Source: Candidatus Cloacimonetes bacterium HGW-Cloacimonetes-3 (lineage in GTDB: Bacteria > Cloacimonadota > Cloacimonadia > Cloacimonadales > Cloacimonadaceae). From it: DNA of 64,000 nt. Below, piece by piece: positions 1 to 64,000 of the stretch. The notes under the pieces were generated by a model. The model was not told where the DNA came from and did no database searches. It saw only the letters and a program-made list of their open reading frames with translations. How positions within the stretch are numbered: position 1 is the stretch's first letter; every line of letters starts with the position of its first letter. The translations under genes were made by a program, and so were the position numbers. Location: assembly GCA_002840645.1 (NCBI GenBank), contig PHBO01000004.1, positions 1-64,000 of the forward strand. The letters are read 5' to 3'.

Positions 1-1840
1 GCTCATTCAACCCAAAGATATTCTTGCCCTTCTGTCCGCCGCTAATGCTTTCCACCTTGGGATAGAAATGCAAACCACGAGCATTGTAGGCGTCCTTGAT
101 AGCGAGCTGTCGGTCGTTTAACCCCCAACTGTGTGTGTCTGTGGCTATTTCTTTCATTAAGAGATTGTAAAAATAGCGGGGTTTATAGCGGGTCGAATCG
201 TTCGAGGCAACTCGGTTTTTAAGCACATATACCAGCAAGTTATCAAAGGCCTTAACATTTGTCACTGGATCAGGAAGACCAAAGACAGGATTGTTACGCA
301 AAGACCACCAAGCAGAAGAAATGGGGAAGCGATTGAAGTAACTTGAATAAAACTCTTCGTTAAGTGTTAATCCATAATTCTCCAAGTTATTGTTGTGCAC
401 ACTTTCTACGGTGAGAGTACTGTCCGATAAATCTTTGGTGTACAAATAAGAACGATAAATTGAGTTGCTTCTATAAACGCATGGGAAGTATGACGGAAAG
501 GCTTCATTCATCGCCTTATGCAAATTGTTGCCTGTCGGAGCCATGGTATTGTTATTGAGTATGTTGTAAATGAATAAATGTGTCATTTCATGACATAATG
601 CTGAACTATAACAACCATTACCGGCACTGATTCGTATTAGTGCGTTTGCGTTCTCTGTTTCGCCATTTTCATCGGGTTGCAGAGAAGCATTTGATATAAT
701 AACTGGTGGAATCAAGATACTATCTGCTGCTGATCCTAAAAAGCTACTTAACTTCTCAAAGAATGCACCTGCATGGTAGTACAAATTACTTGGCTTGCCT
801 GGTATGTTTGTGCAGTCATACACAATCTCTATTGGGGTTACCGCCTCATTAATACTCGAAGGCATTACATCATCTCCGTTGCTGAGCTTAACCTGCATAA
901 AATTTTCAGATAATAAACATGATTGTAAGCTATCAACGTGTGTCCCTTGATATATTGCCAAACCTAAATGGTTAGTGTATGTGGGGGTTGCAATGCTATC
1001 GCATATTGCAGAAGTAAATGTGTTTACAAAACCACGTGAGTCAACGCGCATATTATTATCGTTGTCTGAATACAAATACACCTTGCCCATAACAGAGACG
1101 CTCACATCATTTGATGTTCCATTATTGTTTATATACATTTTGCCTGTTACAGCATCAATCGCAAGATAACGAGATGCACCTCCTACCCAACACAAACGAT
1201 AATCTGGTGTTTTGCTAATATCTAACTTGTTAACATTGCAATATCGTAGGCGGAACTTTGGCATAAAGACTTTTTTATACTTGATCTCTTCATCAACCTC
1301 AACGTTTTCGTAGTAAATTCTTATTGCATCTTCTTTTTTGATCATGTTACCTATTGGTTCCTGCGGGATATCAACGGTAGCATCTAAAATGTCAACTCTG
1401 TTTTGAGTTTGATTATAGGTAATATTTAGGTATCCTCCTCCTTCGATAGGGTATCCGTTTATAACCTGCATATATCTTGTTCCATTACCCCACATGCTCG
1501 TAAATATGGCTGTTTTTGTTAGCTGGGTTCGTGATGCTGATAAATGCGGTAACATCTTATCTACCACTCTTTCAATAGTTTGCCTTATTGATGTAGTGTC
1601 CTGCGTGGCAGGTAATTGAATATCAGAGAAGCTACCACTGTAACTCGAAAGTTTCATTGTGTTATAGTTATATTCAAATGTGCCCTCAAATCCTGTTTCT
1701 GCTTTGAACTTCTCGGACAGGGCTTTCAGTTCCCTGTTTTTACGTACATACACCTCATTTTCGGCGGGATTCTCACTTGCGTAGATGGCAGTAAAAGCCA
1801 TCAACATCAGCAGGAGGAAGATGATTACTCTTGTTTTCAT
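1..1840 (-). CDS. Secreted thermolysin-like zinc metallopeptidase (3' end outside window)
   Basis: The reading frame runs without a stop from an ATG at 1840 to the left edge (613 codons seen). An AGGAGA ribosome-binding site lies just upstream. The N-terminus MKTRVIIFLLLMLMAFTAIY is a signal peptide. Residues of about 50-150 resemble the FTP/PepSY inhibitory propeptide of M4/M36 peptidases (for example NGYPIEGGGYLNI). HEMTH at residues 417-421 supplies two zinc ligands and the catalytic Glu. NEAF places the third ligand, Glu446, 25 residues after the second His. The architecture (signal, propeptide, gluzincin domain) fits an exported protease of the thermolysin/fungalysin group. The C-terminus, where a sorting domain would be expected, is not in the window. 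Peptidase type is fairly sure; the exact family is not. Confidence 0.8.
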   Translation of the reverse strand, partial: MKTRVIIFLLLMLMAFTAIYASENPAENEVYVRKNRELKALSEKFKAETGFEGTFEYNYNTMKLSSYSGSFSDIQLPATQDTTSIRQTIERVVDKMLPHLSASRTQLTKTAIFTSMWGNGTRYMQVINGYPIEGGGYLNITYNQTQNRVDILDATVDIPQEPIGNMIKKEDAIRIYYENVEVDEEIKYKKVFMPKFRLRYCNVNKLDISKTPDYRLCWVGGASRYLAIDAVTGKMYINNNGTSNDVSVSVMGKVYLYSDNDNNMRVDSRGFVNTFTSAICDSIATPTYTNHLGLAIYQGTHVDSLQSCLLSENFMQVKLSNGDDVMPSSINEAVTPIEIVYDCTNIPGKPSNLYYHAGAFFEKLSSFLGSAADSILIPPVIISNASLQPDENGETENANALIRISAGNGCYSSALCHEMTHLFIYNILNNNTMAPTGNNLHKAMNEAFPSYFPCVYRSNSIYRSYLYTKDLSDSTLTVESVHNNNLENYGLTLNEEFYSSYFNRFPISSAWWSLRNNPVFGLPDPVTNVKAFDNLLVYVLKNRVASNDSTRYKPRYFYNLLMKEIATDTHSWGLNDRQLAIKDAYNARGLHFYPKVESISGGQKGKNIFGLNE

Positions 1841-1855
1841 GTTTTCTCCTAATCT

Positions 1856-1884
1856 TGTATATACTATAGCGATTATTGTGTCAA
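1856..1884 (-). promoter_or_regulatory. Sigma-70-type promoter of the metallopeptidase gene
   Basis: On the minus strand TTGACA (1884-1879) is followed by a 17-bp spacer and TATACA (1861-1856). The expected start site is near 1849, which leaves a very short leader containing the AGGAGA site before the ATG at 1840. An alternative -10 with a 15-bp spacer is TATATA. Confidence 0.55.
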
Positions 1885-2002
1885 TAAATATCTAATATAT
1901 CCGGGATGTTTTGATTATTATTATGATCAGTACGTTGGGTATGTTGCTCTGGCGTGCAAATTTCTAAATAGGTGGTTTATGCTGTGATGCGGTAAAAGCG
2001 GT

Positions 2003-2060
2003 ACCAATCCCCACTCATTCCCCACTTTGAGGGCAATGGGTGGGCAATGATAGGGGGATG
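2003..2060 (+). repeat. Intergenic palindromic repeat, family B (degenerate copy)
   Basis: Shares the core GGGCAATGGGTGGGCAATGA plus a trailing GATGCCTGCAA-like segment with copies at 7786, 14416 and 50289. The left arm (CCCCACTCATTCCCCAC) pairs imperfectly with the right arm. It sits in the gap between the divergent genes starting at 1840 and 2198. Confidence 0.6.
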
Positions 2061-2099
2061 CCTGCAAAATAAATGCAAAATCTGTCCCGAAAATCAGAT

Positions 2100-2128
2100 T
2101 CTGTCCCCCACACTACTATGAAGGGATA
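2100..2128 (+). repeat. Short dispersed repeat, family D
   Basis: TGTCC, CCACACTA, TAT and GGGAT occur in the same order and spacing at 16503-16530, so about 29 bp is shared between two gaps more than 14 kb apart. Function unknown. Confidence 0.5.
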
Positions 2129-2139
2129 ATTTTGGAACC

Positions 2140-2167
2140 GGGCAAACACAGGGGTTTGCCCCTACAG
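2140..2167 (+). repeat. Hairpin repeat, family C (uninterrupted copy)
   Basis: GGGCAAAC pairs with GTTTGCCC around an ACAGGG loop, followed by CTACAG. The same element occurs inverted at about 14472-14497 and direct at 14534-14558. In the last copy the group II intron is inserted between CCCCTA and CAG, so this copy shows the empty site. Confidence 0.7.
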
Positions 2168-2197
2168 AATCCCTTATAGAAAAAAGGAGACAAAAAC

Positions 2198-2647
2198 ATG
2201 AAAGCAACAAGAGCGAATCTACTGGGAGAGTTCACCGGTAAGCTGGATGGGCTTATCTATTACCGCAGCCGCAGAACGGGAAAGCTGTATGTACGCAGGC
2301 AATGGGAAAGCAGGAATCATCCCGCTGCACCGCAGTTCAGCAGTGCCAATAAAGCGATTTTTGCCCTGCAACCATCCGATGCTTACAAAAACAACCTGCG
2401 GGATTATGTGATGCTGTATAACAAGCTTCCGATTGCGGCGTACAAGACACTGTGGACATGGACGAATGCCTATTCCATGCTGATGTTTGCCATGCAGAAA
2501 GCCATGCCCGGGGTGGTGGATTTGCCCACGATAACACGAGAGCAGATCACCAGCCAAAGCCTGCCGTGCATAAGCGTGAAGGCAGCTATCGAAGCGGGGC
2601 TTTTACCGCCCGTAAAGCTATACAGCAGGTTTAACGCAGTGATTTAG
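2198..2647 (+). CDS. Hypothetical protein, 149 aa
   Basis: I do not recognise the family. The ATG has an AAAAAGGAGAC ribosome-binding site seven bases upstream. The N-terminal third is basic with Gly and aromatic residues (GEFTGKLDGLIYYRSRRTGK). The middle is rich in Trp, Tyr and Ala (WTWTNAYSMLMFAMQKAMPG). There is no signal peptide or clear membrane segment. The N-terminal pattern of a Gly-x-Ser/Thr-Gly-Lys segment followed by an Arg-rich strand is reminiscent of short DUF6266-like proteins, but this is weak. The gene is convergent with the Sel1 gene, their stops three bases apart. A repeat-filled gap precedes it. Confidence 0.7.
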   Translation: MKATRANLLGEFTGKLDGLIYYRSRRTGKLYVRRQWESRNHPAAPQFSSANKAIFALQPSDAYKNNLRDYVMLYNKLPIAAYKTLWTWTNAYSMLMFAMQKAMPGVVDLPTITREQITSQSLPCISVKAAIEAGLLPPVKLYSRFNAVI

Positions 2648-2650
2648 GGA

Positions 2651-3505
2651 CTATCTGTGCTGATTTAACCAGTCATCTGCCATTTGCTCTACATATTCAG
2701 CGTCATCATCGCTTAGCAGTGCAAGAACCTGTTCAATATTGTTCTCTGCGCCTTCATAGCCACAGGCTTCGGCAAGCAGCCACCAGAAATAGGCTTGGCT
2801 GTTGTCTTCCTCAACGCCGGTGCCATTGTAGCAAAGAACGCCAAGATTGAACTGCGCATTGTTATGCCCTTGCTGGGCTGCTTCTTCATACCACCCGACA
2901 GCGGCTGCGAAGTCCTGCGCCACACCTTTTCCTGTTTCCAGGCAGCGGGCAACTCTGAACTGAGCATTTGCGTCGCCCTGCTCAGCAGCTAACTTATACC
3001 ATTTATAGGCTTCAGGAAAATTCTGCACTTCACCTTCTGTTAAGTAGTAATAATCGGCAAGAGTTATTTGAGAATCCAGCCAGCCCTGTTCTGCGGCGAG
3101 ACGATACCACTTAAGAGCTTCCTTTTGGTTTTGTTTAACTCCCTCGCCGTTCTGGTAGCATGCGCCCAGATTGTGCTGAGCTTCATCCAAACCCTGATCG
3201 GCAGCCTTTCGGATCCATTTGACCGCTTCCGCAAAGTCCTGTTTCACGCCTTCTCCATGGTAGTAACAATAGCCAAGATTGCTTTGTCCGGCGGAATAAC
3301 CTTGCTTGGCGGATTTCATAAACCACTCGGTGGCTTGTACATAGTCCTGAGTGATGCCTGCGCCCTGATAATACGCTATTCCCGCATCGTTCTGGGCTTC
3401 GGCATCCCCGTTGATGGCTTTAACAATCAAATCTTCTGAATAGGTAATGGCTGAAACAGTTATCGCTAACAAGAGCAATAACACGATACTTATACATCTG
3501 CGCAT
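2651..3505 (-). CDS. Exported Sel1-repeat (TPR-like) protein
   Basis: The 284-residue product starts with a signal peptide (MRRCISIVLLLLLAITVSA) and then carries about six Sel1-like repeats of 36 residues from residue 25 to about 250. Recognisable units include GIAYYQGAGITQDYVQATEW and NLGYCYYHGEGVKQDFAEAV. Such alpha/alpha solenoids act as protein-binding scaffolds, often in the envelope; no partner can be named here. A final acidic, non-repeat stretch (LLSDDDAEYVEQMADDWLNQ) ends the protein. AGGAGAGG lies just before the ATG. It is a single gene, separated by about 50 bp from the downstream end of the M20/asd operon. Confidence 0.85.
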   Translation of the reverse strand: MRRCISIVLLLLLAITVSAITYSEDLIVKAINGDAEAQNDAGIAYYQGAGITQDYVQATEWFMKSAKQGYSAGQSNLGYCYYHGEGVKQDFAEAVKWIRKAADQGLDEAQHNLGACYQNGEGVKQNQKEALKWYRLAAEQGWLDSQITLADYYYLTEGEVQNFPEAYKWYKLAAEQGDANAQFRVARCLETGKGVAQDFAAAVGWYEEAAQQGHNNAQFNLGVLCYNGTGVEEDNSQAYFWWLLAEACGYEGAENNIEQVLALLSDDDAEYVEQMADDWLNQHR

Positions 3506-3554
3506 TTCCTCTCCTTTTTGTGCTGTTTATTCTGTGATATGCTGATAAATGGGT

Positions 3555-4667
3555 TTATTGCAGTGCCAGATGGTGCATCAGTTTAATGCCTGTAGCAATG
3601 CACTCATCCTTAGGTAGGAATTTATCCGAGTGCAATGGGGCATCACATCCGCTGCCCAGCCAGAATAGCACACCGGGGTATAAGGTGGTGAAGAAGCCGA
3701 AATCCTCGCCTGTCATGGCGGTTTCTGCTTGTTGGTAATCCAGTTTCAGGGCTTGGCATGCAGATTCAAGTTGCTGCACCAGGTATGCATCGTTCACCAC
3801 TGCATCGTAGCTGCAAAGCAGTTCCACTTCGGCTGTTGCACCGATAGCTGCGGCACATGTATTAGCAAAATCATAGGTAAGCCGGTTCAGCTTATCCCGC
3901 ACCTGTTTCTTCAGGCTGCGGTGCGTGCCCTCAAGAGTGCAGAGGGCAGGGATTATATTGCGGATATCACCCGCACTCATTTTACCGATATGGTAGATAA
4001 CTCGATCGGTTTTACTGATCTCGTTCACGGCTGTGTGGATTTTGTTTGTGAAATCCAAGCCTGCATGCAGGGCATTGATGCCTTGTTCCGGATAGGCTAC
4101 ATGGCTGGCTTTGCCATGGAAGCGGACGTCAAACTCCTGCGGGATGCCAAAGAATATCCCCGCTTTGCTGGAGATAGTGCCTACCGGCAAGCCACTTGCC
4201 ACATGCAGGGCGCAGGCACTGTGGATTTTGTAGCTTTGGATGATGTCTTCTGCCAGCACGGATTGCGCTCCGCCCTTGCCTTCTTCTGCGGGTTGGAACA
4301 GGAAAAGTAGGTTGGTTGCAGGCTTGTCCAATGCAATTTGTTGCATCAAGCCCATCAGGATCGCCATGTGTACATCGTGCCCGCAGGCGTGCATAAAGCC
4401 TTCGTGTTGGGAAGGATAGGGGCTGCTGACGGTTTCCTTTATCGGCAGGGCATCCATGTCGGCACGGAAAAGCTTGTATGCACCTTCGCCGCCGTTGTAG
4501 GCAATCAGGATACCTGTGCTGTGCCTGAACTCGTGTAGCTTCCAGCTATCATCAGTGATGCCGGGAATATCCTGCAGAGTCTTAAGCAGCAAGGCTTTGG
4601 TCTGGTGCTCTTCAAAAGCTATCTCGGGGATTTGGTGCAGGGCTTTTCGCAGGGCGATGGCATTCAT
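3555..4667 (-). CDS. M20-family amidohydrolase, possible N-acetyl-diaminopimelate deacetylase
   Basis: This 370-residue metallopeptidase-fold hydrolase has the metal-binding motif HACGHDVH (near residue 93), the Glu pair in QPAEEGKGGAQ, and a C-terminal HSDKF His. This is the hippurate hydrolase/IAA-amidohydrolase branch of M20, which also contains the N-acetyl-diaminopimelate deacetylase of the acetylase lysine pathway. Its ATG lies two bases after the stop of asd, so the two are almost certainly co-transcribed. Asd feeds diaminopimelate synthesis, which favours an N-acyl-DAP deacylase over a general aminoacylase. Substrate assignment is inference; the enzyme class is solid. Confidence 0.85.
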   Translation of the reverse strand: MNAIALRKALHQIPEIAFEEHQTKALLLKTLQDIPGITDDSWKLHEFRHSTGILIAYNGGEGAYKLFRADMDALPIKETVSSPYPSQHEGFMHACGHDVHMAILMGLMQQIALDKPATNLLFLFQPAEEGKGGAQSVLAEDIIQSYKIHSACALHVASGLPVGTISSKAGIFFGIPQEFDVRFHGKASHVAYPEQGINALHAGLDFTNKIHTAVNEISKTDRVIYHIGKMSAGDIRNIIPALCTLEGTHRSLKKQVRDKLNRLTYDFANTCAAAIGATAEVELLCSYDAVVNDAYLVQQLESACQALKLDYQQAETAMTGEDFGFFTTLYPGVLFWLGSGCDAPLHSDKFLPKDECIATGIKLMHHLALQ

Positions 4668-4669
4668 GC

Positions 4670-5650
4670 TTATTGCCTGCCGGAATACTGTGCATGCTGC
4701 TTGAATATCTCCACGGCGTTAGCTGCTGCCCCCAGGCGGACGTTATGGCCTACATTCCAGAATGTTAGGGACTTATTGTCGCAGCCGTGACGCAAGCGGC
4801 AGGCATGAGAATCGTTGGAATTACCTATATCCAAAGGGGTTACATAGGAGTTCTGATAATATACAATGGTAGCTGCCTGGCTTAGTGCATTTTCTGCCAC
4901 GTTTATATCCACGGTTTTATCAAATTGCGCATATACCGAGGCACTGTGACCATATATAACCGGTACGCGCACAGTGGTTACGCTTACTTTTAGTTTGGGT
5001 AAACGAAGAATCTTGCGGGATTCAAAGTGCATCTTTTCTTCTTCCTGAGAGTATCCGCTATCCAGGAAGCCCCCTATCTGGGGGATTACATTCTGATCGA
5101 TAATATTGGGGTAGATACCTTTATCCGTGCTGCCTTTGCGCTGGTTCAACAGTGTGGCGATGCCCTGATGTCCGCTGCCGGAAACAGATTGGTAGGTGGA
5201 TACCACAAGCTGTTTTAAGCCAAAAAGTTTGTCCAATACAGACAGGGGCAGCACAATCTGGATGGTGGAACAATTCGGGTTTGCCACAATCCCGCTGTAG
5301 CCTGCAAGCAGGTCACCATTTACCGCGGGTACAACAAGCGGGATGCTTGCCTCTTGGCGGAAACCGGAAGAATTGTCGATGATTACTTCGCTGGCTTCGG
5401 CTGCAATGGGAGCGTAGGTTTTGGCAACGCCTGCTCCGGCGGAAAAGAATACATAGTCATAGTGCTTACACAGCGAGCTTTCCGTAAGGATTCGCACTTT
5501 TATGGGGTTGTCGTTGTAATATAGGGTGATGCCTTTGGACCTTTTGGAGGCATATAGATCTAATTCTGATATTGGGATATTACTTTCTTCCAGGCAGGTG
5601 ATCATCATTCTGCCTACTTCACCGGTTGCTCCAACTATGGCTATTTTCAT
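4670..5650 (-). CDS. asd: Aspartate-semialdehyde dehydrogenase
   Basis: Converts aspartyl phosphate to aspartate semialdehyde with NADPH, the branch point to lysine/DAP, threonine and methionine. The N-terminus IVGATGEVG is the nucleotide-binding loop. NPNCST contains the catalytic Cys, and YQSVSGSG is the conserved segment after it. The frame has an ATG at 5662, but the ATG at 5650 is preferred: GAGGTT sits five bases upstream and the protein then starts MKIAIVGATG at the family's normal position, giving 326 residues. It is the first gene of an operon with the M20 hydrolase. Confidence 0.92.
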   Translation of the reverse strand: MKIAIVGATGEVGRMMITCLEESNIPISELDLYASKRSKGITLYYNDNPIKVRILTESSLCKHYDYVFFSAGAGVAKTYAPIAAEASEVIIDNSSGFRQEASIPLVVPAVNGDLLAGYSGIVANPNCSTIQIVLPLSVLDKLFGLKQLVVSTYQSVSGSGHQGIATLLNQRKGSTDKGIYPNIIDQNVIPQIGGFLDSGYSQEEEKMHFESRKILRLPKLKVSVTTVRVPVIYGHSASVYAQFDKTVDINVAENALSQAATIVYYQNSYVTPLDIGNSNDSHACRLRHGCDNKSLTFWNVGHNVRLGAAANAVEIFKQHAQYSGRQ

Positions 5651-5743
5651 GTGTAACCTCATAATTATCTATTGTTTGGGTACTTGGATACTCAGGCTTG
5701 CAATGGTAATCTGAGTGATGTTCCAGTTTATACGCAGCCTTTG

Positions 5744-5766
5744 TTTGTCAATGTAAACTTGACAAA
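5744..5766. promoter_or_regulatory. Inverted repeat between divergent asd and tRNA-Arg, operator-like
   Basis: TTTGTCAA and TTGACAAA are perfect 8-bp inverted arms separated by seven bases. Each arm supplies a TTGACA-like hexamer, one for each direction. On the minus strand TATAAA lies 13 bp past its TTGACA (19 bp past an adjacent TTTACA). On the plus strand TATAAT (5793-5798) is 28 bp away, too far for a normal promoter. It could be a regulator site over overlapping divergent promoters or chance symmetry. Confidence 0.35.
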
Positions 5767-5802
5767 AAGCAGTGGTTTAAGGGACTGGTAACTATAATGC
5801 GC

Positions 5803-5878
5803 GCCCCAGTAGCTCAGTGGATAGAGCACCGGTTTCCTAAACCGTTGGTCGGATGTTCAAGTCATCTCTGGGGCGCCA
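5803..5878 (+). tRNA. tRNA-Arg (anticodon CCT)
   Basis: The cloverleaf is complete. The acceptor arm GCCCCAG (5803-5809) pairs with CTGGGGC (5868-5874). The D arm is GCTC/GAGC, the anticodon loop TTCCTAA has CCT at 5836-5838, and the T arm is GGATG-TTCAAGT-CATCT. The discriminator is G and CCA is encoded at 5876-5878. The basal pair of the anticodon stem is a C/T mismatch. It reads the rare Arg codon AGG. The next gene starts 27 bases after the CCA, so a joint transcript with the downstream ribonuclease gene is likely. Confidence 0.93.
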
Positions 5879-5905
5879 AATCTTTTTTAGGAGTGCTCGA
5901 AACAA

Positions 5906-7765
5906 ATGAAGCCAAAGCTTGCCTCAATCGTGGCTTTCTACCAAGCCCGCCAGTTTGTGTTAGGCTTGATCACGGAAGCGGGAGACAATCGTTACCGCGT
6001 ATATAGCGAAAGTGGTGATTGCGGTTGGTTCAATGCTGCCCGTTTCGTACTGATAGGCAAAAGCTCCTATGCTTTGGATGATGTTATTGCCAGCTTACTA
6101 AGTTTTAACGAAGCTCTTGAAACAGAAATAGAATATGTCTCCCGGCTTGATTATAGCTTCCTGAAGGATGCCATGCGCCTGGAAGATATCGCTGCCAGAC
6201 TCCAATTGTCCAGGGATAGCGCTTTGTTTGCGCTATATCTGCACCTGAAAGATCATCCTGATAAGTTCAGCCACAAGAAGGACGCTTTCCGCCTGAAATC
6301 CATCGAAGAACAACAAGCATATCAGGCGGAGGACTTGCTTGGGCGTGAACGGGAGAGTTACCTAAGCCAAGTACGTGAATTTCTGGCAGGCAAAGAGATA
6401 AGTGCAACCGCTTTGGACAAGCTTTATACCGAGCTTCCGGAGATATTGCTGGATAAAAAGCACCGGGATCTACAGCGCATCTTGCGAGATGACCGGGCGG
6501 ATATCAGCCTTGAAGAAGCTGTTACCACGCTCAGGCTTAAGTGCGGAGAGATCAGCTCCGATATTGATCCTGCCATTGCCGGGGCAGGGATACCGGTGGG
6601 ATTTTCTGCTTTGAAACAAGCTGAGAAGCTGCTCCCTTATGCACCCGGGGCGGGTGCGGTTACGGCTTTTTGTATAGACGATGAGGATACGCGGGATTAT
6701 GACGACGCTATCAGCCTGGAACCATGTGGAGAAGGCTGGAAGCTGGGGATACATGTAAGCGCAGCTGCTGCACGCATCGCACATGGCGGAAACCTGTTTG
6801 CAGAAGCTATGAAGCGTGCATCCTCGCTGTATGCCACCAATGCGGTTATTCCGCTTTTGCCGCCTCTTTATTCAGAGCAGGAACTTAGCCTGATAGCCGG
6901 ACAGAACCGAGGGGTTGTATCTCTGTATCTAACCCTGGATGCAGACCTTACTATCACCGAGCGGGTGTTTAAACTGGAGACAATAGCCATCTCTCACAAT
7001 TACAGTTACCGTCAGGTGGATAAAGCCATAAGCAGCACGCCTTTTGCTCCGCTGCTCCGCATCAGCAACAAACTTAAGGATGCAAGGCAGAGCACACATG
7101 GAGCTGATAAACAACGGTTTTTCTATTATTTCAAAGAAGTAAATGGTGTTTTGCAGCTTAGGCGGGTTGATAATTACAGCCCTGCCAGATTGATAGTTGA
7201 AGAGCTGATGATAGTGTTCAACAGCAGCTTTGCCGCCTATGCACAGGAGCATGGTTGCCCTATGATTTACCGCAATATAACCCGCTTTGGCAATGCCGAT
7301 GACGAGAACCCCGCCAGTCAGGCATATCTTTCCACCAAAGGGGAGTTCCACCCGGGTATTGGTGCTTCTGCCTATCTGCATGCCAGTTCGCCCATTCGCA
7401 GGGTTACAGACCTGCTAAACCAGTATCAGATGATTGCCCTATTGAAGGATGCCGCCCCGATCTTTACCGCGCCTATGCTGGAAGAAGCTATCAGTAGCAT
7501 AGAGAAAAGGCTGCTATTACTACGGGAAGTGGGGCATAAAAGCCAGCGTTACTGGCTATTAAAGTATATTCAGCAAGAGTTCCTGCATGTACCAATGGAT
7601 GCCTGTTTGCGGGGAGAAAGCCAAGGGAAGTTACGCTTAGAGATCATCCCCTGGGGTATGCAAGTGCTGGCAGTGTGCGATTCTTACCCGCGCACAGATA
7701 CCTTCAAATTGATTATCTACGAAGTGGTTTGGGAAGACTGGACTGTAAAAGCCGATATCGTGTAG
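5906..7765 (+). CDS. RNase II/RNase R family 3'-5' exoribonuclease
   Basis: The 619-residue protein contains the RNB catalytic domain. FCIDDEDTRDYDDAISL (about residues 256-272) carries the Asp cluster that binds the metal ions, and SPIRRVTDL (near residue 494) is the conserved C-terminal part of the domain. An N-terminal segment of about 230 residues has little recognisable similarity. No clear C-terminal S1 domain is visible, and the length is closer to RNase II than to RNase R. It degrades single-stranded RNA hydrolytically to nucleoside monophosphates. TTTTAGGAGTG precedes the ATG. It lies just after tRNA-Arg; a family B repeat follows its stop. Confidence 0.88.
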   Translation: MKPKLASIVAFYQARQFVLGLITEAGDNRYRVYSESGDCGWFNAARFVLIGKSSYALDDVIASLLSFNEALETEIEYVSRLDYSFLKDAMRLEDIAARLQLSRDSALFALYLHLKDHPDKFSHKKDAFRLKSIEEQQAYQAEDLLGRERESYLSQVREFLAGKEISATALDKLYTELPEILLDKKHRDLQRILRDDRADISLEEAVTTLRLKCGEISSDIDPAIAGAGIPVGFSALKQAEKLLPYAPGAGAVTAFCIDDEDTRDYDDAISLEPCGEGWKLGIHVSAAAARIAHGGNLFAEAMKRASSLYATNAVIPLLPPLYSEQELSLIAGQNRGVVSLYLTLDADLTITERVFKLETIAISHNYSYRQVDKAISSTPFAPLLRISNKLKDARQSTHGADKQRFFYYFKEVNGVLQLRRVDNYSPARLIVEELMIVFNSSFAAYAQEHGCPMIYRNITRFGNADDENPASQAYLSTKGEFHPGIGASAYLHASSPIRRVTDLLNQYQMIALLKDAAPIFTAPMLEEAISSIEKRLLLLREVGHKSQRYWLLKYIQQEFLHVPMDACLRGESQGKLRLEIIPWGMQVLAVCDSYPRTDTFKLIIYEVVWEDWTVKADIV

Positions 7766-7785
7766 GCTTGCTTGCTTCTTCACCG

Positions 7786-7860
7786 CTATCATTGCCCACC
7801 TAAACCCCACAAAGTGGGGAATGGGTGGGCAATGATAGGGCAATGCTTGCAGGTAAGAAG
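7786..7860 (+). repeat. Intergenic palindromic repeat, family B
   Basis: Arms CTATCATTGCCCACC...CCCCAC (7786-7810) and GTGGGGAATGGGTGGGCAAT... (7814-7838) form a long, slightly imperfect hairpin. The segment GGGCAATGCTTGCAGG following it is shared with the copy at 50289. It lies between convergent genes ending at 7765 and 7870 and might also act as a bidirectional terminator, though there is no U tract. Confidence 0.7.
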
Positions 7861-7869
7861 GCAGGTTAT

Positions 7870-10341
7870 TTAGCGGATTAAGGCCAGTTTGCCGCGCTTG
7901 GTGTTACCCTGTTCGTCCGAGACCACAAAGAAGTAAATCCCGCTGCCACAATCTTTAGCGGAAGTGCTCTTACCATTCCATTCGAAGCGGGAATAGCGGT
8001 TTTCCTTAATCACTACCACCAATGCACCGGAGGAATCGTATATCCTGCAAGTGCTTTCTCCGCCAGGAAGGCTGTCATTGGGAAGGTTTACAATTTGCAC
8101 AGTGTTGTTACCAGTGGGACGGAAGGGATTGGGGAATGCTTTCAGGCTGTTCAGGTCGGTTTCCGGCTTGACGGTGCGTCCAATTCTTAGGGTGTTTAAT
8201 CCATCCGGGGTGCCGATGAGGAGGTTGCCTTCCACGGGATCATAGCCCAGAGTGGTGATGTTATTGCTCAGCATAGGGTGATTGGGCTTGTAGAAATTAG
8301 TAAAGCGCTCCACTTCAGGATCGTACATGGTTAAGCCATTTTCCAGGCTGCCTATCCAGATGCGATTGAAGGGATCAAGCAGGATGGAAGTGGGAGTGGT
8401 GCGCACAGACCCAAAAAGACGCTCCTCGTCCACATAATACAGGATGTCATTTTGCCATGTGTTCGTGGTTGTGCTATAGCGAAAGCGCTTCACCATAGTG
8501 TCGTAACGGTACCAAGAGCTTTCGTTCCACATAAATAGACCGGTGCTGGCTGCTATCCAATGCTGCTTGCCTTCGTAAGGGGTGTTTACGGTAACTACGC
8601 CATAGACAATACAGTTCCTAAGCTCCGAGGGGGTTGGTATCACCCAGTGGATACCGTCAGTTACGGGTAGGGATGGATGATTCCAGATAATTAGCCCGAG
8701 GTCGTTATTGGTGCCAAAGAAGTATTTCTCACCATTAAAATAGGCAAACAAAGACCGCTGATTTACGCTGTTTTGAAGCCGAAAGTTCGTGATTAGGTTA
8801 TCATTGGAATCTACCACGCTTACCCCGCCATCGTAGCACAGCACCATCATATTGCCATCCCCCGCGGGGTAGATACCGGCAATAGTACTGGTTAGTAGGG
8901 TAGGGGGGGAGGTCTCTGGTCCCCAGGCACCGGTTTCGTGGTTCCAAGTTCTTATTCCGGAGCGTCTTAAAAGCTTCCATATATCGGTGCTTTCATCGTA
9001 GATAGATATGCCTGCCTTCCACCCGGTAGGACTGTTATTAATATCCCAGGTACCAAACCACTTGCGGTTACGACTATCCACGGCTACGGTGAGGATATTA
9101 TCCGTGTGAATGGGGCTGTTTGCCATGTCATAATTCCGCCAGATACCATTCTGGTATTTGCTTACCCCCAAGCTGCCCTTGCGTACGGGTTTAGGGGAGA
9201 TATATCCGCTGGCAATCCAGATGGCATTATTGTTATCGGTAACTATTTGGGTAATCTTAGGGAAGGCAATGCCGCTGGGTGTGAAGTTTAGCCATTCATT
9301 ACCGCTTTTCTGGTAGATGCCATCTCCCCAACTGCATAAATATAAGTGGTTATTAACAAACACAATGCGACTTATTGTCTTGGTTCCAAGCCCTGCTTCG
9401 CCTTCTGTCCAATGCTGCACAGTGCCATCCGGGTTTATCACCGAAAGCAGGATATTATTGGGGCGTAAGTAGCTGAGGGAATCTTCCTTCCATGCCCCAT
9501 AGGATACCCATAGCCTGTCGCTATCATCCAATGCCACAGAAGATATATCGCTGCCGCTAAGAAGGTTACTGGCACTGTATTGCAGCCACTGTCCGTTATC
9601 CATGGTAAGAGAGTTCACGTATACTTTTCCTTGTTGGGCAATGGCGATTTTGTTGGTGTTTATGGCGAGCTTGGAGCTTAGTCCTGCCGGAATAGGGCTG
9701 CCCGCACCATGCAGGCTTTGCCATGCGCTATCTGTGTTTATGGAAGCCAGGGGGATGTAGCTTAGCCCCAAGGAGGTGGAAACAAAGAGCTTGTTATCGG
9801 CAGTAAGCACCATATCTTCGATGTTATTGCCTGCCAAACCACCGGCGGTATTTTGGGCAGTGTATTGGTTCAGCATCAAGGGAAATCCTACTCCTGCGAG
9901 GTAATAGTAAGATGCTATTCCGGAAGGAGTTGCCACTAATACCGAGGATTGGTGTTCGATTATCTTGTTTACCCGGATAGAAGGCAAGCCCAGCTCGGGG
10001 GTCAAATATTGTGTACCGGCAGCACTCTGAATGGTTATCCCTGCATCGGAAGAGCCCATCCACAGGCTGTTAGAAAAGCCGATGTGGGCAATGCTGCGGA
10101 TGTCGTTTGATGCCAAGCCATTGCCTGTGTTAAGCAGAGAATCTTCTATATAATCCGCCAGGCTTTGGGGACTGGTGATGTTCGGCTTTAGTTTTACCAT
10201 GCCACCCCAGGAAGAGATGTAAATGTCGCTCCCGTTTATGTTGATATCATAAACGTGGTCTGTATTGGTGAAGGTTTGCCATGTAGCTGCCGATAGGGAT
10301 AAACCCAGCATGCAGATAAGGCTCAGCATTATATGTTTCAT
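7870..10341 (-). CDS. Secreted beta-propeller protein with C-terminal sorting domain
   Basis: The 823-residue protein has a signal peptide (MKHIMLSLICMLGLSLSAA). A long series of propeller repeats follows, of the two-component-regulator-propeller type, in which units such as LDPFNRIWIGSLENGLTMYD recur. The C-terminal domain of about 85 residues starts FPNPFRPTGNN and includes CRIYDSSGALV, FEWNGK and GSGIYFFVV. It matches the Por secretion/FlgD-like sorting module seen on two other proteins here. The propeller type is often found in sensor proteins, but no kinase domain is attached. It is the last gene of the minus operon and overlaps the WecA-like gene by four bases. Confidence 0.82.
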   Translation of the reverse strand: MKHIMLSLICMLGLSLSAATWQTFTNTDHVYDININGSDIYISSWGGMVKLKPNITSPQSLADYIEDSLLNTGNGLASNDIRSIAHIGFSNSLWMGSSDAGITIQSAAGTQYLTPELGLPSIRVNKIIEHQSSVLVATPSGIASYYYLAGVGFPLMLNQYTAQNTAGGLAGNNIEDMVLTADNKLFVSTSLGLSYIPLASINTDSAWQSLHGAGSPIPAGLSSKLAINTNKIAIAQQGKVYVNSLTMDNGQWLQYSASNLLSGSDISSVALDDSDRLWVSYGAWKEDSLSYLRPNNILLSVINPDGTVQHWTEGEAGLGTKTISRIVFVNNHLYLCSWGDGIYQKSGNEWLNFTPSGIAFPKITQIVTDNNNAIWIASGYISPKPVRKGSLGVSKYQNGIWRNYDMANSPIHTDNILTVAVDSRNRKWFGTWDINNSPTGWKAGISIYDESTDIWKLLRRSGIRTWNHETGAWGPETSPPTLLTSTIAGIYPAGDGNMMVLCYDGGVSVVDSNDNLITNFRLQNSVNQRSLFAYFNGEKYFFGTNNDLGLIIWNHPSLPVTDGIHWVIPTPSELRNCIVYGVVTVNTPYEGKQHWIAASTGLFMWNESSWYRYDTMVKRFRYSTTTNTWQNDILYYVDEERLFGSVRTTPTSILLDPFNRIWIGSLENGLTMYDPEVERFTNFYKPNHPMLSNNITTLGYDPVEGNLLIGTPDGLNTLRIGRTVKPETDLNSLKAFPNPFRPTGNNTVQIVNLPNDSLPGGESTCRIYDSSGALVVVIKENRYSRFEWNGKSTSAKDCGSGIYFFVVSDEQGNTKRGKLALIR

Positions 10342-11384
10342 TTCTTTTGCTCCTGACGCATAAGCATATACGCAATAACCACCATAAAAGCCAGCAATCC
10401 TAACAACACCGAAAACAGAATCTTCTTGGATGAAAAGGAAAAGCCGATTGCGATCAGCCCAAAAAGTAGTGTTACAATATACACGATAATCGAAATTGCC
10501 TTCTGGGAAAACCCAAAAGCAAGCATGGTGTGGTGAATATGTGCTTTATCAGCACGGAAGATGTTGCCAAACCGAACCCTGCGTACAACAGCCAAAGCCA
10601 CATCCAGCAAGGGAACAGCCATCACGGCGAGGGGGATCATAAGGGTCATGGACGTGATACCCTTAAATTGGGAGGAACCTGCTGTAGAGATGGCAGCGAT
10701 ATTTAGCCCGATAAACAGTGCTCCTGTTTCCCCCAGGAATATCTTGGCGGGGAAGAAGTTATAGAATAAAAAGGCGGAGCTACCCGCAAGCAGAAAAGCA
10801 CAAATGGTGATTACCAGCAGGTTGCCTTCCTTAATACCCACGATTAACAACACAGCACATACGATTGCGCTGATCCCGCTGGCAAGCCCATCCATCCCGT
10901 CTATCAAGTTAATAGCATTCAGGATGATCAGGTACCACAATATAGTTACGGGAAAGGACATCCAGCCAAGCACGAAGTGCTCGCCCAGAGGATTGGTGAG
11001 ATACAGCACGCGATAACCGATGAAATACATGATTACACCGATGCTCAATTGCCAAATCAGTTTGTAATTAGCATGGCTTTCATACTTATCGTCCCACAAG
11101 CCAAGGGCAATAGCAAGTAAGCCAACTCCGCTAAGCTGCAACAGCATCCTGCCCAAGGCAGGGTCGCCGCTAAGTAGGCCAAAGCTTGCCTGAGCGACAA
11201 TAATGGGAATGGCAAAGCATAAGCCACCGGCTTCGGGAATGGCGGTTTTATGAATGCGGCGTTCACTGGGCAGGGCAAGAATGTTATAGCGTCTGGATAT
11301 TTTAATATTAAATGGCAATAGCAGATGTGTAAGCAGGTGGATCACCACAAACTCGATAACTATCAGCAGGTAAAGCGGGTTCAC
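10338..11384 (-). CDS. WecA/TagO-type undecaprenyl-phosphate sugar-1-phosphate transferase
   Basis: An integral membrane enzyme of 348 residues with about ten hydrophobic segments, of the MraY/WecA family (GT4-type polyprenol-phosphate transferases). Conserved elements are GLWDDK, NAINLIDGMDGLASG, the cytoplasmic FLGETG loop and the HIHH motif near the C-terminus. It moves a HexNAc-1-phosphate from a UDP-sugar to undecaprenyl phosphate and so starts a glycan chain. The usual FLGDSG/T form has Glu in place of Asp here. Neighbouring glycosyltransferases in the same operon support a glycan-initiating role. Confidence 0.88.
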   Translation of the reverse strand: MNPLYLLIVIEFVVIHLLTHLLLPFNIKISRRYNILALPSERRIHKTAIPEAGGLCFAIPIIVAQASFGLLSGDPALGRMLLQLSGVGLLAIALGLWDDKYESHANYKLIWQLSIGVIMYFIGYRVLYLTNPLGEHFVLGWMSFPVTILWYLIILNAINLIDGMDGLASGISAIVCAVLLIVGIKEGNLLVITICAFLLAGSSAFLFYNFFPAKIFLGETGALFIGLNIAAISTAGSSQFKGITSMTLMIPLAVMAVPLLDVALAVVRRVRFGNIFRADKAHIHHTMLAFGFSQKAISIIVYIVTLLFGLIAIGFSFSSKKILFSVLLGLLAFMVVIAYMLMRQEQKK

Positions 11385-11388
11385 TATG

Positions 11389-12498
11389 CTAACCTCTGTA
11401 CAGTGCCGTGTAAGATGCTATCATGGCGGGATAGTTGCACAGCTCAGTTATTCGTTTTGCGGCATGCTTCCCCTTTTCATAGGCGGGCTGGAAGTTCCCG
11501 GCTAGCTGCACAAACAGGTTTGTTAGTGCGGCATCATCATCCAAAGTAACAAGATAGCCGCTCTCCTCATCCACCAATTCTCTTATGGATGGGATATCCG
11601 AGCCGATCACGGGTAAGCCGGAGCTCATAGCTTCGATGATGCTGAAGGGTTGAGCTTCCCAACGCGAGTACAGCACGAAAGCGTTAAACACCTTCAGCCA
11701 CGGCACAATATCGCTGTCCCAACCGGGAAGCAGGATTTGCCCGCTCACATTGTAGCTATGCACAATGGTTTGGCACAGCTCAAAGTGCTCGCCATCGCCA
11801 AGGATTATAAAGCGTAGTTTAGGCGTTAGCGCGCAGGCTTTACATGCTGCGGTGATCAGCCGAATAACGTTCTTCTGGGTGGAAAACCGCAGGGTAGAGC
11901 CAATAATAACCTCAGCATCAGGCAGTTTCCGTCCAGCGGCAATATGTCCCAGTTGTGCGGTTAATGCAGGAGGGATGGCGTTATATATCGTGCTTGCCTT
12001 GGCTGCGGGTAACAGATGCATGCTGAGGCACTTCTCTCTCTCGCAGTTGTTTACAAACACCGTTTTATGTCCGATGTAATTACCCACAAACTCCATAAGC
12101 GCGTAAAAGCGGTAAGCATAGGGCGATTGGCTATCCTGAAAGGCAGTTCCATGCTCTGTGTGCACAATCAGCTTCACTCCACACAACCGCGCTGCAAGGC
12201 GTCCCAATAAGCCCGGTTTGGAGCTGTTGGTGTGCACTATATCAAACTTATGGCGCAGCAACAGCCACAACAGATGAACAAAGGTTAAGGTATCTGATAT
12301 GGAGATGGGGTGTCTGAAGGTTGGCAGCGGGATAAAGCGGTATCCGCGCTGGATCACTTCTGCGCAGAATTCACCCCCGGGCTTGGCTGCCACATAAATG
12401 CTGAATTCGTTCTTATCCAGCCCATCCAGCAAGTGCAGGCTAAAGCGCTGCACTCCCGATAGCAAGGGGAGTAACTGGATGTGGAGCAGTTTCTTCAT
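11389..12498 (-). CDS. Glycosyltransferase family 4 (GT-B fold)
   Basis: The 369-residue enzyme starts with the GT4 N-terminal segment (LLHIQLLPLLSGVQRFSLHL) that binds the acceptor. It carries the Glu-containing donor motif SRWEAQPFSIIEAMSSGLPV near residue 285. HTNSSKPGLLGRLAARLCG and HTEHG are typical of lipid-linked glycan glycosyltransferases. It would add a sugar to the undecaprenyl-linked product of the WecA-like enzyme four bases downstream. Its ATG overlaps the preceding gene by four bases. Sugar specificity cannot be read from sequence. Confidence 0.88.
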   Translation of the reverse strand: MKKLLHIQLLPLLSGVQRFSLHLLDGLDKNEFSIYVAAKPGGEFCAEVIQRGYRFIPLPTFRHPISISDTLTFVHLLWLLLRHKFDIVHTNSSKPGLLGRLAARLCGVKLIVHTEHGTAFQDSQSPYAYRFYALMEFVGNYIGHKTVFVNNCEREKCLSMHLLPAAKASTIYNAIPPALTAQLGHIAAGRKLPDAEVIIGSTLRFSTQKNVIRLITAACKACALTPKLRFIILGDGEHFELCQTIVHSYNVSGQILLPGWDSDIVPWLKVFNAFVLYSRWEAQPFSIIEAMSSGLPVIGSDIPSIRELVDEESGYLVTLDDDAALTNLFVQLAGNFQPAYEKGKHAAKRITELCNYPAMIASYTALYRG

Positions 12499-14162
12499 GC
12501 GTTTTTATTAAGGCGGATCACTGCGATAGAATCGGCTTTCACGTTAGTAAAATGGACGGTATTACCCTCAAATTTGGCACTAACACCCACAATTTCCTGT
12601 ATCTTGGGATCACCATGAACGCTCAGCACGAAGCTATCCAAATCGTCTGGGAAAATGATGCTAATTTCATATTCGCCTTCATCTATAGTAACGTTGCGGC
12701 GTTTTTCCCACCAGGTTGCGATCTCCGCTGCGGTAGCCAGATAGTTATTACCGCTTTTCACCAAAGCAAGGATATAGGCATAAAGCTTGTTACAGTAATG
12801 AATATCGCTGTAACTGGCGATGGAGAAATCCACACTGAATATCCCGTGAGAACGGGTAGCCTGATGGTAGAACTTCTTTATCTGGTGTTTGGCATCTTCA
12901 AGCTGCACCAGCTTATGTTTGTTTAGTTTTAAGTGCTTGTCGCAGTATAGGGTAGGTAATTCCAGATATTCTGCTCGGTTGCCGGATATCCAGGGGTTCC
13001 AGGGCAGGGAAATACCTTTGATAAACCCTGGCGCACTGTGAAAGGCAGTGCTTTGGCTGAAACTTGGGGAAATCTTGTTTAGCAAATCACGGGTGGTTTC
13101 ATTGCTTTTAAAACCACACATGCGAACCCCGATTTGCTCCTTATTTAACTGATGCAAAAGGATTTGCTTGCGGGTAAGGAAGTCGTCCCTATTTAGCTTA
13201 TCAGCAGTGGCGAGCAGGGCAATATCGTTTCCTTCGCGGATTATCTGCTGTAGTTCTTCCTGCAAATCGGCGTCTTCCAGGCTGTAATCTATATCTTCAC
13301 ACGGCTCTGTGGCAAGAAAGTAGGTGCTGCGGCAGTTGGAATCCCGTTCCAGTTGGCGAAACTCTGCAAAATTCCAGTAAAGCTCATAGTTTGTAAACAG
13401 ATACTTCATTTTTCCGGCGATGTTGTGCCCCAGCTGTTTCCATTTCAGGCTGAAAAGCATTGCCAGATCATCCGCCACGGACAGCACCAGTGACGACAAA
13501 TCCCACTTCTGCAGGTCGTCTATGCTATGCGACAGCATTACGGCAGATTGCTGAGCTGCAGGCCAAAACAGCTTTTGGGCGATGAAGCTTTTTTTTGCAC
13601 GGCAATGTTCTTTAATCATGCTATCCACCAGCCACAACAGGTTATCCACAATGGGTGTTTCGCGATAGTTAAAAAATGCGCCGGCAGAATCAGGGTAGTA
13701 GCCGCCTTGCAGAGCCTGAGAATCTGTACTTTCCTCCAGATTGGCAAGATGGAAGAATATGTTGCCCACCAGATCAAAATTGATCTTACCGCCATTAACG
13801 TCTGTTTCGCTATAGTTTTCGGCAAGGTACTCAAATTTGCGTGCCGAGATTACAGGGGTAACGGACAGCAGCTTAACCTCGCGCAAACTACGGCGCAAGC
13901 GGTCAGCAGTATAGGCTTTGGGGTCGTACAGTTCAAAATCGCAGGGGATGAAGAAGGTTATATAATACTTGGCTAATTCCTTCAATTCTTCCGGTGTTGG
14001 CTCGGTGAGACCATAGATTAAGAAGATGTCATTAGATTTTAGTTCTTTTGTGTCTGTTATAAAACGAATTCTGTATCCCAGACTGTCGAAAATGAAACGA
14101 AACGCATACTTCATTTCCTTGTGAAAGCGTGATAGTTTGGGGTCTATGATTATTGATACCAT
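12495..14162 (-). CDS. Divergent polysaccharide deacetylase-like protein, 555 aa
   Basis: The N-terminal 150 residues are alpha/beta and unassigned. From about residue 205 the segment AVMLSHSIDDLQKW resembles motif 1 of NodB-fold deacetylases in the long T/S-H-D/S-V/I-D-D variant of cell-surface deacetylases. Later segments (GNDIALLATADKL, GVRMCGFKSN, HGIFSVDFSI) fit the rest of such a barrel but lack the clear His-x3-His metal site. A beta-sandwich-like tail ends the protein. First gene of the minus-strand glycan operon; it overlaps the GT4 gene by four bases. Deacetylase activity is uncertain. Confidence 0.6.
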   Translation of the reverse strand: MVSIIIDPKLSRFHKEMKYAFRFIFDSLGYRIRFITDTKELKSNDIFLIYGLTEPTPEELKELAKYYITFFIPCDFELYDPKAYTADRLRRSLREVKLLSVTPVISARKFEYLAENYSETDVNGGKINFDLVGNIFFHLANLEESTDSQALQGGYYPDSAGAFFNYRETPIVDNLLWLVDSMIKEHCRAKKSFIAQKLFWPAAQQSAVMLSHSIDDLQKWDLSSLVLSVADDLAMLFSLKWKQLGHNIAGKMKYLFTNYELYWNFAEFRQLERDSNCRSTYFLATEPCEDIDYSLEDADLQEELQQIIREGNDIALLATADKLNRDDFLTRKQILLHQLNKEQIGVRMCGFKSNETTRDLLNKISPSFSQSTAFHSAPGFIKGISLPWNPWISGNRAEYLELPTLYCDKHLKLNKHKLVQLEDAKHQIKKFYHQATRSHGIFSVDFSIASYSDIHYCNKLYAYILALVKSGNNYLATAAEIATWWEKRRNVTIDEGEYEISIIFPDDLDSFVLSVHGDPKIQEIVGVSAKFEGNTVHFTNVKADSIAVIRLNKNA

Positions 14163-14415
14163 GAGTATTTCTTTACCGCCAATTCCATTTTGTGGCAGGA
14201 GATAATTGTTTCATGCTGCTGTCAAGTGAAATCCTAACTTATCGCTACAAATCTATAAAACAGGTATTATTGTAAAGGAATTTCCATCCTTGTTCCTTGC
14301 GAGCAAAACGCTTTCAAACTTCACAAAGAGATGTTTAGGTCAGGTATGCTAAGGGTTATCCTGCACGTAAGCATGATGTAAGCAATTGGAAACATGAAGC
14401 AATAGCGGTAGCATT

Positions 14416-14452
14416 GCCCACCCATTGCCCTCTTTGTGGGCAATGGGTGGGC
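14416..14452 (+). repeat. Intergenic palindromic repeat, family B
   Basis: GCCCACCCATTGCCC (14416-14430) and GGGCAATGGGTGGGC (14438-14452) are perfect 15-bp arms with the loop TCTTTGT. The trailing segment is diverged compared with other copies. 14163-14415 contains no gene and no other clear signal. Confidence 0.75.
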
Positions 14453-14471
14453 TATAATAGGACAATCCTCG

Positions 14472-14558
14472 TAGGGGCGGATCCCCGTGTCCGCCCTAAA
14501 CATAATCATGACAAGCGACAGACAGATACAATAGGGCAGACACAGGGGTCTGCCCCTA
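14472..14558 (+). repeat. Inverted pair of family C hairpin repeats
   Basis: An inverted copy (TAGGGGCGGATCCCCGTGTC..., 14472-14497) and a direct copy (GGGCAGAC/GTCTGCCC, 14534-14555, then CTA) flank about 36 bp. Together they look like a small inverted-repeat element. The group II intron starts at the base after CCCCTA of the direct copy. Confidence 0.65.
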
Positions 14559-16430
14559 GTGCGCCTGTGAGCGCTACATATCAGAAGGGTGAGAGTCCCT
14601 TTCAGAGTAACGTCAAGCTCTGTAGCTGAAGGTAACTGCGTCACCGTGAGGTGGGGTGGAGAGCAACCGGAAGCGAAAGACCAGTCCGTAGGATAACGAA
14701 CTCGATTCGGCAGGATAAGTTGTCGAGCCTCCTAAGGGAAGGTGAAGACTAAAACCTGGAAATGGCACAGCGGGTGGAACTGCTGTCTCCCTTCGGGAAA
14801 GCCTGAGTGGTTGAAGAACGTAAATACAAGCCAACTCAGGAGCTATCATGTGGTTGGAGACGGAATGGTCGGGAAGGTAAGTATCGTTAAGCAGGGAGAC
14901 CTGTCAGTTGAATGAGAGACTGACAGGAGTCAGAGTGTCCATATTAGCGTTGATACTTGGGACAACATAACCCAAGAGGAGCAAAGGGACACAGGAAAAC
15001 AGATTTTGATAAGGAGTATCAATGGAAGAGCAACGTTCGTCAGTGCCGGAAACGGCTACACAAGAGCGAAATATCCCTTCCCGCTGGGACTGGGTAGAAC
15101 CATTAGTATGGACGGACAAAATGCTGGCAGCCCTCGAGAGAGGAGTCAAAGGTGGAAAGTGGTTCAGTTTGATTGACAAGGTGTGGAGTATTCCAAACCT
15201 GCAATCAGCCTGGAAGAAGGTAGCGTCAAACCGAGGCAGTGCGGGTATTGATAACGTAAGTATCAAGCACTACCGGAGGCACGCAGAACAACGTCTTAAC
15301 CGCACCTCAGAGCTACTGAAGCATGATAAGTATCAACCAGCCGGTGTTAAGCGGGTCTGGATTGACAAAGCAGGTAGCAAAGAGAAGAGACCATTGGGAA
15401 TACCAACTGTTACAGACAGGGTGGTGCAAACCGCATTACGCAACGTCATAGAGCCTATCTTTGAGTTAGAATTCTCGGAATATAGTTACGGCTTCCGTCC
15501 CCACAGATCATGTAAAGATGCCCTCAGAAGAGTCGATGGACTACTGAAGATAGGCTACAAATATGTGGTGGATGCAGACCTGAAAGGATACTTTGATAGT
15601 ATCCCGCAGGATAGGCTGATGAAACTGGTGGAAGAGAAGATAGCCGATAGCCGGGTTCTGGATTTGTTGAATAAGTATCTCTCGCAGAAAGTGATAGATA
15701 CAGCAGCAAGCTGGATACCGGAAACAGGCACCCCTCAAGGAGCGGTAATAAGTCCACTGCTTGCCAATATCTATCTGAATCCTTTGGATTGGAAGATGGC
15801 AGTTAGCGACTTTGCCATGACCCGCTATGCGGATGATTTTGTGGTGATGTGCAAAACACAGGCAGAAGCAGAAATAGCACTGGAAATGATCAAGGAGTGG
15901 ACGGAATCAGTAGGTTTGACCCTACACCCGACCAAAACCAAGATCGTTAATGCCGATGAGGACATCTTTGAATTTCTTGGTTACAAATTCAAGCAAGGGA
16001 TGAAGTTCCCGAGTGACAAGAGTATCACGAAGTTCAGGGACAATATCAGAAAGCAAACCAGACGCACGAATGCTCACAGCCTGCGAACCATCATCGAAAG
16101 GATAAAACCAATCCAAAGAGGTTGGTTTGAGTATTTCAAGCATTGTCACAAGTGCAGCTTCCCCGAACAAGACAGTTGGGTAAGACGCAGACTTCGGAGC
16201 ATCCTGAAAAAGCGGAAGAAACGCAGAGGTATAGCGACAAACATGGAAAACTTCCGATACCCCAATAAAACCTTTGATAACTGTGGGTTCTTCTCACTCG
16301 TCAGAGCCCATAGCGAATTATGCCGGTCTCTTAAATGAGATACCTGTTTTCTGGAGAGCCGTATGCGGGAGAACCGCACGTACGGTTCGGAGGGAGGGGT
16401 GTCCAGTAATGGGTACACCCCTACCCCTAT
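14559..16430 (+). mobile_element. Group II intron with maturase ORF
   Basis: The 5' end GTGCGCC is a standard bacterial group II start. The following 460 bases hold the structured domains I-IV 5' part (for example GGGTGAGAGTCCC). The maturase gene lies in domain IV. Domain V is at 16356-16388 (GAGCCGTATGCGGGAGAACC... to CGTACGGTTC) and the domain VI stem at about 16391-16427. The 3' end TAT at 16430 is set by comparison with the empty repeat at 2140-2167: exon sequences CCCCTA and CAG join across the intron. The total is 1872 bases and all parts look intact. Confidence 0.9.
15022..16338 (+). CDS. ltrA: Group II intron reverse transcriptase/maturase
   Basis: The 438-residue protein has RT motifs in order: NRGSAGIDNVS (near 70), PLGIPTVTDRVVQTAL, SYGFRPHRSCKDAL, VVDADLKGYFDSI, GTPQGAVISPLLANIYL and the catalytic YADD at 269-272. 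The maturase X domain contains IQRGWFEYF. There is no C-terminal HNH endonuclease, so mobility would rely on reverse splicing without second-strand cleavage. GATAAGGAGT precedes the ATG. It lies in domain IV of the intron and needs the intron RNA to act. Confidence 0.95.
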   Translation: MEEQRSSVPETATQERNIPSRWDWVEPLVWTDKMLAALERGVKGGKWFSLIDKVWSIPNLQSAWKKVASNRGSAGIDNVSIKHYRRHAEQRLNRTSELLKHDKYQPAGVKRVWIDKAGSKEKRPLGIPTVTDRVVQTALRNVIEPIFELEFSEYSYGFRPHRSCKDALRRVDGLLKIGYKYVVDADLKGYFDSIPQDRLMKLVEEKIADSRVLDLLNKYLSQKVIDTAASWIPETGTPQGAVISPLLANIYLNPLDWKMAVSDFAMTRYADDFVVMCKTQAEAEIALEMIKEWTESVGLTLHPTKTKIVNADEDIFEFLGYKFKQGMKFPSDKSITKFRDNIRKQTRRTNAHSLRTIIERIKPIQRGWFEYFKHCHKCSFPEQDSWVRRRLRSILKKRKKRRGIATNMENFRYPNKTFDNCGFFSLVRAHSELCRSLK

Positions 16431-16461
16431 CAGGTTTCACTTGGCACGAAATAACTAAACC

Positions 16462-16490
16462 GGAGTAGCAGGCATCTTGCCTACTGCTCC
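16462..16490 (+). repeat. Short hairpin repeat after the intron
   Basis: GGAGTAGCAGGCA pairs with TGCCTACTGCTCC with one wobble and one mismatch. It has the look of a small dispersed repeat; no other copy is visible in this window. There is no T tract, so it is unlikely to be a terminator. Confidence 0.45.
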
Positions 16491-16502
16491 AGTTGCTAAC
16501 AT

Positions 16503-16530
16503 TTGTCCTCCACACTATTATATGGGGATG
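16503..16530 (+). repeat. Short dispersed repeat, family D
   Basis: Second copy of the element at 2100-2128. TGTCC, CCACACTA, TAT and GGGAT are kept in register. The rest of the gap up to rmlA (16531-16691) shows nothing else I can identify. Confidence 0.5.
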
Positions 16531-16691
16531 TAAAACAGGCAATCCAATATCCCCCAGTTAAGAAATAAATTGACAGCATGAGGCTATTAGCCATAAAGGA
16601 AATATCTGGAAAAATAAGTGAGATAAGCAAGGAGCTGATCCAATAACAGGTGGAAAGCCAGTAAAAAAGCACATAGCTCCCGGAATGAAAT

Positions 16692-17549
16692 ATGAAAGGT
16701 ATTATACTCGCCGGTGGTGCCGGCACCCGTTTACACCCGCTGACCATAGCGGTTAGCAAGCAGTTGATGCCGGTTTACGATAAACCGATGATCTACTATC
16801 CTCTTTCGGTGCTGATGCTGGCGGGGATACGCGAAGTGCTGATCATCACCACTCCGGAGGAGCAGGGCAGCTTTATAAAGCTGTTGGGCGACGGCAGCCA
16901 ACTGGGGATGAAGTTCAGCTATGTAAAGCAGGAAGTTCCCAACGGCTTGGCGCAGGCGTTTGTGCTGGGCGCGGAGTTTATTGGCACTGACAGCGTTTGC
17001 CTTATCTTGGGCGATAATATCTTCTACGGTGCGGATATTCAGGGCAGGCTGGGGGAATGTATTGCTCCCGATGGGGCGATAATAACCGCTTACCCCGTGG
17101 TGGATCCGCAGCGCTATGGTGTGGTGGAATTCGCTTCCTGCGGTAAAGTGCTTTCTCTGGAAGAAAAGCCGCAACAGCCCAAATCCAACTATGCGGTGCC
17201 CGGCTTATATTTTTACGATAACAGCGTGGTGGAGATCGCCCGCAAGATACTGCCCTCCGCCCGTGGCGAATACGAGATAACGGATGTGAACAAAGCCTAT
17301 CTGGAGATGGGCAAGCTAAACGTACTGGTGTTCGGGCGCGGCTATGCCTGGCTGGATACCGGAACGTTTGAATCCCTGTTGCAGGCATCGCAGTTCATTG
17401 CGGTGATAGAGCAACGGCAGGGCTTCAAGATCGGCTGTATAGAAGAGATCGCCTTCCGTAAAGGCTTTATAGACAAGGCAAAGCTGTTGCAGATTGCCGA
17501 ACCGATCAGAAAAAGCGGATATGGAGAATATCTGCTTAGCCTGTCCTAA
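16692..17549 (+). CDS. rmlA: Glucose-1-phosphate thymidylyltransferase
   Basis: Makes dTDP-glucose from dTTP and glucose-1-phosphate, the entry to dTDP-deoxysugars. The 285-residue protein begins [17 protein letters not shown] (nucleotide-binding loop with catalytic Arg) and contains [19 protein letters not shown] (metal-binding Asp) and [11 protein letters not shown]. The length is normal for RmlA. rmlB, rmlC and rmlD do not follow. Instead the next genes are for a 3-amino sugar, so dTDP-glucose 4,6-dehydratase must be encoded elsewhere. Confidence 0.95.
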
Positions 17550-17576
17550 AGAAAAGCAAGCATACAAGAGGTTGTT

Positions 17577-17669
17577 ATGAAACAGATGCTTAGAAAGGTA
17601 TATAAAATCGGGACAGATGCATGCGTTCCGGAGATGCTACTCATAAACAAAGGAGGGTACCATGGATAA
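17577..17669 (+). CDS. Possible 30-codon leader ORF overlapping the crotonase start
   Basis: ATG at 17577 has an AAGAGG ribosome-binding site. The peptide runs from MKQMLRKVYKIG to INKGGYHG and stops at 17669, overlapping the crotonase gene by eight bases in another frame. Its last codons contain the AAAGGAGGG site of the crotonase gene, so translation of the small ORF could couple to or mask it. No similarity is recognised. May be chance. Confidence 0.3.
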   Translation: MKQMLRKVYKIGTDACVPEMLLINKGGYHG

Positions 17670-18390
17670 CACCTTTATCACAGAAAGATTTATTGCACCG
17701 GGCGCAGTGCTGATAACTTTGAACGTAGAGCCAAAGAATGCACTTAATCCTGAGGCAATAAAAAACCTCACTTCCGCTTTCGATAAATATGACCAGACGC
17801 AAGAGATAGATATTATCTGCTTAACAGGATATGAGCGAGCTTTTTGCAGCGGCATGAATCTGGAAGCGTTGAGCCAGCAATCCGAAGAAGACGCCATAAA
17901 AACACTATATTTAACAGACATACTGCTGTATAAGGTCATCAGGTCCAGCAAGTTCACCATCTCTGCCATCAATGGTCATGCAGTGGGGAGCGGGGCTGTG
18001 CTTGCCCTGGCTACCGACTACCGGATTATAAACAACAACGACAAGATAAAGGTTGGTTTTCCGGAGTATCCCAAAGGTCTTACCCTGCCTGGGCTTATGC
18101 GGGAAATAGTGCAAAGAGCAGGCTTAAACAATGCACGCATGCTGCTGATGGGTGATCTCGTAACGCCACAAAGGGCGGAACAGCTTGGCTTGGTGGATGA
18201 GCTTTGTGAGTGCGACGTGCTGAAGCGTCTGGAAGAGCTTTGTGCCTTGTTTAGTTCCGGTAGCTTTAACTATAAGCAGTACAAGCAACATTTTATCAGG
18301 CAGGAGGGCTTTTCGCAGCCCCAAGCTGAAGACCCTGAATATCAAAGCGTGGTTGCTATGGTTTATTCCCTTGCGCATAAGGAACAGTAA
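17662..18390 (+). CDS. Crotonase-family protein (enoyl-CoA hydratase/isomerase-like)
   Basis: The 242-residue protein has both crotonase oxyanion-hole segments: ERAFCSGMNL (58-67) and INGHAVGSGAVLALATDYRI (103-122). GFPEYPKGL places Glu135 at the position of Glu144 of rat enoyl-CoA hydratase. By eye the second catalytic Glu (164 in rat) is Arg159, so simple hydratase activity is doubtful and another acyl-CoA reaction is possible. AAAGGAGGG precedes the ATG. It sits between rmlA and an acyltransferase in a sugar-nucleotide operon, which suggests it prepares an acyl-CoA used to decorate the amino sugar. Confidence 0.85.
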   Translation: MDNTFITERFIAPGAVLITLNVEPKNALNPEAIKNLTSAFDKYDQTQEIDIICLTGYERAFCSGMNLEALSQQSEEDAIKTLYLTDILLYKVIRSSKFTISAINGHAVGSGAVLALATDYRIINNNDKIKVGFPEYPKGLTLPGLMREIVQRAGLNNARMLLMGDLVTPQRAEQLGLVDELCECDVLKRLEELCALFSSGSFNYKQYKQHFIRQEGFSQPQAEDPEYQSVVAMVYSLAHKEQ

Positions 18391-18942
18391 GTGCCCCAGA
18401 CCAAGAAGCAACTCCGAACCGTGCGAGTGGACACCTACAAAAAAGTGGAAGTGATGCGGGAGATATACAATCAGAATCTGGACATGTTGGCTACTATTGC
18501 CCTTCCATACCGCTCCACAGAAGAACAAGTGCAGTGGTGGAAGGAAAACAGTCAGCAAGTGCGCGCATACTTGTTTGAACCCATTGGAAAACCGGGTGAG
18601 TATGTGGGATTTATTGCCCTGACGAACAGGGGAGAGTTTGTAACCCCTGTTATAGCTGTAGATAACAAGTACTGGGGCAAAGGCTATGGCTCCGAGATGC
18701 AAAGGGCATATATCAGGCTGGCTCATAAACCTCTGGCAGTTTCTCAGTTAGTTAGTAATGCCGCCATCCGTCACATCAGCAGCAAGTATGGCTCGGTTAT
18801 TGTCGGCTATGCGGATAGTCCCAATGGAGCTATAGAACTGCTTTACCATCCGGGGCAGTCCAAAGCTAATCCCGGAACAGAACACACGAAAGCCATAGTT
18901 ACCAAGTATCTGCTGGAAAAGTACAATGGGAGAGAGAAGTGA
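18391..18942 (+). CDS. GNAT-type N-acyltransferase, probably for a dTDP-amino sugar
   Basis: The 183-residue protein appears to be a GNAT. YVGFIALTNRGEFVTPVIAVDNKYWGKGYGSEMQ (split across about residues 70-105) holds a beta-strand plus a Gly-rich acyl-CoA pyrophosphate loop (KYWGKGYG). Start is GTG at 18391, right after the crotonase stop. It overlaps the FdtA-like gene by four bases. Position before the ketoisomerase and aminotransferase genes points to N-acylation of the sugar amine they make. The acyl donor could be non-acetyl given the adjacent crotonase; this is inference. Confidence 0.72.
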   Translation: MPQTKKQLRTVRVDTYKKVEVMREIYNQNLDMLATIALPYRSTEEQVQWWKENSQQVRAYLFEPIGKPGEYVGFIALTNRGEFVTPVIAVDNKYWGKGYGSEMQRAYIRLAHKPLAVSQLVSNAAIRHISSKYGSVIVGYADSPNGAIELLYHPGQSKANPGTEHTKAIVTKYLLEKYNGREK

Positions 18943-19331
18943 ATATTGAGATCAGGAAAGTAAACACCAGATTCGATACTCGCGGGAATCTATCCATTAT
19001 CGAGGCAGAGCGGGACATCCCCTTCGCGATTAAGCGTGTATTCTATATCTGGGAAAACACGGAAAACTATCCCCGGGGAGGGCATGCGCATAAGGAGTTG
19101 TTCCAGGCTTTTGTGTGTATGCGCGGTGAATCCAGATTGAAAATAACAGATGGCAAGGAAACCCGCGAAATAGTGCTGGATACACCCATCTATTGCGTAA
19201 CCGTAGCTCCGGGTTTGTGGGTGGATATAGACGGCTTTTCCCGGGATTGTGTGTTGATGGTGCTCGCTTCGGAAACCTATGACGAGAGTGACTATATCCG
19301 GGACTATGATGAGTATTTGAAGTATGTATAA
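18939..19331 (+). CDS. fdtA: dTDP-4-keto-6-deoxyhexose 3,4-ketoisomerase (FdtA/WxcM-like cupin)
   Basis: The 130-residue single-domain cupin has the family pattern [32 protein letters not shown] (His residues of the active site) and [10 protein letters not shown]. FdtA-type enzymes move the keto group of dTDP-4-keto-6-deoxyglucose from C4 to C3, so that a PLP enzyme can install a 3-amino group. Start is GTG at 18939, overlapping the previous stop. The gene overlaps the aminotransferase gene by eight bases. Product epimer (gluco, giving Qui3N, or galacto, giving Fuc3N) cannot be told from sequence by eye. Confidence 0.88.
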
Positions 19332-20478
19332 AATACCTTTCTATGATATCGGGCAAAGCTACCAAGAGCTGATGCCGGAGCTGGACGCGGCGGTTTCCAG
19401 AGTACTTAGCAAGGGCTGGTATATCCTTGGCGCAGAAGTGGCTGCCTTCGAAGCGGAATTTGCCGCCTATGTTGGAACCCGCCATTGCATTGGAGTAAGC
19501 AACGGTCTTGATGCCTTGTTCCTGGTGCTTAAGGCTTGGGGAATTGGCGAAGGGGATGAAGTAATAGTCCCTTCCAATACCTACATTGCTACCTGGCTGG
19601 CGGTTAGCTATAGCGGTGCGACGCCTGTTCCCGTGGAGCCGGATGCCCTGACCTTCAATCTGGATCCTGCTCTGCTGGAAGCAAGCATCACCCCCAAAAC
19701 AAAGGCAATAATACCCGTACATCTGTATGGAATGCCAGCAGACATGAGCATAATAACGGTTTTAGCCGCCAAATACGGGCTGAAAGTGCTGGAAGATGCA
19801 GCACAGGCGCATGGTGCAGAATACGACGGCAGGAAATGCGGAAGCCTTGGTGATGCAGCGGCATTCAGCTTTTATCCGGGCAAAAACCTTGGGGCTTTTG
19901 GAGATGGAGGGGCAATCACCACAGATGATGATGCTTTGGCTGATAAGATACGGATATTGGCAAACTATGGCTCTAAGGTAAAATACCAAAACCTCTATAA
20001 GGGCTACAACTGTCGTCTGGATGAGCTTCAAGCAGCTATCCTGAGAGTTAAGCTTCCTCATCTGGAGGCGCATAATGCCAAGCGTCACCGGATAGCAGGT
20101 GTGTATAACGGCATACACAACAAGAGTATATGGCTTCCATACTGCCAACTTGCCGCATCTGAATCAGAATCCGGGGAAATGGTATATACAATGCCGTTTT
20201 CCGGAGCTTTAGCCAAACCATGCCGGCACCAATACGTGATACGAAGTGAACATCGAACAAGGCTGGAAGCAGCACTAAATAAAGCCGGAATCGGCACCAT
20301 GATCCACTATCCCATTCCTCCGCATCAACAGGAAGCATACCGGGAAATGTCTTCCCTCAGTCTGCCCCTTGCAGTGGAGATTGCCGATACCTGCCTCAGC
20401 CTGCCCATGAATCCGTATCTTAGCATGGAAGAAGCTGCTGATATCGCCGGAATACTGGAGCATTACCAAAGGGTATGA
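19324..20478 (+). CDS. fdtB: DegT/DnrJ-type PLP aminotransferase for a 3-amino sugar (FdtB-like)
   Basis: The 384-residue enzyme has [40 protein letters not shown] and [18 protein letters not shown], in which the Lys of PGKN forms the internal aldimine with [17 protein letters not shown] is also typical of the family. It transaminates the 3-keto sugar made by the FdtA-like enzyme. With RmlA, the GNAT and the ketoisomerase it completes a dTDP-3-acylamino-3,6-dideoxyhexose route, lacking only the 4,6-dehydratase in this window. Confidence 0.92.
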
Positions 20479-20858
20479 ATATCAGGTCTTTCCTGCGCTT
20501 TTCCGGGGTGGGCGTGTTTATCACCCTGCTTTCAATGCTGATGTTGTTTGTGTGTTTGCAGGTATTGGGCACTCCTTTGCAGCTTACTTATGTTGCCACA
20601 TATCTTATTACCGTGTTTTTATCCTATACCCTGAACCGCCTGTTCACCTTCCGAAGTGCTTATTCAAAAGCTACGATGCTGCGCTACTACCTGGTTTACC
20701 TCTCGGGAATGATATTGGGGATGGCTCTGCTGTACGTTTTTAAAAAGCTGTTCACCTATCCTAACTGGGTGATATCCTATATGGTTATCCCCTTCACCTT
20801 GCTAAACAATTACTTCTGGTCTGCCAAAGTATTCAAACCCAAAGGGGAGAAAATATGA
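20475..20858 (+). CDS. GtrA-family membrane protein
   Basis: A small (127 aa), four-helix membrane protein of the GtrA family ([39 protein letters not shown]). GtrA-like proteins are thought to help flip polyprenyl-phosphate-linked sugars or partner a GT2 enzyme. Here a GT2 gene follows with a four-base overlap, the classical pairing. NRLFTFR is the most conserved motif. Confidence 0.9.
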
Positions 20859-21796
20859 GGAACGGTTTGTTTTCGGTTATTTTGCTTTCTTACTACAGCG
20901 GTGCACGCATTCCCGCAGTTTATGAGAAGCTTGCCGCCTGCTTCAAAAAGGAAGAGATAGATTTCGAATTTATCGTTATAGACGATGGCTCCGAGGACGA
21001 TTCGTACCAAATCGCCAAACTTCTGGAGCAGCAGCACAGCAATGTACAAGCCTTTAGGTTAAGCCGAAACTACAGCTCTCATTATGCCATATTTGCAGGT
21101 CTTACAGTGGTAGACGGACAATTGGTTAGCATCATGCCGGATGACTGGCAGACTCCCTTAGAGGCATATATAAAGATGTACCGCGAGTGGCAAAGTGGTG
21201 CGCAGGTGATTATCCCCTTCCGCAGCAAGCGCAGTGATGGCTTTTTTAACGAGTTCTTTGCGCGCAGTTATTATTTTCTGATGAATAAGTTATCGGATGT
21301 AAGTTTCCCTCCTTTGGGAGCGGATATTTTTGCCATAGACAGAGAGCTGGTGGACATCGTCAATGAACGCATTCACCCTATCAATACATCTGCCATTATC
21401 GAAGTTATGCGCCTTGGTTTCAATCCGGTGTATATCCCTTACGAGCGTCCCTCCGGCAAGGGGCACAAATCCCGCTGGACATTTAAGAAGAAGGTGCGGC
21501 TTTTCAAGGATACATTCTATGCCTCCTCTGCATTCCCTATCAGGATGATTACTTGGGTGGGCGGCGGATCGTTTATCATGTCCCTCGTGGTGATTGTTAT
21601 CTCGATAATTCTGAAGCTAATGGGAGAAGATCAGCTTGGTGGCTTCCGGGTACCGGGCTGGACAACCACGCTGATCATTATGTCCTTCTTTTGCGGCTTG
21701 ATTCTGCTATCCATTAGTGTACTGGCGGAATATCTGCTGCGTGTATTCGACGAGGTGAAGAACCGCCCCGGCTACATCATCCGCAAGGACAAATAA
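20855..21796 (+). CDS. GT2 glycosyltransferase, polyprenyl-phosphate sugar synthase type
   Basis: The 313-residue protein has an N-terminal GT-A domain (FEFIVIDDGSEDDSYQIA, RLSRNYSSHYAI, SIMPDDWQTP) and two C-terminal transmembrane helices after residue 225 (MITWVGGGSFIMSLVVIVIS and a second). This is the DPM1/GtrB/ArnC layout. It would make undecaprenyl-phosphate-sugar for a membrane GT-C enzyme, the likely candidate being the 561-residue membrane protein encoded next. Overlaps gtrA-like by four bases. Confidence 0.88.
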   Translation: MRNGLFSVILLSYYSGARIPAVYEKLAACFKKEEIDFEFIVIDDGSEDDSYQIAKLLEQQHSNVQAFRLSRNYSSHYAIFAGLTVVDGQLVSIMPDDWQTPLEAYIKMYREWQSGAQVIIPFRSKRSDGFFNEFFARSYYFLMNKLSDVSFPPLGADIFAIDRELVDIVNERIHPINTSAIIEVMRLGFNPVYIPYERPSGKGHKSRWTFKKKVRLFKDTFYASSAFPIRMITWVGGGSFIMSLVVIVISIILKLMGEDQLGGFRVPGWTTTLIIMSFFCGLILLSISVLAEYLLRVFDEVKNRPGYIIRKDK

Positions 21797-21807
21797 GGCA
21801 AACAGAA

Positions 21808-23493
21808 GTGTCCATTTCTCTGCGTATGAAACTGTTAACAGCCGTTATAATTATCGCTTCCCTGCTGGTTTTGATCTGGGGCTTTGACAAAGCCTTTGAT
21901 TTTACTGATGCGGGCTATTACCTCTTAAGGTATCAGGATAATCAGCCCCTGGAATTCGGCGGACACATGTACGAGCATGTGCTGGTGCGGGCAGTTTTGC
22001 CAGCCAACATGCGCAAGGTAATCCCCTTACGTTTTATTGGGTTGTTAATCAATTTGCTGAGCTCTGTGTGCCTTAGCCTTGCCATTACAAATGTCTTAAA
22101 AAGGTGGAAAGGGCTTTCGCATGGCTTCCCGTTTGTTTTCCTTATGGTTTTCAGCGGGCTGGTGTTCTCTTATGCGGGTTCACCCAGCGAGCTTTCCTAT
22201 AACAGCCTGAACCAGTTTTTCCTAATTTCAGGTTCAGCTTGGTTAGTGCTGGCGGTTGGAGGTGGCGAAAAATATAAGCTGCTCTATGCAGCCGCAGCGG
22301 GGGCGATGCTTAGCGTTTGTGTGCTCGTTAAGCTGCCGACCGGATTGGGTGCTGCGGCGATCGGGAGCGTTATGATCCTGCTATCCGACAAGAAACGCGG
22401 TTGGGCATTGCTTATTTTCTGGATGGCGGGTGCTGCGGTTCTGGGAGCTGTGGCATTGCTGCTTAAGCCAAGCTTTATCACTTACTATGCAAATTACTAT
22501 CAGTACCTGAGCAAATACATTATTTATGATGCTGATCTGCTGATCAAATCACTGAAAGATATAGTGTTTATCAATATTAATGTGCTGTGGAAAGCGTCAT
22601 TGGTTATCCTTTGTGCCCGCTTCGCACAAATTGCGCGTAAGCCCACTCTAAAAGTATTATTGTACTATGCCGCGATATGTATTGCCGGGATATTTGTAAT
22701 CCTGCGTACCGCGCATCACATGCAAGGGCAGATGCTGATGTCGGACTTTATTTTATTCTTCGGGTATGTTTTGTGCGGCTATGCAATTTTTATCTACCGG
22801 AGCAAATCCCCACCGACGATAAGCGGGTGTATCTGCTATATCAAGGATAACTTAGGCTATCTTACCATTGTTATTATGCTGGTTTTCCTTCCCTACCTGG
22901 GTGCCCTGGGTTCGTCTAACCCGCTGAACTGGGGTGCAAAGTTTTATTATGCATCACTGATGGGCGGGGTAGCGATGATAGCGATGCTTTCTCTTTCCAC
23001 GAAAGCACAGAAACTAACTCTGCTGTTGGCTGTTTATCTGAGCGTAGCAGGCTTGTTTCAGTATGTTCAGCATCCATACCGTTCTCAACCGCTGTACCTG
23101 CACAATAACAACTTCAGGGGCATAAAATACGACTATCACAAATGGGCTTTCCTGCATCAAACCGAGACAATTCTTAACAGATACGGCTTCCGGGCTGAAC
23201 AAGGTATGATTGCTGTTTACAAAAACCCGGGCTTGGCATATCTCTTTGGCAGTTTCCAGCCGGGGAGCGTGCTATGGTCAAAGGAAACGGAAGACCTGTA
23301 TTTTGCCATTCTTGATAAGAGCAAGGTAGAAATGATGCCGGTCATCTTAAGCATTGGTCAGGAACTGAGTGTGGAGTTTAGCGCTAAGCTGAATGCTGCA
23401 ATGAAGATAGACTTTTACAGGGATTACCATTTAACCGCAAAATACCCTTATTACGAACCGGGCATTTCGGTATTCGTGTATTTTCCCAATTAA
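21808..23493 (+). CDS. Polytopic membrane protein, probable GT-C-type glycosyltransferase
   Basis: The 561-residue protein has about ten to twelve hydrophobic segments and a soluble C-terminal part from about residue 425. FDFTDAGYYLLRYQDN (near residue 30) places an acidic residue in the first extracytoplasmic loop, as in GT-C enzymes such as ArnT. I see no other family motif. It follows the GtrA/GT2 pair, the usual partners of a GT-C enzyme that uses polyprenyl-phosphate sugars. Start is GTG at 21808; the ribosome-binding site is weak. Function is inferred from context. Confidence 0.6.
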   Translation: MSISLRMKLLTAVIIIASLLVLIWGFDKAFDFTDAGYYLLRYQDNQPLEFGGHMYEHVLVRAVLPANMRKVIPLRFIGLLINLLSSVCLSLAITNVLKRWKGLSHGFPFVFLMVFSGLVFSYAGSPSELSYNSLNQFFLISGSAWLVLAVGGGEKYKLLYAAAAGAMLSVCVLVKLPTGLGAAAIGSVMILLSDKKRGWALLIFWMAGAAVLGAVALLLKPSFITYYANYYQYLSKYIIYDADLLIKSLKDIVFININVLWKASLVILCARFAQIARKPTLKVLLYYAAICIAGIFVILRTAHHMQGQMLMSDFILFFGYVLCGYAIFIYRSKSPPTISGCICYIKDNLGYLTIVIMLVFLPYLGALGSSNPLNWGAKFYYASLMGGVAMIAMLSLSTKAQKLTLLLAVYLSVAGLFQYVQHPYRSQPLYLHNNNFRGIKYDYHKWAFLHQTETILNRYGFRAEQGMIAVYKNPGLAYLFGSFQPGSVLWSKETEDLYFAILDKSKVEMMPVILSIGQELSVEFSAKLNAAMKIDFYRDYHLTAKYPYYEPGISVFVYFPN

Positions 23494-24172
23494 CCTGAAA
23501 ACTACTCTTCAGTTTTCCCATGAAAACCAATTAGCAGCCTTGCTTGCAGCTCTTAAACACCCCGAAACCATCCCATAACCCTCCCGTATCGGATACGGGA
23601 GGGTTATGGGATAGTTAACTGTAGCATACACGTAAACTCCATATAGACACTAAGCTTTATCCAAAGCTTTATCCAAACACATTTGCGGCAGGAATAACAG
23701 GAAAATTTCATTGACAGTATAGGGCAGATTATCATCATGGCGCAAGCTATAAAACTGAAGAGCGAGAAAATGAGTTATAATGATAGAAGCATTTGATAAT
23801 AAAGCAGATACCTATGCCAAAGCTCCGTGCAATATTTCATCACAGAAAACTGTTGCATACCATTGTGGAGTAGTTCAAAAGTCCATTTCTTCATTTTCAT
23901 TATTTAGCTTCCAGCAATTCAGGTTTAAAACAATAAATTCAGGATCACTATCATTTAACAAACTTAGACTGGTGTTAGTGTAACTGTATCCTGCCACAGT
24001 CTTATGAGCTGTTCGCATAAGCGATGGGGCGGAGCTGTGTCATGCAGATTCAGGCGAAATGCTCTGATACATTGAAATTTAATCACTTGAAGAGCTTGTT
24101 TGAGTTGCAGTGTTTATCTACTACTCTATGAAAACAACAAATTGGGATATTATCAAAATGAGAGAGGAAACA
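23494..24172. other. Gap of about 680 bases without a convincing gene
   Basis: Contains the family A palindrome at 23566-23616 and a hairpin CTTATG/CATAAG at about 24001-24021 without a T tract. Base composition becomes AT-rich from about 23620, marking the left border of the AT-rich polysaccharide block. A 67-codon frame at 23780-23983 has no support. Confidence 0.5.
23566..23616. repeat. Intergenic palindrome, family A
   Basis: TCCCATAACCCTCCCGTATC (23571-23590) is matched by its exact complement at 23592-23611 around a single G. The arms extend five more bases with one mismatch. The core CCCTCCCGTATC is shared with 44179-44232 and 59436-59487. Confidence 0.85.
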
Positions 24173-25678
24173 ATGCTGAAAATCAACCTAACACAACCTT
24201 TGGTATACGGCACCCAGTTTAAGCCGTTGTCTACTACTTTGCATTGTATTCTATTGATGTGTCTAACACTTCTGATTTCAAGTTGTAATAAACCAACTGA
24301 GAACCAAAATGTTAGCATATCAGGATCGGTTACATTAATTAACGACAGCAATGACCCAACGCTCAATCCATTGGATTTCTCAGGGGTTACGGTTGCATTG
24401 TATGATCAAGCAATATTAGACACAACGATAGTTCGAATCAATCATGATTATCAAAATATTGGAGTCCAGATTTCACAAGAAACTGAATTCGACCATAGAT
24501 ATCAGAGTCCAATTGCTGTAACGACAACCACCTCAGATGGGAAATATGTACTAAACAACATACCGGTAGGAATTTACAACATGGTGTTTTTCAAGCAAAG
24601 ATGGTCAATTGTATACAAGTACAATGTAAATGCACAGCGTCAAAACGGATCCAATAATATGGGGGCAGAAGAAATATTTCCCGCTGAGGAGGTAAGCGGG
24701 TTTGTAAACAGTGCGTTTACTTTTCAGGATAATCGAACATATTTTATTGCAAACGACACATCATTCTTAGATCAAGCTATTTTTCAAACAGGATCAGTTA
24801 TTATGGTTAACAGTGGAGTTTCAGTCACTTTCTATGACACAGTTACAACAATAAATGGTGAAACAAATCAAAAGTTCTGGAGAATCTGTTCAAGTTACAA
24901 TGCATATTCTAGCGAAACAACCCAGTTATCATCTGCAAACTATTTCAACTCGGTTTCATATAGGGGCGATAATGTTAGTATCAATAATGGACTATTCCGT
25001 CATGTCAGTAATGGAATAATTATTGCAGCACAGAATGCTCATGTACACGACATAGACTTGAAAGACTTTGACTCAGGAGTATTGTTCGACAATTCGCAAT
25101 GTAGCATAGATAAGGTTAATATAAGATCTGGCAATATTAGAGGTATTCAAGCTCTAAGTATAGATGATTCTTTATCAATCTCCAACAGTATTATTTATAA
25201 AAACTCAGATGGACTCATAATCTATACAGGTGGAGGGTTTTTAGTAAGCAATACGTTCTTCTATGACAATGAAACTGCCATTCGTCCTGAAAATTGCACT
25301 GGGGTTATTCAAAACAACAACTTTGAGCTGAACTCTGTTGATATTCTGCAGTACCTATCAAATTGCCAGATTTTAAAAAATAACTTTTATTTCTCCAAGG
25401 GTTTATCTATAAGGCCCCGCAGCTTTGCCCTCATTAATTACAATAACTTCTATAAAACGGGGCAATATTTTATCAATATCCGTAGGTTGGATGGAAGCCA
25501 CACGTATGTACAAGCGAACGTCGATGCTAAGCAGAACTATTGGAATGTAACAAATATTGATGACTATATTTTGGACGCTAGTGATAATGTAAATTATCCC
25601 GGTCAAGAATGCCCATATTTTGTTATTACAACCAATCGCCTAAGTAATCCAAACACTTCTGCCGGTATACTTAACTAA
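24173..25678 (+). CDS. Lipoprotein with a parallel beta-helix domain
   Basis: Start is taken as the ATG at 24173, which has GAGAGGA upstream; the frame is open to a GTG at 24110. The leader ends in LTLLISSC, a lipobox. Residues of about 45-150 look like a carboxypeptidase-regulatory-like Ig domain (SISGSVTL, TTSDGKYVLNNIPVGIYNMV). From about 200 to the end, repeated short strands with Asn ladders (ISNSIIYKNSDGLIIY, IQNNNFELNSV) form a right-handed beta-helix of the NosD/pectate-lyase type. Such folds bind or cut polysaccharides. It opens the AT-rich block, so a role in handling the exported polymer is possible. Confidence 0.78.
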   Translation: MLKINLTQPLVYGTQFKPLSTTLHCILLMCLTLLISSCNKPTENQNVSISGSVTLINDSNDPTLNPLDFSGVTVALYDQAILDTTIVRINHDYQNIGVQISQETEFDHRYQSPIAVTTTTSDGKYVLNNIPVGIYNMVFFKQRWSIVYKYNVNAQRQNGSNNMGAEEIFPAEEVSGFVNSAFTFQDNRTYFIANDTSFLDQAIFQTGSVIMVNSGVSVTFYDTVTTINGETNQKFWRICSSYNAYSSETTQLSSANYFNSVSYRGDNVSINNGLFRHVSNGIIIAAQNAHVHDIDLKDFDSGVLFDNSQCSIDKVNIRSGNIRGIQALSIDDSLSISNSIIYKNSDGLIIYTGGGFLVSNTFFYDNETAIRPENCTGVIQNNNFELNSVDILQYLSNCQILKNNFYFSKGLSIRPRSFALINYNNFYKTGQYFINIRRLDGSHTYVQANVDAKQNYWNVTNIDDYILDASDNVNYPGQECPYFVITTNRLSNPNTSAGILN

Positions 25679-25820
25679 GATAAGTGGATAGAGTTTGTTG
25701 ATGAGAACATTAGGTTGGTGCGGTGATAATGGTGGAAATAGCAATGATGACACTTTCACTTTAACGCTATTGTGTGTATTTCAGTTAGTAATTTGATGCT
25801 AAGCATTTAATCTATTATTA

Positions 25821-27290
25821 ATGAGTTTAAGAACTAAAACCATAACTGGCTTGAAATGGAGCTTTACGGATAATGCTGTAAACCAAATAATTCAGTTTTC
25901 TGTAGGAATAGTGTTAGCCAGATTACTAAGTCCTTCAGAATACGGCATTATCGGCATGATGATGGTTTTTATATCCGTCTCTAAAGCTTTTGTAGATAGC
26001 GGCTTTACAGAAGCGCTAATAAGAAAGCAGAATTGCACTGATGCTGATTACAACACCATGTTTTATTCAAATATCGCCATGGGACTCATTACTTTCACGA
26101 TCTTATTTTTTGCATCAGGTGCTATTTCATCCTTTTATAATATACCAGAGCTCAAGCTACTTGGAAAGATCATGGCGTTAAATTTGATAATTAACTCGTT
26201 TGGATTTGTTGAAACAGCGATGTTAGTTAAGAAAATGAATTTCCGTCTACAAACAAAAATATCGCTGATTGCGACGGTAAGCTCTGGATTTGTCGCGATA
26301 TTGCTGGCATATTTAGGCTTTGGTTACTGGAGCTTGGTAGTAAAAACGATAATGGAGAACTTAGTTCGGGTTTCTTTATTGCATTTATTGCAATCATGGC
26401 GCCCGAGAATTCAATATAGTATAGACTCGTGCAAAGAACTATTGAGTTTTGGAATTAGGATAATGGCAGCAGGAATAATAGGTGTTTTGTTCGAAAATCT
26501 ATACAAGCTTGTTATCGGAAAGTACTTTTCGGCAAAAGAGCTTGGACTCTATACTCGCGCAGAACAGTTTGCTAACTTGCCTTCCAAGAATCTGGAACTA
26601 ACAGCACAGAGAGTTACCTATCCCGTTCTATCAAGTATTGCCGGTGATGATGCCAAACTGAAAGCAGGTTACAAGAAGATAATCAAACTATCGTTCTTTA
26701 TCACTAGCACGTTGATGCTTTTTCTGATGACAACATCCCGAGAAGTTGTTTTGATTATGGTTGGCGATAAATGGTCGTCAATGATACCTTATCTCCAAAT
26801 CATGTGCATCTCTGGCACTTTATATCCTTTACAGTCGCTGACACTAAATATTCTAAAAGTAAAAAACCGCCCCGACCTGTATTTGAGGCTGGAAATTATT
26901 AAAAAGATACTAGTTATACCGATTGTAGTCATTGGAATCTATTTTGGTTTGGTAGTGCTTTTGTGGGGAATGGTTTTTAACGTGCTCGTAGCTTATTTAC
27001 TGAATACAATATGGTCAGCCAAGTTGATAGATTACTCCACAGGTGAACAGCTCAAAGATATACTTCCGACGATTATCTATAATGCTATCATGGTTGGTAT
27101 TGTCTTTCTATCAGGGTTGTATCTTTCACTCCCCCTCATACTGTCCTTTACAATCAAATTCATTATTGCCATTGGTTATATTGTGTTAACCGGATATGCT
27201 TTTAAAAGGCCTGAGTTTCTTGAAGTAAAAGGTATTCTTTTCGATCAAATCCGATGTTACCTGAATATGCGAAAAATTAAAGCGAGCTAA
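25821..27290 (+). CDS. Wzx-type polysaccharide flippase (PST family)
   Basis: The 489-residue membrane protein has about 12-14 hydrophobic segments. GLKWSFTDNAVNQIIQFSVG, the LARLLSPSEYGIIGMMMVF pattern and LGLYTRAEQFANLPSKNLE are characteristic of the WzxC/lipopolysaccharide-exporter branch of MATE-like flippases. It would move the undecaprenyl-linked repeat unit across the inner membrane. Followed two bases later by the polymerase-like gene. No strong ribosome-binding site is visible. No ABC-type polysaccharide exporter is present in the window, so the locus is Wzx/Wzy type. Confidence 0.9.
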   Translation: MSLRTKTITGLKWSFTDNAVNQIIQFSVGIVLARLLSPSEYGIIGMMMVFISVSKAFVDSGFTEALIRKQNCTDADYNTMFYSNIAMGLITFTILFFASGAISSFYNIPELKLLGKIMALNLIINSFGFVETAMLVKKMNFRLQTKISLIATVSSGFVAILLAYLGFGYWSLVVKTIMENLVRVSLLHLLQSWRPRIQYSIDSCKELLSFGIRIMAAGIIGVLFENLYKLVIGKYFSAKELGLYTRAEQFANLPSKNLELTAQRVTYPVLSSIAGDDAKLKAGYKKIIKLSFFITSTLMLFLMTTSREVVLIMVGDKWSSMIPYLQIMCISGTLYPLQSLTLNILKVKNRPDLYLRLEIIKKILVIPIVVIGIYFGLVVLLWGMVFNVLVAYLLNTIWSAKLIDYSTGEQLKDILPTIIYNAIMVGIVFLSGLYLSLPLILSFTIKFIIAIGYIVLTGYAFKRPEFLEVKGILFDQIRCYLNMRKIKAS

Positions 27291-27292
27291 CA

Positions 27293-28573
27293 TTGTCAGA
27301 TTTAAACTTGATAAATAACCGTCCTCTTAAGCTCAACCAGAAGTTAGTAGTGTTCTTCATTCCGTTTCTGTTACTTGGTGATTTCCTGGGGGCTTTTTAT
27401 GGAGAAGGTAATGAAGTACTCCCAATTGTCAGAGGGCTGATATCTACAATTTACATGTTGATTTTACTATTGCATACTTCATTCAGATACCGAATTAACC
27501 GGAGTGTGTGGTATTTTGTAGTTTATGTATCATGTTTGTTCTTTTTTGCTTCAGACGTTATGTACTCTGTTAATGTCTCGAGCAAGGTCTTTATATCGCT
27601 GTTTTGCCTGATTATCGGATACAGTTATATATATTCACATAAGGCTATGATGTCTTTGTGTAGAAGCCTGTTATTCTCTTCAACGATTGCAATAATTAGT
27701 ATAATGCTGGCACAAATTTTTAACTTAGGTCAACGAACATATTCGCTGGATGTGGAATTGGGCTTTATCTCGGGACTAAACACTTACACTTATTTGATAC
27801 TTTTGGCTCCGCTGTATTATTTATTCGAAAGCTCAAGATTGAGAAAGCTCTTATACAACATTTTGTTTGTTGCCATGGTAATTTATGTGATTGTTTCTTT
27901 TAAAAGGGTTGCTATAGCAGGTATATTTGTTGGTTACTTTGTATTTTTTTCAGTTTATCGAAAACAGATAAAATTGGTTAAATACACGCTACTCCTTGCA
28001 CTAGCTTTGTTTGCGTTATCTCCATTATATAAAAGTGTTTTAGGGAAACAGTTTGAAGCCCGTAAAGATAGGTTTGAAAACAATGCTTTAGAAAATGAGA
28101 GTAGATATTTAGAAACACCCGTAATTTGGAATGAAGTACTTGGCTTCAGCAACCCAATAAAGTCGGTGTTTGGTCTAGAGGCTTTTAATACTATAGGTAT
28201 GTATGGAGGTGGTTCATTCAAAGAGAGAATGGCTCATGTTGACTTCAACGGGATTGTAATCAGCAATGGGCTTTTTGGTCTCTTTCTTTATTTCAATATT
28301 TACTACAGCATTTTCAAAAGGAAGAGCAAGCAAAAATACTCTCCAAAGAGTAACAATTATAGAACCGCTAATGCTGTATTCTGGGCTTTGTATGTTACTT
28401 CTCTATTCACGTCATTATCGGGAGGTATTATGGAACTCGCTTTTCGGTCGATAATTTTCGTCTATATGGGAGCATTGATAAGATACATGGAACTATTGTC
28501 TAACGAAATGCATCTTGACAGCGATGGCAAATTAAACATGTACTCAAGCAATACAAACAAACATATTGTGTAG
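27293..28573 (+). CDS. Wzy-like O-antigen polymerase/ligase membrane protein
   Basis: The 426-residue polytopic protein has about ten hydrophobic segments and a large loop in the second half (residues of about 250-320), the general design of Wzy/WaaL proteins. These families have little sequence conservation, so the call rests on topology and on the position directly after Wzx. Start is TTG at 27293; there is no ATG near the N-terminus. It overlaps the next gene by eight bases. Confidence 0.7.
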   Translation: MSDLNLINNRPLKLNQKLVVFFIPFLLLGDFLGAFYGEGNEVLPIVRGLISTIYMLILLLHTSFRYRINRSVWYFVVYVSCLFFFASDVMYSVNVSSKVFISLFCLIIGYSYIYSHKAMMSLCRSLLFSSTIAIISIMLAQIFNLGQRTYSLDVELGFISGLNTYTYLILLAPLYYLFESSRLRKLLYNILFVAMVIYVIVSFKRVAIAGIFVGYFVFFSVYRKQIKLVKYTLLLALALFALSPLYKSVLGKQFEARKDRFENNALENESRYLETPVIWNEVLGFSNPIKSVFGLEAFNTIGMYGGGSFKERMAHVDFNGIVISNGLFGLFLYFNIYYSIFKRKSKQKYSPKSNNYRTANAVFWALYVTSLFTSLSGGIMELAFRSIIFVYMGALIRYMELLSNEMHLDSDGKLNMYSSNTNKHIV

Positions 28574-29882
28574 GTATTCTGTGAATTCAATAAAGGTACT
28601 TGACTTACTTACAGGTAAATCTGTGTGGAAAGCATACTGTGAATACAAAGAGAGCCAATGGTTTTCTCGGGATGATATGGATGCGCTTAAATTGGAAAAA
28701 CTTAGGAAACTCATTAATCATTGCTATATAAATGTACCATATTATACGGCTTTTATGAAGAATATCGGTATGATTCCTTCGGACGTCAATGATCTTAGCG
28801 TGCTAAGTAAATTTCCAATAACTACCAAAGAGATAATCAAAGAAAACTATTATGGTTTTACTCCACTCAATCTGAAGCTGATTAAAGGTAATAAATCTGG
28901 TCAAACAGGTGGTACAACCGGGAATATTTTAATAAAAAGAAATGATGCTGCCACAAGAAGCTCTGGATGGGGAGCATACAAGAGATTTGAAGACTGGATG
29001 GGAAAAGAACCCAGTGATAAGATGCTGTTATACTGGGGTGGTGTTGCAAAGGGTAGTGCAAGAGAAAGGATTGTTGGGCTGATAAGTAGCTATCTGAACA
29101 AAACTATCACGTTTAGTCCAGAAAACCTTACTGTCGAACAAGCACAGAGGATTTATCATGCCTTAAATAGGCTAGACGTAAGATACATTAGGACTTACAG
29201 CCAAGCAGCGTTTGAGCTTGCTAAGACATTCCATGATTTGGGTTTGAAGTTTAAACTAAAAGGCGTAACAACAACCGCTGAGCCTGTACAAGCAGAACAC
29301 AGGGAGTTGATAAGACAAGTATTTAGTTGTGAAATCTTTGATCAATATGGTTGTGGTGAAATCGGTGGAGTTGCTTTTGAGTGTGATCATCATAAGGGGT
29401 TGCACATTACTGAAGAAAGAGTAATAGTTGAAGCAGGAGTTGGTAGAGAGTTGTTGATGACTGATTTAGATAATTTTAGCATGCCATTCATCAGGTATGC
29501 GAATGATGATGAAGCAGAATTTAGTGAAGAGGAGTGTACTTGCGGACGGAAGAGTAGATTGCTAAAGAGTATATTGGGGCGGACAAGTGACTATTTATAT
29601 TTGTATAATGGGAAAAAGGTTCATTGGGGGCTATTTTTGCACTTATTATTTGATACTGGTGTGGCTAAGAATAGCAACATGAAGAAGTTTCAAATACGTC
29701 AAGACAGCCCTGATTCTTTAGCCATTAGAATGATATCTGATCCCTTAACGAGTTTTGACAAAGCTAAAATCTGTACATACATCAAAGACAACATTGGTGA
29801 TTTGTCGATCGAATTTATCCAGGAGAAAGAGATTGAAAATGCTCCATCTGGAAAGTATCGGCCTGTTGTAAGAAACTTCTAA
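28566..29882 (+). CDS. CapK/PaaK-like adenylate-forming enzyme
   Basis: The 438-residue protein is of the phenylacetate-CoA ligase/CapK branch of AMP-forming synthetases. GNKSGQTGGTTGN (near residue 109) is the phosphate-binding loop. FDQYGCGEIGGVAFEC holds the Y-G-x-x-E adenylation motif, and LLMTDLDNFSMPFIRY plus GRTSDYL follow in family order. CapK-type genes occur in many capsule clusters with unknown substrate; they probably activate a carboxylate for transfer. Start codon is uncertain: TTG at 28566 or GTG at 28581, the latter near TAGGTATTCT. Confidence 0.85.
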   Translation: MCRYSVNSIKVLDLLTGKSVWKAYCEYKESQWFSRDDMDALKLEKLRKLINHCYINVPYYTAFMKNIGMIPSDVNDLSVLSKFPITTKEIIKENYYGFTPLNLKLIKGNKSGQTGGTTGNILIKRNDAATRSSGWGAYKRFEDWMGKEPSDKMLLYWGGVAKGSARERIVGLISSYLNKTITFSPENLTVEQAQRIYHALNRLDVRYIRTYSQAAFELAKTFHDLGLKFKLKGVTTTAEPVQAEHRELIRQVFSCEIFDQYGCGEIGGVAFECDHHKGLHITEERVIVEAGVGRELLMTDLDNFSMPFIRYANDDEAEFSEEECTCGRKSRLLKSILGRTSDYLYLYNGKKVHWGLFLHLLFDTGVAKNSNMKKFQIRQDSPDSLAIRMISDPLTSFDKAKICTYIKDNIGDLSIEFIQEKEIENAPSGKYRPVVRNF

Positions 29883-30814
29883 TGAGAGTATTATTTGTGT
29901 GTAGCGGGAATGGCGGTGTTTCGCCAATTGTGCAAGCCCAAGCAACTTCATTGTCCAATTCTGGACTTATTGTAGAGGTGTTTTCTGTTAATGGAAAGGG
30001 CATAACGGGCTATTTAAAGGCGATACCACGGTTAACAAGAAAGTTAAAGAGAGACAAGCCAGATGTAATCCATGCACATTATTCACTAAGTGGCATAGTT
30101 GCCGCAGTGTCTTCAAGAAAACCGATAGTAACGTCTTTGATGGGAAGCGATGTGATTCAATCAGGATGGTTGAGAATGCTTATTACATTTTTTGTTAAGT
30201 ATGTTTGGGCAATCACAATTGTAAAATCTGAGGACATGAAGAACAGAATGAAGTTACCCCAAATACTCGTGTTACCTAATGGAGTGGATTTTGATTTGTT
30301 TAAACCGATAGATAAACTTGAGTGTAAGAGTAAGCTTGGTTGGGACGCGAATTACAGGCAAATTCTATTTGCAGCAGATCCTAATCGTCCTGAAAAAAAC
30401 TTCACATTAGCCAAGCAAGCATTCGAAATGTGTAGAGAACATAACTTAGAACTTAAAGTGGTTTATGGCATTCCTCAAGCAGGCATACCCTTTTATCTGA
30501 ATGCCTCTGATGTTGTTCTTTTATCATCATTGTGGGAGGGTTCACCAAATGTAGTAAAAGAAGCCATGGCTTGTAATGTGTCGGTGGTTGCTACTGATGT
30601 TGGTGATGTAAAGATGCTTTTCGGCAGTGCTAAAGGTTATATAATTGTAAAATCCGATCCTGTATCGATGTGCGAAGGGATCGTGAAAACCCTGAATTGT
30701 GATACTGCTAATGAAGGCAGGGATAGATTACAGCTCCTTGGGATAGACTCCTATAGTACTGCTTCCAAGTTGGTGTCCATGTACCAAAATCTGGGGAGAG
30801 ATAATGCGCGATAA
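29882..30814 (+). CDS. GT4-family glycosyltransferase
   Basis: The 310-residue GT-B enzyme is short for the family. MRVLFVCSGNGGVSPIVQAQ is the acceptor-side N-terminus, DVIHAHYSLSG and LMGSDV are typical GT4 segments, and WEGSPNVVKEAMACNVSVVA near residue 218 is the E-x7-E donor-binding motif. Its ATG overlaps the previous stop by one base and the next gene by eleven. It would add one sugar of the repeat unit. Confidence 0.88.
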   Translation: MRVLFVCSGNGGVSPIVQAQATSLSNSGLIVEVFSVNGKGITGYLKAIPRLTRKLKRDKPDVIHAHYSLSGIVAAVSSRKPIVTSLMGSDVIQSGWLRMLITFFVKYVWAITIVKSEDMKNRMKLPQILVLPNGVDFDLFKPIDKLECKSKLGWDANYRQILFAADPNRPEKNFTLAKQAFEMCREHNLELKVVYGIPQAGIPFYLNASDVVLLSSLWEGSPNVVKEAMACNVSVVATDVGDVKMLFGSAKGYIIVKSDPVSMCEGIVKTLNCDTANEGRDRLQLLGIDSYSTASKLVSMYQNLGRDNAR

Positions 30815-31835
30815 TGAGGGTAAGATTAAAATAATAAATGCTCTTCAGATTAATCGGCAAGCATGGCAAGATTATGTTGACCATCATACTTATGGGACAG
30901 TGTTCCATACTTCATACGTTTTTGATGTGTATAACAGCACTCCCCATTATAAGCCATTTGCATTCTTCGTAGTGAATGAGGATGGAGAGATAGAAGCCAT
31001 GATGTCAGGTTTTTTACAGACTGTGAAACCTGGAGCTTTAGCTAAACTATCTACTCGATCGGTGTTGCTACAAGGGCCAATATATACTACGATTGATTCT
31101 CTTGAACCTCTATTAGGATTCTATTATCAGTGGATAAAGGGTAAAGCATTGTATACTGAGGTAAGAAACCACTATCTCGATGCTGAATACTCAAAGCATA
31201 TGCAATCTGCTGGCTTCCAATGGGAAGGTCATTACAACATCATGAGAGAGATACCTTCAACTACAGAGCAGCTCTGGAAAGAAATTGGCAGAAAAAGAAA
31301 AGATGGCATCAACAAAGCCAAGAGATTTGATTTTCAGGTTTCAGAAGACAATTCCATTGGAACTGTAACGGACTTTTATGACTTACTAACCCGAAACTAT
31401 TCGCAATTACGTTTGCCCATTCCGAAGAGAGTATTTTTTGATAACTGTGTTTTTCAGGATGCTAGTGGCTACTGTAGATTCTTCAAGTTAGAAGATGATG
31501 GGGTAACCAAGGTTGTTTTGCTAGCTTTTTTGTTCCACGGGATACTACATGCTGTTTATATAGGAAGTGATCAGGATCACGAGTTTATTTCCAAGCGACC
31601 GATAGATTATTTCTATTTCGCAGTTATGCGCTGGTGTGTAGAAAACAATGTGAGATATTTCGATTGGTTAGGAGCAGGGAAACCAAATGTAAGCTACGGA
31701 GTTAGGGATTTCAAGCTACAATATGGGGGAGAGTTAGTGGATTTTGGGAGATTCAATATGGTTCATTCACCTTTGGGCTTCAAGATTGCAGAAACCGGTT
31801 TCAGATTGATTCAGAAATTGAAAGGAAAGATATGA
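30804..31835 (+). CDS. FemAB-like acyl/aminoacyl transferase (GNAT fold)
   Basis: The 343-residue protein has the tandem-GNAT layout of FemAB/BioF2-like proteins. Characteristic segments are GTVFHTSYVFDVYN, LLQGPIY, WKEIGRKRKDGINKAKRFDF and the C-terminal RYFDWLGAGKPNVSYGVRDF with a Lys-Leu-Gln-Tyr segment. FemA/X relatives attach amino acids from tRNA to lipid-linked precursors. Members in exopolysaccharide clusters probably decorate sugars. It overlaps both neighbours, so it is translated as part of this operon. Confidence 0.82.
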   Translation: MRDNEGKIKIINALQINRQAWQDYVDHHTYGTVFHTSYVFDVYNSTPHYKPFAFFVVNEDGEIEAMMSGFLQTVKPGALAKLSTRSVLLQGPIYTTIDSLEPLLGFYYQWIKGKALYTEVRNHYLDAEYSKHMQSAGFQWEGHYNIMREIPSTTEQLWKEIGRKRKDGINKAKRFDFQVSEDNSIGTVTDFYDLLTRNYSQLRLPIPKRVFFDNCVFQDASGYCRFFKLEDDGVTKVVLLAFLFHGILHAVYIGSDQDHEFISKRPIDYFYFAVMRWCVENNVRYFDWLGAGKPNVSYGVRDFKLQYGGELVDFGRFNMVHSPLGFKIAETGFRLIQKLKGKI

Positions 31836-32917
31836 ATATCCTAATAGATATTGGCCATCCTGCGCATGTGCATTACTTTAAAAACTTATATAATATATTA
31901 AGTGAGAAACATCATGTCTTCGTTACTTGTAAATCTGTTCCGATTATTACTAAGTTACTAAGTCACTATCAGATACCATACGTAGTTCTTGGAGATAAAG
32001 GATCAACGATATTACACAAACTGAAACAACAGGTTGTTTTAACATCTAAAATGCGGTCGATTCTGTCAGAACGTGGGATTGGTCTAGCAATCGGAGCATC
32101 TGCACTGATTGTGCACGCAGCTAAATTCACAAGAACCAGAACTATTCTGTTTGATGATGATGATCAAATTGTTCAGCCCTTCACTGCTAGATTTGTTACG
32201 CCATTTGCAGATGTAGTTGTATCCCCTGATGCCCTGAAGCACGAGGGGATATCCAAGGCAATATATTATCCAGGATATCATGAATTGGCATACCTTCACC
32301 CTAAGAGATTTACTCCGAATCCTGAAGTACTTATGAATTATGGGCTTACGAAACAGGATAAGTACTTCATTCTTCGCTTTAATGCCTTCAAAGCCCATCA
32401 TGATATAAAAGAGGGAGGAATGAGCTCAGAGCAGAAGAATCAACTGATAGAGTTGTTAAAACAATATGGCAAGGTTTTTGTTACTACTGAAGCCAAACTC
32501 GATCCTCAATTCGATAAATACAAGATGCCAATTTTACCACATGAAATGCATGACTTCATGTATTATTCGCAAATGCTTGTTTCAGATAGCCAAACGATGA
32601 GTACAGAAGCTTCAGTGATGGCTGTTCCTGCATTTAGATGCAATACTTTTGCTGGACGACTGGCTGTACTTGAGGAGGAAGAGAAGAAGTACGGGCTTAC
32701 TTTTTCATATTTACCCCGTCAGTTTGATTGGATGCTTGAATCTATCAACACTTTATTAGCTGATCCAAACTATAAAGAAGAATGGCTTGTAAGGAGCGAC
32801 AGGATGTTACAGGACAAAATTGACGTTACTTCTTTTTGGGCATGGCTCATTGAGAATTCCCCACACTCTCTTAATGAGGTATCGAAGCCAGATTTTAGAT
32901 TCGACCGGTTTCGCTAA
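31832..32917 (+). CDS. DUF354-family glycosyltransferase-like protein
   Basis: The 361-residue protein starts MNILIDIGHPAHVHYFKNLY, the hallmark of DUF354, a GT-B-like family related to UDP-GlcNAc 2-epimerase and MurG. Conserved parts visible are TRTILFDDDDQIVQPFTARF, ILRFNAFKAHHD and SDSQTMSTEASVMAVPAFRC. Biochemistry of the family is poorly known; context suggests glycosyl transfer or a sugar-nucleotide reaction in polymer assembly. Overlaps the FemAB-like gene by four bases. Confidence 0.85.
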   Translation: MNILIDIGHPAHVHYFKNLYNILSEKHHVFVTCKSVPIITKLLSHYQIPYVVLGDKGSTILHKLKQQVVLTSKMRSILSERGIGLAIGASALIVHAAKFTRTRTILFDDDDQIVQPFTARFVTPFADVVVSPDALKHEGISKAIYYPGYHELAYLHPKRFTPNPEVLMNYGLTKQDKYFILRFNAFKAHHDIKEGGMSSEQKNQLIELLKQYGKVFVTTEAKLDPQFDKYKMPILPHEMHDFMYYSQMLVSDSQTMSTEASVMAVPAFRCNTFAGRLAVLEEEEKKYGLTFSYLPRQFDWMLESINTLLADPNYKEEWLVRSDRMLQDKIDVTSFWAWLIENSPHSLNEVSKPDFRFDRFR

Positions 32918-32979
32918 AGTGTTTAACATTCATAGTTTGCAATTAGCATAGATTTTTGCTATTAATGGGGGTAAATGAC

Positions 32980-34053
32980 ATGATAGAAAAACCATCCGTT
33001 GATTACGAAGTATTAGAGTATTCTGACCAATACAAATTTCAAACATTATCGTTGCTGAAATTACTATGGACAAGCCTTAGTGACGAACAGGCCAATGATT
33101 ATTTTTGCTGGCGCTATGAAAACAATCCATATTCAAAGACACCATTAATCGTTATTGCAGTGCATAAGAGTCATGTTGTAGGAGTTTTAGGGCACATGGT
33201 ACAGAGATTTACTATTAATGGTAAAGAAGAAAATGCATGCGTCCCTGTTGACGGCATTGTTCTCCAAGATTATCGTCGTTATGGTGTTTATTCCAGGATG
33301 CTTTATGAAGGTGTTAGACTGATTGACTCTTTGATGGAGGTTTATGACTTTAAAATGTACTTTAATGCCTCATCAAATGTTAGAAGTGCAGTTGGTTTGT
33401 TGAATCTGGGTTGGAAGCTTTTGGGACCTAAGATGTACATGACAAGGATTTCATTGAAGAATTTACTTATTAACAGATTATATGCATCAAACCAGAACTA
33501 TAGCATAACCAAGTTTAAAAAGAACCGGTCTATATATACCATGGAAGTGACAAATGAAATCAGGTATGAAGATTTGGAGCATGTGATATCTAAAACTTCA
33601 AGCCCTGTGTGTGTTGCACATGAGAGGGTATTTTTTGAATGGAAGTATAGCCGTAAAAAAGACAATTTCCAATTTGTATATCTTTATAAGGATTCTTTTA
33701 TCGTAGGCTATATGATCATTAGAAAGGGTTCAAAATACCAGTATTCGCTGGAAGAATATGGATATACGGATATCGCAAGTTTTGGACTAATGATATCACG
33801 TTTAGTTAAATGCATGAAAATCATAATCTTTAGGCTGTTCTATCTGCATCATTCTAAGGAAGAAATGCGCATTTTGTCTAAAGTAGGTTTTATAATTGAG
33901 CGACTGTGGGTTTTGAAGTTGTTTAAGAAATCTCGTTCTTCTATCTATTTTCGCCATATAAATGAAAACACTTCTGCTTCTGATTACTTTATTAACGGGA
34001 TAAACACGTTGGATGTAAGTAACTGGAAGCTGTTTCACACAGATATATTATAG
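32980..34053 (+). CDS. GNAT-family acetyltransferase
   Basis: Start is placed at the ATG at 32980, which has TGGGGGT seven bases upstream; the frame is open to a TTG at 32956. The 357-residue product begins MIEKPSVDYEVLEYSDQYKF and contains VVGVLGHMVQRFTINGKEEN, followed by VDGIVLQDYRRYGVYSRMLY, a GNAT acyl-CoA binding motif. A second, more diverged half follows, so it may be a tandem GNAT like the FemAB neighbour. Substrate unknown. Confidence 0.75.
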   Translation: MIEKPSVDYEVLEYSDQYKFQTLSLLKLLWTSLSDEQANDYFCWRYENNPYSKTPLIVIAVHKSHVVGVLGHMVQRFTINGKEENACVPVDGIVLQDYRRYGVYSRMLYEGVRLIDSLMEVYDFKMYFNASSNVRSAVGLLNLGWKLLGPKMYMTRISLKNLLINRLYASNQNYSITKFKKNRSIYTMEVTNEIRYEDLEHVISKTSSPVCVAHERVFFEWKYSRKKDNFQFVYLYKDSFIVGYMIIRKGSKYQYSLEEYGYTDIASFGLMISRLVKCMKIIIFRLFYLHHSKEEMRILSKVGFIIERLWVLKLFKKSRSSIYFRHINENTSASDYFINGINTLDVSNWKLFHTDIL

Positions 34054-34061
34054 AGGGTGTC

Positions 34062-35000
34062 ATGGTTTTTAATAATACAGTTGTGAATTTACACTATGTA
34101 AACGATCCGGTTTGGATGGAGCGTGCATTTCTTTTATTGAAGAAGCACTATCAACTAGTCTCTGTCCAGCAAATTGATGGATACTACCATAACAATACCC
34201 CGCTTAGGAATAGTTGCCATGTCACATTTGATGATGGTGATGATAGCTTTTATCGAGTCGTGTTTCCGATTATCAAAAAGCATCAGATCCCTGTATCAAT
34301 CTATGTGTCACCTAAAGCAACAATTGAACGCGATAGTTTCTGGTTTCAGAAGTTTAAAGCAACTGATAAAGAAGCTTTAAAGAAAGTGTTGCTCAAGGAT
34401 GTAAAATTTGCTCCTGTCACTAGTGAAATTGGGGGATTTCCTGCGATTGTACTGTGTAAATGTATGGAGATTGCTAAACTTAATAGAGTAATTGATCAAT
34501 GCCTTGAAAAAAACAAGAATCATAGTGTTGTCGCCAAGAATATGAGTATTGCTCAGCTTTTAGAAGTTGAGGACTCCGGACTAGTTGAGATTGGTGCCCA
34601 CACAATGAATCACCCTATTTTAAGTAATGAAAGTGATGCAGATGCTGAATGGGAGATATCATCATCCATTACAGAGCTAAGCAAATTACTCGGGAAAACA
34701 ATAAACTATTTTGCTTTCCCTAATGGTCGCTACGGTCTTGACTTTGGAGATAGGGAGTTAGAGTTAATTAGTAGAAATGGGATTAGATTGGCCTTCTCAA
34801 CAGAGCGTAAGAGTTTTTCAAAGAGAGACAATCCGCTATTAGTCCCAAGAAAAGGATTATCCCACGGTAGAAATGCTATGATATTAGCAAAGCTGATTTT
34901 AGGAAAAAATTGGGATAGTTTAAAAAAAGTGATGCAAGGACGGGATGAGACTGATTTGCGAATCATGCTAAATAAGATTCTTGCTGGGACAGAGAAGTGA
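34062..35000 (+). CDS. NodB-fold polysaccharide deacetylase
   Basis: The 312-residue protein has an intact carbohydrate-esterase 4 core: HVTFDDGDDSFYR (catalytic Asp and metal-binding Asp, near residue 58), a later GAHTMNHPIL (His-x3-His metal site) and FAFPNGRYG. It removes acetyl groups from N-acetylated sugars using a divalent metal. No signal peptide is visible, so it may act in the cytoplasm on lipid-linked or nucleotide sugars. AGAGGGTG precedes the ATG. It is the first of three deacetylase genes in a row. Confidence 0.88.
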   Translation: MVFNNTVVNLHYVNDPVWMERAFLLLKKHYQLVSVQQIDGYYHNNTPLRNSCHVTFDDGDDSFYRVVFPIIKKHQIPVSIYVSPKATIERDSFWFQKFKATDKEALKKVLLKDVKFAPVTSEIGGFPAIVLCKCMEIAKLNRVIDQCLEKNKNHSVVAKNMSIAQLLEVEDSGLVEIGAHTMNHPILSNESDADAEWEISSSITELSKLLGKTINYFAFPNGRYGLDFGDRELELISRNGIRLAFSTERKSFSKRDNPLLVPRKGLSHGRNAMILAKLILGKNWDSLKKVMQGRDETDLRIMLNKILAGTEK

Positions 35001-35081
35001 TATTCTTAGCTGAATCGAGTAAATAGCTTACATTTATTTCTCAGCAATTATGAATGTAAAATCACATCATATAGGAATTGA

Positions 35082-35888
35082 ATGGTGAAAGACTTTAGTT
35101 ACAGGATATATAGGCATTTAGTAACTGAACTTCAACAGAGCGGATATCAGTTTCAGACATTTGAAAGTTTTCTGAACGAGCCCTTAGCGAGGACAGTAAT
35201 GATCCGCCACGATATCGATGTAAGCGCAAAAGCTGCTTTGCCTTTCATGAGGATTGAGCATGAACTCGGCCTTAAGGCTTCTTACTATTTCAGAACCCTT
35301 AAGGGTACTTATAAACCCAGTATTTTCAGGGAAGCTGTGGGCTTGGGTCATGAACTGGGTTACCATTATGAAGACCTTGCAAGAAATGCTGGCGATATGG
35401 ATAAAGCCGTATCAGATTTCAAGCGTAATCTGGCAATGTTTCGCCAGCATTACCCTGTACAAACAGTGTGCATGCACGGAAGCTCAGGATCTCAATTTGA
35501 TAATAGGGACATGTGGAAAACCAGCAGCTTTAGCGAGCATGGATTATTAGGAGAGCCATACGTAAGCCTTGATTTTAACAAGGTGCTGTATCTGTCTGAC
35601 ACATCCAAGCGATGGAATGGCAGTGCTTTTGCCTTACGGGATAAGGTGGAATCAAGTTTTCAGTTTTCTTTTACCACCACATGGGACATCTTGAAGTATA
35701 TTGATAAATTGCCAAATCAGATCATGCTTACGATACACCCGGAATACTGGGCAGATGACTTTGTTGGCAGAGCCAAGGTTAATTTGTTTGTACTTGTCCA
35801 CAGTTACTACAAAAAATACTACAGAAACAGCAGATCTCGGAGAAAAGCACTAAACTCTCAGCAGAAATTAGCATCAAAGGATGGATAA
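35082..35888 (+). CDS. Polysaccharide deacetylase-like protein, 268 aa
   Basis: VMIRHDIDVSAKAALPFM (near residue 42) is motif 1 in the R-H-D-x-D form, GHELGYHYEDLAR is the metal-binding His motif and LTIHPEYW is the C-terminal catalytic-His segment. The three motifs are in order, so the enzyme looks active but belongs to a different subfamily from the upstream deacetylase. An 81-base gap and an AGGAATTG site precede the ATG. It overlaps the next deacetylase gene by eight bases. Confidence 0.82.
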   Translation: MVKDFSYRIYRHLVTELQQSGYQFQTFESFLNEPLARTVMIRHDIDVSAKAALPFMRIEHELGLKASYYFRTLKGTYKPSIFREAVGLGHELGYHYEDLARNAGDMDKAVSDFKRNLAMFRQHYPVQTVCMHGSSGSQFDNRDMWKTSSFSEHGLLGEPYVSLDFNKVLYLSDTSKRWNGSAFALRDKVESSFQFSFTTTWDILKYIDKLPNQIMLTIHPEYWADDFVGRAKVNLFVLVHSYYKKYYRNSRSRRKALNSQQKLASKDG

Positions 35889-36825
35889 AATGGCTATTGA
35901 CAAAACCGTTCTTTTATCAAACGATGTAGAGACCACGTCGATATGGTTTAATGATTTGCGTGATGAAACAGGTCTGAAAGTATGGAAAGAAGGTATGCCT
36001 ATACTTTTGGATATCTACAGAAAATTTAACATAAAGTCTACCTTCTTTTATACAGCTTATATCGCAAAGCTATACCCTGAAACAGTTCGCATGATTCTGG
36101 CGGATGGACATGAAGTAGGTTCCCACGGGAAATCACACACGAAAGAGAACGGATTTGACATTATGCCCTTCGATAAGCAAAAAAGGCATTTGGAATACTC
36201 CAAAAATACACTTGAAGACATCTCCGGGCAAGAGGTTATATCGTTCAGATCTCCTGCTATACGAGTATCATCTTTAACGGCACGAGCTCTTATCGAAACA
36301 GGATTTAGGATAGACAGTTCTATAGCATCCCAGAGATTTGATTTCTTTCTTTCTTTTGGGGGGATGCGGAAACTGAATTTTTTAAAAACCCCCCGTCTTC
36401 CATACAGAACCAAGGTGAACGACATATTTTCAAAAGGGAACAGCGAGCTAATCGAGCTACCTATGTCCGCTACCCTGTTGCCGTTCATCGGCTCTACAAT
36501 GAGAATAATGCCGGGCATCACCAGCATACAGCAGAGGCTACTGCATTTGGAGTCTTTAATGACAAGCAAACCGGCCGTTTTCGTGATTCACCCCAATGAG
36601 CTTATAGATGAAACAAATGAACCCAGAACAATTAAACGTAGATCTTCCAATCAAATAGCATATTTGCTAAGTGACGTTATTAGGGCTAAGCTGAAATCAA
36701 AGAATCTCGGTAACAGTGCCGTACCTCTTTATGAGAAACTAATACAATACTACGTTGACAAAGGGTATGTTTCTCATACGATGAAGAGTTATGCCGATAA
36801 ACTAATAGCAGAAGGCAGAGTTTAA
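35881..36825 (+). CDS. Polysaccharide deacetylase, PuuE/PgdA-like, 314 aa
   Basis: Motif 1 is LSNDVETTSIWF (near residue 12), motif 2 GHEVGSHGKSHTKE, motif 3 FRSPAIRVSS, and motif 5 VFVIHPNELIDE. The NDVE start and the full metal site resemble deacetylases in exopolysaccharide loci. No signal peptide. It starts inside the end of the previous gene and is followed one base later by an acetyltransferase gene. The three deacetylases differ from each other and are not recent duplicates. Confidence 0.85.
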   Translation: MDKMAIDKTVLLSNDVETTSIWFNDLRDETGLKVWKEGMPILLDIYRKFNIKSTFFYTAYIAKLYPETVRMILADGHEVGSHGKSHTKENGFDIMPFDKQKRHLEYSKNTLEDISGQEVISFRSPAIRVSSLTARALIETGFRIDSSIASQRFDFFLSFGGMRKLNFLKTPRLPYRTKVNDIFSKGNSELIELPMSATLLPFIGSTMRIMPGITSIQQRLLHLESLMTSKPAVFVIHPNELIDETNEPRTIKRRSSNQIAYLLSDVIRAKLKSKNLGNSAVPLYEKLIQYYVDKGYVSHTMKSYADKLIAEGRV

Positions 36826-36826
36826 G

Positions 36827-37459
36827 ATGAAGCCTATTTTACCCATTAAAAAGACACCTATGCCATTTAGTGTAACAAGATCATTTTTCCCTTCATTAGC
36901 TCATGCATCCAAAGTACATGGGTACAAGGGACTTATAGGGAAGCTGGAGTTTCTGTGGGTCAGAACGAAAGATCACTGGTTACAAGTGATATCCAGAATA
37001 ATACCTTACAACGGCGTGAGAGTAAAGTTGCAACGTATGCGGGGAGTGAAAATCGGTGCGAAAGTGCACCTTGGCCCAATGGTAACAATTGATGACGTAT
37101 ATCCTTACTTTGTAACAATTGAAGAAGGAGCAAGCATTTCAGGTCAGTGTTTCATTATTGCTCATTCTATCCCCGTACATTATTTTGACGAAGTAACGGA
37201 GTCTTATGTGGCACCGGTTGTAATTGGAAGATACGCTTGGTTAGCCATCAATGTCGTTGTATTCCCAGGGGTCACAATAGGTGAGGGTAGTATTATTGCT
37301 TCTGGTAGTGTGGTAACAAAATCTATACCCCCGTTTGTGATGGCTGCAGGTGCACCTGCGGTAATTAAAAAAGACATTTCATTGAAAGTAAGAAAGAATT
37401 ACACTGAAGAAAGATACGCTGTAATAATGGAAAAAAGGAAAGCAGAGTTTGGAATCTAA
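36827..37459 (+). CDS. Hexapeptide-repeat (left-handed beta-helix) acetyltransferase
   Basis: The 210-residue protein carries hexapeptide turns (VKIGAKVHLGPMVTIDDV, VTIGEGSIIASGSVVTKSI) and ends FVMAAGAPAVIKKD, the standard C-cap of WcaF/NodL/maltose-type O-acetyltransferases. Acetyl-CoA is the expected donor. It probably O-acetylates a sugar of the polymer encoded by the locus. It is the last gene of the AT-rich block. Confidence 0.88.
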   Translation: MKPILPIKKTPMPFSVTRSFFPSLAHASKVHGYKGLIGKLEFLWVRTKDHWLQVISRIIPYNGVRVKLQRMRGVKIGAKVHLGPMVTIDDVYPYFVTIEEGASISGQCFIIAHSIPVHYFDEVTESYVAPVVIGRYAWLAINVVVFPGVTIGEGSIIASGSVVTKSIPPFVMAAGAPAVIKKDISLKVRKNYTEERYAVIMEKRKAEFGI

Positions 37460-37510
37460 GGTAATACACAATAGATTAGACACTTGTTTCATACTCTGGC
37501 TGAGGTTCAT

Positions 37511-38440
37511 ATGAAGTATTTAGTAACAGGTGGAGCTGGTTTTATCGGCTCGAACATAGTTAACGAATTACTTGCCCAAGGGCAGGAAGTTCGTGTTTTG
37601 GATAATTTTGCCACGGGAAAACGGGAGAACATACTGCCACTAATGAAAAACCCAAATATCACTATGATTGAGGGAGATTTGCGTAGTTTCCATATTGTGC
37701 GGGCAGCGGTTAAGGGTGTAGATTACATCTTGCATCAGGGAGCTTTGCCATCAGTGCCGCGTTCGATAAATGACCCTATTACTTCAAATGATGTTAATAT
37801 TCTGGGGATGTTGAACATTCTTGAAGCAGCAAAGGAATTTGGAGTGAAGCGGGTAGTTTGCGCATCCTCATCCTCGATATATGGAAATAGCGAAACACTG
37901 CCTAAGGTAGAGACGATGCCAATTAACCCCATGTCTCCTTATGCTCTTACAAAATACGCACAGGAGCGCTATTGCCAAGTGTTCTTCCAGCTTTATGGCT
38001 TGGAAACGGTAGCGCTTAGGTATTTCAATGTGTTTGGTCCCAATCAGGATCCCACTTCACAATACAGCGCCGTTATCCCTAAGTTCATCAGGCTGATAAT
38101 GAATGACAAAGAACCCGTAATCTTTGGCGATGGAAGCCAATCCCGCGATTTCACTTTTGTGGAGAATAACGTGTGGGCAAACATCCAGGCATGCACCGCT
38201 CCGAAAGCAGCCGGCGAAGTAATAAACATTGCTTGCGGCGAGAGATACACATTGGTAGATTTGGTGAATCTGATTAACGAGATATTGGGTAAACACATAG
38301 AGCCTAAATTTGAAGCTGATAGGGCGGGTGATGTGAAACACTCGCTGGCGGGGATAGAGAAAGCTAAGGATTTGCTGGAGTATGAGGTTAAGGTAGATTT
38401 CAGAGAGGGGCTAGAACGCACGGTAGAGTTCTTTAAATAG
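37511..38440 (+). CDS. NAD-dependent sugar-nucleotide epimerase (SDR, UDP-HexNAc 4-epimerase type)
   Basis: Start is placed at the ATG at 37511, with GAGGT six bases upstream; the frame is open to a TTG at 37484. MKYLVTGGAGFIGSNIV binds NAD. SSSSIYGNSETLPK plus PYALTKYAQERY give the Ser/Tyr/Lys catalytic triad. VALRYFNVFGPNQDPTSQYS is the substrate loop seen in WbpP/GalE-type UDP-GlcNAc(A) 4-epimerases. Length is 309 residues. Base composition is back to the level of the rest of the window. Confidence 0.88.
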   Translation: MKYLVTGGAGFIGSNIVNELLAQGQEVRVLDNFATGKRENILPLMKNPNITMIEGDLRSFHIVRAAVKGVDYILHQGALPSVPRSINDPITSNDVNILGMLNILEAAKEFGVKRVVCASSSSIYGNSETLPKVETMPINPMSPYALTKYAQERYCQVFFQLYGLETVALRYFNVFGPNQDPTSQYSAVIPKFIRLIMNDKEPVIFGDGSQSRDFTFVENNVWANIQACTAPKAAGEVINIACGERYTLVDLVNLINEILGKHIEPKFEADRAGDVKHSLAGIEKAKDLLEYEVKVDFREGLERTVEFFK

Positions 38441-38468
38441 AACGCAGATTACGCGGATTATTATGATT
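38441..38468 (+). repeat. Left inverted repeat flanking the GxxExxY gene
   Basis: AACGCAGATTACGCGGATTA followed by TTATGATT starts at the base after the epimerase stop. Its first eleven bases and its ATGATT end match the inverse of 38912-38931. Confidence 0.6.
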
Positions 38469-38508
38469 TGTTATGATAACAAATACTGTACTATGAAGGG
38501 AGGAGTAG

Positions 38509-38913
38509 ATGAGTAATGAGAATTTCCTACATAGCGATCTGTCAGATAAAATATTGAAATGCTATTATGCCGTTTATAACAAGCTTGGCTATGGATTTTT
38601 AGAGAAAGTGTATGAGAATGCTTTAAAATATGAACTTGAGAAATGCGGACTGGAAGTAGAATCTCAGAAACCCATCAAAGTGATGTACGCAGAGAGAATT
38701 GTGGGTGATTATTATGCTGACATGGTAGTGAACAACGCAATTACCGTCGAATTGAAAGCAAGTGAAATACTAAATAAAAACCACCAATACCAGCTTCAGA
38801 ACTACCTTCGGGCTACTAACATAGAAGTTGGACTGCTGTTAAATTTTGGGCACAAACCCGAGTTTGCGAGGAGAGTTTTCTCGAATGAACGAAAGTTATC
38901 TGAATCTGTGTAA
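38509..38913 (+). CDS. GxxExxY protein (PD-(D/E)XK nuclease-like)
   Basis: The 134-residue protein has GYGFLEKVYENAL (near residue 27), the signature that names the family. DYYADMVVNNAITVELKASE (residues of about 65-84) reads as the Asp and Glu-x-Lys of a PD-(D/E)XK nuclease site. YQLQNYLRATN is also conserved. The function of the family is not established. AAGGGAGGAGT precedes the ATG. It interrupts the polysaccharide locus and is bracketed by inverted repeats; its stop codon lies inside the right one. Confidence 0.88.
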   Translation: MSNENFLHSDLSDKILKCYYAVYNKLGYGFLEKVYENALKYELEKCGLEVESQKPIKVMYAERIVGDYYADMVVNNAITVELKASEILNKNHQYQLQNYLRATNIEVGLLLNFGHKPEFARRVFSNERKLSESV

Positions 38914-38931
38914 ATCATGATAATCTGCGTT
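38912..38931 (-). repeat. Right inverted repeat flanking the GxxExxY gene
   Basis: AAATCATGATAATCTGCGTT is an inverted counterpart of the repeat at 38441-38468, with a short insertion in the left copy. The TAA stop of the GxxExxY gene overlaps it. Confidence 0.6.
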
Positions 38932-38948
38932 ATCTGAGTTCTATTACT

Positions 38949-40547
38949 ATGAAGCATAAGATCACCAAGTACTCCCTCTTCATTCTCGACATAGCCATAG
39001 TAGTATTCGCATTTCTCTTTGCCGCTAAGATTCGCGCCGGTACAAAGCGAATAATCCTAACTTATTATCGCAGTTTCATCCCCTTTTTGATTATCTGGGT
39101 TGGAGCAGGCGCTTGGGGCGAGAAGTTCTCGGTAAGTACAATTCACAATGCCATGGGTTTCATTCGTCGCATCTTCAAGTGCAATCTCTCTGCCATTGCA
39201 TTTATTATGGGGCTGATGTACTTCTTTGGCAAATTCTATTATTCCCGCTACATCGTGTTTGGAACCATTTTAACCACGTTTGCGCTGGAACTGTTTATAT
39301 TTCTTAGCATTTATTATGCTTTCCGCTTTCACCGCGAGAATGCTAACTTTGCCTCTACAAGATTGTTTACAAGATCTGCTGCCTTAGAGGAATCACAAAG
39401 TCCAAAGTTTTTCGTGGAGCGCACCAGTGCGATACCGATAATAAGCAGCGAACCATATTACTTGCCTTGGGTTCTTGATGTGGATGCCAATTCCATCATG
39501 CTGCCTCTTTGGGACAAGTATCTGTCAGATAAACCAGAGCTATTTGATTTCCTGAATGATTTCCTGGATCTTACCCGCTTTCACAAAGATGGAACTCTGA
39601 TTCTGGATTCGGAAACATACTTCAATATCCAGAATGAGCCGTCAGACAGCAGGCAGATATTCCTCAATCTGCATAAGATTAACGACTTTCGCCGCCTGAA
39701 TTACTACCTTATTCGCGTGAATGACTTACTCCTCAATGGAGGCGTGTTTATATGCAACGGAGAAACAATCACAGAGCGCAGGAAATCCTTTTATCACAGG
39801 TACACACCTTTTATTGGCTCGATTATCTATTTCTTTGATTTCATTTTCCGCAGGGTTATTCCGAAACTACCTGTATTGCAAGGTTGGTATTTTGCTCTTA
39901 CAAGAGGAAAAAACAGAGCTTTATCCGAAACTGAGATATTAGGACGCTTCTATTTCTGCGGTTTTGAACTTATCCACAAGAGAGAAATCGATGGCATTAT
40001 GCACTTTATCCTTAAGAAAGCAAGAGAACCGCGCAGGGACCCCAACCCCACTTATGGACCCTTGATCCAATTGAAGCGCAAAGGCAAAGATGGAAAGACC
40101 ATCTATGTTAAAAAGTTCCGTACCATGCACCCTTACAGTGAATATTTGCAGGATTATGTATTCCAAACTAATTCTTTACAGGAAGGTGGAAAGTTTGCTG
40201 ATGATTTCCGTGTAACTTCCTGGGGTGCTGTACTTCGCAAGCTCTGGATAGATGAGCTACCTCAGTTTCTGAACTTTTTGAAGGGTGAGCTTGCTTTGGT
40301 TGGGGTAAGAGCGCTTAGTGGGCACTATTTCAGCCTGTATCCACCTGATATGCAAGAGCTTCGCTTAAAGGTTAAACCGGGGCTTGTCCCGCCATTTTAT
40401 GCAGATATGCCCAAGAGCTTCGAAGAGATAGTGGAATCCGAACGAAAGTATATCCTGCGCAAACTGGAGAAGCCAATTTCCACAGACTGGATATATTTCT
40501 GGAAAAGCGTTTGGAACATTCTGATAAAAAAGGCGAGATCGAACTGA
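38949..40547 (+). CDS. Bacterial sugar transferase with an extra internal domain
   Basis: The 532-residue protein begins with about four membrane segments (1-125). The C-terminal part from about residue 365 is the PF02397 catalytic domain: VKKFRTM, KLWIDELPQFLNFLKGELALVGVRAL and LKVKPGLVPPFY. Between them, residues of about 170-357 look like the C-terminal half of a Rossmann/methyltransferase-like domain (LNLHKINDFRRLNYYLIRVN, LLNGGVFICNGETI, EILGRFYFCGFELI). The re-entrant membrane helix that normally precedes the catalytic domain is not evident. It would load the first sugar-1-phosphate onto undecaprenyl phosphate. Confidence 0.83.
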   Translation: MKHKITKYSLFILDIAIVVFAFLFAAKIRAGTKRIILTYYRSFIPFLIIWVGAGAWGEKFSVSTIHNAMGFIRRIFKCNLSAIAFIMGLMYFFGKFYYSRYIVFGTILTTFALELFIFLSIYYAFRFHRENANFASTRLFTRSAALEESQSPKFFVERTSAIPIISSEPYYLPWVLDVDANSIMLPLWDKYLSDKPELFDFLNDFLDLTRFHKDGTLILDSETYFNIQNEPSDSRQIFLNLHKINDFRRLNYYLIRVNDLLLNGGVFICNGETITERRKSFYHRYTPFIGSIIYFFDFIFRRVIPKLPVLQGWYFALTRGKNRALSETEILGRFYFCGFELIHKREIDGIMHFILKKAREPRRDPNPTYGPLIQLKRKGKDGKTIYVKKFRTMHPYSEYLQDYVFQTNSLQEGGKFADDFRVTSWGAVLRKLWIDELPQFLNFLKGELALVGVRALSGHYFSLYPPDMQELRLKVKPGLVPPFYADMPKSFEEIVESERKYILRKLEKPISTDWIYFWKSVWNILIKKARSN

Positions 40548-40677
40548 GCTATTTATGGCTGATATCTGAGGCTAACTACACATATCATTAGCAAGTTCTT
40601 ATTGAACAAGAGACCAGTGTTTACCTTCAATTGGAGATCATCACAAGTAACAACATTTTAGAAATGCTTAAAACCTG

Positions 40678-40706
40678 AAAAAAAAGCTTGCCAATATCTG
40701 GCAAGC
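40678..40706 (-). terminator. Intrinsic terminator pointing to the minus strand
   Basis: GCTTGCCA (40686-40693) and TGGCAAGC (40699-40706) form a perfect 8-bp stem with a five-base loop. Eight A residues (40678-40685) precede it, giving a U8 tract only when read on the minus strand. No minus-strand gene is seen upstream of it. The rest of 40548-40775 is featureless apart from the promoter-like TATAAT at 40747-40752. Confidence 0.65.
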
Positions 40707-40775
40707 CATTACAGTGGCATTGTGAACATAAGTTATTGTTTAATAATATAATTACACGTAATTCAGGGAGGAATT

Positions 40776-43700
40776 ATGAAAAGACACTTTTTAGTTTTAG
40801 CATTTGCTATTATATTAGTAGCTATGAATGCTTCTGTTCTTTTGACAGACGATTTCACTGGCACCGTAAGTACACTGTTAACTGCCAATGGCTGGGCTGC
40901 CCATAGCAGTTCAGGTTCTACACCCATGTCTATTGCTAGCCCTGGTTTAGCTTACACTGGTTATCTTTCTTCAGGTATAGGCAACGCCACATCAGCTTCA
41001 GCAAATGGAGAAGATGTTAATAAGTCTTTCACTGCGGTTAGTTCGGGAAGTGTTTACTACTCTTTTTTAGTTAACACGAGCATAACTACTACAACTGCAG
41101 GCTATAGTGCTCACTTCATGCAAAATAGTTCAACATTTCATGGTAGATTTTGGATTAGATTGGTTGGCACGGACGTAAACTTCGGATTAGCTAAAACCAC
41201 CGCTGCAGCAACATGGGATCCAACAAATTATGCAAAAGACACTACCTATCTTGTCGTTCTTAAATACACCTTTAATACCGGTTCTACTACCGACGATGCC
41301 GTCTATATGTATGTTGACCCAACCCTTGGCGGTGCTGAACCGAGTCCTACTGTTTCGATTACCACTGATACCGCTACAGATGCTACTTCAATATCAATGA
41401 TTGGGATTAGACAGTGGAATACTGGAACCCTTGCCCGTTTCGACGGTATTCGTGTTGGAACAAGTTGGGCAGATGTTGGGGCTACAGCTGCTGGTGCAAC
41501 AATCAATGTTGCAGGAACACTTAGTGCTTTTTCGACAGTCACTGGCACGGCATCTGCTTACCAAAGTTACAAGGTTTCCGGTGCCAACCTTACTGCTGAT
41601 ATCAGTGTTTCTGCTCCCGCAAGCTTTGAATTATGCAAGACCTCCGGTGGTACATATACCAGTGGTCTCACGTTCACCCAATCCGGTGGTTCTGTTGCAG
41701 AACAAGATGTGTTTGTCCGTATAGCCGCATCTGCGGGTGCAGGCTCACCCAGTGGGAACATTACCCATACCAGTACCGGAGCTACGCAGGTAGATAAATC
41801 TGTAAGTGGAACTGTGTATAAAACTGAACCGACAAATCATGTAACTAATTTTATAGTTGATACCGGAACTCCTTCCTATTCTGCTATTGATGCGGTTTGG
41901 GATGATGCTACTGGCACGGTGGTTCCCGATGGTTATTTAGTGAAAGGGAGTTCAGTGGGCTATTCTTCCATCACAGCCCCCTCTGATGGCACTGCTGAAG
42001 CAGATGCAGCATTAGTAAAGAATGTAGCAGCACTTAGCGAAACTACATCATTTACCGGATTATCAGAAAATACTACCTATTACTTCAAGATTTACCCTTA
42101 TACAAATTCTGGCACATACATCAATTATAAAGTTGACGGCACAGTGCCAAGCGATGAGGCTTTAACCGGCTATGGCCCTCCGGCAGCACCAACGGCCAAT
42201 ACTGCCTCAGCTATTTCCCATGAAGGCTTCACTGCACATTGGAATGCTGTTTCCGGCGCTACAAGCTACCGTTTAGACGTTTTAACCGGGAGCACTACCG
42301 AAATACTAAACACAGGTTTTGAAGGTTCAACCAGTTTTCCTGATGGATGGACTCAAAACAGTTCTTATGTTGCAAACAATTCTTCAATTGCCTACGCAGG
42401 GACATACTATTCCGGCATGAACGGAGCAAATGACTATTTTTATACACCTGTGCTTTCATCTCCAACCACAATATCTTTCTGGACAGAGGCTTCAAGTGCA
42501 ACCGCAGATAATACTGTGAAGCTTCAATACTCATCTGACGCCAGCTCATGGTATGATCTTGCTACTTATATTGCCGATGGTTCAAATACTGGTGATGTAA
42601 TAGATACTTGGGCACAGAAAACCGTCCAGGCAAATTTAACAGGTAGCTATTATATTAGATGGTTTATGTCTGCAAGGTCAGGTGGAAGCCAATATTTTGA
42701 TGAGATATTAATAACCAGTGGCTCATCTTCATTTGTATCAGGCTGGAACAATCGTGCAGTAAATAACACAATCGTTCGTGTTCCCAATCTTTCTGCCAGC
42801 ACAGATTACACCTACCGTGTGCGTGCAGTGAATGACAGTGGCACAAGCGCGAACTCCAACACTATTGAAGTTAGCACAACAGCAGTAGTTACAGGTACCG
42901 GAGCAAGTACTTCCATTAACGGTGGTAGCACTGTCGTGATTGTCCCTGCAGTATCCGGTCTTACCAATAATTCTATAGAGATCGATCCGTCATCATCTTC
43001 AAGTGATGATTTTGCGGTGACAGTTACCGCTTCAACAACCTCTGTTGTTTACAACATCACCGGCAGCGATGCTGCATTAAGTGGTTTATATTGGCTTAAT
43101 CACGCTGGTTTAAGCTTTACCCCGACAAAGGTTACAGTTAATGATGGTACTGTTGTTGACAGCGCATTTGATACCGATGAAAGTTTTGTTGAAATCACTG
43201 ATTTTGGTGCCAAGGGAACTCTTATCATCACTTTAAGCGAAGATGAAGTACTCCCAGTAGAGCTTTCTTCATTCTCGGCAGTACTGAATTCTCAGAATAA
43301 CGTAAACATCCTGTGGGTTACTCAAACTGAGACAAGCCTTACCGGGTTCTACATTCTTCGTGCCAATAGTGCTGATGCTGTTGATGCCGAGCAAATAAGT
43401 GCTCTCATTGATCCCACCAACACTTCTCAACAACAAACATATGTTTATACAGATAACAGCTTGGTGGAAGCGGGAACCTATTATTATTGGCTACAAGTGG
43501 CTGAAATGGATGGCAACAGTGCCCTGCATGGTCCTATCTCTATCAGCTATAATTACCAGGATAATCCCGGAACCCCCGGTATTGACCTTGTAACAGAGCT
43601 AAAATCCGTGTACCCTAATCCCTTCAATCCAAGCACTACTATCAGTTATGGCATCGCTAAGGCTGCCGATGTGAACTTCGCCATTTACAATGCACGTGGT

Positions 43701-43865
43701 CAGTTAGTTCGCAGCGTAAGCAAAGGTGTCCAATCTCCTGATAATTATAAACTTACCTGGAACGGCAAAGACAACAACGGCAAAGAATGCTCCACCGGTA
43801 TCTATTACATCAAGATGAGTGCCGGCAAGGATAGCTTTGTACGCAAAGCCGTTCTCATGAAATAA
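40776..43865 (+). CDS. Large secreted surface protein with FnIII-like and sorting domains
   Basis: The 1029-residue protein starts with a signal peptide (MKRHFLVLAFAIILVAMNAS). Residues 25-240 look like a lectin/LamG-like beta sandwich (FHGRFWIRLVGTDVNFGLAK). A domain at about 245-355 resembles those found with choice-of-anchor proteins. FnIII-like modules follow (TYYFKIYPYTNSGT, AHWNAVSGATSYRLDVL, YTYRVRAVNDSGTSANS). VELSSFSAVLNSQNNVNILW precedes the end. The C-terminal sorting domain starts YPNPFNPSTTISYGI and ends with KAVLMK. GGGAGGAATT and a TATAAT box lie upstream. Likely an adhesin or matrix protein; the substrate is unknown. Confidence 0.82.
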   Translation: MKRHFLVLAFAIILVAMNASVLLTDDFTGTVSTLLTANGWAAHSSSGSTPMSIASPGLAYTGYLSSGIGNATSASANGEDVNKSFTAVSSGSVYYSFLVNTSITTTTAGYSAHFMQNSSTFHGRFWIRLVGTDVNFGLAKTTAAATWDPTNYAKDTTYLVVLKYTFNTGSTTDDAVYMYVDPTLGGAEPSPTVSITTDTATDATSISMIGIRQWNTGTLARFDGIRVGTSWADVGATAAGATINVAGTLSAFSTVTGTASAYQSYKVSGANLTADISVSAPASFELCKTSGGTYTSGLTFTQSGGSVAEQDVFVRIAASAGAGSPSGNITHTSTGATQVDKSVSGTVYKTEPTNHVTNFIVDTGTPSYSAIDAVWDDATGTVVPDGYLVKGSSVGYSSITAPSDGTAEADAALVKNVAALSETTSFTGLSENTTYYFKIYPYTNSGTYINYKVDGTVPSDEALTGYGPPAAPTANTASAISHEGFTAHWNAVSGATSYRLDVLTGSTTEILNTGFEGSTSFPDGWTQNSSYVANNSSIAYAGTYYSGMNGANDYFYTPVLSSPTTISFWTEASSATADNTVKLQYSSDASSWYDLATYIADGSNTGDVIDTWAQKTVQANLTGSYYIRWFMSARSGGSQYFDEILITSGSSSFVSGWNNRAVNNTIVRVPNLSASTDYTYRVRAVNDSGTSANSNTIEVSTTAVVTGTGASTSINGGSTVVIVPAVSGLTNNSIEIDPSSSSSDDFAVTVTASTTSVVYNITGSDAALSGLYWLNHAGLSFTPTKVTVNDGTVVDSAFDTDESFVEITDFGAKGTLIITLSEDEVLPVELSSFSAVLNSQNNVNILWVTQTETSLTGFYILRANSADAVDAEQISALIDPTNTSQQQTYVYTDNSLVEAGTYYYWLQVAEMDGNSALHGPISISYNYQDNPGTPGIDLVTELKSVYPNPFNPSTTISYGIAKAADVNFAIYNARGQLVRSVSKGVQSPDNYKLTWNGKDNNGKECSTGIYYIKMSAGKDSFVRKAVLMK

Positions 43866-43893
43866 CCCAAACCAATCTCCCTGATTTACCAAG

Positions 43894-43924
43894 AAAAAGA
43901 CCCGGCTTCGGCTGGGTCTTTTTT
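43894..43924 (+). terminator. Intrinsic terminator after the 1029-aa gene
   Basis: AAAAGACCC pairs with GGGTCTTTT, extended by GGC/GCT around a TTCG tetraloop, followed by a T tract. The A tract on the left lets it work in both directions. Confidence 0.9.
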
Positions 43925-44549
43925 ATTTAATTAATAACAGGCGTTCCCATCTGATCATATTAATAGTGCTATCTCCAGATAGAAACGCCACATATTCTGT
44001 AATGACAGCCTCCCTCGGCTGCCTGCACCCGAGACATCAGTTACTAAATATACAGTAAGAGCAATGCACTTGCGACTGTTTAACAAATAAGAAGCTCCTA
44101 TCGTACAGACAATCATCTGATTCTTTGGAAGTATAATCACTGCAATCGCTTACATGCTTATCTCCTTGAAGGGTCTCATAACCCACCCATAACCCTCCCG
44201 TATCGCGATACGGGAGGGTTATGGGTGGGTTACCGAGCGGAAGCCTGAGCCAAGCGAGGATAAAGCCATAAAATCAAGTACAAAATAGCTGTTTCCAAAA
44301 TGGAATATACTCGAACGGAAGAGCGGTTGTTGCTTTTGTGCATACAAACCCATACAGCCAGCCGGGAAGAGGCATAAACCACAACGGAAGGCGAATGGCC
44401 ACGCGCTGGGGCAAATTCATTAATAGCCCCTGATTGATCTGATAAAAGACATAATGTACCAGGACGGTTGCAGGGTGAAATCGTGCTGCATATATGGCTC
44501 CTTCCGAGATTTAGCTTGACGTATACCCCTGTTGCAAAAGAATGACGAC
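43925..44549. other. Gap of about 625 bases without a gene
   Basis: Holds the family A palindrome at 44179-44232. No frame here has a ribosome-binding site or a recognisable product. The right end runs into the possible rimP promoter (TTGACG at 44516-44521, AAGAAT at 44538-44543). Confidence 0.5.
44179..44232. repeat. Perfect 54-bp palindrome, family A
   Basis: The left arm starts TAACCCACCCATAACCCTCC at 44179 and ends TATCG at 44205. The right arm 44206-44232 is its exact complement with no spacer. The core CCCTCCCGTATC is shared with copies at 23566 and 59436. In RNA it would form a 25-26-bp hairpin. Confidence 0.95.
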
Positions 44550-44639
44550 AAGCGTAGAAGCTGACGGAATTGTCGGCTAAACAGATATGGCAAACGTTGC
44601 CTCTGAGACCGATAGCTACATTAGATAGCTATTTTTTTT
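44550..44639 (+). ncRNA. Candidate structured leader or small RNA before rimP
   Basis: Three hairpins lie in a row: GCTGAC/GTCGGC (44560-44577), GGCAA/TTGCC (44589-44601) and ATAGCTA/TAGCTAT (44612-44632), the last running into T8. A weak promoter (TTGACG, 16 bp, AAGAAT) would start transcription near 44550. This gives an RNA of about 90 bases, either free-standing or an attenuator ahead of the rimP-nusA-infB operon. No match to a known RNA family is recognised. Confidence 0.45.
44612..44639 (+). terminator. Intrinsic terminator upstream of rimP
   Basis: ATAGCTA (44612-44618) and TAGCTAT (44626-44632) form a perfect 7-bp, AT-rich stem with a seven-base loop, followed by eight T. It lies 78 bases before the rimP start codon and points toward it. 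Confidence 0.7.
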
Positions 44640-44716
44640 GAGGTAAAACGAGTGCCCGGATGCGGTCGGGAGTGATTTTTTATTACCCTGCCGGTCACAA
44701 AAGAAAGAGGATAAAC

Positions 44717-45193
44717 ATGGAGTATTACCGCGTTCAGATCGAAGAGATTGCCAAGAAGATATGCCAGGAAATGCATTTAGCCGTTTATGACATAGACGAG
44801 AAAATGAGTGGCAAGGGGCGGATTATAACTGTTTATCTCACCAAGATTGGCGGTGTCCTGTTGGATGAATGCGCTGCTTTCAGCCGTGCCTTGGGCAACG
44901 AACTGGAGACCTTTGATCTCATCCCGGAGCGTTATTACCTGGAAGTGTCCTCACCGGGGATAGAGCGTCCGCTTAAGCTGAAAAGCCATTACGTGAGTGC
45001 CATTACAGAGAAAATTGCGGTGCAATGGAATGATGGCGAAGAGAAGAAATCCACCATGGGCACGCTGGTAGAAGTAAACCAAGATACTATCACGCTGGAT
45101 GACCGCGGTGTGTTGTTAGAGATCCCCTTCAAGGTGATCACACGAGCCAAGACAGTGTATTTAGATATTCCCAAAGGGAGAGAACAAGAATGA
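44717..45193 (+). CDS. rimP: Ribosome maturation factor RimP
   Basis: Needed for maturation of the 30S subunit. The start is the ATG at 44717, with AAGAGGAT just upstream; the frame is open to an ATG at 44660. The 158-residue product contains AFSRALGNELE and YYLEVSSPGIERPLK, the most conserved RimP segments, plus a C-terminal SH3-like domain. First gene of the translation operon; overlaps nusA by four bases. Confidence 0.93.
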   Translation: MEYYRVQIEEIAKKICQEMHLAVYDIDEKMSGKGRIITVYLTKIGGVLLDECAAFSRALGNELETFDLIPERYYLEVSSPGIERPLKLKSHYVSAITEKIAVQWNDGEEKKSTMGTLVEVNQDTITLDDRGVLLEIPFKVITRAKTVYLDIPKGREQE

Positions 45194-46428
45194 GTGCCAA
45201 CATTCTGGAAGCCTTAACCAAACTTGCCGCCATCAAGCAACTTGACCCGGTGGCAATTCAGGAGATAATCGTGGAAGCGGTTACTTCCACCTTGCTGAAG
45301 AAACTTGCTCCGGAAGCGGAGCTGCAGGTGTTTGTGGATGACGTAACCGGCAGTATCAAAGCCAGATTCAACTGCGAAGTTGTGGAAGTAGAAGAAGGCG
45401 TGGGGCAGATATCCCTGGGCGATGCAAGAAGCGAATACGATCCTAAAGCCACTCTGGGACAGCTAATTGAAAAGACAATGTCCTTACACGATTTCGAGCC
45501 GAAATTGGTAAAGACTGCGCAGAAGATAATCCAGGATAGAATCCGCCGTCTGGAAGATGAGAAGATTCAGAACGATTTTAACAAGCAAAAGCACACCATC
45601 GTAACCGGCAAGATAAAAGCCATAGACGAAAACAACGGCGGTTACCGGGTGGATATAGGTTACACTGATGCCCTGCTCCCCCTTGATGAACAAATAGAGA
45701 ACGAATATTACCGCGTGGGCGACAATATCAAAGCCTACATCGTGAATATCCGTGCCAGCGGTGGTGGAGTTACCATGGTGCTTTCGCGCACCAATCCGGA
45801 ATTTGTGAAGAAGCTGTTTGAAGCCGAGATACCGGAGATTTATAATGCCAGCCTGAAGATAAGAAAGATAGTTCGCGAGCCAGGAATACGCACTAAAGTG
45901 GAGCTGGAATCCAGTGATGCCAAAGTTGATCCGGTTGTAGCTTGTGTGGGACCAAAGGGAACCAGGATAGATTCTATTCGTAAAGAACTGCATGGCGAGC
46001 AGATAGACATAGTGGTTTACAACGATGACCCGGAAAAGATGATCGAAAACGCACTGGGTGTAAACGGTGTGAAGCGGGTTATTATCGAGCGTAATCATGC
46101 TGCCAGCGTAATTGTTGAAGATGCAGACAAGGTGATGGCGATCGGTAAACAGGGCAAGAATGTGAAGCTTGCCGCCAAGCTTACCGGCATGAAGATAGAT
46201 ATTTATACTACAGCCGAATTTGAAGAAAAGATGGCAAAAGAACGCCGCACCATTAGCCACGTTACCGAATTGGACGGAGTTACACCCAAGATAGCGGAAG
46301 CCTTGCGGAATGCGGGCTATACCAGTGTGCAAGATGTGTTTATGGCTTCTGTGGATGAGCTTTGCAACCTGGAGAGCCTGGGTCAGAAAACTGCTGAAAA
46401 ACTGAAAGAAGCAGCGAAGTATTTTTAA
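45190..46428 (+). CDS. nusA: Transcription termination/antitermination factor NusA
   Basis: The 412-residue protein has an N-terminal RNA-polymerase-binding domain (1-130), an S1 domain (HTIVTGKIKAIDENNGGYRV), and two KH domains (VVACVGPKGTRIDSIRKELH and KVMAIGKQGKNVKLAAKLTG). A helix-hairpin-helix end (LCNLESLGQKTAEKLKEAAK) takes the place of the acidic repeats of E. coli NusA. It binds RNA polymerase and nascent RNA and modulates pausing and termination. Overlaps rimP by four bases and the next gene by one. Confidence 0.95.
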   Translation: MSANILEALTKLAAIKQLDPVAIQEIIVEAVTSTLLKKLAPEAELQVFVDDVTGSIKARFNCEVVEVEEGVGQISLGDARSEYDPKATLGQLIEKTMSLHDFEPKLVKTAQKIIQDRIRRLEDEKIQNDFNKQKHTIVTGKIKAIDENNGGYRVDIGYTDALLPLDEQIENEYYRVGDNIKAYIVNIRASGGGVTMVLSRTNPEFVKKLFEAEIPEIYNASLKIRKIVREPGIRTKVELESSDAKVDPVVACVGPKGTRIDSIRKELHGEQIDIVVYNDDPEKMIENALGVNGVKRVIIERNHAASVIVEDADKVMAIGKQGKNVKLAAKLTGMKIDIYTTAEFEEKMAKERRTISHVTELDGVTPKIAEALRNAGYTSVQDVFMASVDELCNLESLGQKTAEKLKEAAKYF

Positions 46429-46661
46429 TGCCGAATAAAAACAGCCATGCTTACCACAATCCCATCCGCACCTGCGTGGTGTGCAAGAAAAAGGTTGACC
46501 AGAAAGGGCTGTTGAATTTCTTTATCATGAACGGGGGAATCGTGTTTGATTCCCTGCGGATAGTTGCTGTACGCAAGAATTACCTGTGCCCCAGTCAGGA
46601 GTGTTTTACCGGATTGGATAAGTGGCGTAAGCGTTATCAGAAAAGGCACAAGGCGCACTAA
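46428..46661 (+). CDS. rnpM: YlxR/RnpM family RNA-binding protein
   Basis: The 77-residue protein carries RTCVVCKKKVDQKGLLNF and later a CPSQECF segment, the pattern of the YlxR (DUF448) family. In Bacillus the homologue binds RNase P RNA and modulates its activity. The ATG shares its A with the nusA stop codon. Length and position between nusA and an L7Ae-type gene are standard. Confidence 0.9.
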   Translation: MPNKNSHAYHNPIRTCVVCKKKVDQKGLLNFFIMNGGIVFDSLRIVAVRKNYLCPSQECFTGLDKWRKRYQKRHKAH

Positions 46662-46662
46662 C

Positions 46663-46977
46663 ATGGATGCAAGAATACTAAATTTAATGCAGTTTGCCCG
46701 CAAAGCAGGGAAAATGGTTTCCGGGCTTGATGCCTGCGTGCGTGGACTGAATCATCATGTAATCAGGCTGTTAATCGTGGCGGAAGATACTTCCATCCGC
46801 ACACAGAACAACTTGCTTAAGACTAATAGCAGTAGCCCGAACCCGGTGAAGATTATTTTAACGGGTAGCCAAAAAGAGATAAGCTATGCCCTGGGACTGC
46901 CGATAACGGGAGTTTTCGGGGTTAGCGATAAGAATTTTGCCGCCAAGATACTGGAATATTGGAAGGCGGAAGCATAG
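46663..46977 (+). CDS. L7Ae-family ribosomal-type RNA-binding protein (YlxQ-like)
   Basis: The 104-residue product starts at the ATG at 46663, one base after the rnpM stop. LMQFARKAGKMVSGLDACVR and LLIVAEDTSIRTQNNLL are the L7Ae/L30e core that binds kink-turn RNA. A C-terminal segment (LGLPITGVFGVSDKNFAAKI) completes the fold. Its TAG stop shares its final G with the infB start. Confidence 0.88.
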   Translation: MDARILNLMQFARKAGKMVSGLDACVRGLNHHVIRLLIVAEDTSIRTQNNLLKTNSSSPNPVKIILTGSQKEISYALGLPITGVFGVSDKNFAAKILEYWKAEA

Positions 46978-49640
46978 TGGAGGAAGCTTTGCAGATACGT
47001 GTTCATGACCTTGCCAAAGAGCTGAAGATAAGCACAATGGCGTTAAAAAAGCACCTGGCTGATTTGGGTGTGAATGTAAAAAGCCATATGAGCTTCATCG
47101 AAGCAGAAGTTGCGGACAAAATCCGCGGGAAATACAATGAACAGATCGATGCAGAAAAGCGCGCAGAACGGGATCGTAAACGCCTTATCGAGATGCGCCA
47201 GGCTGCCAAAGCAAAACCTGAAGCCACAGCTATAAATGAGGAGACTATCCCGGAGCCTGAATCTGAACAAACTATCACGGAACCGGTTAGCATCCCTGCT
47301 GAATTACCTGCTGAAGAGATTAGCCCTCTGCCCGCATCTACCGAGCCTAAAGCAAAGAGCCAGACCGCTGAGAAAAAAACAGAGGAAGTTGCCGCTGTAG
47401 CCGAGAAGCCGAAATCGTTCCTGGATACCAAGCCGGACTATTCTACCCGCAGAACACCTTATCAGCAGGCTGTTCCGCCGCCAAGAACCAGCCAAACAAG
47501 CCAGCCGGGACACCTAAGACCGGGGCAGCAATCTACAAGACCTGGGCAAGCAACCCAAAGCAGACCAGATACACGACGTCCTACTCAGGATTATCGTAAG
47601 CGTGCGGACGGAACCCCTCCGCCCAAACCGATTGCCCCAGCCGGCACTGATATTAAGAAACCCTTGGAACAGAAGCAATTCGGTAAGGTGAAGGTAAACC
47701 ACGAAGAACTGGGTGATAAGAGTAAGCATAAGAAAGCCATTATTACAAGTACCAAAAAAGTAAAAAACAGCCCTCCTGAGCCTGTAGAAATAGATGAAGC
47801 TGCCATTTCCCGCAATATCAAGAAAACCTTGCAGAAGACCTCCAAACGTAAGAAATACCACCGTGAAGCTCAGAGTGTGGTGGATCACGGCAGTGAGATA
47901 GTGATTCGCGAATATACTTCGGTAAGCGAACTGGCAAAGATAATGAATGTATCCCCTTCCGAGATTATCTCCAAGTTCTTTATGATGGGCCAGTTGGTAA
48001 CAATGAACCAACGTCTGGACAAGGATTCTTTGGAAATGATCTGTGACGAATTCAAAGTTGAATTTCGCTTTGAGGATGAATACGGTGTGGATATAATTGA
48101 TAAGGAACGCGAGACATACAGTGACGTGTTCGAAGAAACCCGTGCTCCTGTGGTTACCATCATGGGTCATGTGGATCATGGTAAAACCTCTATTTTGGAT
48201 TACATCCGCAGCGCTAATATTGTTGCCGGAGAATCCGGAGGGATAACCCAGCATATTGGTGCATATCAGATTGAAGTAAATAAGCATAAAATAACCTTTC
48301 TGGATACACCGGGGCATGAAGCTTTCACTGCTATGCGTGCTCGCGGTGCCAACGTAACCGATATTGCGGTAATCGTTGTAGCTGCTACAGAAGGTGTGAA
48401 ACCCCAAACCAAGGAAGCCATAGACCATGCCCGAGCAGCCGGAGTAGCACTAATTATTGCTATCAACAAGATTGATCTTCCCGCTGCCAATATAGACAAG
48501 ACGGTGGCTCAGCTTCTGGAAATGGGTGTTTATCTGGAACAATATGGCGGTGATGTGCCTTGGTGCAAAACTTCCGTGGTTACCGGAGAAGGGATACTGA
48601 ATCTTATCGAAGTGATATTGCTTACAGCAGAAATGCTGGAACTGAAAGCCAAGCATGAAGTTCCCGGTGCGGCCATCGTGATTGAATCCCATAAAGACCC
48701 ACGTATGGGTGCTGCTGCCACAGTTCTGATGAAAGAAGGAACCCTTAAGCGCGGGGACATCGTGGTATGCGGTGCTGTTCACGGTAGGATACGCAAGATG
48801 GAAAATGAGCGTGGGGGAGAGATAAAGATACTGTATCCTTCCGATGTAGCGCGAATATACGGTTTGTCTGATGCACCCAAAGCGGGTGACATGCTGAACC
48901 AGGTTGACAGCGAGAGAACTGCCAGAAGCATCAGTACCGAGCGTCAGCAAATACGCCTGGAACGCGAGAAGTATCAGAACAAATCCTCCTTGCAGAATAT
49001 CTTTGCACGTATCAAGGAAGATCAAATCAACGTGCTGAATGTAATCCTGAAAACAGACACAGACGGCTCTGCTGAGGCACTTGCTGATTCCTTCCAGAAG
49101 ATTTCCAACAGCGAAGTTAGCGTAAGCATTATCCACAAAAGTGTGGGCGGTATCAATGAAGCGGACGTTTCTTTGGCTTCGGCTTCGGATGCCATTATCA
49201 TCGGTTTCCATGTTCGTGCCAGCCAATTAGCCCGCAAGCTTGCTGACGATGAAGGCGTGGAGATAAAGCTGTATCAAGTGATCTACGATGCCATTGATGA
49301 CATCCGCAGCTCTCTTGAAGGGATGCTGAAACCGGATTTTGAAGAAACTGTGATTGGCTCTGCCACCGTGAAGCAAGTGTTCAAGATTAAGAAGCTTGGC
49401 ACTATTGCCGGCTGTCAGGTTGATCGTGGTATTATGCAATCCAAGTGCAAGATAAGGCTGTATCGCAACGATGTGATGATTATTGAAGATAGTCTATCCT
49501 CCTTGAAGCATTATTCAGACGATGTGAAAGAAGTACGTGCCGGAACGGATTGTGGGCTTTCTCTTACCGCCTATTCCGATATTAAGGAAGGCGATGTAAT
49601 AGAAGCTTACATTATTCAAGAGGTTGCAAAGAAACTATAA
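46977..49640 (+). CDS. infB: Translation initiation factor IF-2
   Basis: GTPase that brings fMet-tRNA to the 30S subunit. The start is the GTG at 46977, with AAGGCGGA before it; the protein then begins [20 protein letters not shown], the usual IF2_N domain. Residues of about 60-290 are a disordered, Pro/Lys/Gln-rich linker. A second IF2_N domain precedes the GTPase, with [14 protein letters not shown] (G1), the DTPGHEAF segment (G3) and NKID (G4). Domains II-IV follow. Length is 887 residues. The stop overlaps rbfA by one base. Confidence 0.96.
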
Positions 49641-50113
49641 TGAAATCCTTTCGAATCCCCAGGTTACAGGAAGAGCTAAAGAAGATATTCAACATCGCTC
49701 TTTCTCAACAGATAAATGATCCCAAGCTAAGCTGGGTGCAGATCACGGATGTGGTTCTGGCAAAAGACCTGCGCTATGCTAAGCTATATTTTTCTCATTA
49801 CAACAACCATGCCAGCCACGATAAAATCAGGGAACTGCTGATTAAATCTTCTGGCTTCCTAAAAAAACAAATTGCAGGAGCACAACTTATGAGAACCATA
49901 CCGGAATTGTCTTTCTTCTACGATGAAACAGAAGACCGTGCAGAGAAGATGGATACCCTCCTCGCCACCTTAAAAGACGATTATAGTGATGATGCAGATT
50001 ATGATCCTGATATCGACATAGACGATTATCTGGACGACGACGACTATTTCGATTTCGATGAGGAAGAAGATGACTACGAGGATTTTGAAGACAATGAGGA
50101 CGACGAGGATTAG
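49640..50113 (+). CDS. rbfA: Ribosome-binding factor A with a long acidic tail
   Basis: Residues 1-111 are a normal RbfA KH-type domain (IPRLQEELKKIFNIALSQQI, LRYAKLYFSHY, MRTIPELSFFYDET), which binds pre-16S rRNA during 30S maturation. Residues 113-157 form a tail in which 30 of 45 residues are Asp or Glu and none is basic. RbfA proteins usually end soon after the KH domain or with a short extension. The ATG overlaps the infB stop. Last gene before the operon terminator. Confidence 0.93.
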   Translation: MKSFRIPRLQEELKKIFNIALSQQINDPKLSWVQITDVVLAKDLRYAKLYFSHYNNHASHDKIRELLIKSSGFLKKQIAGAQLMRTIPELSFFYDETEDRAEKMDTLLATLKDDYSDDADYDPDIDIDDYLDDDDYFDFDEEEDDYEDFEDNEDDED

Positions 50114-50160
50114 CAGAAAGCCCATGTGCTAACTATTGCTTTTGCCTTATCTACTAATGT

Positions 50161-50188
50161 ATAATCGCCCATTGTGGCGATTATTTTT
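50161..50188 (+). terminator. Intrinsic terminator of the rimP-rbfA operon
   Basis: ATAATCGCC (50161-50169) and GGCGATTAT (50176-50184) form a perfect 9-bp stem with the loop CATTGT, followed by TTTTT (50184-50188). Confidence 0.9.
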
Positions 50189-50288
50189 AGACCGCCTAAA
50201 CTCCATAAGAGCGTACATAGTTTGCAACCAAGGATATTGCGGATAACCCTGCCAATTCCCCGGCATTTTCCTTGCTGTAATTATGGTA

Positions 50289-50355
50289 TCATTGCCCACT
50301 CATTGCCCACTTTATCCGTAATGAGTGGGGAATGATAGGGCAATGCTTGCAAGGA
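50289..50355 (+). repeat. Intergenic palindromic repeat, family B
   Basis: ATCATTGCCCACTCATT (50289-50305) pairs with AATGAGTGGGGAATGAT (50321-50337) with one mismatch. AGGGCAATGCTTGCAAGGAA follows, as in the 7786 copy. It lies between the rbfA terminator and the next operon. Confidence 0.7.
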
Positions 50356-50398
50356 AGATGCCACAAGACACAAAATGAGAGTAACTTAGAAGGATATG

Positions 50399-51403
50399 AT
50401 GAACAGTTTAACAGCAGACATTCTGGATAAAGCAAAGATGGCAAAAAGCATCGCCATCACCACCCACATAAATCCTGATGGAGATGGCTTTTGTGCTGCA
50501 CTGGCATTGCAGCGGATTTTGCTTGGCTTGGGGCAGAACAGTGTGATTTATACTGATGATGACGATTTGACCCGCTATGCTTTCCTGATGGACACATGCG
50601 ATGTGCGAACCTATGATGCTGATTTAGGTGTAACTCCAGACCTGCTTTTTATCCTGGATTGTAATAGTTATGACAGGCTTGGGGAGCGAGCCGGGCTGGT
50701 GGAAGCAGCTTCAACTACAGTATTGCTGGATCATCACATGGTGGAGAACAATGCCATAACAGCTGATCTCAGCCTGATAGAGCCGGCTTATGTATCTGTG
50801 GGAGCTATCATCTATGTGCTGTTTAAGCCGCAGATATTTGCCTTATCTGCTTCCGACAGGTTATACATTGGCGATTGCCTCTATACCACCATTTTGAATG
50901 ACACAAACAACTACGCCAATGCTAATACCAATAAAGCTGTTTATACGCTTGCAGCGGACTTGTGCGAGCTTGGAATAAAACCGCATGTGCTATACAAGGA
51001 ATACTTCATGAACCACAGCGCAGAGGAAATGCGCTATGTGGGCGAAACCCTTGCCACGATTGAGCTGCACTTTGGGCGCAAGCTACTTACGATGTTCTCT
51101 TCTCTGGAGGTAATGCAACGCAATAACTTGAATCCGGACAGTGTGATGAATATTACCCGCTGGGTGCAAGGTGTGAACGGGCTGGATGCCATTATGTACC
51201 TGCGTGAAGATGCTCCGGGCTTATTTAAACTAAGCCTGCGCTCAGTTGTACTGGATGTGAACAAGATAGCAGCACGTTATGGCGGAGGCGGACACCGACA
51301 AGCCTCAGGATGTACCTTAACAGGGAACAGGGAAGAAATCATGGCTATGCTGATGAAAGATTTCGAAGCTGCAATCACGGAATATGAACAAAGCAAAAAC
51401 TGA
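50399..51403 (+). CDS. nrnA: DHH-family phosphoesterase (NrnA-like)
   Basis: The 334-residue protein has DHH motifs in order: THINPDGDGFCAALAL (motif I), FILDCNSYDR (II), LLDHHMVENN (III), GDCLYTTILNDTNNY (IV), and the DHHA1 domain ending GGGGHRQASGC. NrnA-like enzymes degrade nanoRNA and 3'-phosphoadenosine 5'-phosphate. Two ATGs are adjacent; the second (50399) has better spacing to AGAAGGA. The end overlaps truB by 20 bases. Confidence 0.9.
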   Translation: MNSLTADILDKAKMAKSIAITTHINPDGDGFCAALALQRILLGLGQNSVIYTDDDDLTRYAFLMDTCDVRTYDADLGVTPDLLFILDCNSYDRLGERAGLVEAASTTVLLDHHMVENNAITADLSLIEPAYVSVGAIIYVLFKPQIFALSASDRLYIGDCLYTTILNDTNNYANANTNKAVYTLAADLCELGIKPHVLYKEYFMNHSAEEMRYVGETLATIELHFGRKLLTMFSSLEVMQRNNLNPDSVMNITRWVQGVNGLDAIMYLREDAPGLFKLSLRSVVLDVNKIAARYGGGGHRQASGCTLTGNREEIMAMLMKDFEAAITEYEQSKN

Positions 51404-52289
51404 TTTATCCGGCTTCATTGCCATAGATAAACCGGCGGGGATATCATCCTTCGACGTAATCCGTCGCTTGCGCAAGGTAACGGGCATCCGAAAAATAGGG
51501 CACAGCGGAACTTTAGACCCCTTTGCCACGGGTTTATTGGTTTGTTGCATAGGTTCATACACACGCTTAGCAAAATTCGTGGAGTCCGAAAGTAAAACCT
51601 ATTTCGCCACTATCCAGCTTGGCGGTAGAACCGAAACCGGAGATACCGAAGGCAGCGTTATCCAAACCGCAGAGGTTAGCATAGTTCCCCTTGATATTGA
51701 CCATCTGGAACATCTGGCTTTGGGACTAACCGAGCTACCTGTACCCGCATATTCGGCTATCAAGCTGGATGGTAAGCGGGCTTATGCCCTTGCACGCGCC
51801 GGAACGGAAATGGAAATGCCGGTGCGTCCTACAGAGATTAGATCGTTCAAGGTTATTTTGGGTAATGATGGTGAAGCTGTTAACACGGAAATACAGTTAT
51901 CTTACCGCTGCATTGTTTCCAAAGGAACTTATATCCGTAGCCTTAGTGAATGGATTGCGCAGCAGATAGGCACGCTTGGATACACAATTATGCTGCGGCG
52001 CGAGGCAATAGGGGATATAGACATCAGCATGGCGGTTGCCCTGGAGACACTTTGTACCGAGAACTGGCAACAGTACCTTTTATCTCCCGGATTGGTGCTT
52101 GGGCGTTTTACTTCACTGGAGCTGGATATCGAACAAGCGAAGTTGGTGGATAATGGCGGCGACATAAGCCTGCCTACAGATTTTGTATCCAAGTGTTCCA
52201 CCTGCACCCTTTATGATGCACATGGTAACCTTCTTGCCATCGGCGAGGCAAACAACAGCACTATCCATCCGATAATCGTTTTGAAATGA
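51384..52289 (+). CDS. truB: tRNA pseudouridine-55 synthase
   Basis: Makes pseudouridine 55 in the T loop of tRNAs. The 301-residue protein has IDKPAGISSFDVIRRL, then KIGHSGTLDPFATGLLV with the catalytic Asp. YSAIKLDGKRAYALARAG and the segment YIRSLSEWIAQQIG follow. The start overlaps the upstream gene by 20 bases, suggesting translational coupling. Gene order with ribF next is common in bacteria. Confidence 0.95.
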   Translation: MNKAKTDLSGFIAIDKPAGISSFDVIRRLRKVTGIRKIGHSGTLDPFATGLLVCCIGSYTRLAKFVESESKTYFATIQLGGRTETGDTEGSVIQTAEVSIVPLDIDHLEHLALGLTELPVPAYSAIKLDGKRAYALARAGTEMEMPVRPTEIRSFKVILGNDGEAVNTEIQLSYRCIVSKGTYIRSLSEWIAQQIGTLGYTIMLRREAIGDIDISMAVALETLCTENWQQYLLSPGLVLGRFTSLELDIEQAKLVDNGGDISLPTDFVSKCSTCTLYDAHGNLLAIGEANNSTIHPIIVLK

Positions 52290-53191
52290 ATAACCACAGC
52301 GTTTTAACAATCGGGAACTTCGACGGTATCCACCTTGGACATCAGAAACTACTGGTGCGCATGATTGAAGCAGCACATAGCGAGGGGTTGCAAAGCGTGG
52401 TGCTTAGCTATACAGTGCACCCTGCCTTCACCCTGAAAGCCCATGCCAAGCCCAGTGTGCTGTGTCCAGCCGAGCTAAAGCAACGCCAGCTGTATTCCCT
52501 TGGAATAGATATGGTGGAGCTGCTCACATTCAATAGCGAGTTTGCTAAGATATCTGCCTCGCAGTTCTTGTATGAGTATATTTTGCCTGTTTGGCACCCT
52601 AAACTGATCGTTATGGGTTATGACTCTCATTTTGGTTTTAAACGCACCGGAGACTACCATTTCCTGCTTCAGCATGCGGATAAGAATGGTTTTAGGGTGG
52701 AATATGTAGAGCCTTTAGAATACAGGGGCAGTCCGATAAGCAGCAGCATGATCCGGGAGCTTCTGGCACAAGGCGATATCCTAAGCGCAAACAAACTTTT
52801 AGGCAAACCTTACCGGCTGCTGGGGGAAGTGGGACACGGCATCGGCAGGGGAAAAGGCTTTGGCTTTCCTACGGCAAATCTTATCCTAAGCAATCCACAT
52901 CAGCTTATTCCTCGCGAGGGTATTTACCTTAGCAGAGTGCATCTGGAGGGAGCTACTTTTTTTGGATTGACAAATATTGGCAGCAGCCCAACTGTGAAAC
53001 ACAGCGGTGTAGTGGAAATCGAAACCTATATTATAGGGTTTACAGGTGATATTTACAACCGCTATATGGAGCTGGAACTTATGCGTTACCTGCGGGAGGA
53101 AAGGATGTTTAGAAACGTGGAAGAACTAATAACAGCCATGAATCTGGATTTATCCCTTGCGGAAAGCATTATAAACGGGGGTGAGGTGTGA
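52286..53191 (+). CDS. ribF: Bifunctional riboflavin kinase/FAD synthetase
   Basis: Turns riboflavin into FMN and then FAD. The N-terminal adenylyltransferase domain begins TIGNFDGIHLGHQKLLVRMI. The segment VMGYDSHFGFKRTGD precedes the SSSMIRELLAQGD motif of the same domain. The C-terminal riboflavin kinase domain has GRGKGFGFPTANL and IYLSRV. The length of 301 residues is normal. Overlaps truB by four bases. Confidence 0.95.
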   Translation: MNNHSVLTIGNFDGIHLGHQKLLVRMIEAAHSEGLQSVVLSYTVHPAFTLKAHAKPSVLCPAELKQRQLYSLGIDMVELLTFNSEFAKISASQFLYEYILPVWHPKLIVMGYDSHFGFKRTGDYHFLLQHADKNGFRVEYVEPLEYRGSPISSSMIRELLAQGDILSANKLLGKPYRLLGEVGHGIGRGKGFGFPTANLILSNPHQLIPREGIYLSRVHLEGATFFGLTNIGSSPTVKHSGVVEIETYIIGFTGDIYNRYMELELMRYLREERMFRNVEELITAMNLDLSLAESIINGGEV

Positions 53192-55098
53192 ACACACGCA
53201 GATTGCTGATGATAATCACATTCCTTGCTGTGCTCATTGTGGGGAATGCGGTTGAGAATCAGCTTATAATGATTCCGGCAAGCGGAGAAGCAGTGTTTGC
53301 CGATAATGACCGCGAGAGTTATTTCAGTCACCATGGTCCTGCGGTTGATTACCATCTGTATGGAGCTAACAAGTGGGCAGTCCGCTTCAGCTTCCGCTCC
53401 GCATATCCGAACGTGGCACATTGTAGCTTCTCTATTCAGAAAGCGCGTCTGTATTTCCCCAATATTGGGGATTCTGTAACTGTGTCGCTATACAGCGAAG
53501 CTTATGCCATGCCCTCGCAGTTTATAACCTCCGCACGTGCTGCGGTTTCCGCCAATGTTATCGATATTCCCTTCCCACAAACAGTGCAAGCAGAAGTGGT
53601 GTGGTTAGTAGTAGATTACAATACAAACTTGTCTTCACGCTATGTTGGTGCATCTAATGGAGATGGTTCTCACAGCTTTTATCTAAACACCAATGCCATA
53701 ACTCCCTATTTTCAAAACTTCTCCACGGCAGGCTTCAATAGCGAACTTCTTTTTGGCTTACTGGGAAACTTTAACCTGGACAATCCGGATTTACAGCTTG
53801 TAAGCTTCGATCTTAGCGGTAACTTGCGTCCTCGTGAATCAGTTAAGCCGGTATTCAAAATATACAACCATTCCAATCTTCCCATCACTGATGCACAAAT
53901 AAACCTGGATATATCCGCTCCGATAGAGGATTACCATGTAACCAGAACTATCACTATCTCCGAGACAATCATGCCACAAACCCTTTTTGAAGTACTTGCA
54001 CCGGGTTATCAGGATTACAGCATAACGATGCCTAACACAGGCATGCAGCTGCGTTTACAAGCTACCCTCAGCAGCTCTGTTGCCGAATCGGATACAACCC
54101 TTGCAAATAATACAATCGGCAAGTACCTCTCGGTGTTTGCTTACGGTTATCCTACCTATCCCGTGGAGAGCTTCCTGCGTTACGACGCCACCTCCACAAT
54201 TTGTGCAATCCAGGATAGCTATCCCCAAACAAATGTTCACCCTCTAATCTTTTATCCTAATCTGGCGGATACGCTATCAAATCTTGGGGCGTACCAACGT
54301 AATACCTGGTATGGCTTTAATGCTACACCTACCACTGCTGTTTTAGGTAAGGAACGCATCATTGGTTTCAATGCGGCGGATTATCTAACTAAGTATCAAG
54401 CTGCAGTTACCACCGCCAAAGCCAAGCGCAGTTTCATAAGCAGTGCAACTTGTTCTTTAACTGAGGCAACAAACAACGAAAACCTGTCCATCAACATTCA
54501 GTTAAACAATGCGAATACGGTGTTATATACCTTAGCAACTATAAATCCTGTTACCAGTTCCCGCTTCTTTGTCGGCTTGTTCAAAAAGATATCCATCGCA
54601 GGTCAGCAGCGCTATGTGTTTGACCGTTGGGTTGCCTTTGCAGACACGATTAATAACACCATGAATTCCGGGTCGGTTGCCAATAAGGCGTATAATCTGA
54701 GTCTTGTAAACCTTACTATGGAAGAATTGCAAGCCAGTTACCGTATTTACTATTGGCTGCAAGATAAACTGGGGGGGCAAATACATTATGCCAATTATAC
54801 TAACTTCGCCCTTACTGCAACCAACCTTCAGGATGAAGCACTTGTACCTGCCGTGTCCCTAAAAGCCTCTCCCAATCCTCTTAGGAGCGGCAATAACATC
54901 AAGCTAACCGGCATACCGGTTCATGCATCAATTAGTATATATAACCTGCGGGGACAGTGCATCTGGAAAGGTATGGCACAGAATGACAAGCTCTTGCTTC
55001 CTGCAAGTGTGTTTAGCAGCACAGGGCTATATTTCATTAAGAGCGAATCTGCCAACGGGCAGCACAAACAAACGATTAAAATAAGCTATATAAAGTAG
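53188..55098 (+). CDS. Secreted protein with CARDB-like and sorting domains
   Basis: The 636-residue product starts at GTG 53188, inside the end of ribF, with a signal peptide (LLMIITFLAVLIVGNAV). Residues of about 50-200 are a beta sandwich. LQLVSFDLSGNLRPRESVKP to about residue 310 resembles a CARDB domain. The rest up to residue 555 is unassigned and contains an Asn-rich stretch. The C-terminus (ASPNPLRSGNN, ISIYNLRGQCIWKG, STGLYFIKSES) is the Por-type sorting domain. It lies in an operon of housekeeping genes; function unknown. Confidence 0.8.
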   Translation: MNTRRLLMIITFLAVLIVGNAVENQLIMIPASGEAVFADNDRESYFSHHGPAVDYHLYGANKWAVRFSFRSAYPNVAHCSFSIQKARLYFPNIGDSVTVSLYSEAYAMPSQFITSARAAVSANVIDIPFPQTVQAEVVWLVVDYNTNLSSRYVGASNGDGSHSFYLNTNAITPYFQNFSTAGFNSELLFGLLGNFNLDNPDLQLVSFDLSGNLRPRESVKPVFKIYNHSNLPITDAQINLDISAPIEDYHVTRTITISETIMPQTLFEVLAPGYQDYSITMPNTGMQLRLQATLSSSVAESDTTLANNTIGKYLSVFAYGYPTYPVESFLRYDATSTICAIQDSYPQTNVHPLIFYPNLADTLSNLGAYQRNTWYGFNATPTTAVLGKERIIGFNAADYLTKYQAAVTTAKAKRSFISSATCSLTEATNNENLSINIQLNNANTVLYTLATINPVTSSRFFVGLFKKISIAGQQRYVFDRWVAFADTINNTMNSGSVANKAYNLSLVNLTMEELQASYRIYYWLQDKLGGQIHYANYTNFALTATNLQDEALVPAVSLKASPNPLRSGNNIKLTGIPVHASISIYNLRGQCIWKGMAQNDKLLLPASVFSSTGLYFIKSESANGQHKQTIKISYIK

Positions 55099-55104
55099 AT
55101 AATT

Positions 55105-56058
55105 ATGGATAACCAAACACCTATTTCAGAGCTTCATCTCAAAGTTGGTGAAGAGATAATGGGCTTTTATCTGGTAGCAGAAAAAGAGCTTCGCGATGGC
55201 AAGATAGAGCAGTTCATCCGTCTTAAACTGCAAGACCGCAGTGGTACTATTTCTGCCAATGTGTGGAAAGAAGCCAAGAAACTCTCGGATGTGTTCGATG
55301 CCGGTGATGTTATACAGATCAGGGGCAATGTCGTAAACTTCAAGGGGCAGATACAGGTTTCCATCACCAAGCTGCGTTTTGCGGATAAATCCGAGTATAG
55401 TATCGAGGACTTCCTTGCTCGCAGCAAGATAGCTCCTGAAGTATTGGCAGAACGCTTCTTTGCTTTCATAGATAAAATCGAGCAGGAACACCTAAGCAAG
55501 CTATTGCACCTTATTTTTGATGATAAAGAGTTCTTTACCCGTTACCTGAATGCTCCTGCGGCAAAGGGTTGGCATCATAACTATGTGCATGGTTTGATAG
55601 AGCATAGCATATCTGTGGCGGCTTTGTGCGAATTCGCATCCACTATGTATCCGGTGAACTACGACCTGCTTCTATGCGGTGCTTTATTGCACGATGTGGC
55701 TAAGGTTACGGAGTATGAGGGCAAGGCGAGTATAGAGTTTTCCGATATTGGAAGATTAGTGGGGCACTTAAGCCTCTCGGACCAATTGGTTTGTGAGACA
55801 GCAGCCCGGATACCCGGTTTCCCTGCTGATTTATTACTGAACCTCCGCCACTTAATTCTGGCACATCACGGTGAGTATGAAAAAGCATCTGTGCGCCTTC
55901 CGCAGACACTTGAAGCCTTGCTTTTGCACCTATGCGACAATCTGGACGCACAAACGGTGGGAGTGGCACAGCTTATCGCAGCAGCCCCGCCAAATGCCGT
56001 GTGGACAGAGTTTGACCGCCTGAATAACCGCTATTACAAGATATTCAAACCCGTGTAA
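55105..56058 (+). CDS. OB-fold/HD-domain 3'-5' exoribonuclease (YhaM-like)
   Basis: The 317-residue protein has an N-terminal OB fold (LKLQDRSGTISANVWKEAKK, GNVVNFKGQIQVSITKLR) and a C-terminal HD domain with HNYVHGLIEHSISVA, LLLCGALLHDVAKVTEYEG and RHLILAHHGEYE. This is the YhaM layout, a metal-dependent 3'-5' exonuclease. Its stop overlaps the next start by one base. Confidence 0.9.
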   Translation: MDNQTPISELHLKVGEEIMGFYLVAEKELRDGKIEQFIRLKLQDRSGTISANVWKEAKKLSDVFDAGDVIQIRGNVVNFKGQIQVSITKLRFADKSEYSIEDFLARSKIAPEVLAERFFAFIDKIEQEHLSKLLHLIFDDKEFFTRYLNAPAAKGWHHNYVHGLIEHSISVAALCEFASTMYPVNYDLLLCGALLHDVAKVTEYEGKASIEFSDIGRLVGHLSLSDQLVCETAARIPGFPADLLLNLRHLILAHHGEYEKASVRLPQTLEALLLHLCDNLDAQTVGVAQLIAAAPPNAVWTEFDRLNNRYYKIFKPV

Positions 56059-56843
56059 TGTTTCAAACTACTGTGATAGCCAGTGGCAGCAAGGGAAACT
56101 GTGTTCTGGTGCAAACCTCATCCACAGCAATATTGCTTGATGCCGGCATCAGTATGCGCCGCATTTTTGATGCCATGGAAGAGCTGGATATAAGCCCCAA
56201 TAAGCTCGCTGCCATCCTGGTGAGCCATGAGCATGGAGATCACACCCGCAGCGTGGGTGCTGTTTCCCGGAAGCTCCGGATTCCCATTATGCTTAATCGC
56301 CCTACCCTTGCCTACTGTGGAGATCGCATCGGCAATGTTCAGGATAGAATCACTATATTCCAAACGGGTAGCACTTTCACGGTCGGGGATATTACTATAG
56401 AAGCATTTGCCTCTTCTCACGATGCTGCTGAGGGCTGTAATTTCTGCCTGTATCCTACCCATGAACCGCAGCGAAAGCTTGGTGTTGCCACAGATCTGGG
56501 CTATCCGTCACAATTAAGCGTGTTGAAGCTCTCAGCTGCCAGCACCTTGATTTTGGAAAGCAATCACGATGAAACAATGCTGATGAACGGACCCTACGAT
56601 TGGCACTTGAAACAGCGGATTCGCAGTGCGCACGGGCATCTTTCCAATATCCAGGCGGTGGGTTTACTCACCAGTGTCCTGCATCCGGGATTGAAGAATC
56701 TGATTCTTGCCCATTTAAGTGAGACAAATAACGATCCCACTCTGGCAGAAAGCACCATGCGAAGCTATCTGGAAAGCGTACGCAGCGATATAAATCTATT
56801 AGTTGCAATGCAGGACAGACACACACCGCTGATAGATGTTTAG
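56058..56843 (+). CDS. Metallo-beta-lactamase-fold hydrolase (YycJ/WalJ-like)
   Basis: The 261-residue protein starts MFQTTVIASGSKGNCVLVQT, then LLDAGISMRRIFDAMEELDI. The zinc-site motif is LVSHEHGDHTRSVG (near residue 57), and SNHDETMLMNGPYDWHLKQR follows. This is the YycJ family, thought to be a single-strand or 5' exonuclease with a role in DNA repair. Last gene of the operon; convergent with priA. Confidence 0.9.
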   Translation: MFQTTVIASGSKGNCVLVQTSSTAILLDAGISMRRIFDAMEELDISPNKLAAILVSHEHGDHTRSVGAVSRKLRIPIMLNRPTLAYCGDRIGNVQDRITIFQTGSTFTVGDITIEAFASSHDAAEGCNFCLYPTHEPQRKLGVATDLGYPSQLSVLKLSAASTLILESNHDETMLMNGPYDWHLKQRIRSAHGHLSNIQAVGLLTSVLHPGLKNLILAHLSETNNDPTLAESTMRSYLESVRSDINLLVAMQDRHTPLIDV

Positions 56844-56869
56844 CTACGGGAATTCTGTCTGTAGCTTTT
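56842..56869 (+). terminator. Possible weak terminator after the MBL-fold gene
   Basis: AGCTAC (56842-56847) pairs with GTAGCT (56861-56866) over a 13-base loop, followed by TTTT. It lies between convergent genes. Confidence 0.35.
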
Positions 56870-56901
56870 CCCATAGTAAGACGGGATGTCCGCTGTAACT
56901 G

Positions 56902-59271
56902 CTACATTAGCGACACCGGATCGACATCCACATAAGATGAAATAGCCGTGGGACTCTTGTAAAGCTCTTCTACCAAATCCAGTGCTCTGTGAATAATCTC
57001 TGCATTCAGCCCTTTTAATATGAAGTGATACCTAAAGTAATTGCTCATCTTGCTAAAGGGGGCGGGTGAGGGTCCCAATAGCAATAACTCCGGGAGCTTA
57101 AAGTTACTCAGCAACAGTTGCTTAGCTGCTTCCAAGCTCTGCATCTCCTGTCTTAACAAGTCTAAATCGGCACATTGAAACACGATTCTTGCCAGCCTGT
57201 AATACGGCGGGTAATACAACTGCTTACGATGCCCCATTTCCTCTGCTACGAACCCGGGAAAATCCTGACGGCTTGCAGCCTGGATTGCATAATGCTCCGG
57301 ATTATAGGTTTGGATTATAACCTCTCCGGCTTTGGTTCCGCGCCCGGAGCGTCCTGCAACCTGAGTAAGTAACTGAAACGTTCGCTCTGCTGCTCTGAAA
57401 TCCGGCACATTCAAGCTGATATCTGCCATCACGACCCCTACCAAAGTTACTTCCGGAAAATCCAAGCCCTTCGATATCATCTGTGTTCCCAGCAAGATAT
57501 CCACCTCACGCTTTTTCATACGGTTGTACATGCTTTTATAGGTATCACGTTTTCGGGCGGAATCGGAATCCATACGCAGAATCTTTGCTTCGGGAAACAG
57601 AATCTTTAGGGTCTGTTCCAATTTCTGGGTTCCGGGTGCGCCGTAGGAAAAGCTGTAACTGCCGCAGTCCGGACACTTGCGCGGGCTGGGACGGCTTGCC
57701 CCGCAATAGTGGCACTGCATTTCTTCTTTATCGCGGTGGTAGGACATACTTATCTCACACTGGCTGCAGGTTACCAGCTTTCCGCATTTAAGGCATTGCA
57801 TATAAGAGGAATAGCCCCTTCGGTTCTGAAACAGTATCACTTGCTCTTGCCTTTGCAATCTTTGGTCTATCGCATCCAGCAGAGTGGGGGAGATGAGATC
57901 GTGATCATACTCATCCCGCAAATCCACTATTTTCACCTCCGGAAGGCTGTAGTCCAGAGGGCGCGCTTCAAGTTTCAAGAGCTTGTATTTTGTGGATAAG
58001 GCATTATTCCAGGATTCCAGTGCAGGAGTTGCGCTACCCAGAATCACCTGTGCATTATGCATCTTAGCGCGCACGATGGCTATATCCCTGCCGTGATACC
58101 GGGGGATATTATCCTGTTTGTAAGTGCCCTCGTGTTCTTCGTCTATCACAATCAAGCCCAAATTGGGTACAGGGGCAAAGATAGCACTCCTTGCTCCGAT
58201 AATTATCTTCTTCTCGCCTCGCACAATCATCTGCCACTGCCGGAACCTATCTTTCTCGCTTAGTTGGCTATGCTGGATGGCAAGGGTATTCCCAAAGCTG
58301 CCTTGAAAGCGTTCCACCATTTGTGGAGTGAGGGCAATCTCAGGAATCAGGAATATCACACTGCGTCCGATGTCCAGATAACGCCGGATAACCTCTATGT
58401 AAACCTCGGTCTTGCCACTGCCGGTGATGCCGAAAAGCAGGTTTACGTCAAACTTATCATAGCCGGAGGCAATATCTGCCACAGCTTGGTTCTGAGCATC
58501 GTTCAGGGTGATAGCTTTGGGTGCTGCCACACTGTCATACAGCATGGTTTCGGGATCGCAACGACGGGATTCAATACGGATTATGTTCTTCTTCACCAAT
58601 GCTTTAAGGGCTGCATAAGAAACTATAGAGCTAATGCTCGCCATGGGAAAGGCATGTTTCTCAGCCAGGATCAGTTCCCATGCTTCTCTTTGTTTCAAGG
58701 CTAAGGTATCTGCATCAAAATCTATATCAGTGCGGACGATGTAATTTGCAAATTTTGGCTTATCCCGATGGTACAGCTTGCGCTCTATCAATATCAGGGA
58801 TTGCTCTTCCGCCTCTTCAATCCGGCGGTACAGCGGATAAGCGGGAAGCAGCTTCCTAAGCTGTGTCAGCTTTATGCTGTCTTCTTCTTTTAACACATTA
58901 TGCAGCTTTGTGAATTCCTCCGGGACAGTTTCTCCAATCCATTTCACTGAGGCATCAAGCTCCGGTTGCATCATAGACGGCAGCATGGCAAAGATGGCTT
59001 TCCCTACAGGGCAACAGTAGTAATCAGCCATCCATTCCGCCAGCCTCAGTAGTTCGTCGGGAAGGATGGAAGAGGAGTCTAACACTTCTTCCACACTCTT
59101 GTAATTAATCTTATTATTGCTGTCAATCCGGCTTTCTTTACCACAAACGCCCAGGCACAGCTTGGAGGATAAACTCACCAAGACCCGTGCTCCTTCGGCA
59201 ATTGAAGCCGGAGAGCAATATACTAATTCCTTGTTGATTCCCAAAGGAAGATGAATAACATAATACTTCAT
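56902..59271 (-). CDS. priA: Primosomal replication-restart helicase PriA
   Basis: Reloads the replication machinery at stalled forks. The 789-residue protein has a 3'-DNA-binding N-terminus and the helicase core with Walker A GITGSGKT (281-288), LIVIDEEHEGTYKQ (II) and ILGSATPALESW (III). The zinc-binding Cys cluster is LKCGKLVTCSQC...CHYCG...CPDCG. The C-terminal motifs VDILLGTQMISKGLDFP and TQVAGRSGRG are present. No ribosome-binding site is visible before the ATG, and a promoter ends seven bases upstream, so the message may be leaderless. Confidence 0.95.
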   Translation of the reverse strand: MKYYVIHLPLGINKELVYCSPASIAEGARVLVSLSSKLCLGVCGKESRIDSNNKINYKSVEEVLDSSSILPDELLRLAEWMADYYCCPVGKAIFAMLPSMMQPELDASVKWIGETVPEEFTKLHNVLKEEDSIKLTQLRKLLPAYPLYRRIEEAEEQSLILIERKLYHRDKPKFANYIVRTDIDFDADTLALKQREAWELILAEKHAFPMASISSIVSYAALKALVKKNIIRIESRRCDPETMLYDSVAAPKAITLNDAQNQAVADIASGYDKFDVNLLFGITGSGKTEVYIEVIRRYLDIGRSVIFLIPEIALTPQMVERFQGSFGNTLAIQHSQLSEKDRFRQWQMIVRGEKKIIIGARSAIFAPVPNLGLIVIDEEHEGTYKQDNIPRYHGRDIAIVRAKMHNAQVILGSATPALESWNNALSTKYKLLKLEARPLDYSLPEVKIVDLRDEYDHDLISPTLLDAIDQRLQRQEQVILFQNRRGYSSYMQCLKCGKLVTCSQCEISMSYHRDKEEMQCHYCGASRPSPRKCPDCGSYSFSYGAPGTQKLEQTLKILFPEAKILRMDSDSARKRDTYKSMYNRMKKREVDILLGTQMISKGLDFPEVTLVGVVMADISLNVPDFRAAERTFQLLTQVAGRSGRGTKAGEVIIQTYNPEHYAIQAASRQDFPGFVAEEMGHRKQLYYPPYYRLARIVFQCADLDLLRQEMQSLEAAKQLLLSNFKLPELLLLGPSPAPFSKMSNYFRYHFILKGLNAEIIHRALDLVEELYKSPTAISSYVDVDPVSLM

Positions 59272-59277
59272 GAATCA

Positions 59278-59306
59278 CAGATATCCGCTTGCAGCTTGCT
59301 TGTCAA
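59278..59306 (-). promoter_or_regulatory. Sigma-70-type promoter of priA
   Basis: Minus-strand TTGACA (59306-59301), a 17-bp spacer and TATCTG (59283-59278). The predicted transcription start falls at or within a base or two of the priA ATG (59271). Confidence 0.45.
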
Positions 59307-59435
59307 TAACTTTAGAAATTGTGGCTTACTTTCAAATCGAGGAGAAAGCAAGAGTATCAGGAATATGCACCCAGCCGGGCTTGCAGGATGAAGCTTGGTG
59401 ACTGCTGCCTATGATATCGCCAGGCTTCCACCGGT

Positions 59436-59487
59436 AACCATCCCGTAACCCTCCCGTATCGCCATACGGGAGGGTTACGGGTGGCTT
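59436..59487. repeat. Intergenic palindrome, family A
   Basis: CCCGTAACCCTCCCGTAT (59442-59459) pairs perfectly with 59464-59481 around CGCC; CCA/TGG extend the arms past a bulge. Third copy of the element at 23566 and 44179. The rest of 59307-59683 shows no gene. Confidence 0.85.
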
Positions 59488-59683
59488 AACCGATACAAAC
59501 AAGCTAAGTCCATATAAGCAATAAGTTTAACCTTAAGTGTCTGGTTGGATTGAAGCATCAAGGAAAACATAATTCCACTCGCTTAAAGGAATAGATAGGA
59601 AGACAAGTATTTAGGCAATGAATCTTGGTTAAGCATGCTAATTTATACTGCCTCTGAAATGAAGGCAAAGAAGTAAACATATT

Positions 59684-59709
59684 AAAAAAGCTCCGTTTTC
59701 ACGGAGCTT
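59684..59709 (-). terminator. Intrinsic terminator of the ExbB/ExbD/TonB-like operon
   Basis: On the minus strand AAGCTCCGT, loop GAAA, ACGGAGCTT, then a T tract (plus-strand A tract 59684-59689). It lies about 25 bases after the last gene of the operon. Confidence 0.9.
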
Positions 59710-59732
59710 CTATGATTAGATTAGGTAAGTAG

Positions 59733-61184
59733 TTAGCTTTTACGGAATCTCTGAGTGAAGGTGTAGTCACTTTCATCCTTAACGTTGAAAGACCAGCTTT
59801 CACACAGTTTCTTAACCTCGTTAAGGAATTCTTCAGGCATTTGCCCATTAGGGGTGAGGATGGCAGATTGAACTTGACCACTCGCCGTGATTAACAAACG
59901 AATCGAAACACTACCGGAAAAGGGCAGGATGGCATTGTACTTAGTATATAATGCAGCAATCTGACTTTGCCGTGCTTTTACCGAAGAGCCGATAGTTTCA
60001 TAACGAGCTCTGGCTTCAGGAGCTGAGGCTTGGATGCTGGATTCAGTTACCTGAGCCACATTCTTGCTCTTAAAGCTGGAAACGAGTTTGTTAGTACTGG
60101 CAGTTTGCCCGAAAGCAACACCGCTGGGAGCAAGCTTACGTAGGTCTCCGGCAACATTCACGAATGAACCTTCTTTTGGCTTTATGCTTGAACCGCCAAC
60201 TGAAGGAGCATTAGTTGCAATCTTACCTATATCGCTGGAAAATCCAACAGTGGCATTAGGATCGAATGAGGTTGTGAAACCACCACCCGAACCGGGTGCT
60301 CCACCGGGTCCACTACCTGGACCTCCACCGCCACTCTTACCACCAGGACGGGATGCAGCAAAACCCTCAGTAAGGGTAGCAACCCGAATCGTTGGAGCAG
60401 AGGAAGTAGCATTCGGGTCGAAATCCCCTATGCCAAACATCGAGCCTGCATTCATAGCGGTGCCACCGGTGGTTCCCGCAGATGTGGGTGTACCGGTAAC
60501 AGGAGCTTGAGTAGCTACAGGAGCAGGGGCAGCTTCCGGTTCAGTACCGCCTTCTTGTTGGTCCTGAAAAGTACTTCCCTCAATATCCGCCTGCTCTATT
60601 CTAACTAACTCTGCTTTCTGTAGAGAAGCAAGTTTTTCTTCCAAAGTAGCATCAAAGGTCTCAGTTGGCTTTAGTACAAGATCGAAGACCATGATAAAAA
60701 CCACGGTAAGAAACACAAACAGCAGCATTAAATTGCGGTTGAATCTCTCCATGGCAGTAGGCTCGGAAAATCTTGCATACTGCGCCACAATTTGCTTCTC
60801 TTCAGGAGTAAGTACTGATACCCAGGGTTCCTTGAATTCATAGCTGATTTCCCATTCAGGGGCGATTGCTACTGTCCCTGTCATATCAGGACGTAACTGA
60901 AGCTCCGTACCGTGCAGGATATGGTTCTGGGTTAGATAACTGCTATCTACAGCGTTGCCGTCTTTAGAACAGCTTAGCTTAGATCCGGGGGGGAGTTGCA
61001 TGTAAAACTGATTGCCTTTCTCCGTGATAAACAAATGCTTATCAGGGAAATTGGGATCAAGTATCTGCCAGAAAAGGTATTTGTTTGATCCTATAAAGAA
61101 TTTCTTCTTGATATCCTTGCCTTGACGCACGAAATCCAAAGCCTTGCCTTTATAGTTCAATTTCATATTTAACAGTTTTGCCAT
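59733..61184 (-). CDS. TonB/AgmX-like energy-transducing protein
   Basis: The 483-residue protein has an N-terminal soluble domain (1-115) with an FHA-like or small beta-rich look. One transmembrane helix follows near residue 150 (LMLLFVFLTVVFIMVFDLVL), so the N-terminus should be cytoplasmic. A long Gly/Pro/Ala/Ser-rich periplasmic linker (residues of about 200-330, GGKSGGGGPGSGPGGAPG) leads to a C-terminal domain (VSIRLLITASGQVQSAIL, EVKKLCESWSF) like the TonB/AgmX-PglI C-terminal domain. AAGGAGGT precedes the ATG. It follows two ExbD/TolR genes in one operon. Confidence 0.8.
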   Translation of the reverse strand: MAKLLNMKLNYKGKALDFVRQGKDIKKKFFIGSNKYLFWQILDPNFPDKHLFITEKGNQFYMQLPPGSKLSCSKDGNAVDSSYLTQNHILHGTELQLRPDMTGTVAIAPEWEISYEFKEPWVSVLTPEEKQIVAQYARFSEPTAMERFNRNLMLLFVFLTVVFIMVFDLVLKPTETFDATLEEKLASLQKAELVRIEQADIEGSTFQDQQEGGTEPEAAPAPVATQAPVTGTPTSAGTTGGTAMNAGSMFGIGDFDPNATSSAPTIRVATLTEGFAASRPGGKSGGGGPGSGPGGAPGSGGGFTTSFDPNATVGFSSDIGKIATNAPSVGGSSIKPKEGSFVNVAGDLRKLAPSGVAFGQTASTNKLVSSFKSKNVAQVTESSIQASAPEARARYETIGSSVKARQSQIAALYTKYNAILPFSGSVSIRLLITASGQVQSAILTPNGQMPEEFLNEVKKLCESWSFNVKDESDYTFTQRFRKS

Positions 61185-61195
61185 AATACCTCCTT

Positions 61196-61744
61196 CTACT
61201 GTGTAGAAGCGATCTCTTTTTTCAGCCAGTCGGGATCTTCAAGAGTGGCGAAATAGATATGGGTGTAGCCAACAGAAGTGCCAATCTTAACTATCTCAGA
61301 TACATATTCGCATTGAATAAAGTTATCTGCCTGAACAATCAAACATGCTTCTACATCACTTGGGTTGCTATTATATATGGCGGTGGCTTCCATTTCGAGA
61401 AACTTAAAAATAGCCTTGCGCTTTTCAGGATTCTCCAACAGTTCATTTGGACTACCGAAATTCAAGCTTTCATTCCCAAGAATTATTCTATCGGTAAAAA
61501 TCTTAACCGGGGTAGCTTCCGCTTTCTCTCTTAAAAGGTCATTTGTAATGGTAGTTGGATAGCGGATATCCTTTTCGGAAGAGATTTTAACTGATTCTGT
61601 GGAAACGTTCTTGATTAAAAACACAAGGATAATCGTTAATACATCCAATAGAGAAGTGATGGAAAGTGCCTTCACGTCCTCTACTTTTCTGCGAACACGT
61701 TTCTTCTTCTTGTCGGAACTGCTAACTTTATCTTGTAATTGCAT
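61196..61744 (-). CDS. ExbD/TolR-family proton-channel subunit
   Basis: The 182-residue protein has a basic N-terminus (SSDKKKKRVRRKVEDVKAL). One transmembrane helix follows (SITSLLDVLTIILVFLIKNV), with Asp at the position of the proton-carrying Asp of ExbD. The rest is a periplasmic domain. Works with the ExbB-like channel protein to turn proton flow into force on the TonB-like partner. AAGGAG lies before the ATG; second of two ExbD genes. Confidence 0.88.
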   Translation of the reverse strand: MQLQDKVSSSDKKKKRVRRKVEDVKALSITSLLDVLTIILVFLIKNVSTESVKISSEKDIRYPTTITNDLLREKAEATPVKIFTDRIILGNESLNFGSPNELLENPEKRKAIFKFLEMEATAIYNSNPSDVEACLIVQADNFIQCEYVSEIVKIGTSVGYTHIYFATLEDPDWLKKEIASTQ

Positions 61745-61755
61745 GATCCAACTCC

Positions 61756-62274
61756 TTAATAGTAGCTTGCCATAGGGCGGTTGTAATGAACTTGTGTGAA
61801 TCCATTGGATTTACACAAGTCTATCGTTTTAATCAGATCTCCATAGAGGACATTTGGATATACTGTGACGGTGATATCTATCAAGTCTGCCTTTCGGGCT
61901 CTGATTTCCTTTACGAGTTCATCCAAGGCGACAAAATCATAGTTCTCTTTGTTAGAGGGCAGCATTTTGGTATCCATCCCAGGTTCGCGTATTTCAAAAC
62001 CCAGAAATTGGTTTTTCTTGGCATAGGCATCATCGAGAATGATGATTTCAACTTTCTCAATATCCTTGCCGCCACCGCCGCCGCCTGAACTACCACCACC
62101 GCCCTCCCCTTGCGAGAAATTAAGCGCAACTAAGGCAACCTGTGATATCACCACAAACATCAACATAAATGGTATGATGGTGAGGAACAGGTTCATGATT
62201 GGCACCAGGTTTGGTTCCTGGGGCGCAGTCTGTGCCTTTTGTTGGCGCATTGCGGAAGGCCGATAACGTGCCAT
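61756..62274 (-). CDS. ExbD/TolR-family protein, second paralogue
   Basis: The 172-residue protein has a basic, Gln-rich N-terminus and one transmembrane helix (LVPIMNLFLTIIPFMLMFVV). NLV-PIMN replaces the DxxPLxD-type motif, so the usual channel Asp appears to be Asn. A Gly/Ser-rich linker (GEGGGGSSGGGGGGKDIEKV) leads to the periplasmic domain. It starts three bases after the ExbB stop. Possibly a structural rather than proton-conducting subunit; this is inference. Confidence 0.83.
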   Translation of the reverse strand: MARYRPSAMRQQKAQTAPQEPNLVPIMNLFLTIIPFMLMFVVISQVALVALNFSQGEGGGGSSGGGGGGKDIEKVEIIILDDAYAKKNQFLGFEIREPGMDTKMLPSNKENYDFVALDELVKEIRARKADLIDITVTVYPNVLYGDLIKTIDLCKSNGFTQVHYNRPMASYY

Positions 62275-62277
62275 GGC

Positions 62278-63051
62278 TTAATCCTTTATTGTGTTGTTAA
62301 TTGTGTTGATTAATTTTACGCTAAATTCGTCGATGTCACTGATCAATTTGTTGGCTCTGGTAAACAGCCAACCTTTTATCAAGGTAAGTGGGATGGCAGC
62401 AAGCAAACCAAGAGCGGTAGTTCCGATAGCAAGTCTGATACCGTTGGTAAGGGCAGCACCTTGGGCGGCACCGGTTAAGCCAGCCATAGCTGTAAAAGCT
62501 TGCAGCAAGCCCCAGATTGTTCCTAAGAGTCCAAGATAAGTGGCTATCTGAGCAAGGGTATCAAACCAGAAAAGACCACCATCAAGATTATGCACGGTCT
62601 GAAGCACAGATTCTTCTAATGAGTTCTGCACAGATTGGCTTAGCTCAGCACCTTTCTTACCACTCTTACGAGCTTCTTTAAAAATCATCAAGGCACTCCA
62701 GAAGATGAAACCCATTGTAGTACCCTTATAGCTCTCGGAAATCTTTGCAGCTTCGTCTAACTGGTCGTTCTTAATGTAATTGCGTAGCTTAAGATAGAAC
62801 TTACCTGCATCGATTTTTTCCTTACGATATAGCTGGTTCCAACGGGCTATGGCATACACGATACCGATGACAAAAACTAATAAGATCGGATACGCCCATG
62901 TTCCGCTACTCATAAACACGGTAAATATGTTTAGTGATTCAGTGGCAGGGGCTGCCGCGGGTGCCGCAGCTTCTTCTGCAGCCTGGGCAAATAAGAAACC
63001 AAGGCTCATTAACAGTGTGATGACAATGAGGATGATATGTTTAGCTTTCAT
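62278..63051 (-). CDS. MotA/TolQ/ExbB-family channel protein with an N-terminal signal sequence
   Basis: The start is placed at 63051, with AAGGAG seven bases upstream; the frame is open to 63069. The 257-residue product begins with a signal-peptide-like segment (MKAKHIILIVITLLMSLGFL) and an Ala/Pro/Glu-rich stretch. Then come the three TolQ/ExbB helices, including ATYLGLLGTIWGLLQAFTAM and RLAIGTTALGLLAAIPLTLI. Conserved Thr residues line the proton path. A signal peptide ahead of the first helix is found in some ExbB proteins. Its ATG overlaps the previous stop (ATGA). Confidence 0.88.
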   Translation of the reverse strand: MKAKHIILIVITLLMSLGFLFAQAAEEAAAPAAAPATESLNIFTVFMSSGTWAYPILLVFVIGIVYAIARWNQLYRKEKIDAGKFYLKLRNYIKNDQLDEAAKISESYKGTTMGFIFWSALMIFKEARKSGKKGAELSQSVQNSLEESVLQTVHNLDGGLFWFDTLAQIATYLGLLGTIWGLLQAFTAMAGLTGAAQGAALTNGIRLAIGTTALGLLAAIPLTLIKGWLFTRANKLISDIDEFSVKLINTINNTIKD

Positions 63052-63326
63052 TTTGACTCCTTCAGCCATTTATTTAGTAGTGTTTCGCTATTCTCGCGCA
63101 TAGATTCTTTGTTAAAAGTGAAGTTATACACACCTGCTTTCTGATATGTATCTGATTTTTGCCTAAACTCATCAGAGGCTGGAATTAAAGCCTTTAGATC
63201 AATGGTAAATGCCTCCTTCTCAACATAGGACTGCACATTGCGAAATTCGCTTGCCGGTGCTGCTTGCGCCAACAAACCGCAAATGCTAAGTCCAAGGATT
63301 ACCAATAGTAGGATATACTTCTTCAT
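63048..63326 (-). CDS. Small exported protein, 92 aa
   Basis: I do not recognise the family. The N-terminus MKKYILLLVILGLSICGLLA is a clear signal peptide; the mature part of about 70 residues is polar (SEFRNVQSYVEKEAFTIDLK). GGAGGAAA precedes the ATG. It overlaps both neighbours by four bases (ATGA), so it is co-translated with the ExbB-like gene, suggesting a periplasmic accessory subunit of that complex. Confidence 0.75.
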   Translation of the reverse strand: MKKYILLLVILGLSICGLLAQAAPASEFRNVQSYVEKEAFTIDLKALIPASDEFRQKSDTYQKAGVYNFTFNKESMRENSETLLNKWLKESK

Positions 63327-64000
63327 CGGATTTCCTCCTTACCTGCCTTAACAATCTTTACTGCCGCTATAAATCCACGATATTGGGTGGGGTTGGATAC
63401 AACAAACCTAATGGTGTTTTTACCCATCGTAACATGGCTTTTGTCTATGGTGACCTGAGATGAATAAACTTGGAATGGATCTGAATCGTAATCCATAGCA
63501 AGCTCTGCAGCTATCTCGGTGCCATTTATGAACACAGACGCACTGCTCGGTGCTACAAGATCAATAAGCCCTTCTTTAAATTCAGTATCAAGGTTGAAGT
63601 CAGCTTCAAAAGTAACTGTGTTAATCTGTGCTTCTTCTTTGATCCAAATTGGTTTGGCAAGAGTGTTTTCCATGCCATCTATCATCTTGGGATCAATGCC
63701 AAAATTGGGAGCGATTACCGCGGAAGTAGAACGAGACAATCCGGATTCAGAAGCGGTCTGTATAGTTCGCCAATCCGTTCCGGAATAGATCATTACAGTC
63801 TCGGCAGGGATGGAATCTGATAATAGCTTTCGATCAGTAAATACTTGGAGATTCATATAAAGCTTTTGTGCCTCAGGGCTTGTATTTAGAGCTTTGATCT
63901 CAACCAGGTTCTGTCCATCTGCCCAAGCTTCTTTAGGTAACAGATACGCGTAACGGGTAGTTACAGGTTTTCCGGCTTCCAAAGTATCGGTAGGCACCAC
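63323..64000 (-). CDS. Exported or surface beta-sandwich protein (5' end outside window)
   Basis: The frame is open to the right edge, so the true start lies beyond it. The 225 residues seen are beta-rich. SASVFINGTEIAAELAMDYD and GKNTIRFVVSNPTQYRGFIA look like a galactose-binding-like (jelly-roll) domain. No catalytic motif is visible. The stop overlaps the start of the small exported protein by four bases, so it is part of the ExbB/ExbD operon. Function unknown. Confidence 0.7.
   Translation of the reverse strand: MVPTDTLEAGKPVTTRYAYLLPKEAWADGQNLVEIKALNTSPEAQKLYMNLQVFTDRKLLSDSIPAETVMIYSGTDWRTIQTASESGLSRSTSAVIAPNFGIDPKMIDGMENTLAKPIWIKEEAQINTVTFEADFNLDTEFKEGLIDLVAPSSASVFINGTEIAAELAMDYDSDPFQVYSSQVTIDKSHVTMGKNTIRFVVSNPTQYRGFIAAVKIVKAGKEEIR

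Follow-up and report, generated by a model that had tools for sequence, protein, structure and literature searches.

In the text available from a 2015 review, three target habits of group II introns are distinguished, namely, the homing site, the terminator, and attC. Introns of group IIC (class C) are found at terminators and attC sites, and the accessible part of PMC7923331 gives their IBS1-EBS1 pairing as 3 to 4 bp. In a 2022 survey, nearly half of the introns located immediately after terminators belonged to other intron-encoded protein (IEP) types, e.g., g6, U1, and U2, which the IEP tree put close to class C (PMC8919778); thus, going by the accessible portion of that survey, insertion beside a hairpin has precedent outside class C. 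IEP groups g1 to g4 are defined in PMC3552965, according to the part of that source at hand. In Pseudomonas putida, two of nine group II introns were REP associated, as recorded in a 2006 table (PMC1525189, as far as the available excerpt goes).

We analyzed a window, i.e., the whole stretch of 64,000 nucleotides at the start of contig PHBO01000004.1 of Candidatus Cloacimonetes bacterium HGW-Cloacimonetes-3, whose genome was searched as 2,675,438 bases on 32 contigs. The initial annotation had reported a group II intron in a hairpin repeat at positions 14534 to 16440, and this observation was confirmed; the intron is real, but the reported span also takes in the hairpin and 10 nt of the 3' exon (Table 1). 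The hallmarks of a group II intron were all found, namely, GUGYG...AY ends, a domain V (60.2 bits; cutoff, 40), a domain VI with a bulged A, which is the eighth base counted from the intron 3' end and the predicted branch point, and a protein with both RT (PF00078, 1.1e-39) and maturase (PF08388, 2.6e-15) domains that scored 375.3 bits against TIGR04416 (cutoff, 300). No endonuclease domain was matched in a domain search of this protein. Matches to Candidatus Cloacimonadota relatives had 75 to 82% protein identity. Residues 340 to 436 of the query also matched a Candidatus Kuenenia contig (L045), which, as regards IEP types g6, U1, U2, and F, we treat only as a lead. The intron is flanked by a minus-strand gene (12495 to 14162) and a plus-strand open reading frame (16692 to 17549).

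Table 1. Features of the intron, its guide sequence, and its target repeat in the window
Feature	Position	Strand	Description
Unoccupied copy of target repeat	2140..2164	+	GGGCAAACACAGGGGTTTGCCCCTA then CAG
Inverted partner copy	14471..14496	-	Same repeat family as the target hairpin (BIME-like pair)
REP-like target hairpin	14534..14555	+	GGGCAGAC-ACAGGG-GTCTGCCC; 8-bp stem, 6-nt loop
IBS1	14553..14558	+	CCCCTA; last 3 nt of stem plus 3-nt foot CTA
Complete group II intron	14559..16430	+	1872 nt, GTGCGCC...CCCCTAT; no endonuclease domain match
EBS1	14733..14738	+	TAAGGG; 5/6 pairs with IBS1, A-C mismatch at exon position -3
Intron-encoded protein	15022..16338	+	438 aa; RT (YADD) plus maturase domain
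Domain V	16356..16388	+	
Domain VI stem	16392..16426	+	Bulged A at 16423, then CTAT

The sequence reads as the initial annotation had claimed, with the intron between CCCCTA and CAG (the latter being the first 3' exon bases) and directly after the hairpin, since the stem is followed by the foot CTA and then, 3 nt past the stem, by the intron. The unoccupied copy had also been held to fix both intron ends. This copy and its CAG are indeed present, but it is a paralogous repeat and therefore, as evidence for the 3' end, offers no more than the C of CTAC; the AG beyond this C is not common to other copies of the repeat. The ends of the window intron are supported by GTGCG, domain VI, the relatives, and the EBS1 pairing, and those of a distant relative by three intron-free sites. 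No empty ortholog of the intron site was found, as the downstream gene was not beside the upstream gene in the flanks examined; of the eight genomes in the genus, that of the window among them, seven have the upstream gene.

A GTAG start is a trait of REP elements, and the reverse complement of the target repeat begins with GTAG. When up to two mismatches were allowed, the repeat was found at 14 places (7 + 7) in the window genome, the occupied one included, compared to none for the reversed-pattern control, in agreement with the earlier claim that the target is a dispersed repeat; many of its sites are vacant. The foot CCCCTA was present in 11 of the 14 copies, and inverted pairs occurred at the intron site (14471 to 14496 with 14534 to 14559) and on contigs 16, 24, and 30 (~136 kb). 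The family is thus a short dispersed palindrome with a GTAG foot and inverted pairs, as are REPs of the RAYT type; the GTAG foot was not seen in all five other occupied repeat families. Six matches to the Y1 transposase (Y1_Tnp) were present in the window genome, and none of the six had a copy of the target repeat in the flanks examined. On viral contigs, five stretches matched a pattern, and none of the five encoded a relative. Other high-copy hairpin families also occur in the window genome (at 14415 to 14452 of the window and in L083 to L102), e.g., GCCCACCCATTGCCC, TCCCATAACCCTCCCGTAT, and GGGCGTTC-CCCCTAC, the last of which has the CCCCTA foot in common with the target repeat.

Many copies of the intron would be expected from the earlier suggestion that the repeat offers it many harmless sites. 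This was not borne out, in that a family search (E up to 0.001) returned a single group II RT from the window genome, besides which contig 13 (about 102612 to 102685; L004:1454-1527) carries what remains of a related intron, a decayed domain V-VI sequence truncated at its 5' end. This relic had an alignment score of 64, whereas none of 300 shuffles scored above 36, and a further copy of the target repeat lies ~330 bp away. One RT copy was likewise present in each of six genomes at E up to 1e-60, despite many vacant targets. Single RT copies in the presence of vacant sites suggest either low activity or assembly collapse, and identical copies could indeed have been collapsed in these metagenome assemblies. 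The window intron is itself presumably mobile. One RT copy per genome might also mean that another element carried the intron with or beside the repeat, with no targeting by the intron. We consider such hitch-hiking very improbable, given six repeat families in six hosts, an intron 3 to 4 nt past the predicted stem (6 nt in G012 if a shorter hairpin is taken), and an EBS1 largely matched to the site.

When 124 genomes of the phylum were searched for the protein (E up to 1e-60), matches were obtained in 16, 7 of which (the window's included) contained introns of the window type, with 75 to 100% protein identity. A readable 5' exon was available for six of the seven, and a hairpin precedes each; the seventh, in G007 (L051), has no recognizable 5' end. 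Along with L051, the clade member L031, which starts inside the open reading frame, was unscored for hairpins, and L026, L049, L050, and L052 were left out as duplicates of L048, L029, L027, and L028, respectively. All six Cloacimonadota introns whose 5' end could be read lie at dispersed host palindromes of six families with 10 to 30 places each. Repeat status was determined by pattern searches in seven genomes, with at most two mismatches for the window genome (G000) and G012 and at most three for the others, the occupied site being counted; L030 and L035 were outside this count, and the G000 pattern was searched in its own genome only. The occupied repeat was found at 14 places in its own host for G000, 17 for G039, 28 for G040, 14 for G042, 30 for G009, and 10 for G012, and the reversed-pattern control gave 0 places in every genome tested. 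For G012, the longer pattern matched only the occupied copy, and the 10 places were obtained with a shorter hairpin pattern; the foot GGTATT was exact in the occupied copy alone, with GGCATT present in 7 of the 10.

Three of these hosts (G039, G040, and G042) belong to one genus (g8) and have repeat families in common. The G039 pattern was found at 13 places in G040, the G040 pattern at 24 places in G039, and the G042 pattern at 36 and 56 places in G039 and G040, respectively; one repeat family per host is not the case in this genus. The G039 and G040 introns are nearly identical over the 5' part, differ by one base in EBS1, and occupy different families; since these families are common to the genomes of the genus, the introns picked different families from a common stock. 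The three genomes were also observed to be rich in palindromic repeat families, which partly form closely spaced arrays and differ in copy number between species.

Folding with DNA parameters was applied to the 32 nt upstream of each intron and, for comparison, to 138 to 764 segments of the same locus. At the window site, 0.3% of 331 local 32-nt segments fold at least as stably. For nine distinct introns, six of which are close kin (the window's and those at 75 to 85% protein identity to it), this fraction was 0.0024 to 0.083 (Fisher P = 1.1e-9), and the predicted stem ends 2 to 4 nt before the intron in eight of the nine. The initial annotation had held that relatives at sites with no upstream hairpin would speak against hairpin targeting; each of the nine distinct introns whose 5' end could be read was preceded by a hairpin, with weak support for one, the betaproteobacterial type. 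L065 to L067, whose site is the same as that of L064, were left out of these counts. In a second group II RT clade of the phylum, which served as a control, no stable hairpin preceded the four introns (of 10 rows) for which a 5' end was found (fractions, 0.17 to 1.0). This second clade (L054 to L063) is widespread in Cloacimonadota, and its domain V differs from that of the window type. L068, a plasmid intron that belongs to neither of these clades, follows a hairpin with a T-run; by eye, no T-run precedes the insertion in the nine distinct exons.

Distant relatives (46 to 48% identity) are present on plasmids of Cupriavidus and Paraburkholderia. These introns start with GTACG and occupy the same hairpin site at all four loci examined, and three intron-free records read straight across it (...GGTTTAGTACAA...). 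At least two and at least four intron places were present in Cupriavidus sp. P-10 and P. aromaticivorans, respectively, one of which was examined in each. The stem is weak and runs to the intron junction, and its stability fraction was 0.075 to 0.14 over the four loci; the hairpin alone is not exceptional at this site. The hairpin at which the distant relatives examined reside, CACTACCGCGTCAGCGGTTTAG, is conserved on betaproteobacterial plasmids (L064 to L067 and L103 to L105), lies near integrase genes in several records, and may mark one end of an element that encodes a recombinase.

The betaproteobacterial site, one hairpin at four loci with recombinase genes near two of the three annotated, is a point in favor of generic targeting, in which any strong hairpin with an EBS1-matching foot would serve and repeats would merely supply many of these. 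So is the observation, in the accessible text of PMC8919778, that introns directly following predicted terminators belong to several IEP types. In a hairpin census of 400 kb of the window genome, where a near-copy was defined over 24 nt with at most two mismatches, 52 of 1590 hairpin feet with a perfect stem of at least 6 bp (3.3%) had a near-copy elsewhere in the sample; when only stems of at least 8 bp were considered, the count was 36 of 140 (26%), and this larger share also speaks for generic targeting. On the other side, all six Cloacimonadota sites are repeats, for which a probability of ~3e-4 was calculated by hand at 26% each, an estimate that assumes that the other genomes resemble the window genome, which is questionable for G039 and G040, as these are rich in repeats. 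The census, which covers the window genome only, favors repeat targeting over generic hairpins. We regard generic targeting as a substantial possibility, though not one that we would expect to prove correct.

When the introns were aligned, one 6-nt segment, located after GAGCC(C/T)(C/G)C, varied with the exon. This segment (EBS1) paired with the last six exon bases at 49 of 54 positions, compared to a permutation mean of 25.8 (P = 5e-6), and the combination came out on top in a scan of 5475 gap-free pairings between exon and intron segments. Pairing extended over both the foot (positions -1 to -3; 26 of 27) and the stem base (positions -4 to -6; 23 of 27; P = 2e-5). The six Cloacimonadota introns alone gave 33 of 36 pairs (P = 0.0026); L030 gave only 4 of 6. 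No EBS2 was visible in the same scan, since the best non-overlapping pair exceeded its expectation by 7.0, compared to 23.2 for EBS1. Likewise, none of the alignment columns within the first 440 intron nt qualified as an EBS3 by fitting the eight readable 3' exons. A GUAGG loop had also been considered as EBS1 and was dropped, since it hardly varies with the site.

The initial annotation had likened the intron to class C and proposed that its class be assigned by RT phylogeny. The insertion after a hairpin would suit a true class C intron located after a terminator-like hairpin, as would the best-scoring solved relatives of the window RT, the GsI-IIC RT and the RT of PDB 7uim, the latter of which we take to be class IIC. 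In a tree of 44 rows, with an unresolved backbone and some long-branched rows, the window RT fell in a clade of 13 rows (support, 100/100) outside the supported class C clade (4 rows; 100/100), which comprised GsI-IIC, the 7uim RT, the second RT of L068, and the integron RT L072, whose class label was taken from its neighbors. The likeness therefore stands for the hairpin just upstream and the absence of an IBS2-EBS2 signal and fails for the RT clade, the T-run, and the IBS1-EBS1 pairing of 3 to 4 bp, since positions -4 to -6 also pair here to give 6 bp. Class C membership was rejected on these last grounds; it is largely refuted, and we consider it improbable.

We think it likely that the window contains a mobile endonuclease-less group II intron of a lineage that uses the hairpins of dispersed REP-like host repeats as its landing site. 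What the intron-protein particle would recognize is the hairpin formed by the repeat, probably while the DNA is single stranded at a replication fork. The 6-nt EBS1 loop would pair with the foot and stem base, which make up the final 6 nt of the 5' exon, and the hairpin would take the place of an IBS2; the intron would then reverse-splice just beyond the foot, and the RT would presumably copy the inserted intron from a replication primer. Upon a switch of repeat family, between or within hosts, EBS1 would be altered to fit the new foot. The stronger proposition, that the lineage homes to REP-like repeats and reprograms its 6-nt guide with each newly adopted family, falls in our judgment just short of an even chance. 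The anatomy, the position of the hairpin, the covariation of EBS1 with IBS1, the lack of a detectable EBS2, and the repeat status of the sites are observed; the single-stranded target, replication priming, present activity, and the order of EBS1 change are inferred.

No description of homing to host repeats with a retuned EBS1 was found in the accessible passages of the open-access literature, a body of text that leaves subscription papers mostly outside. If this reading is true, REP-repeat homing would add a fourth target habit to those in the review, and the lineage would amount to a hairpin-directed targetron that is retuned in nature. It would link the finding of safe sites by endonuclease-less introns with the attraction of REP-like palindromes for mobile elements. 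Moreover, a natural EBS1/IBS1 series with a structured DNA target would permit tests of guide retuning in evolution and would be useful for the design of hairpin-directed targetrons.

Like group IIC introns at terminators or attC, the window intron has no endonuclease domain, is inserted a few nucleotides past a hairpin, and has no detectable EBS2; unlike them, it has an RT outside the class C anchors, an EBS1 of 6 bp rather than 3 to 4 bp, and a target hairpin that is a dispersed host repeat without a T-run. Compared to the g6, U1, and U2 types, the difference lies in repeat targeting, which is proposed for the window clade and absent from the account in PMC8919778, as far as its accessible text goes. 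In P. putida, REP-associated introns were a minority, and the available part of that report gives no EBS1 link or mechanism, whereas here all six scored sites in the phylum are repeats. The insertion sequences that target REPs or BIMEs (PMC1525189) are likewise mobile elements landing at REPs; in the part of that source available, such elements are mostly DNA transposons, whereas the element described here is a retroelement with an RNA guide.
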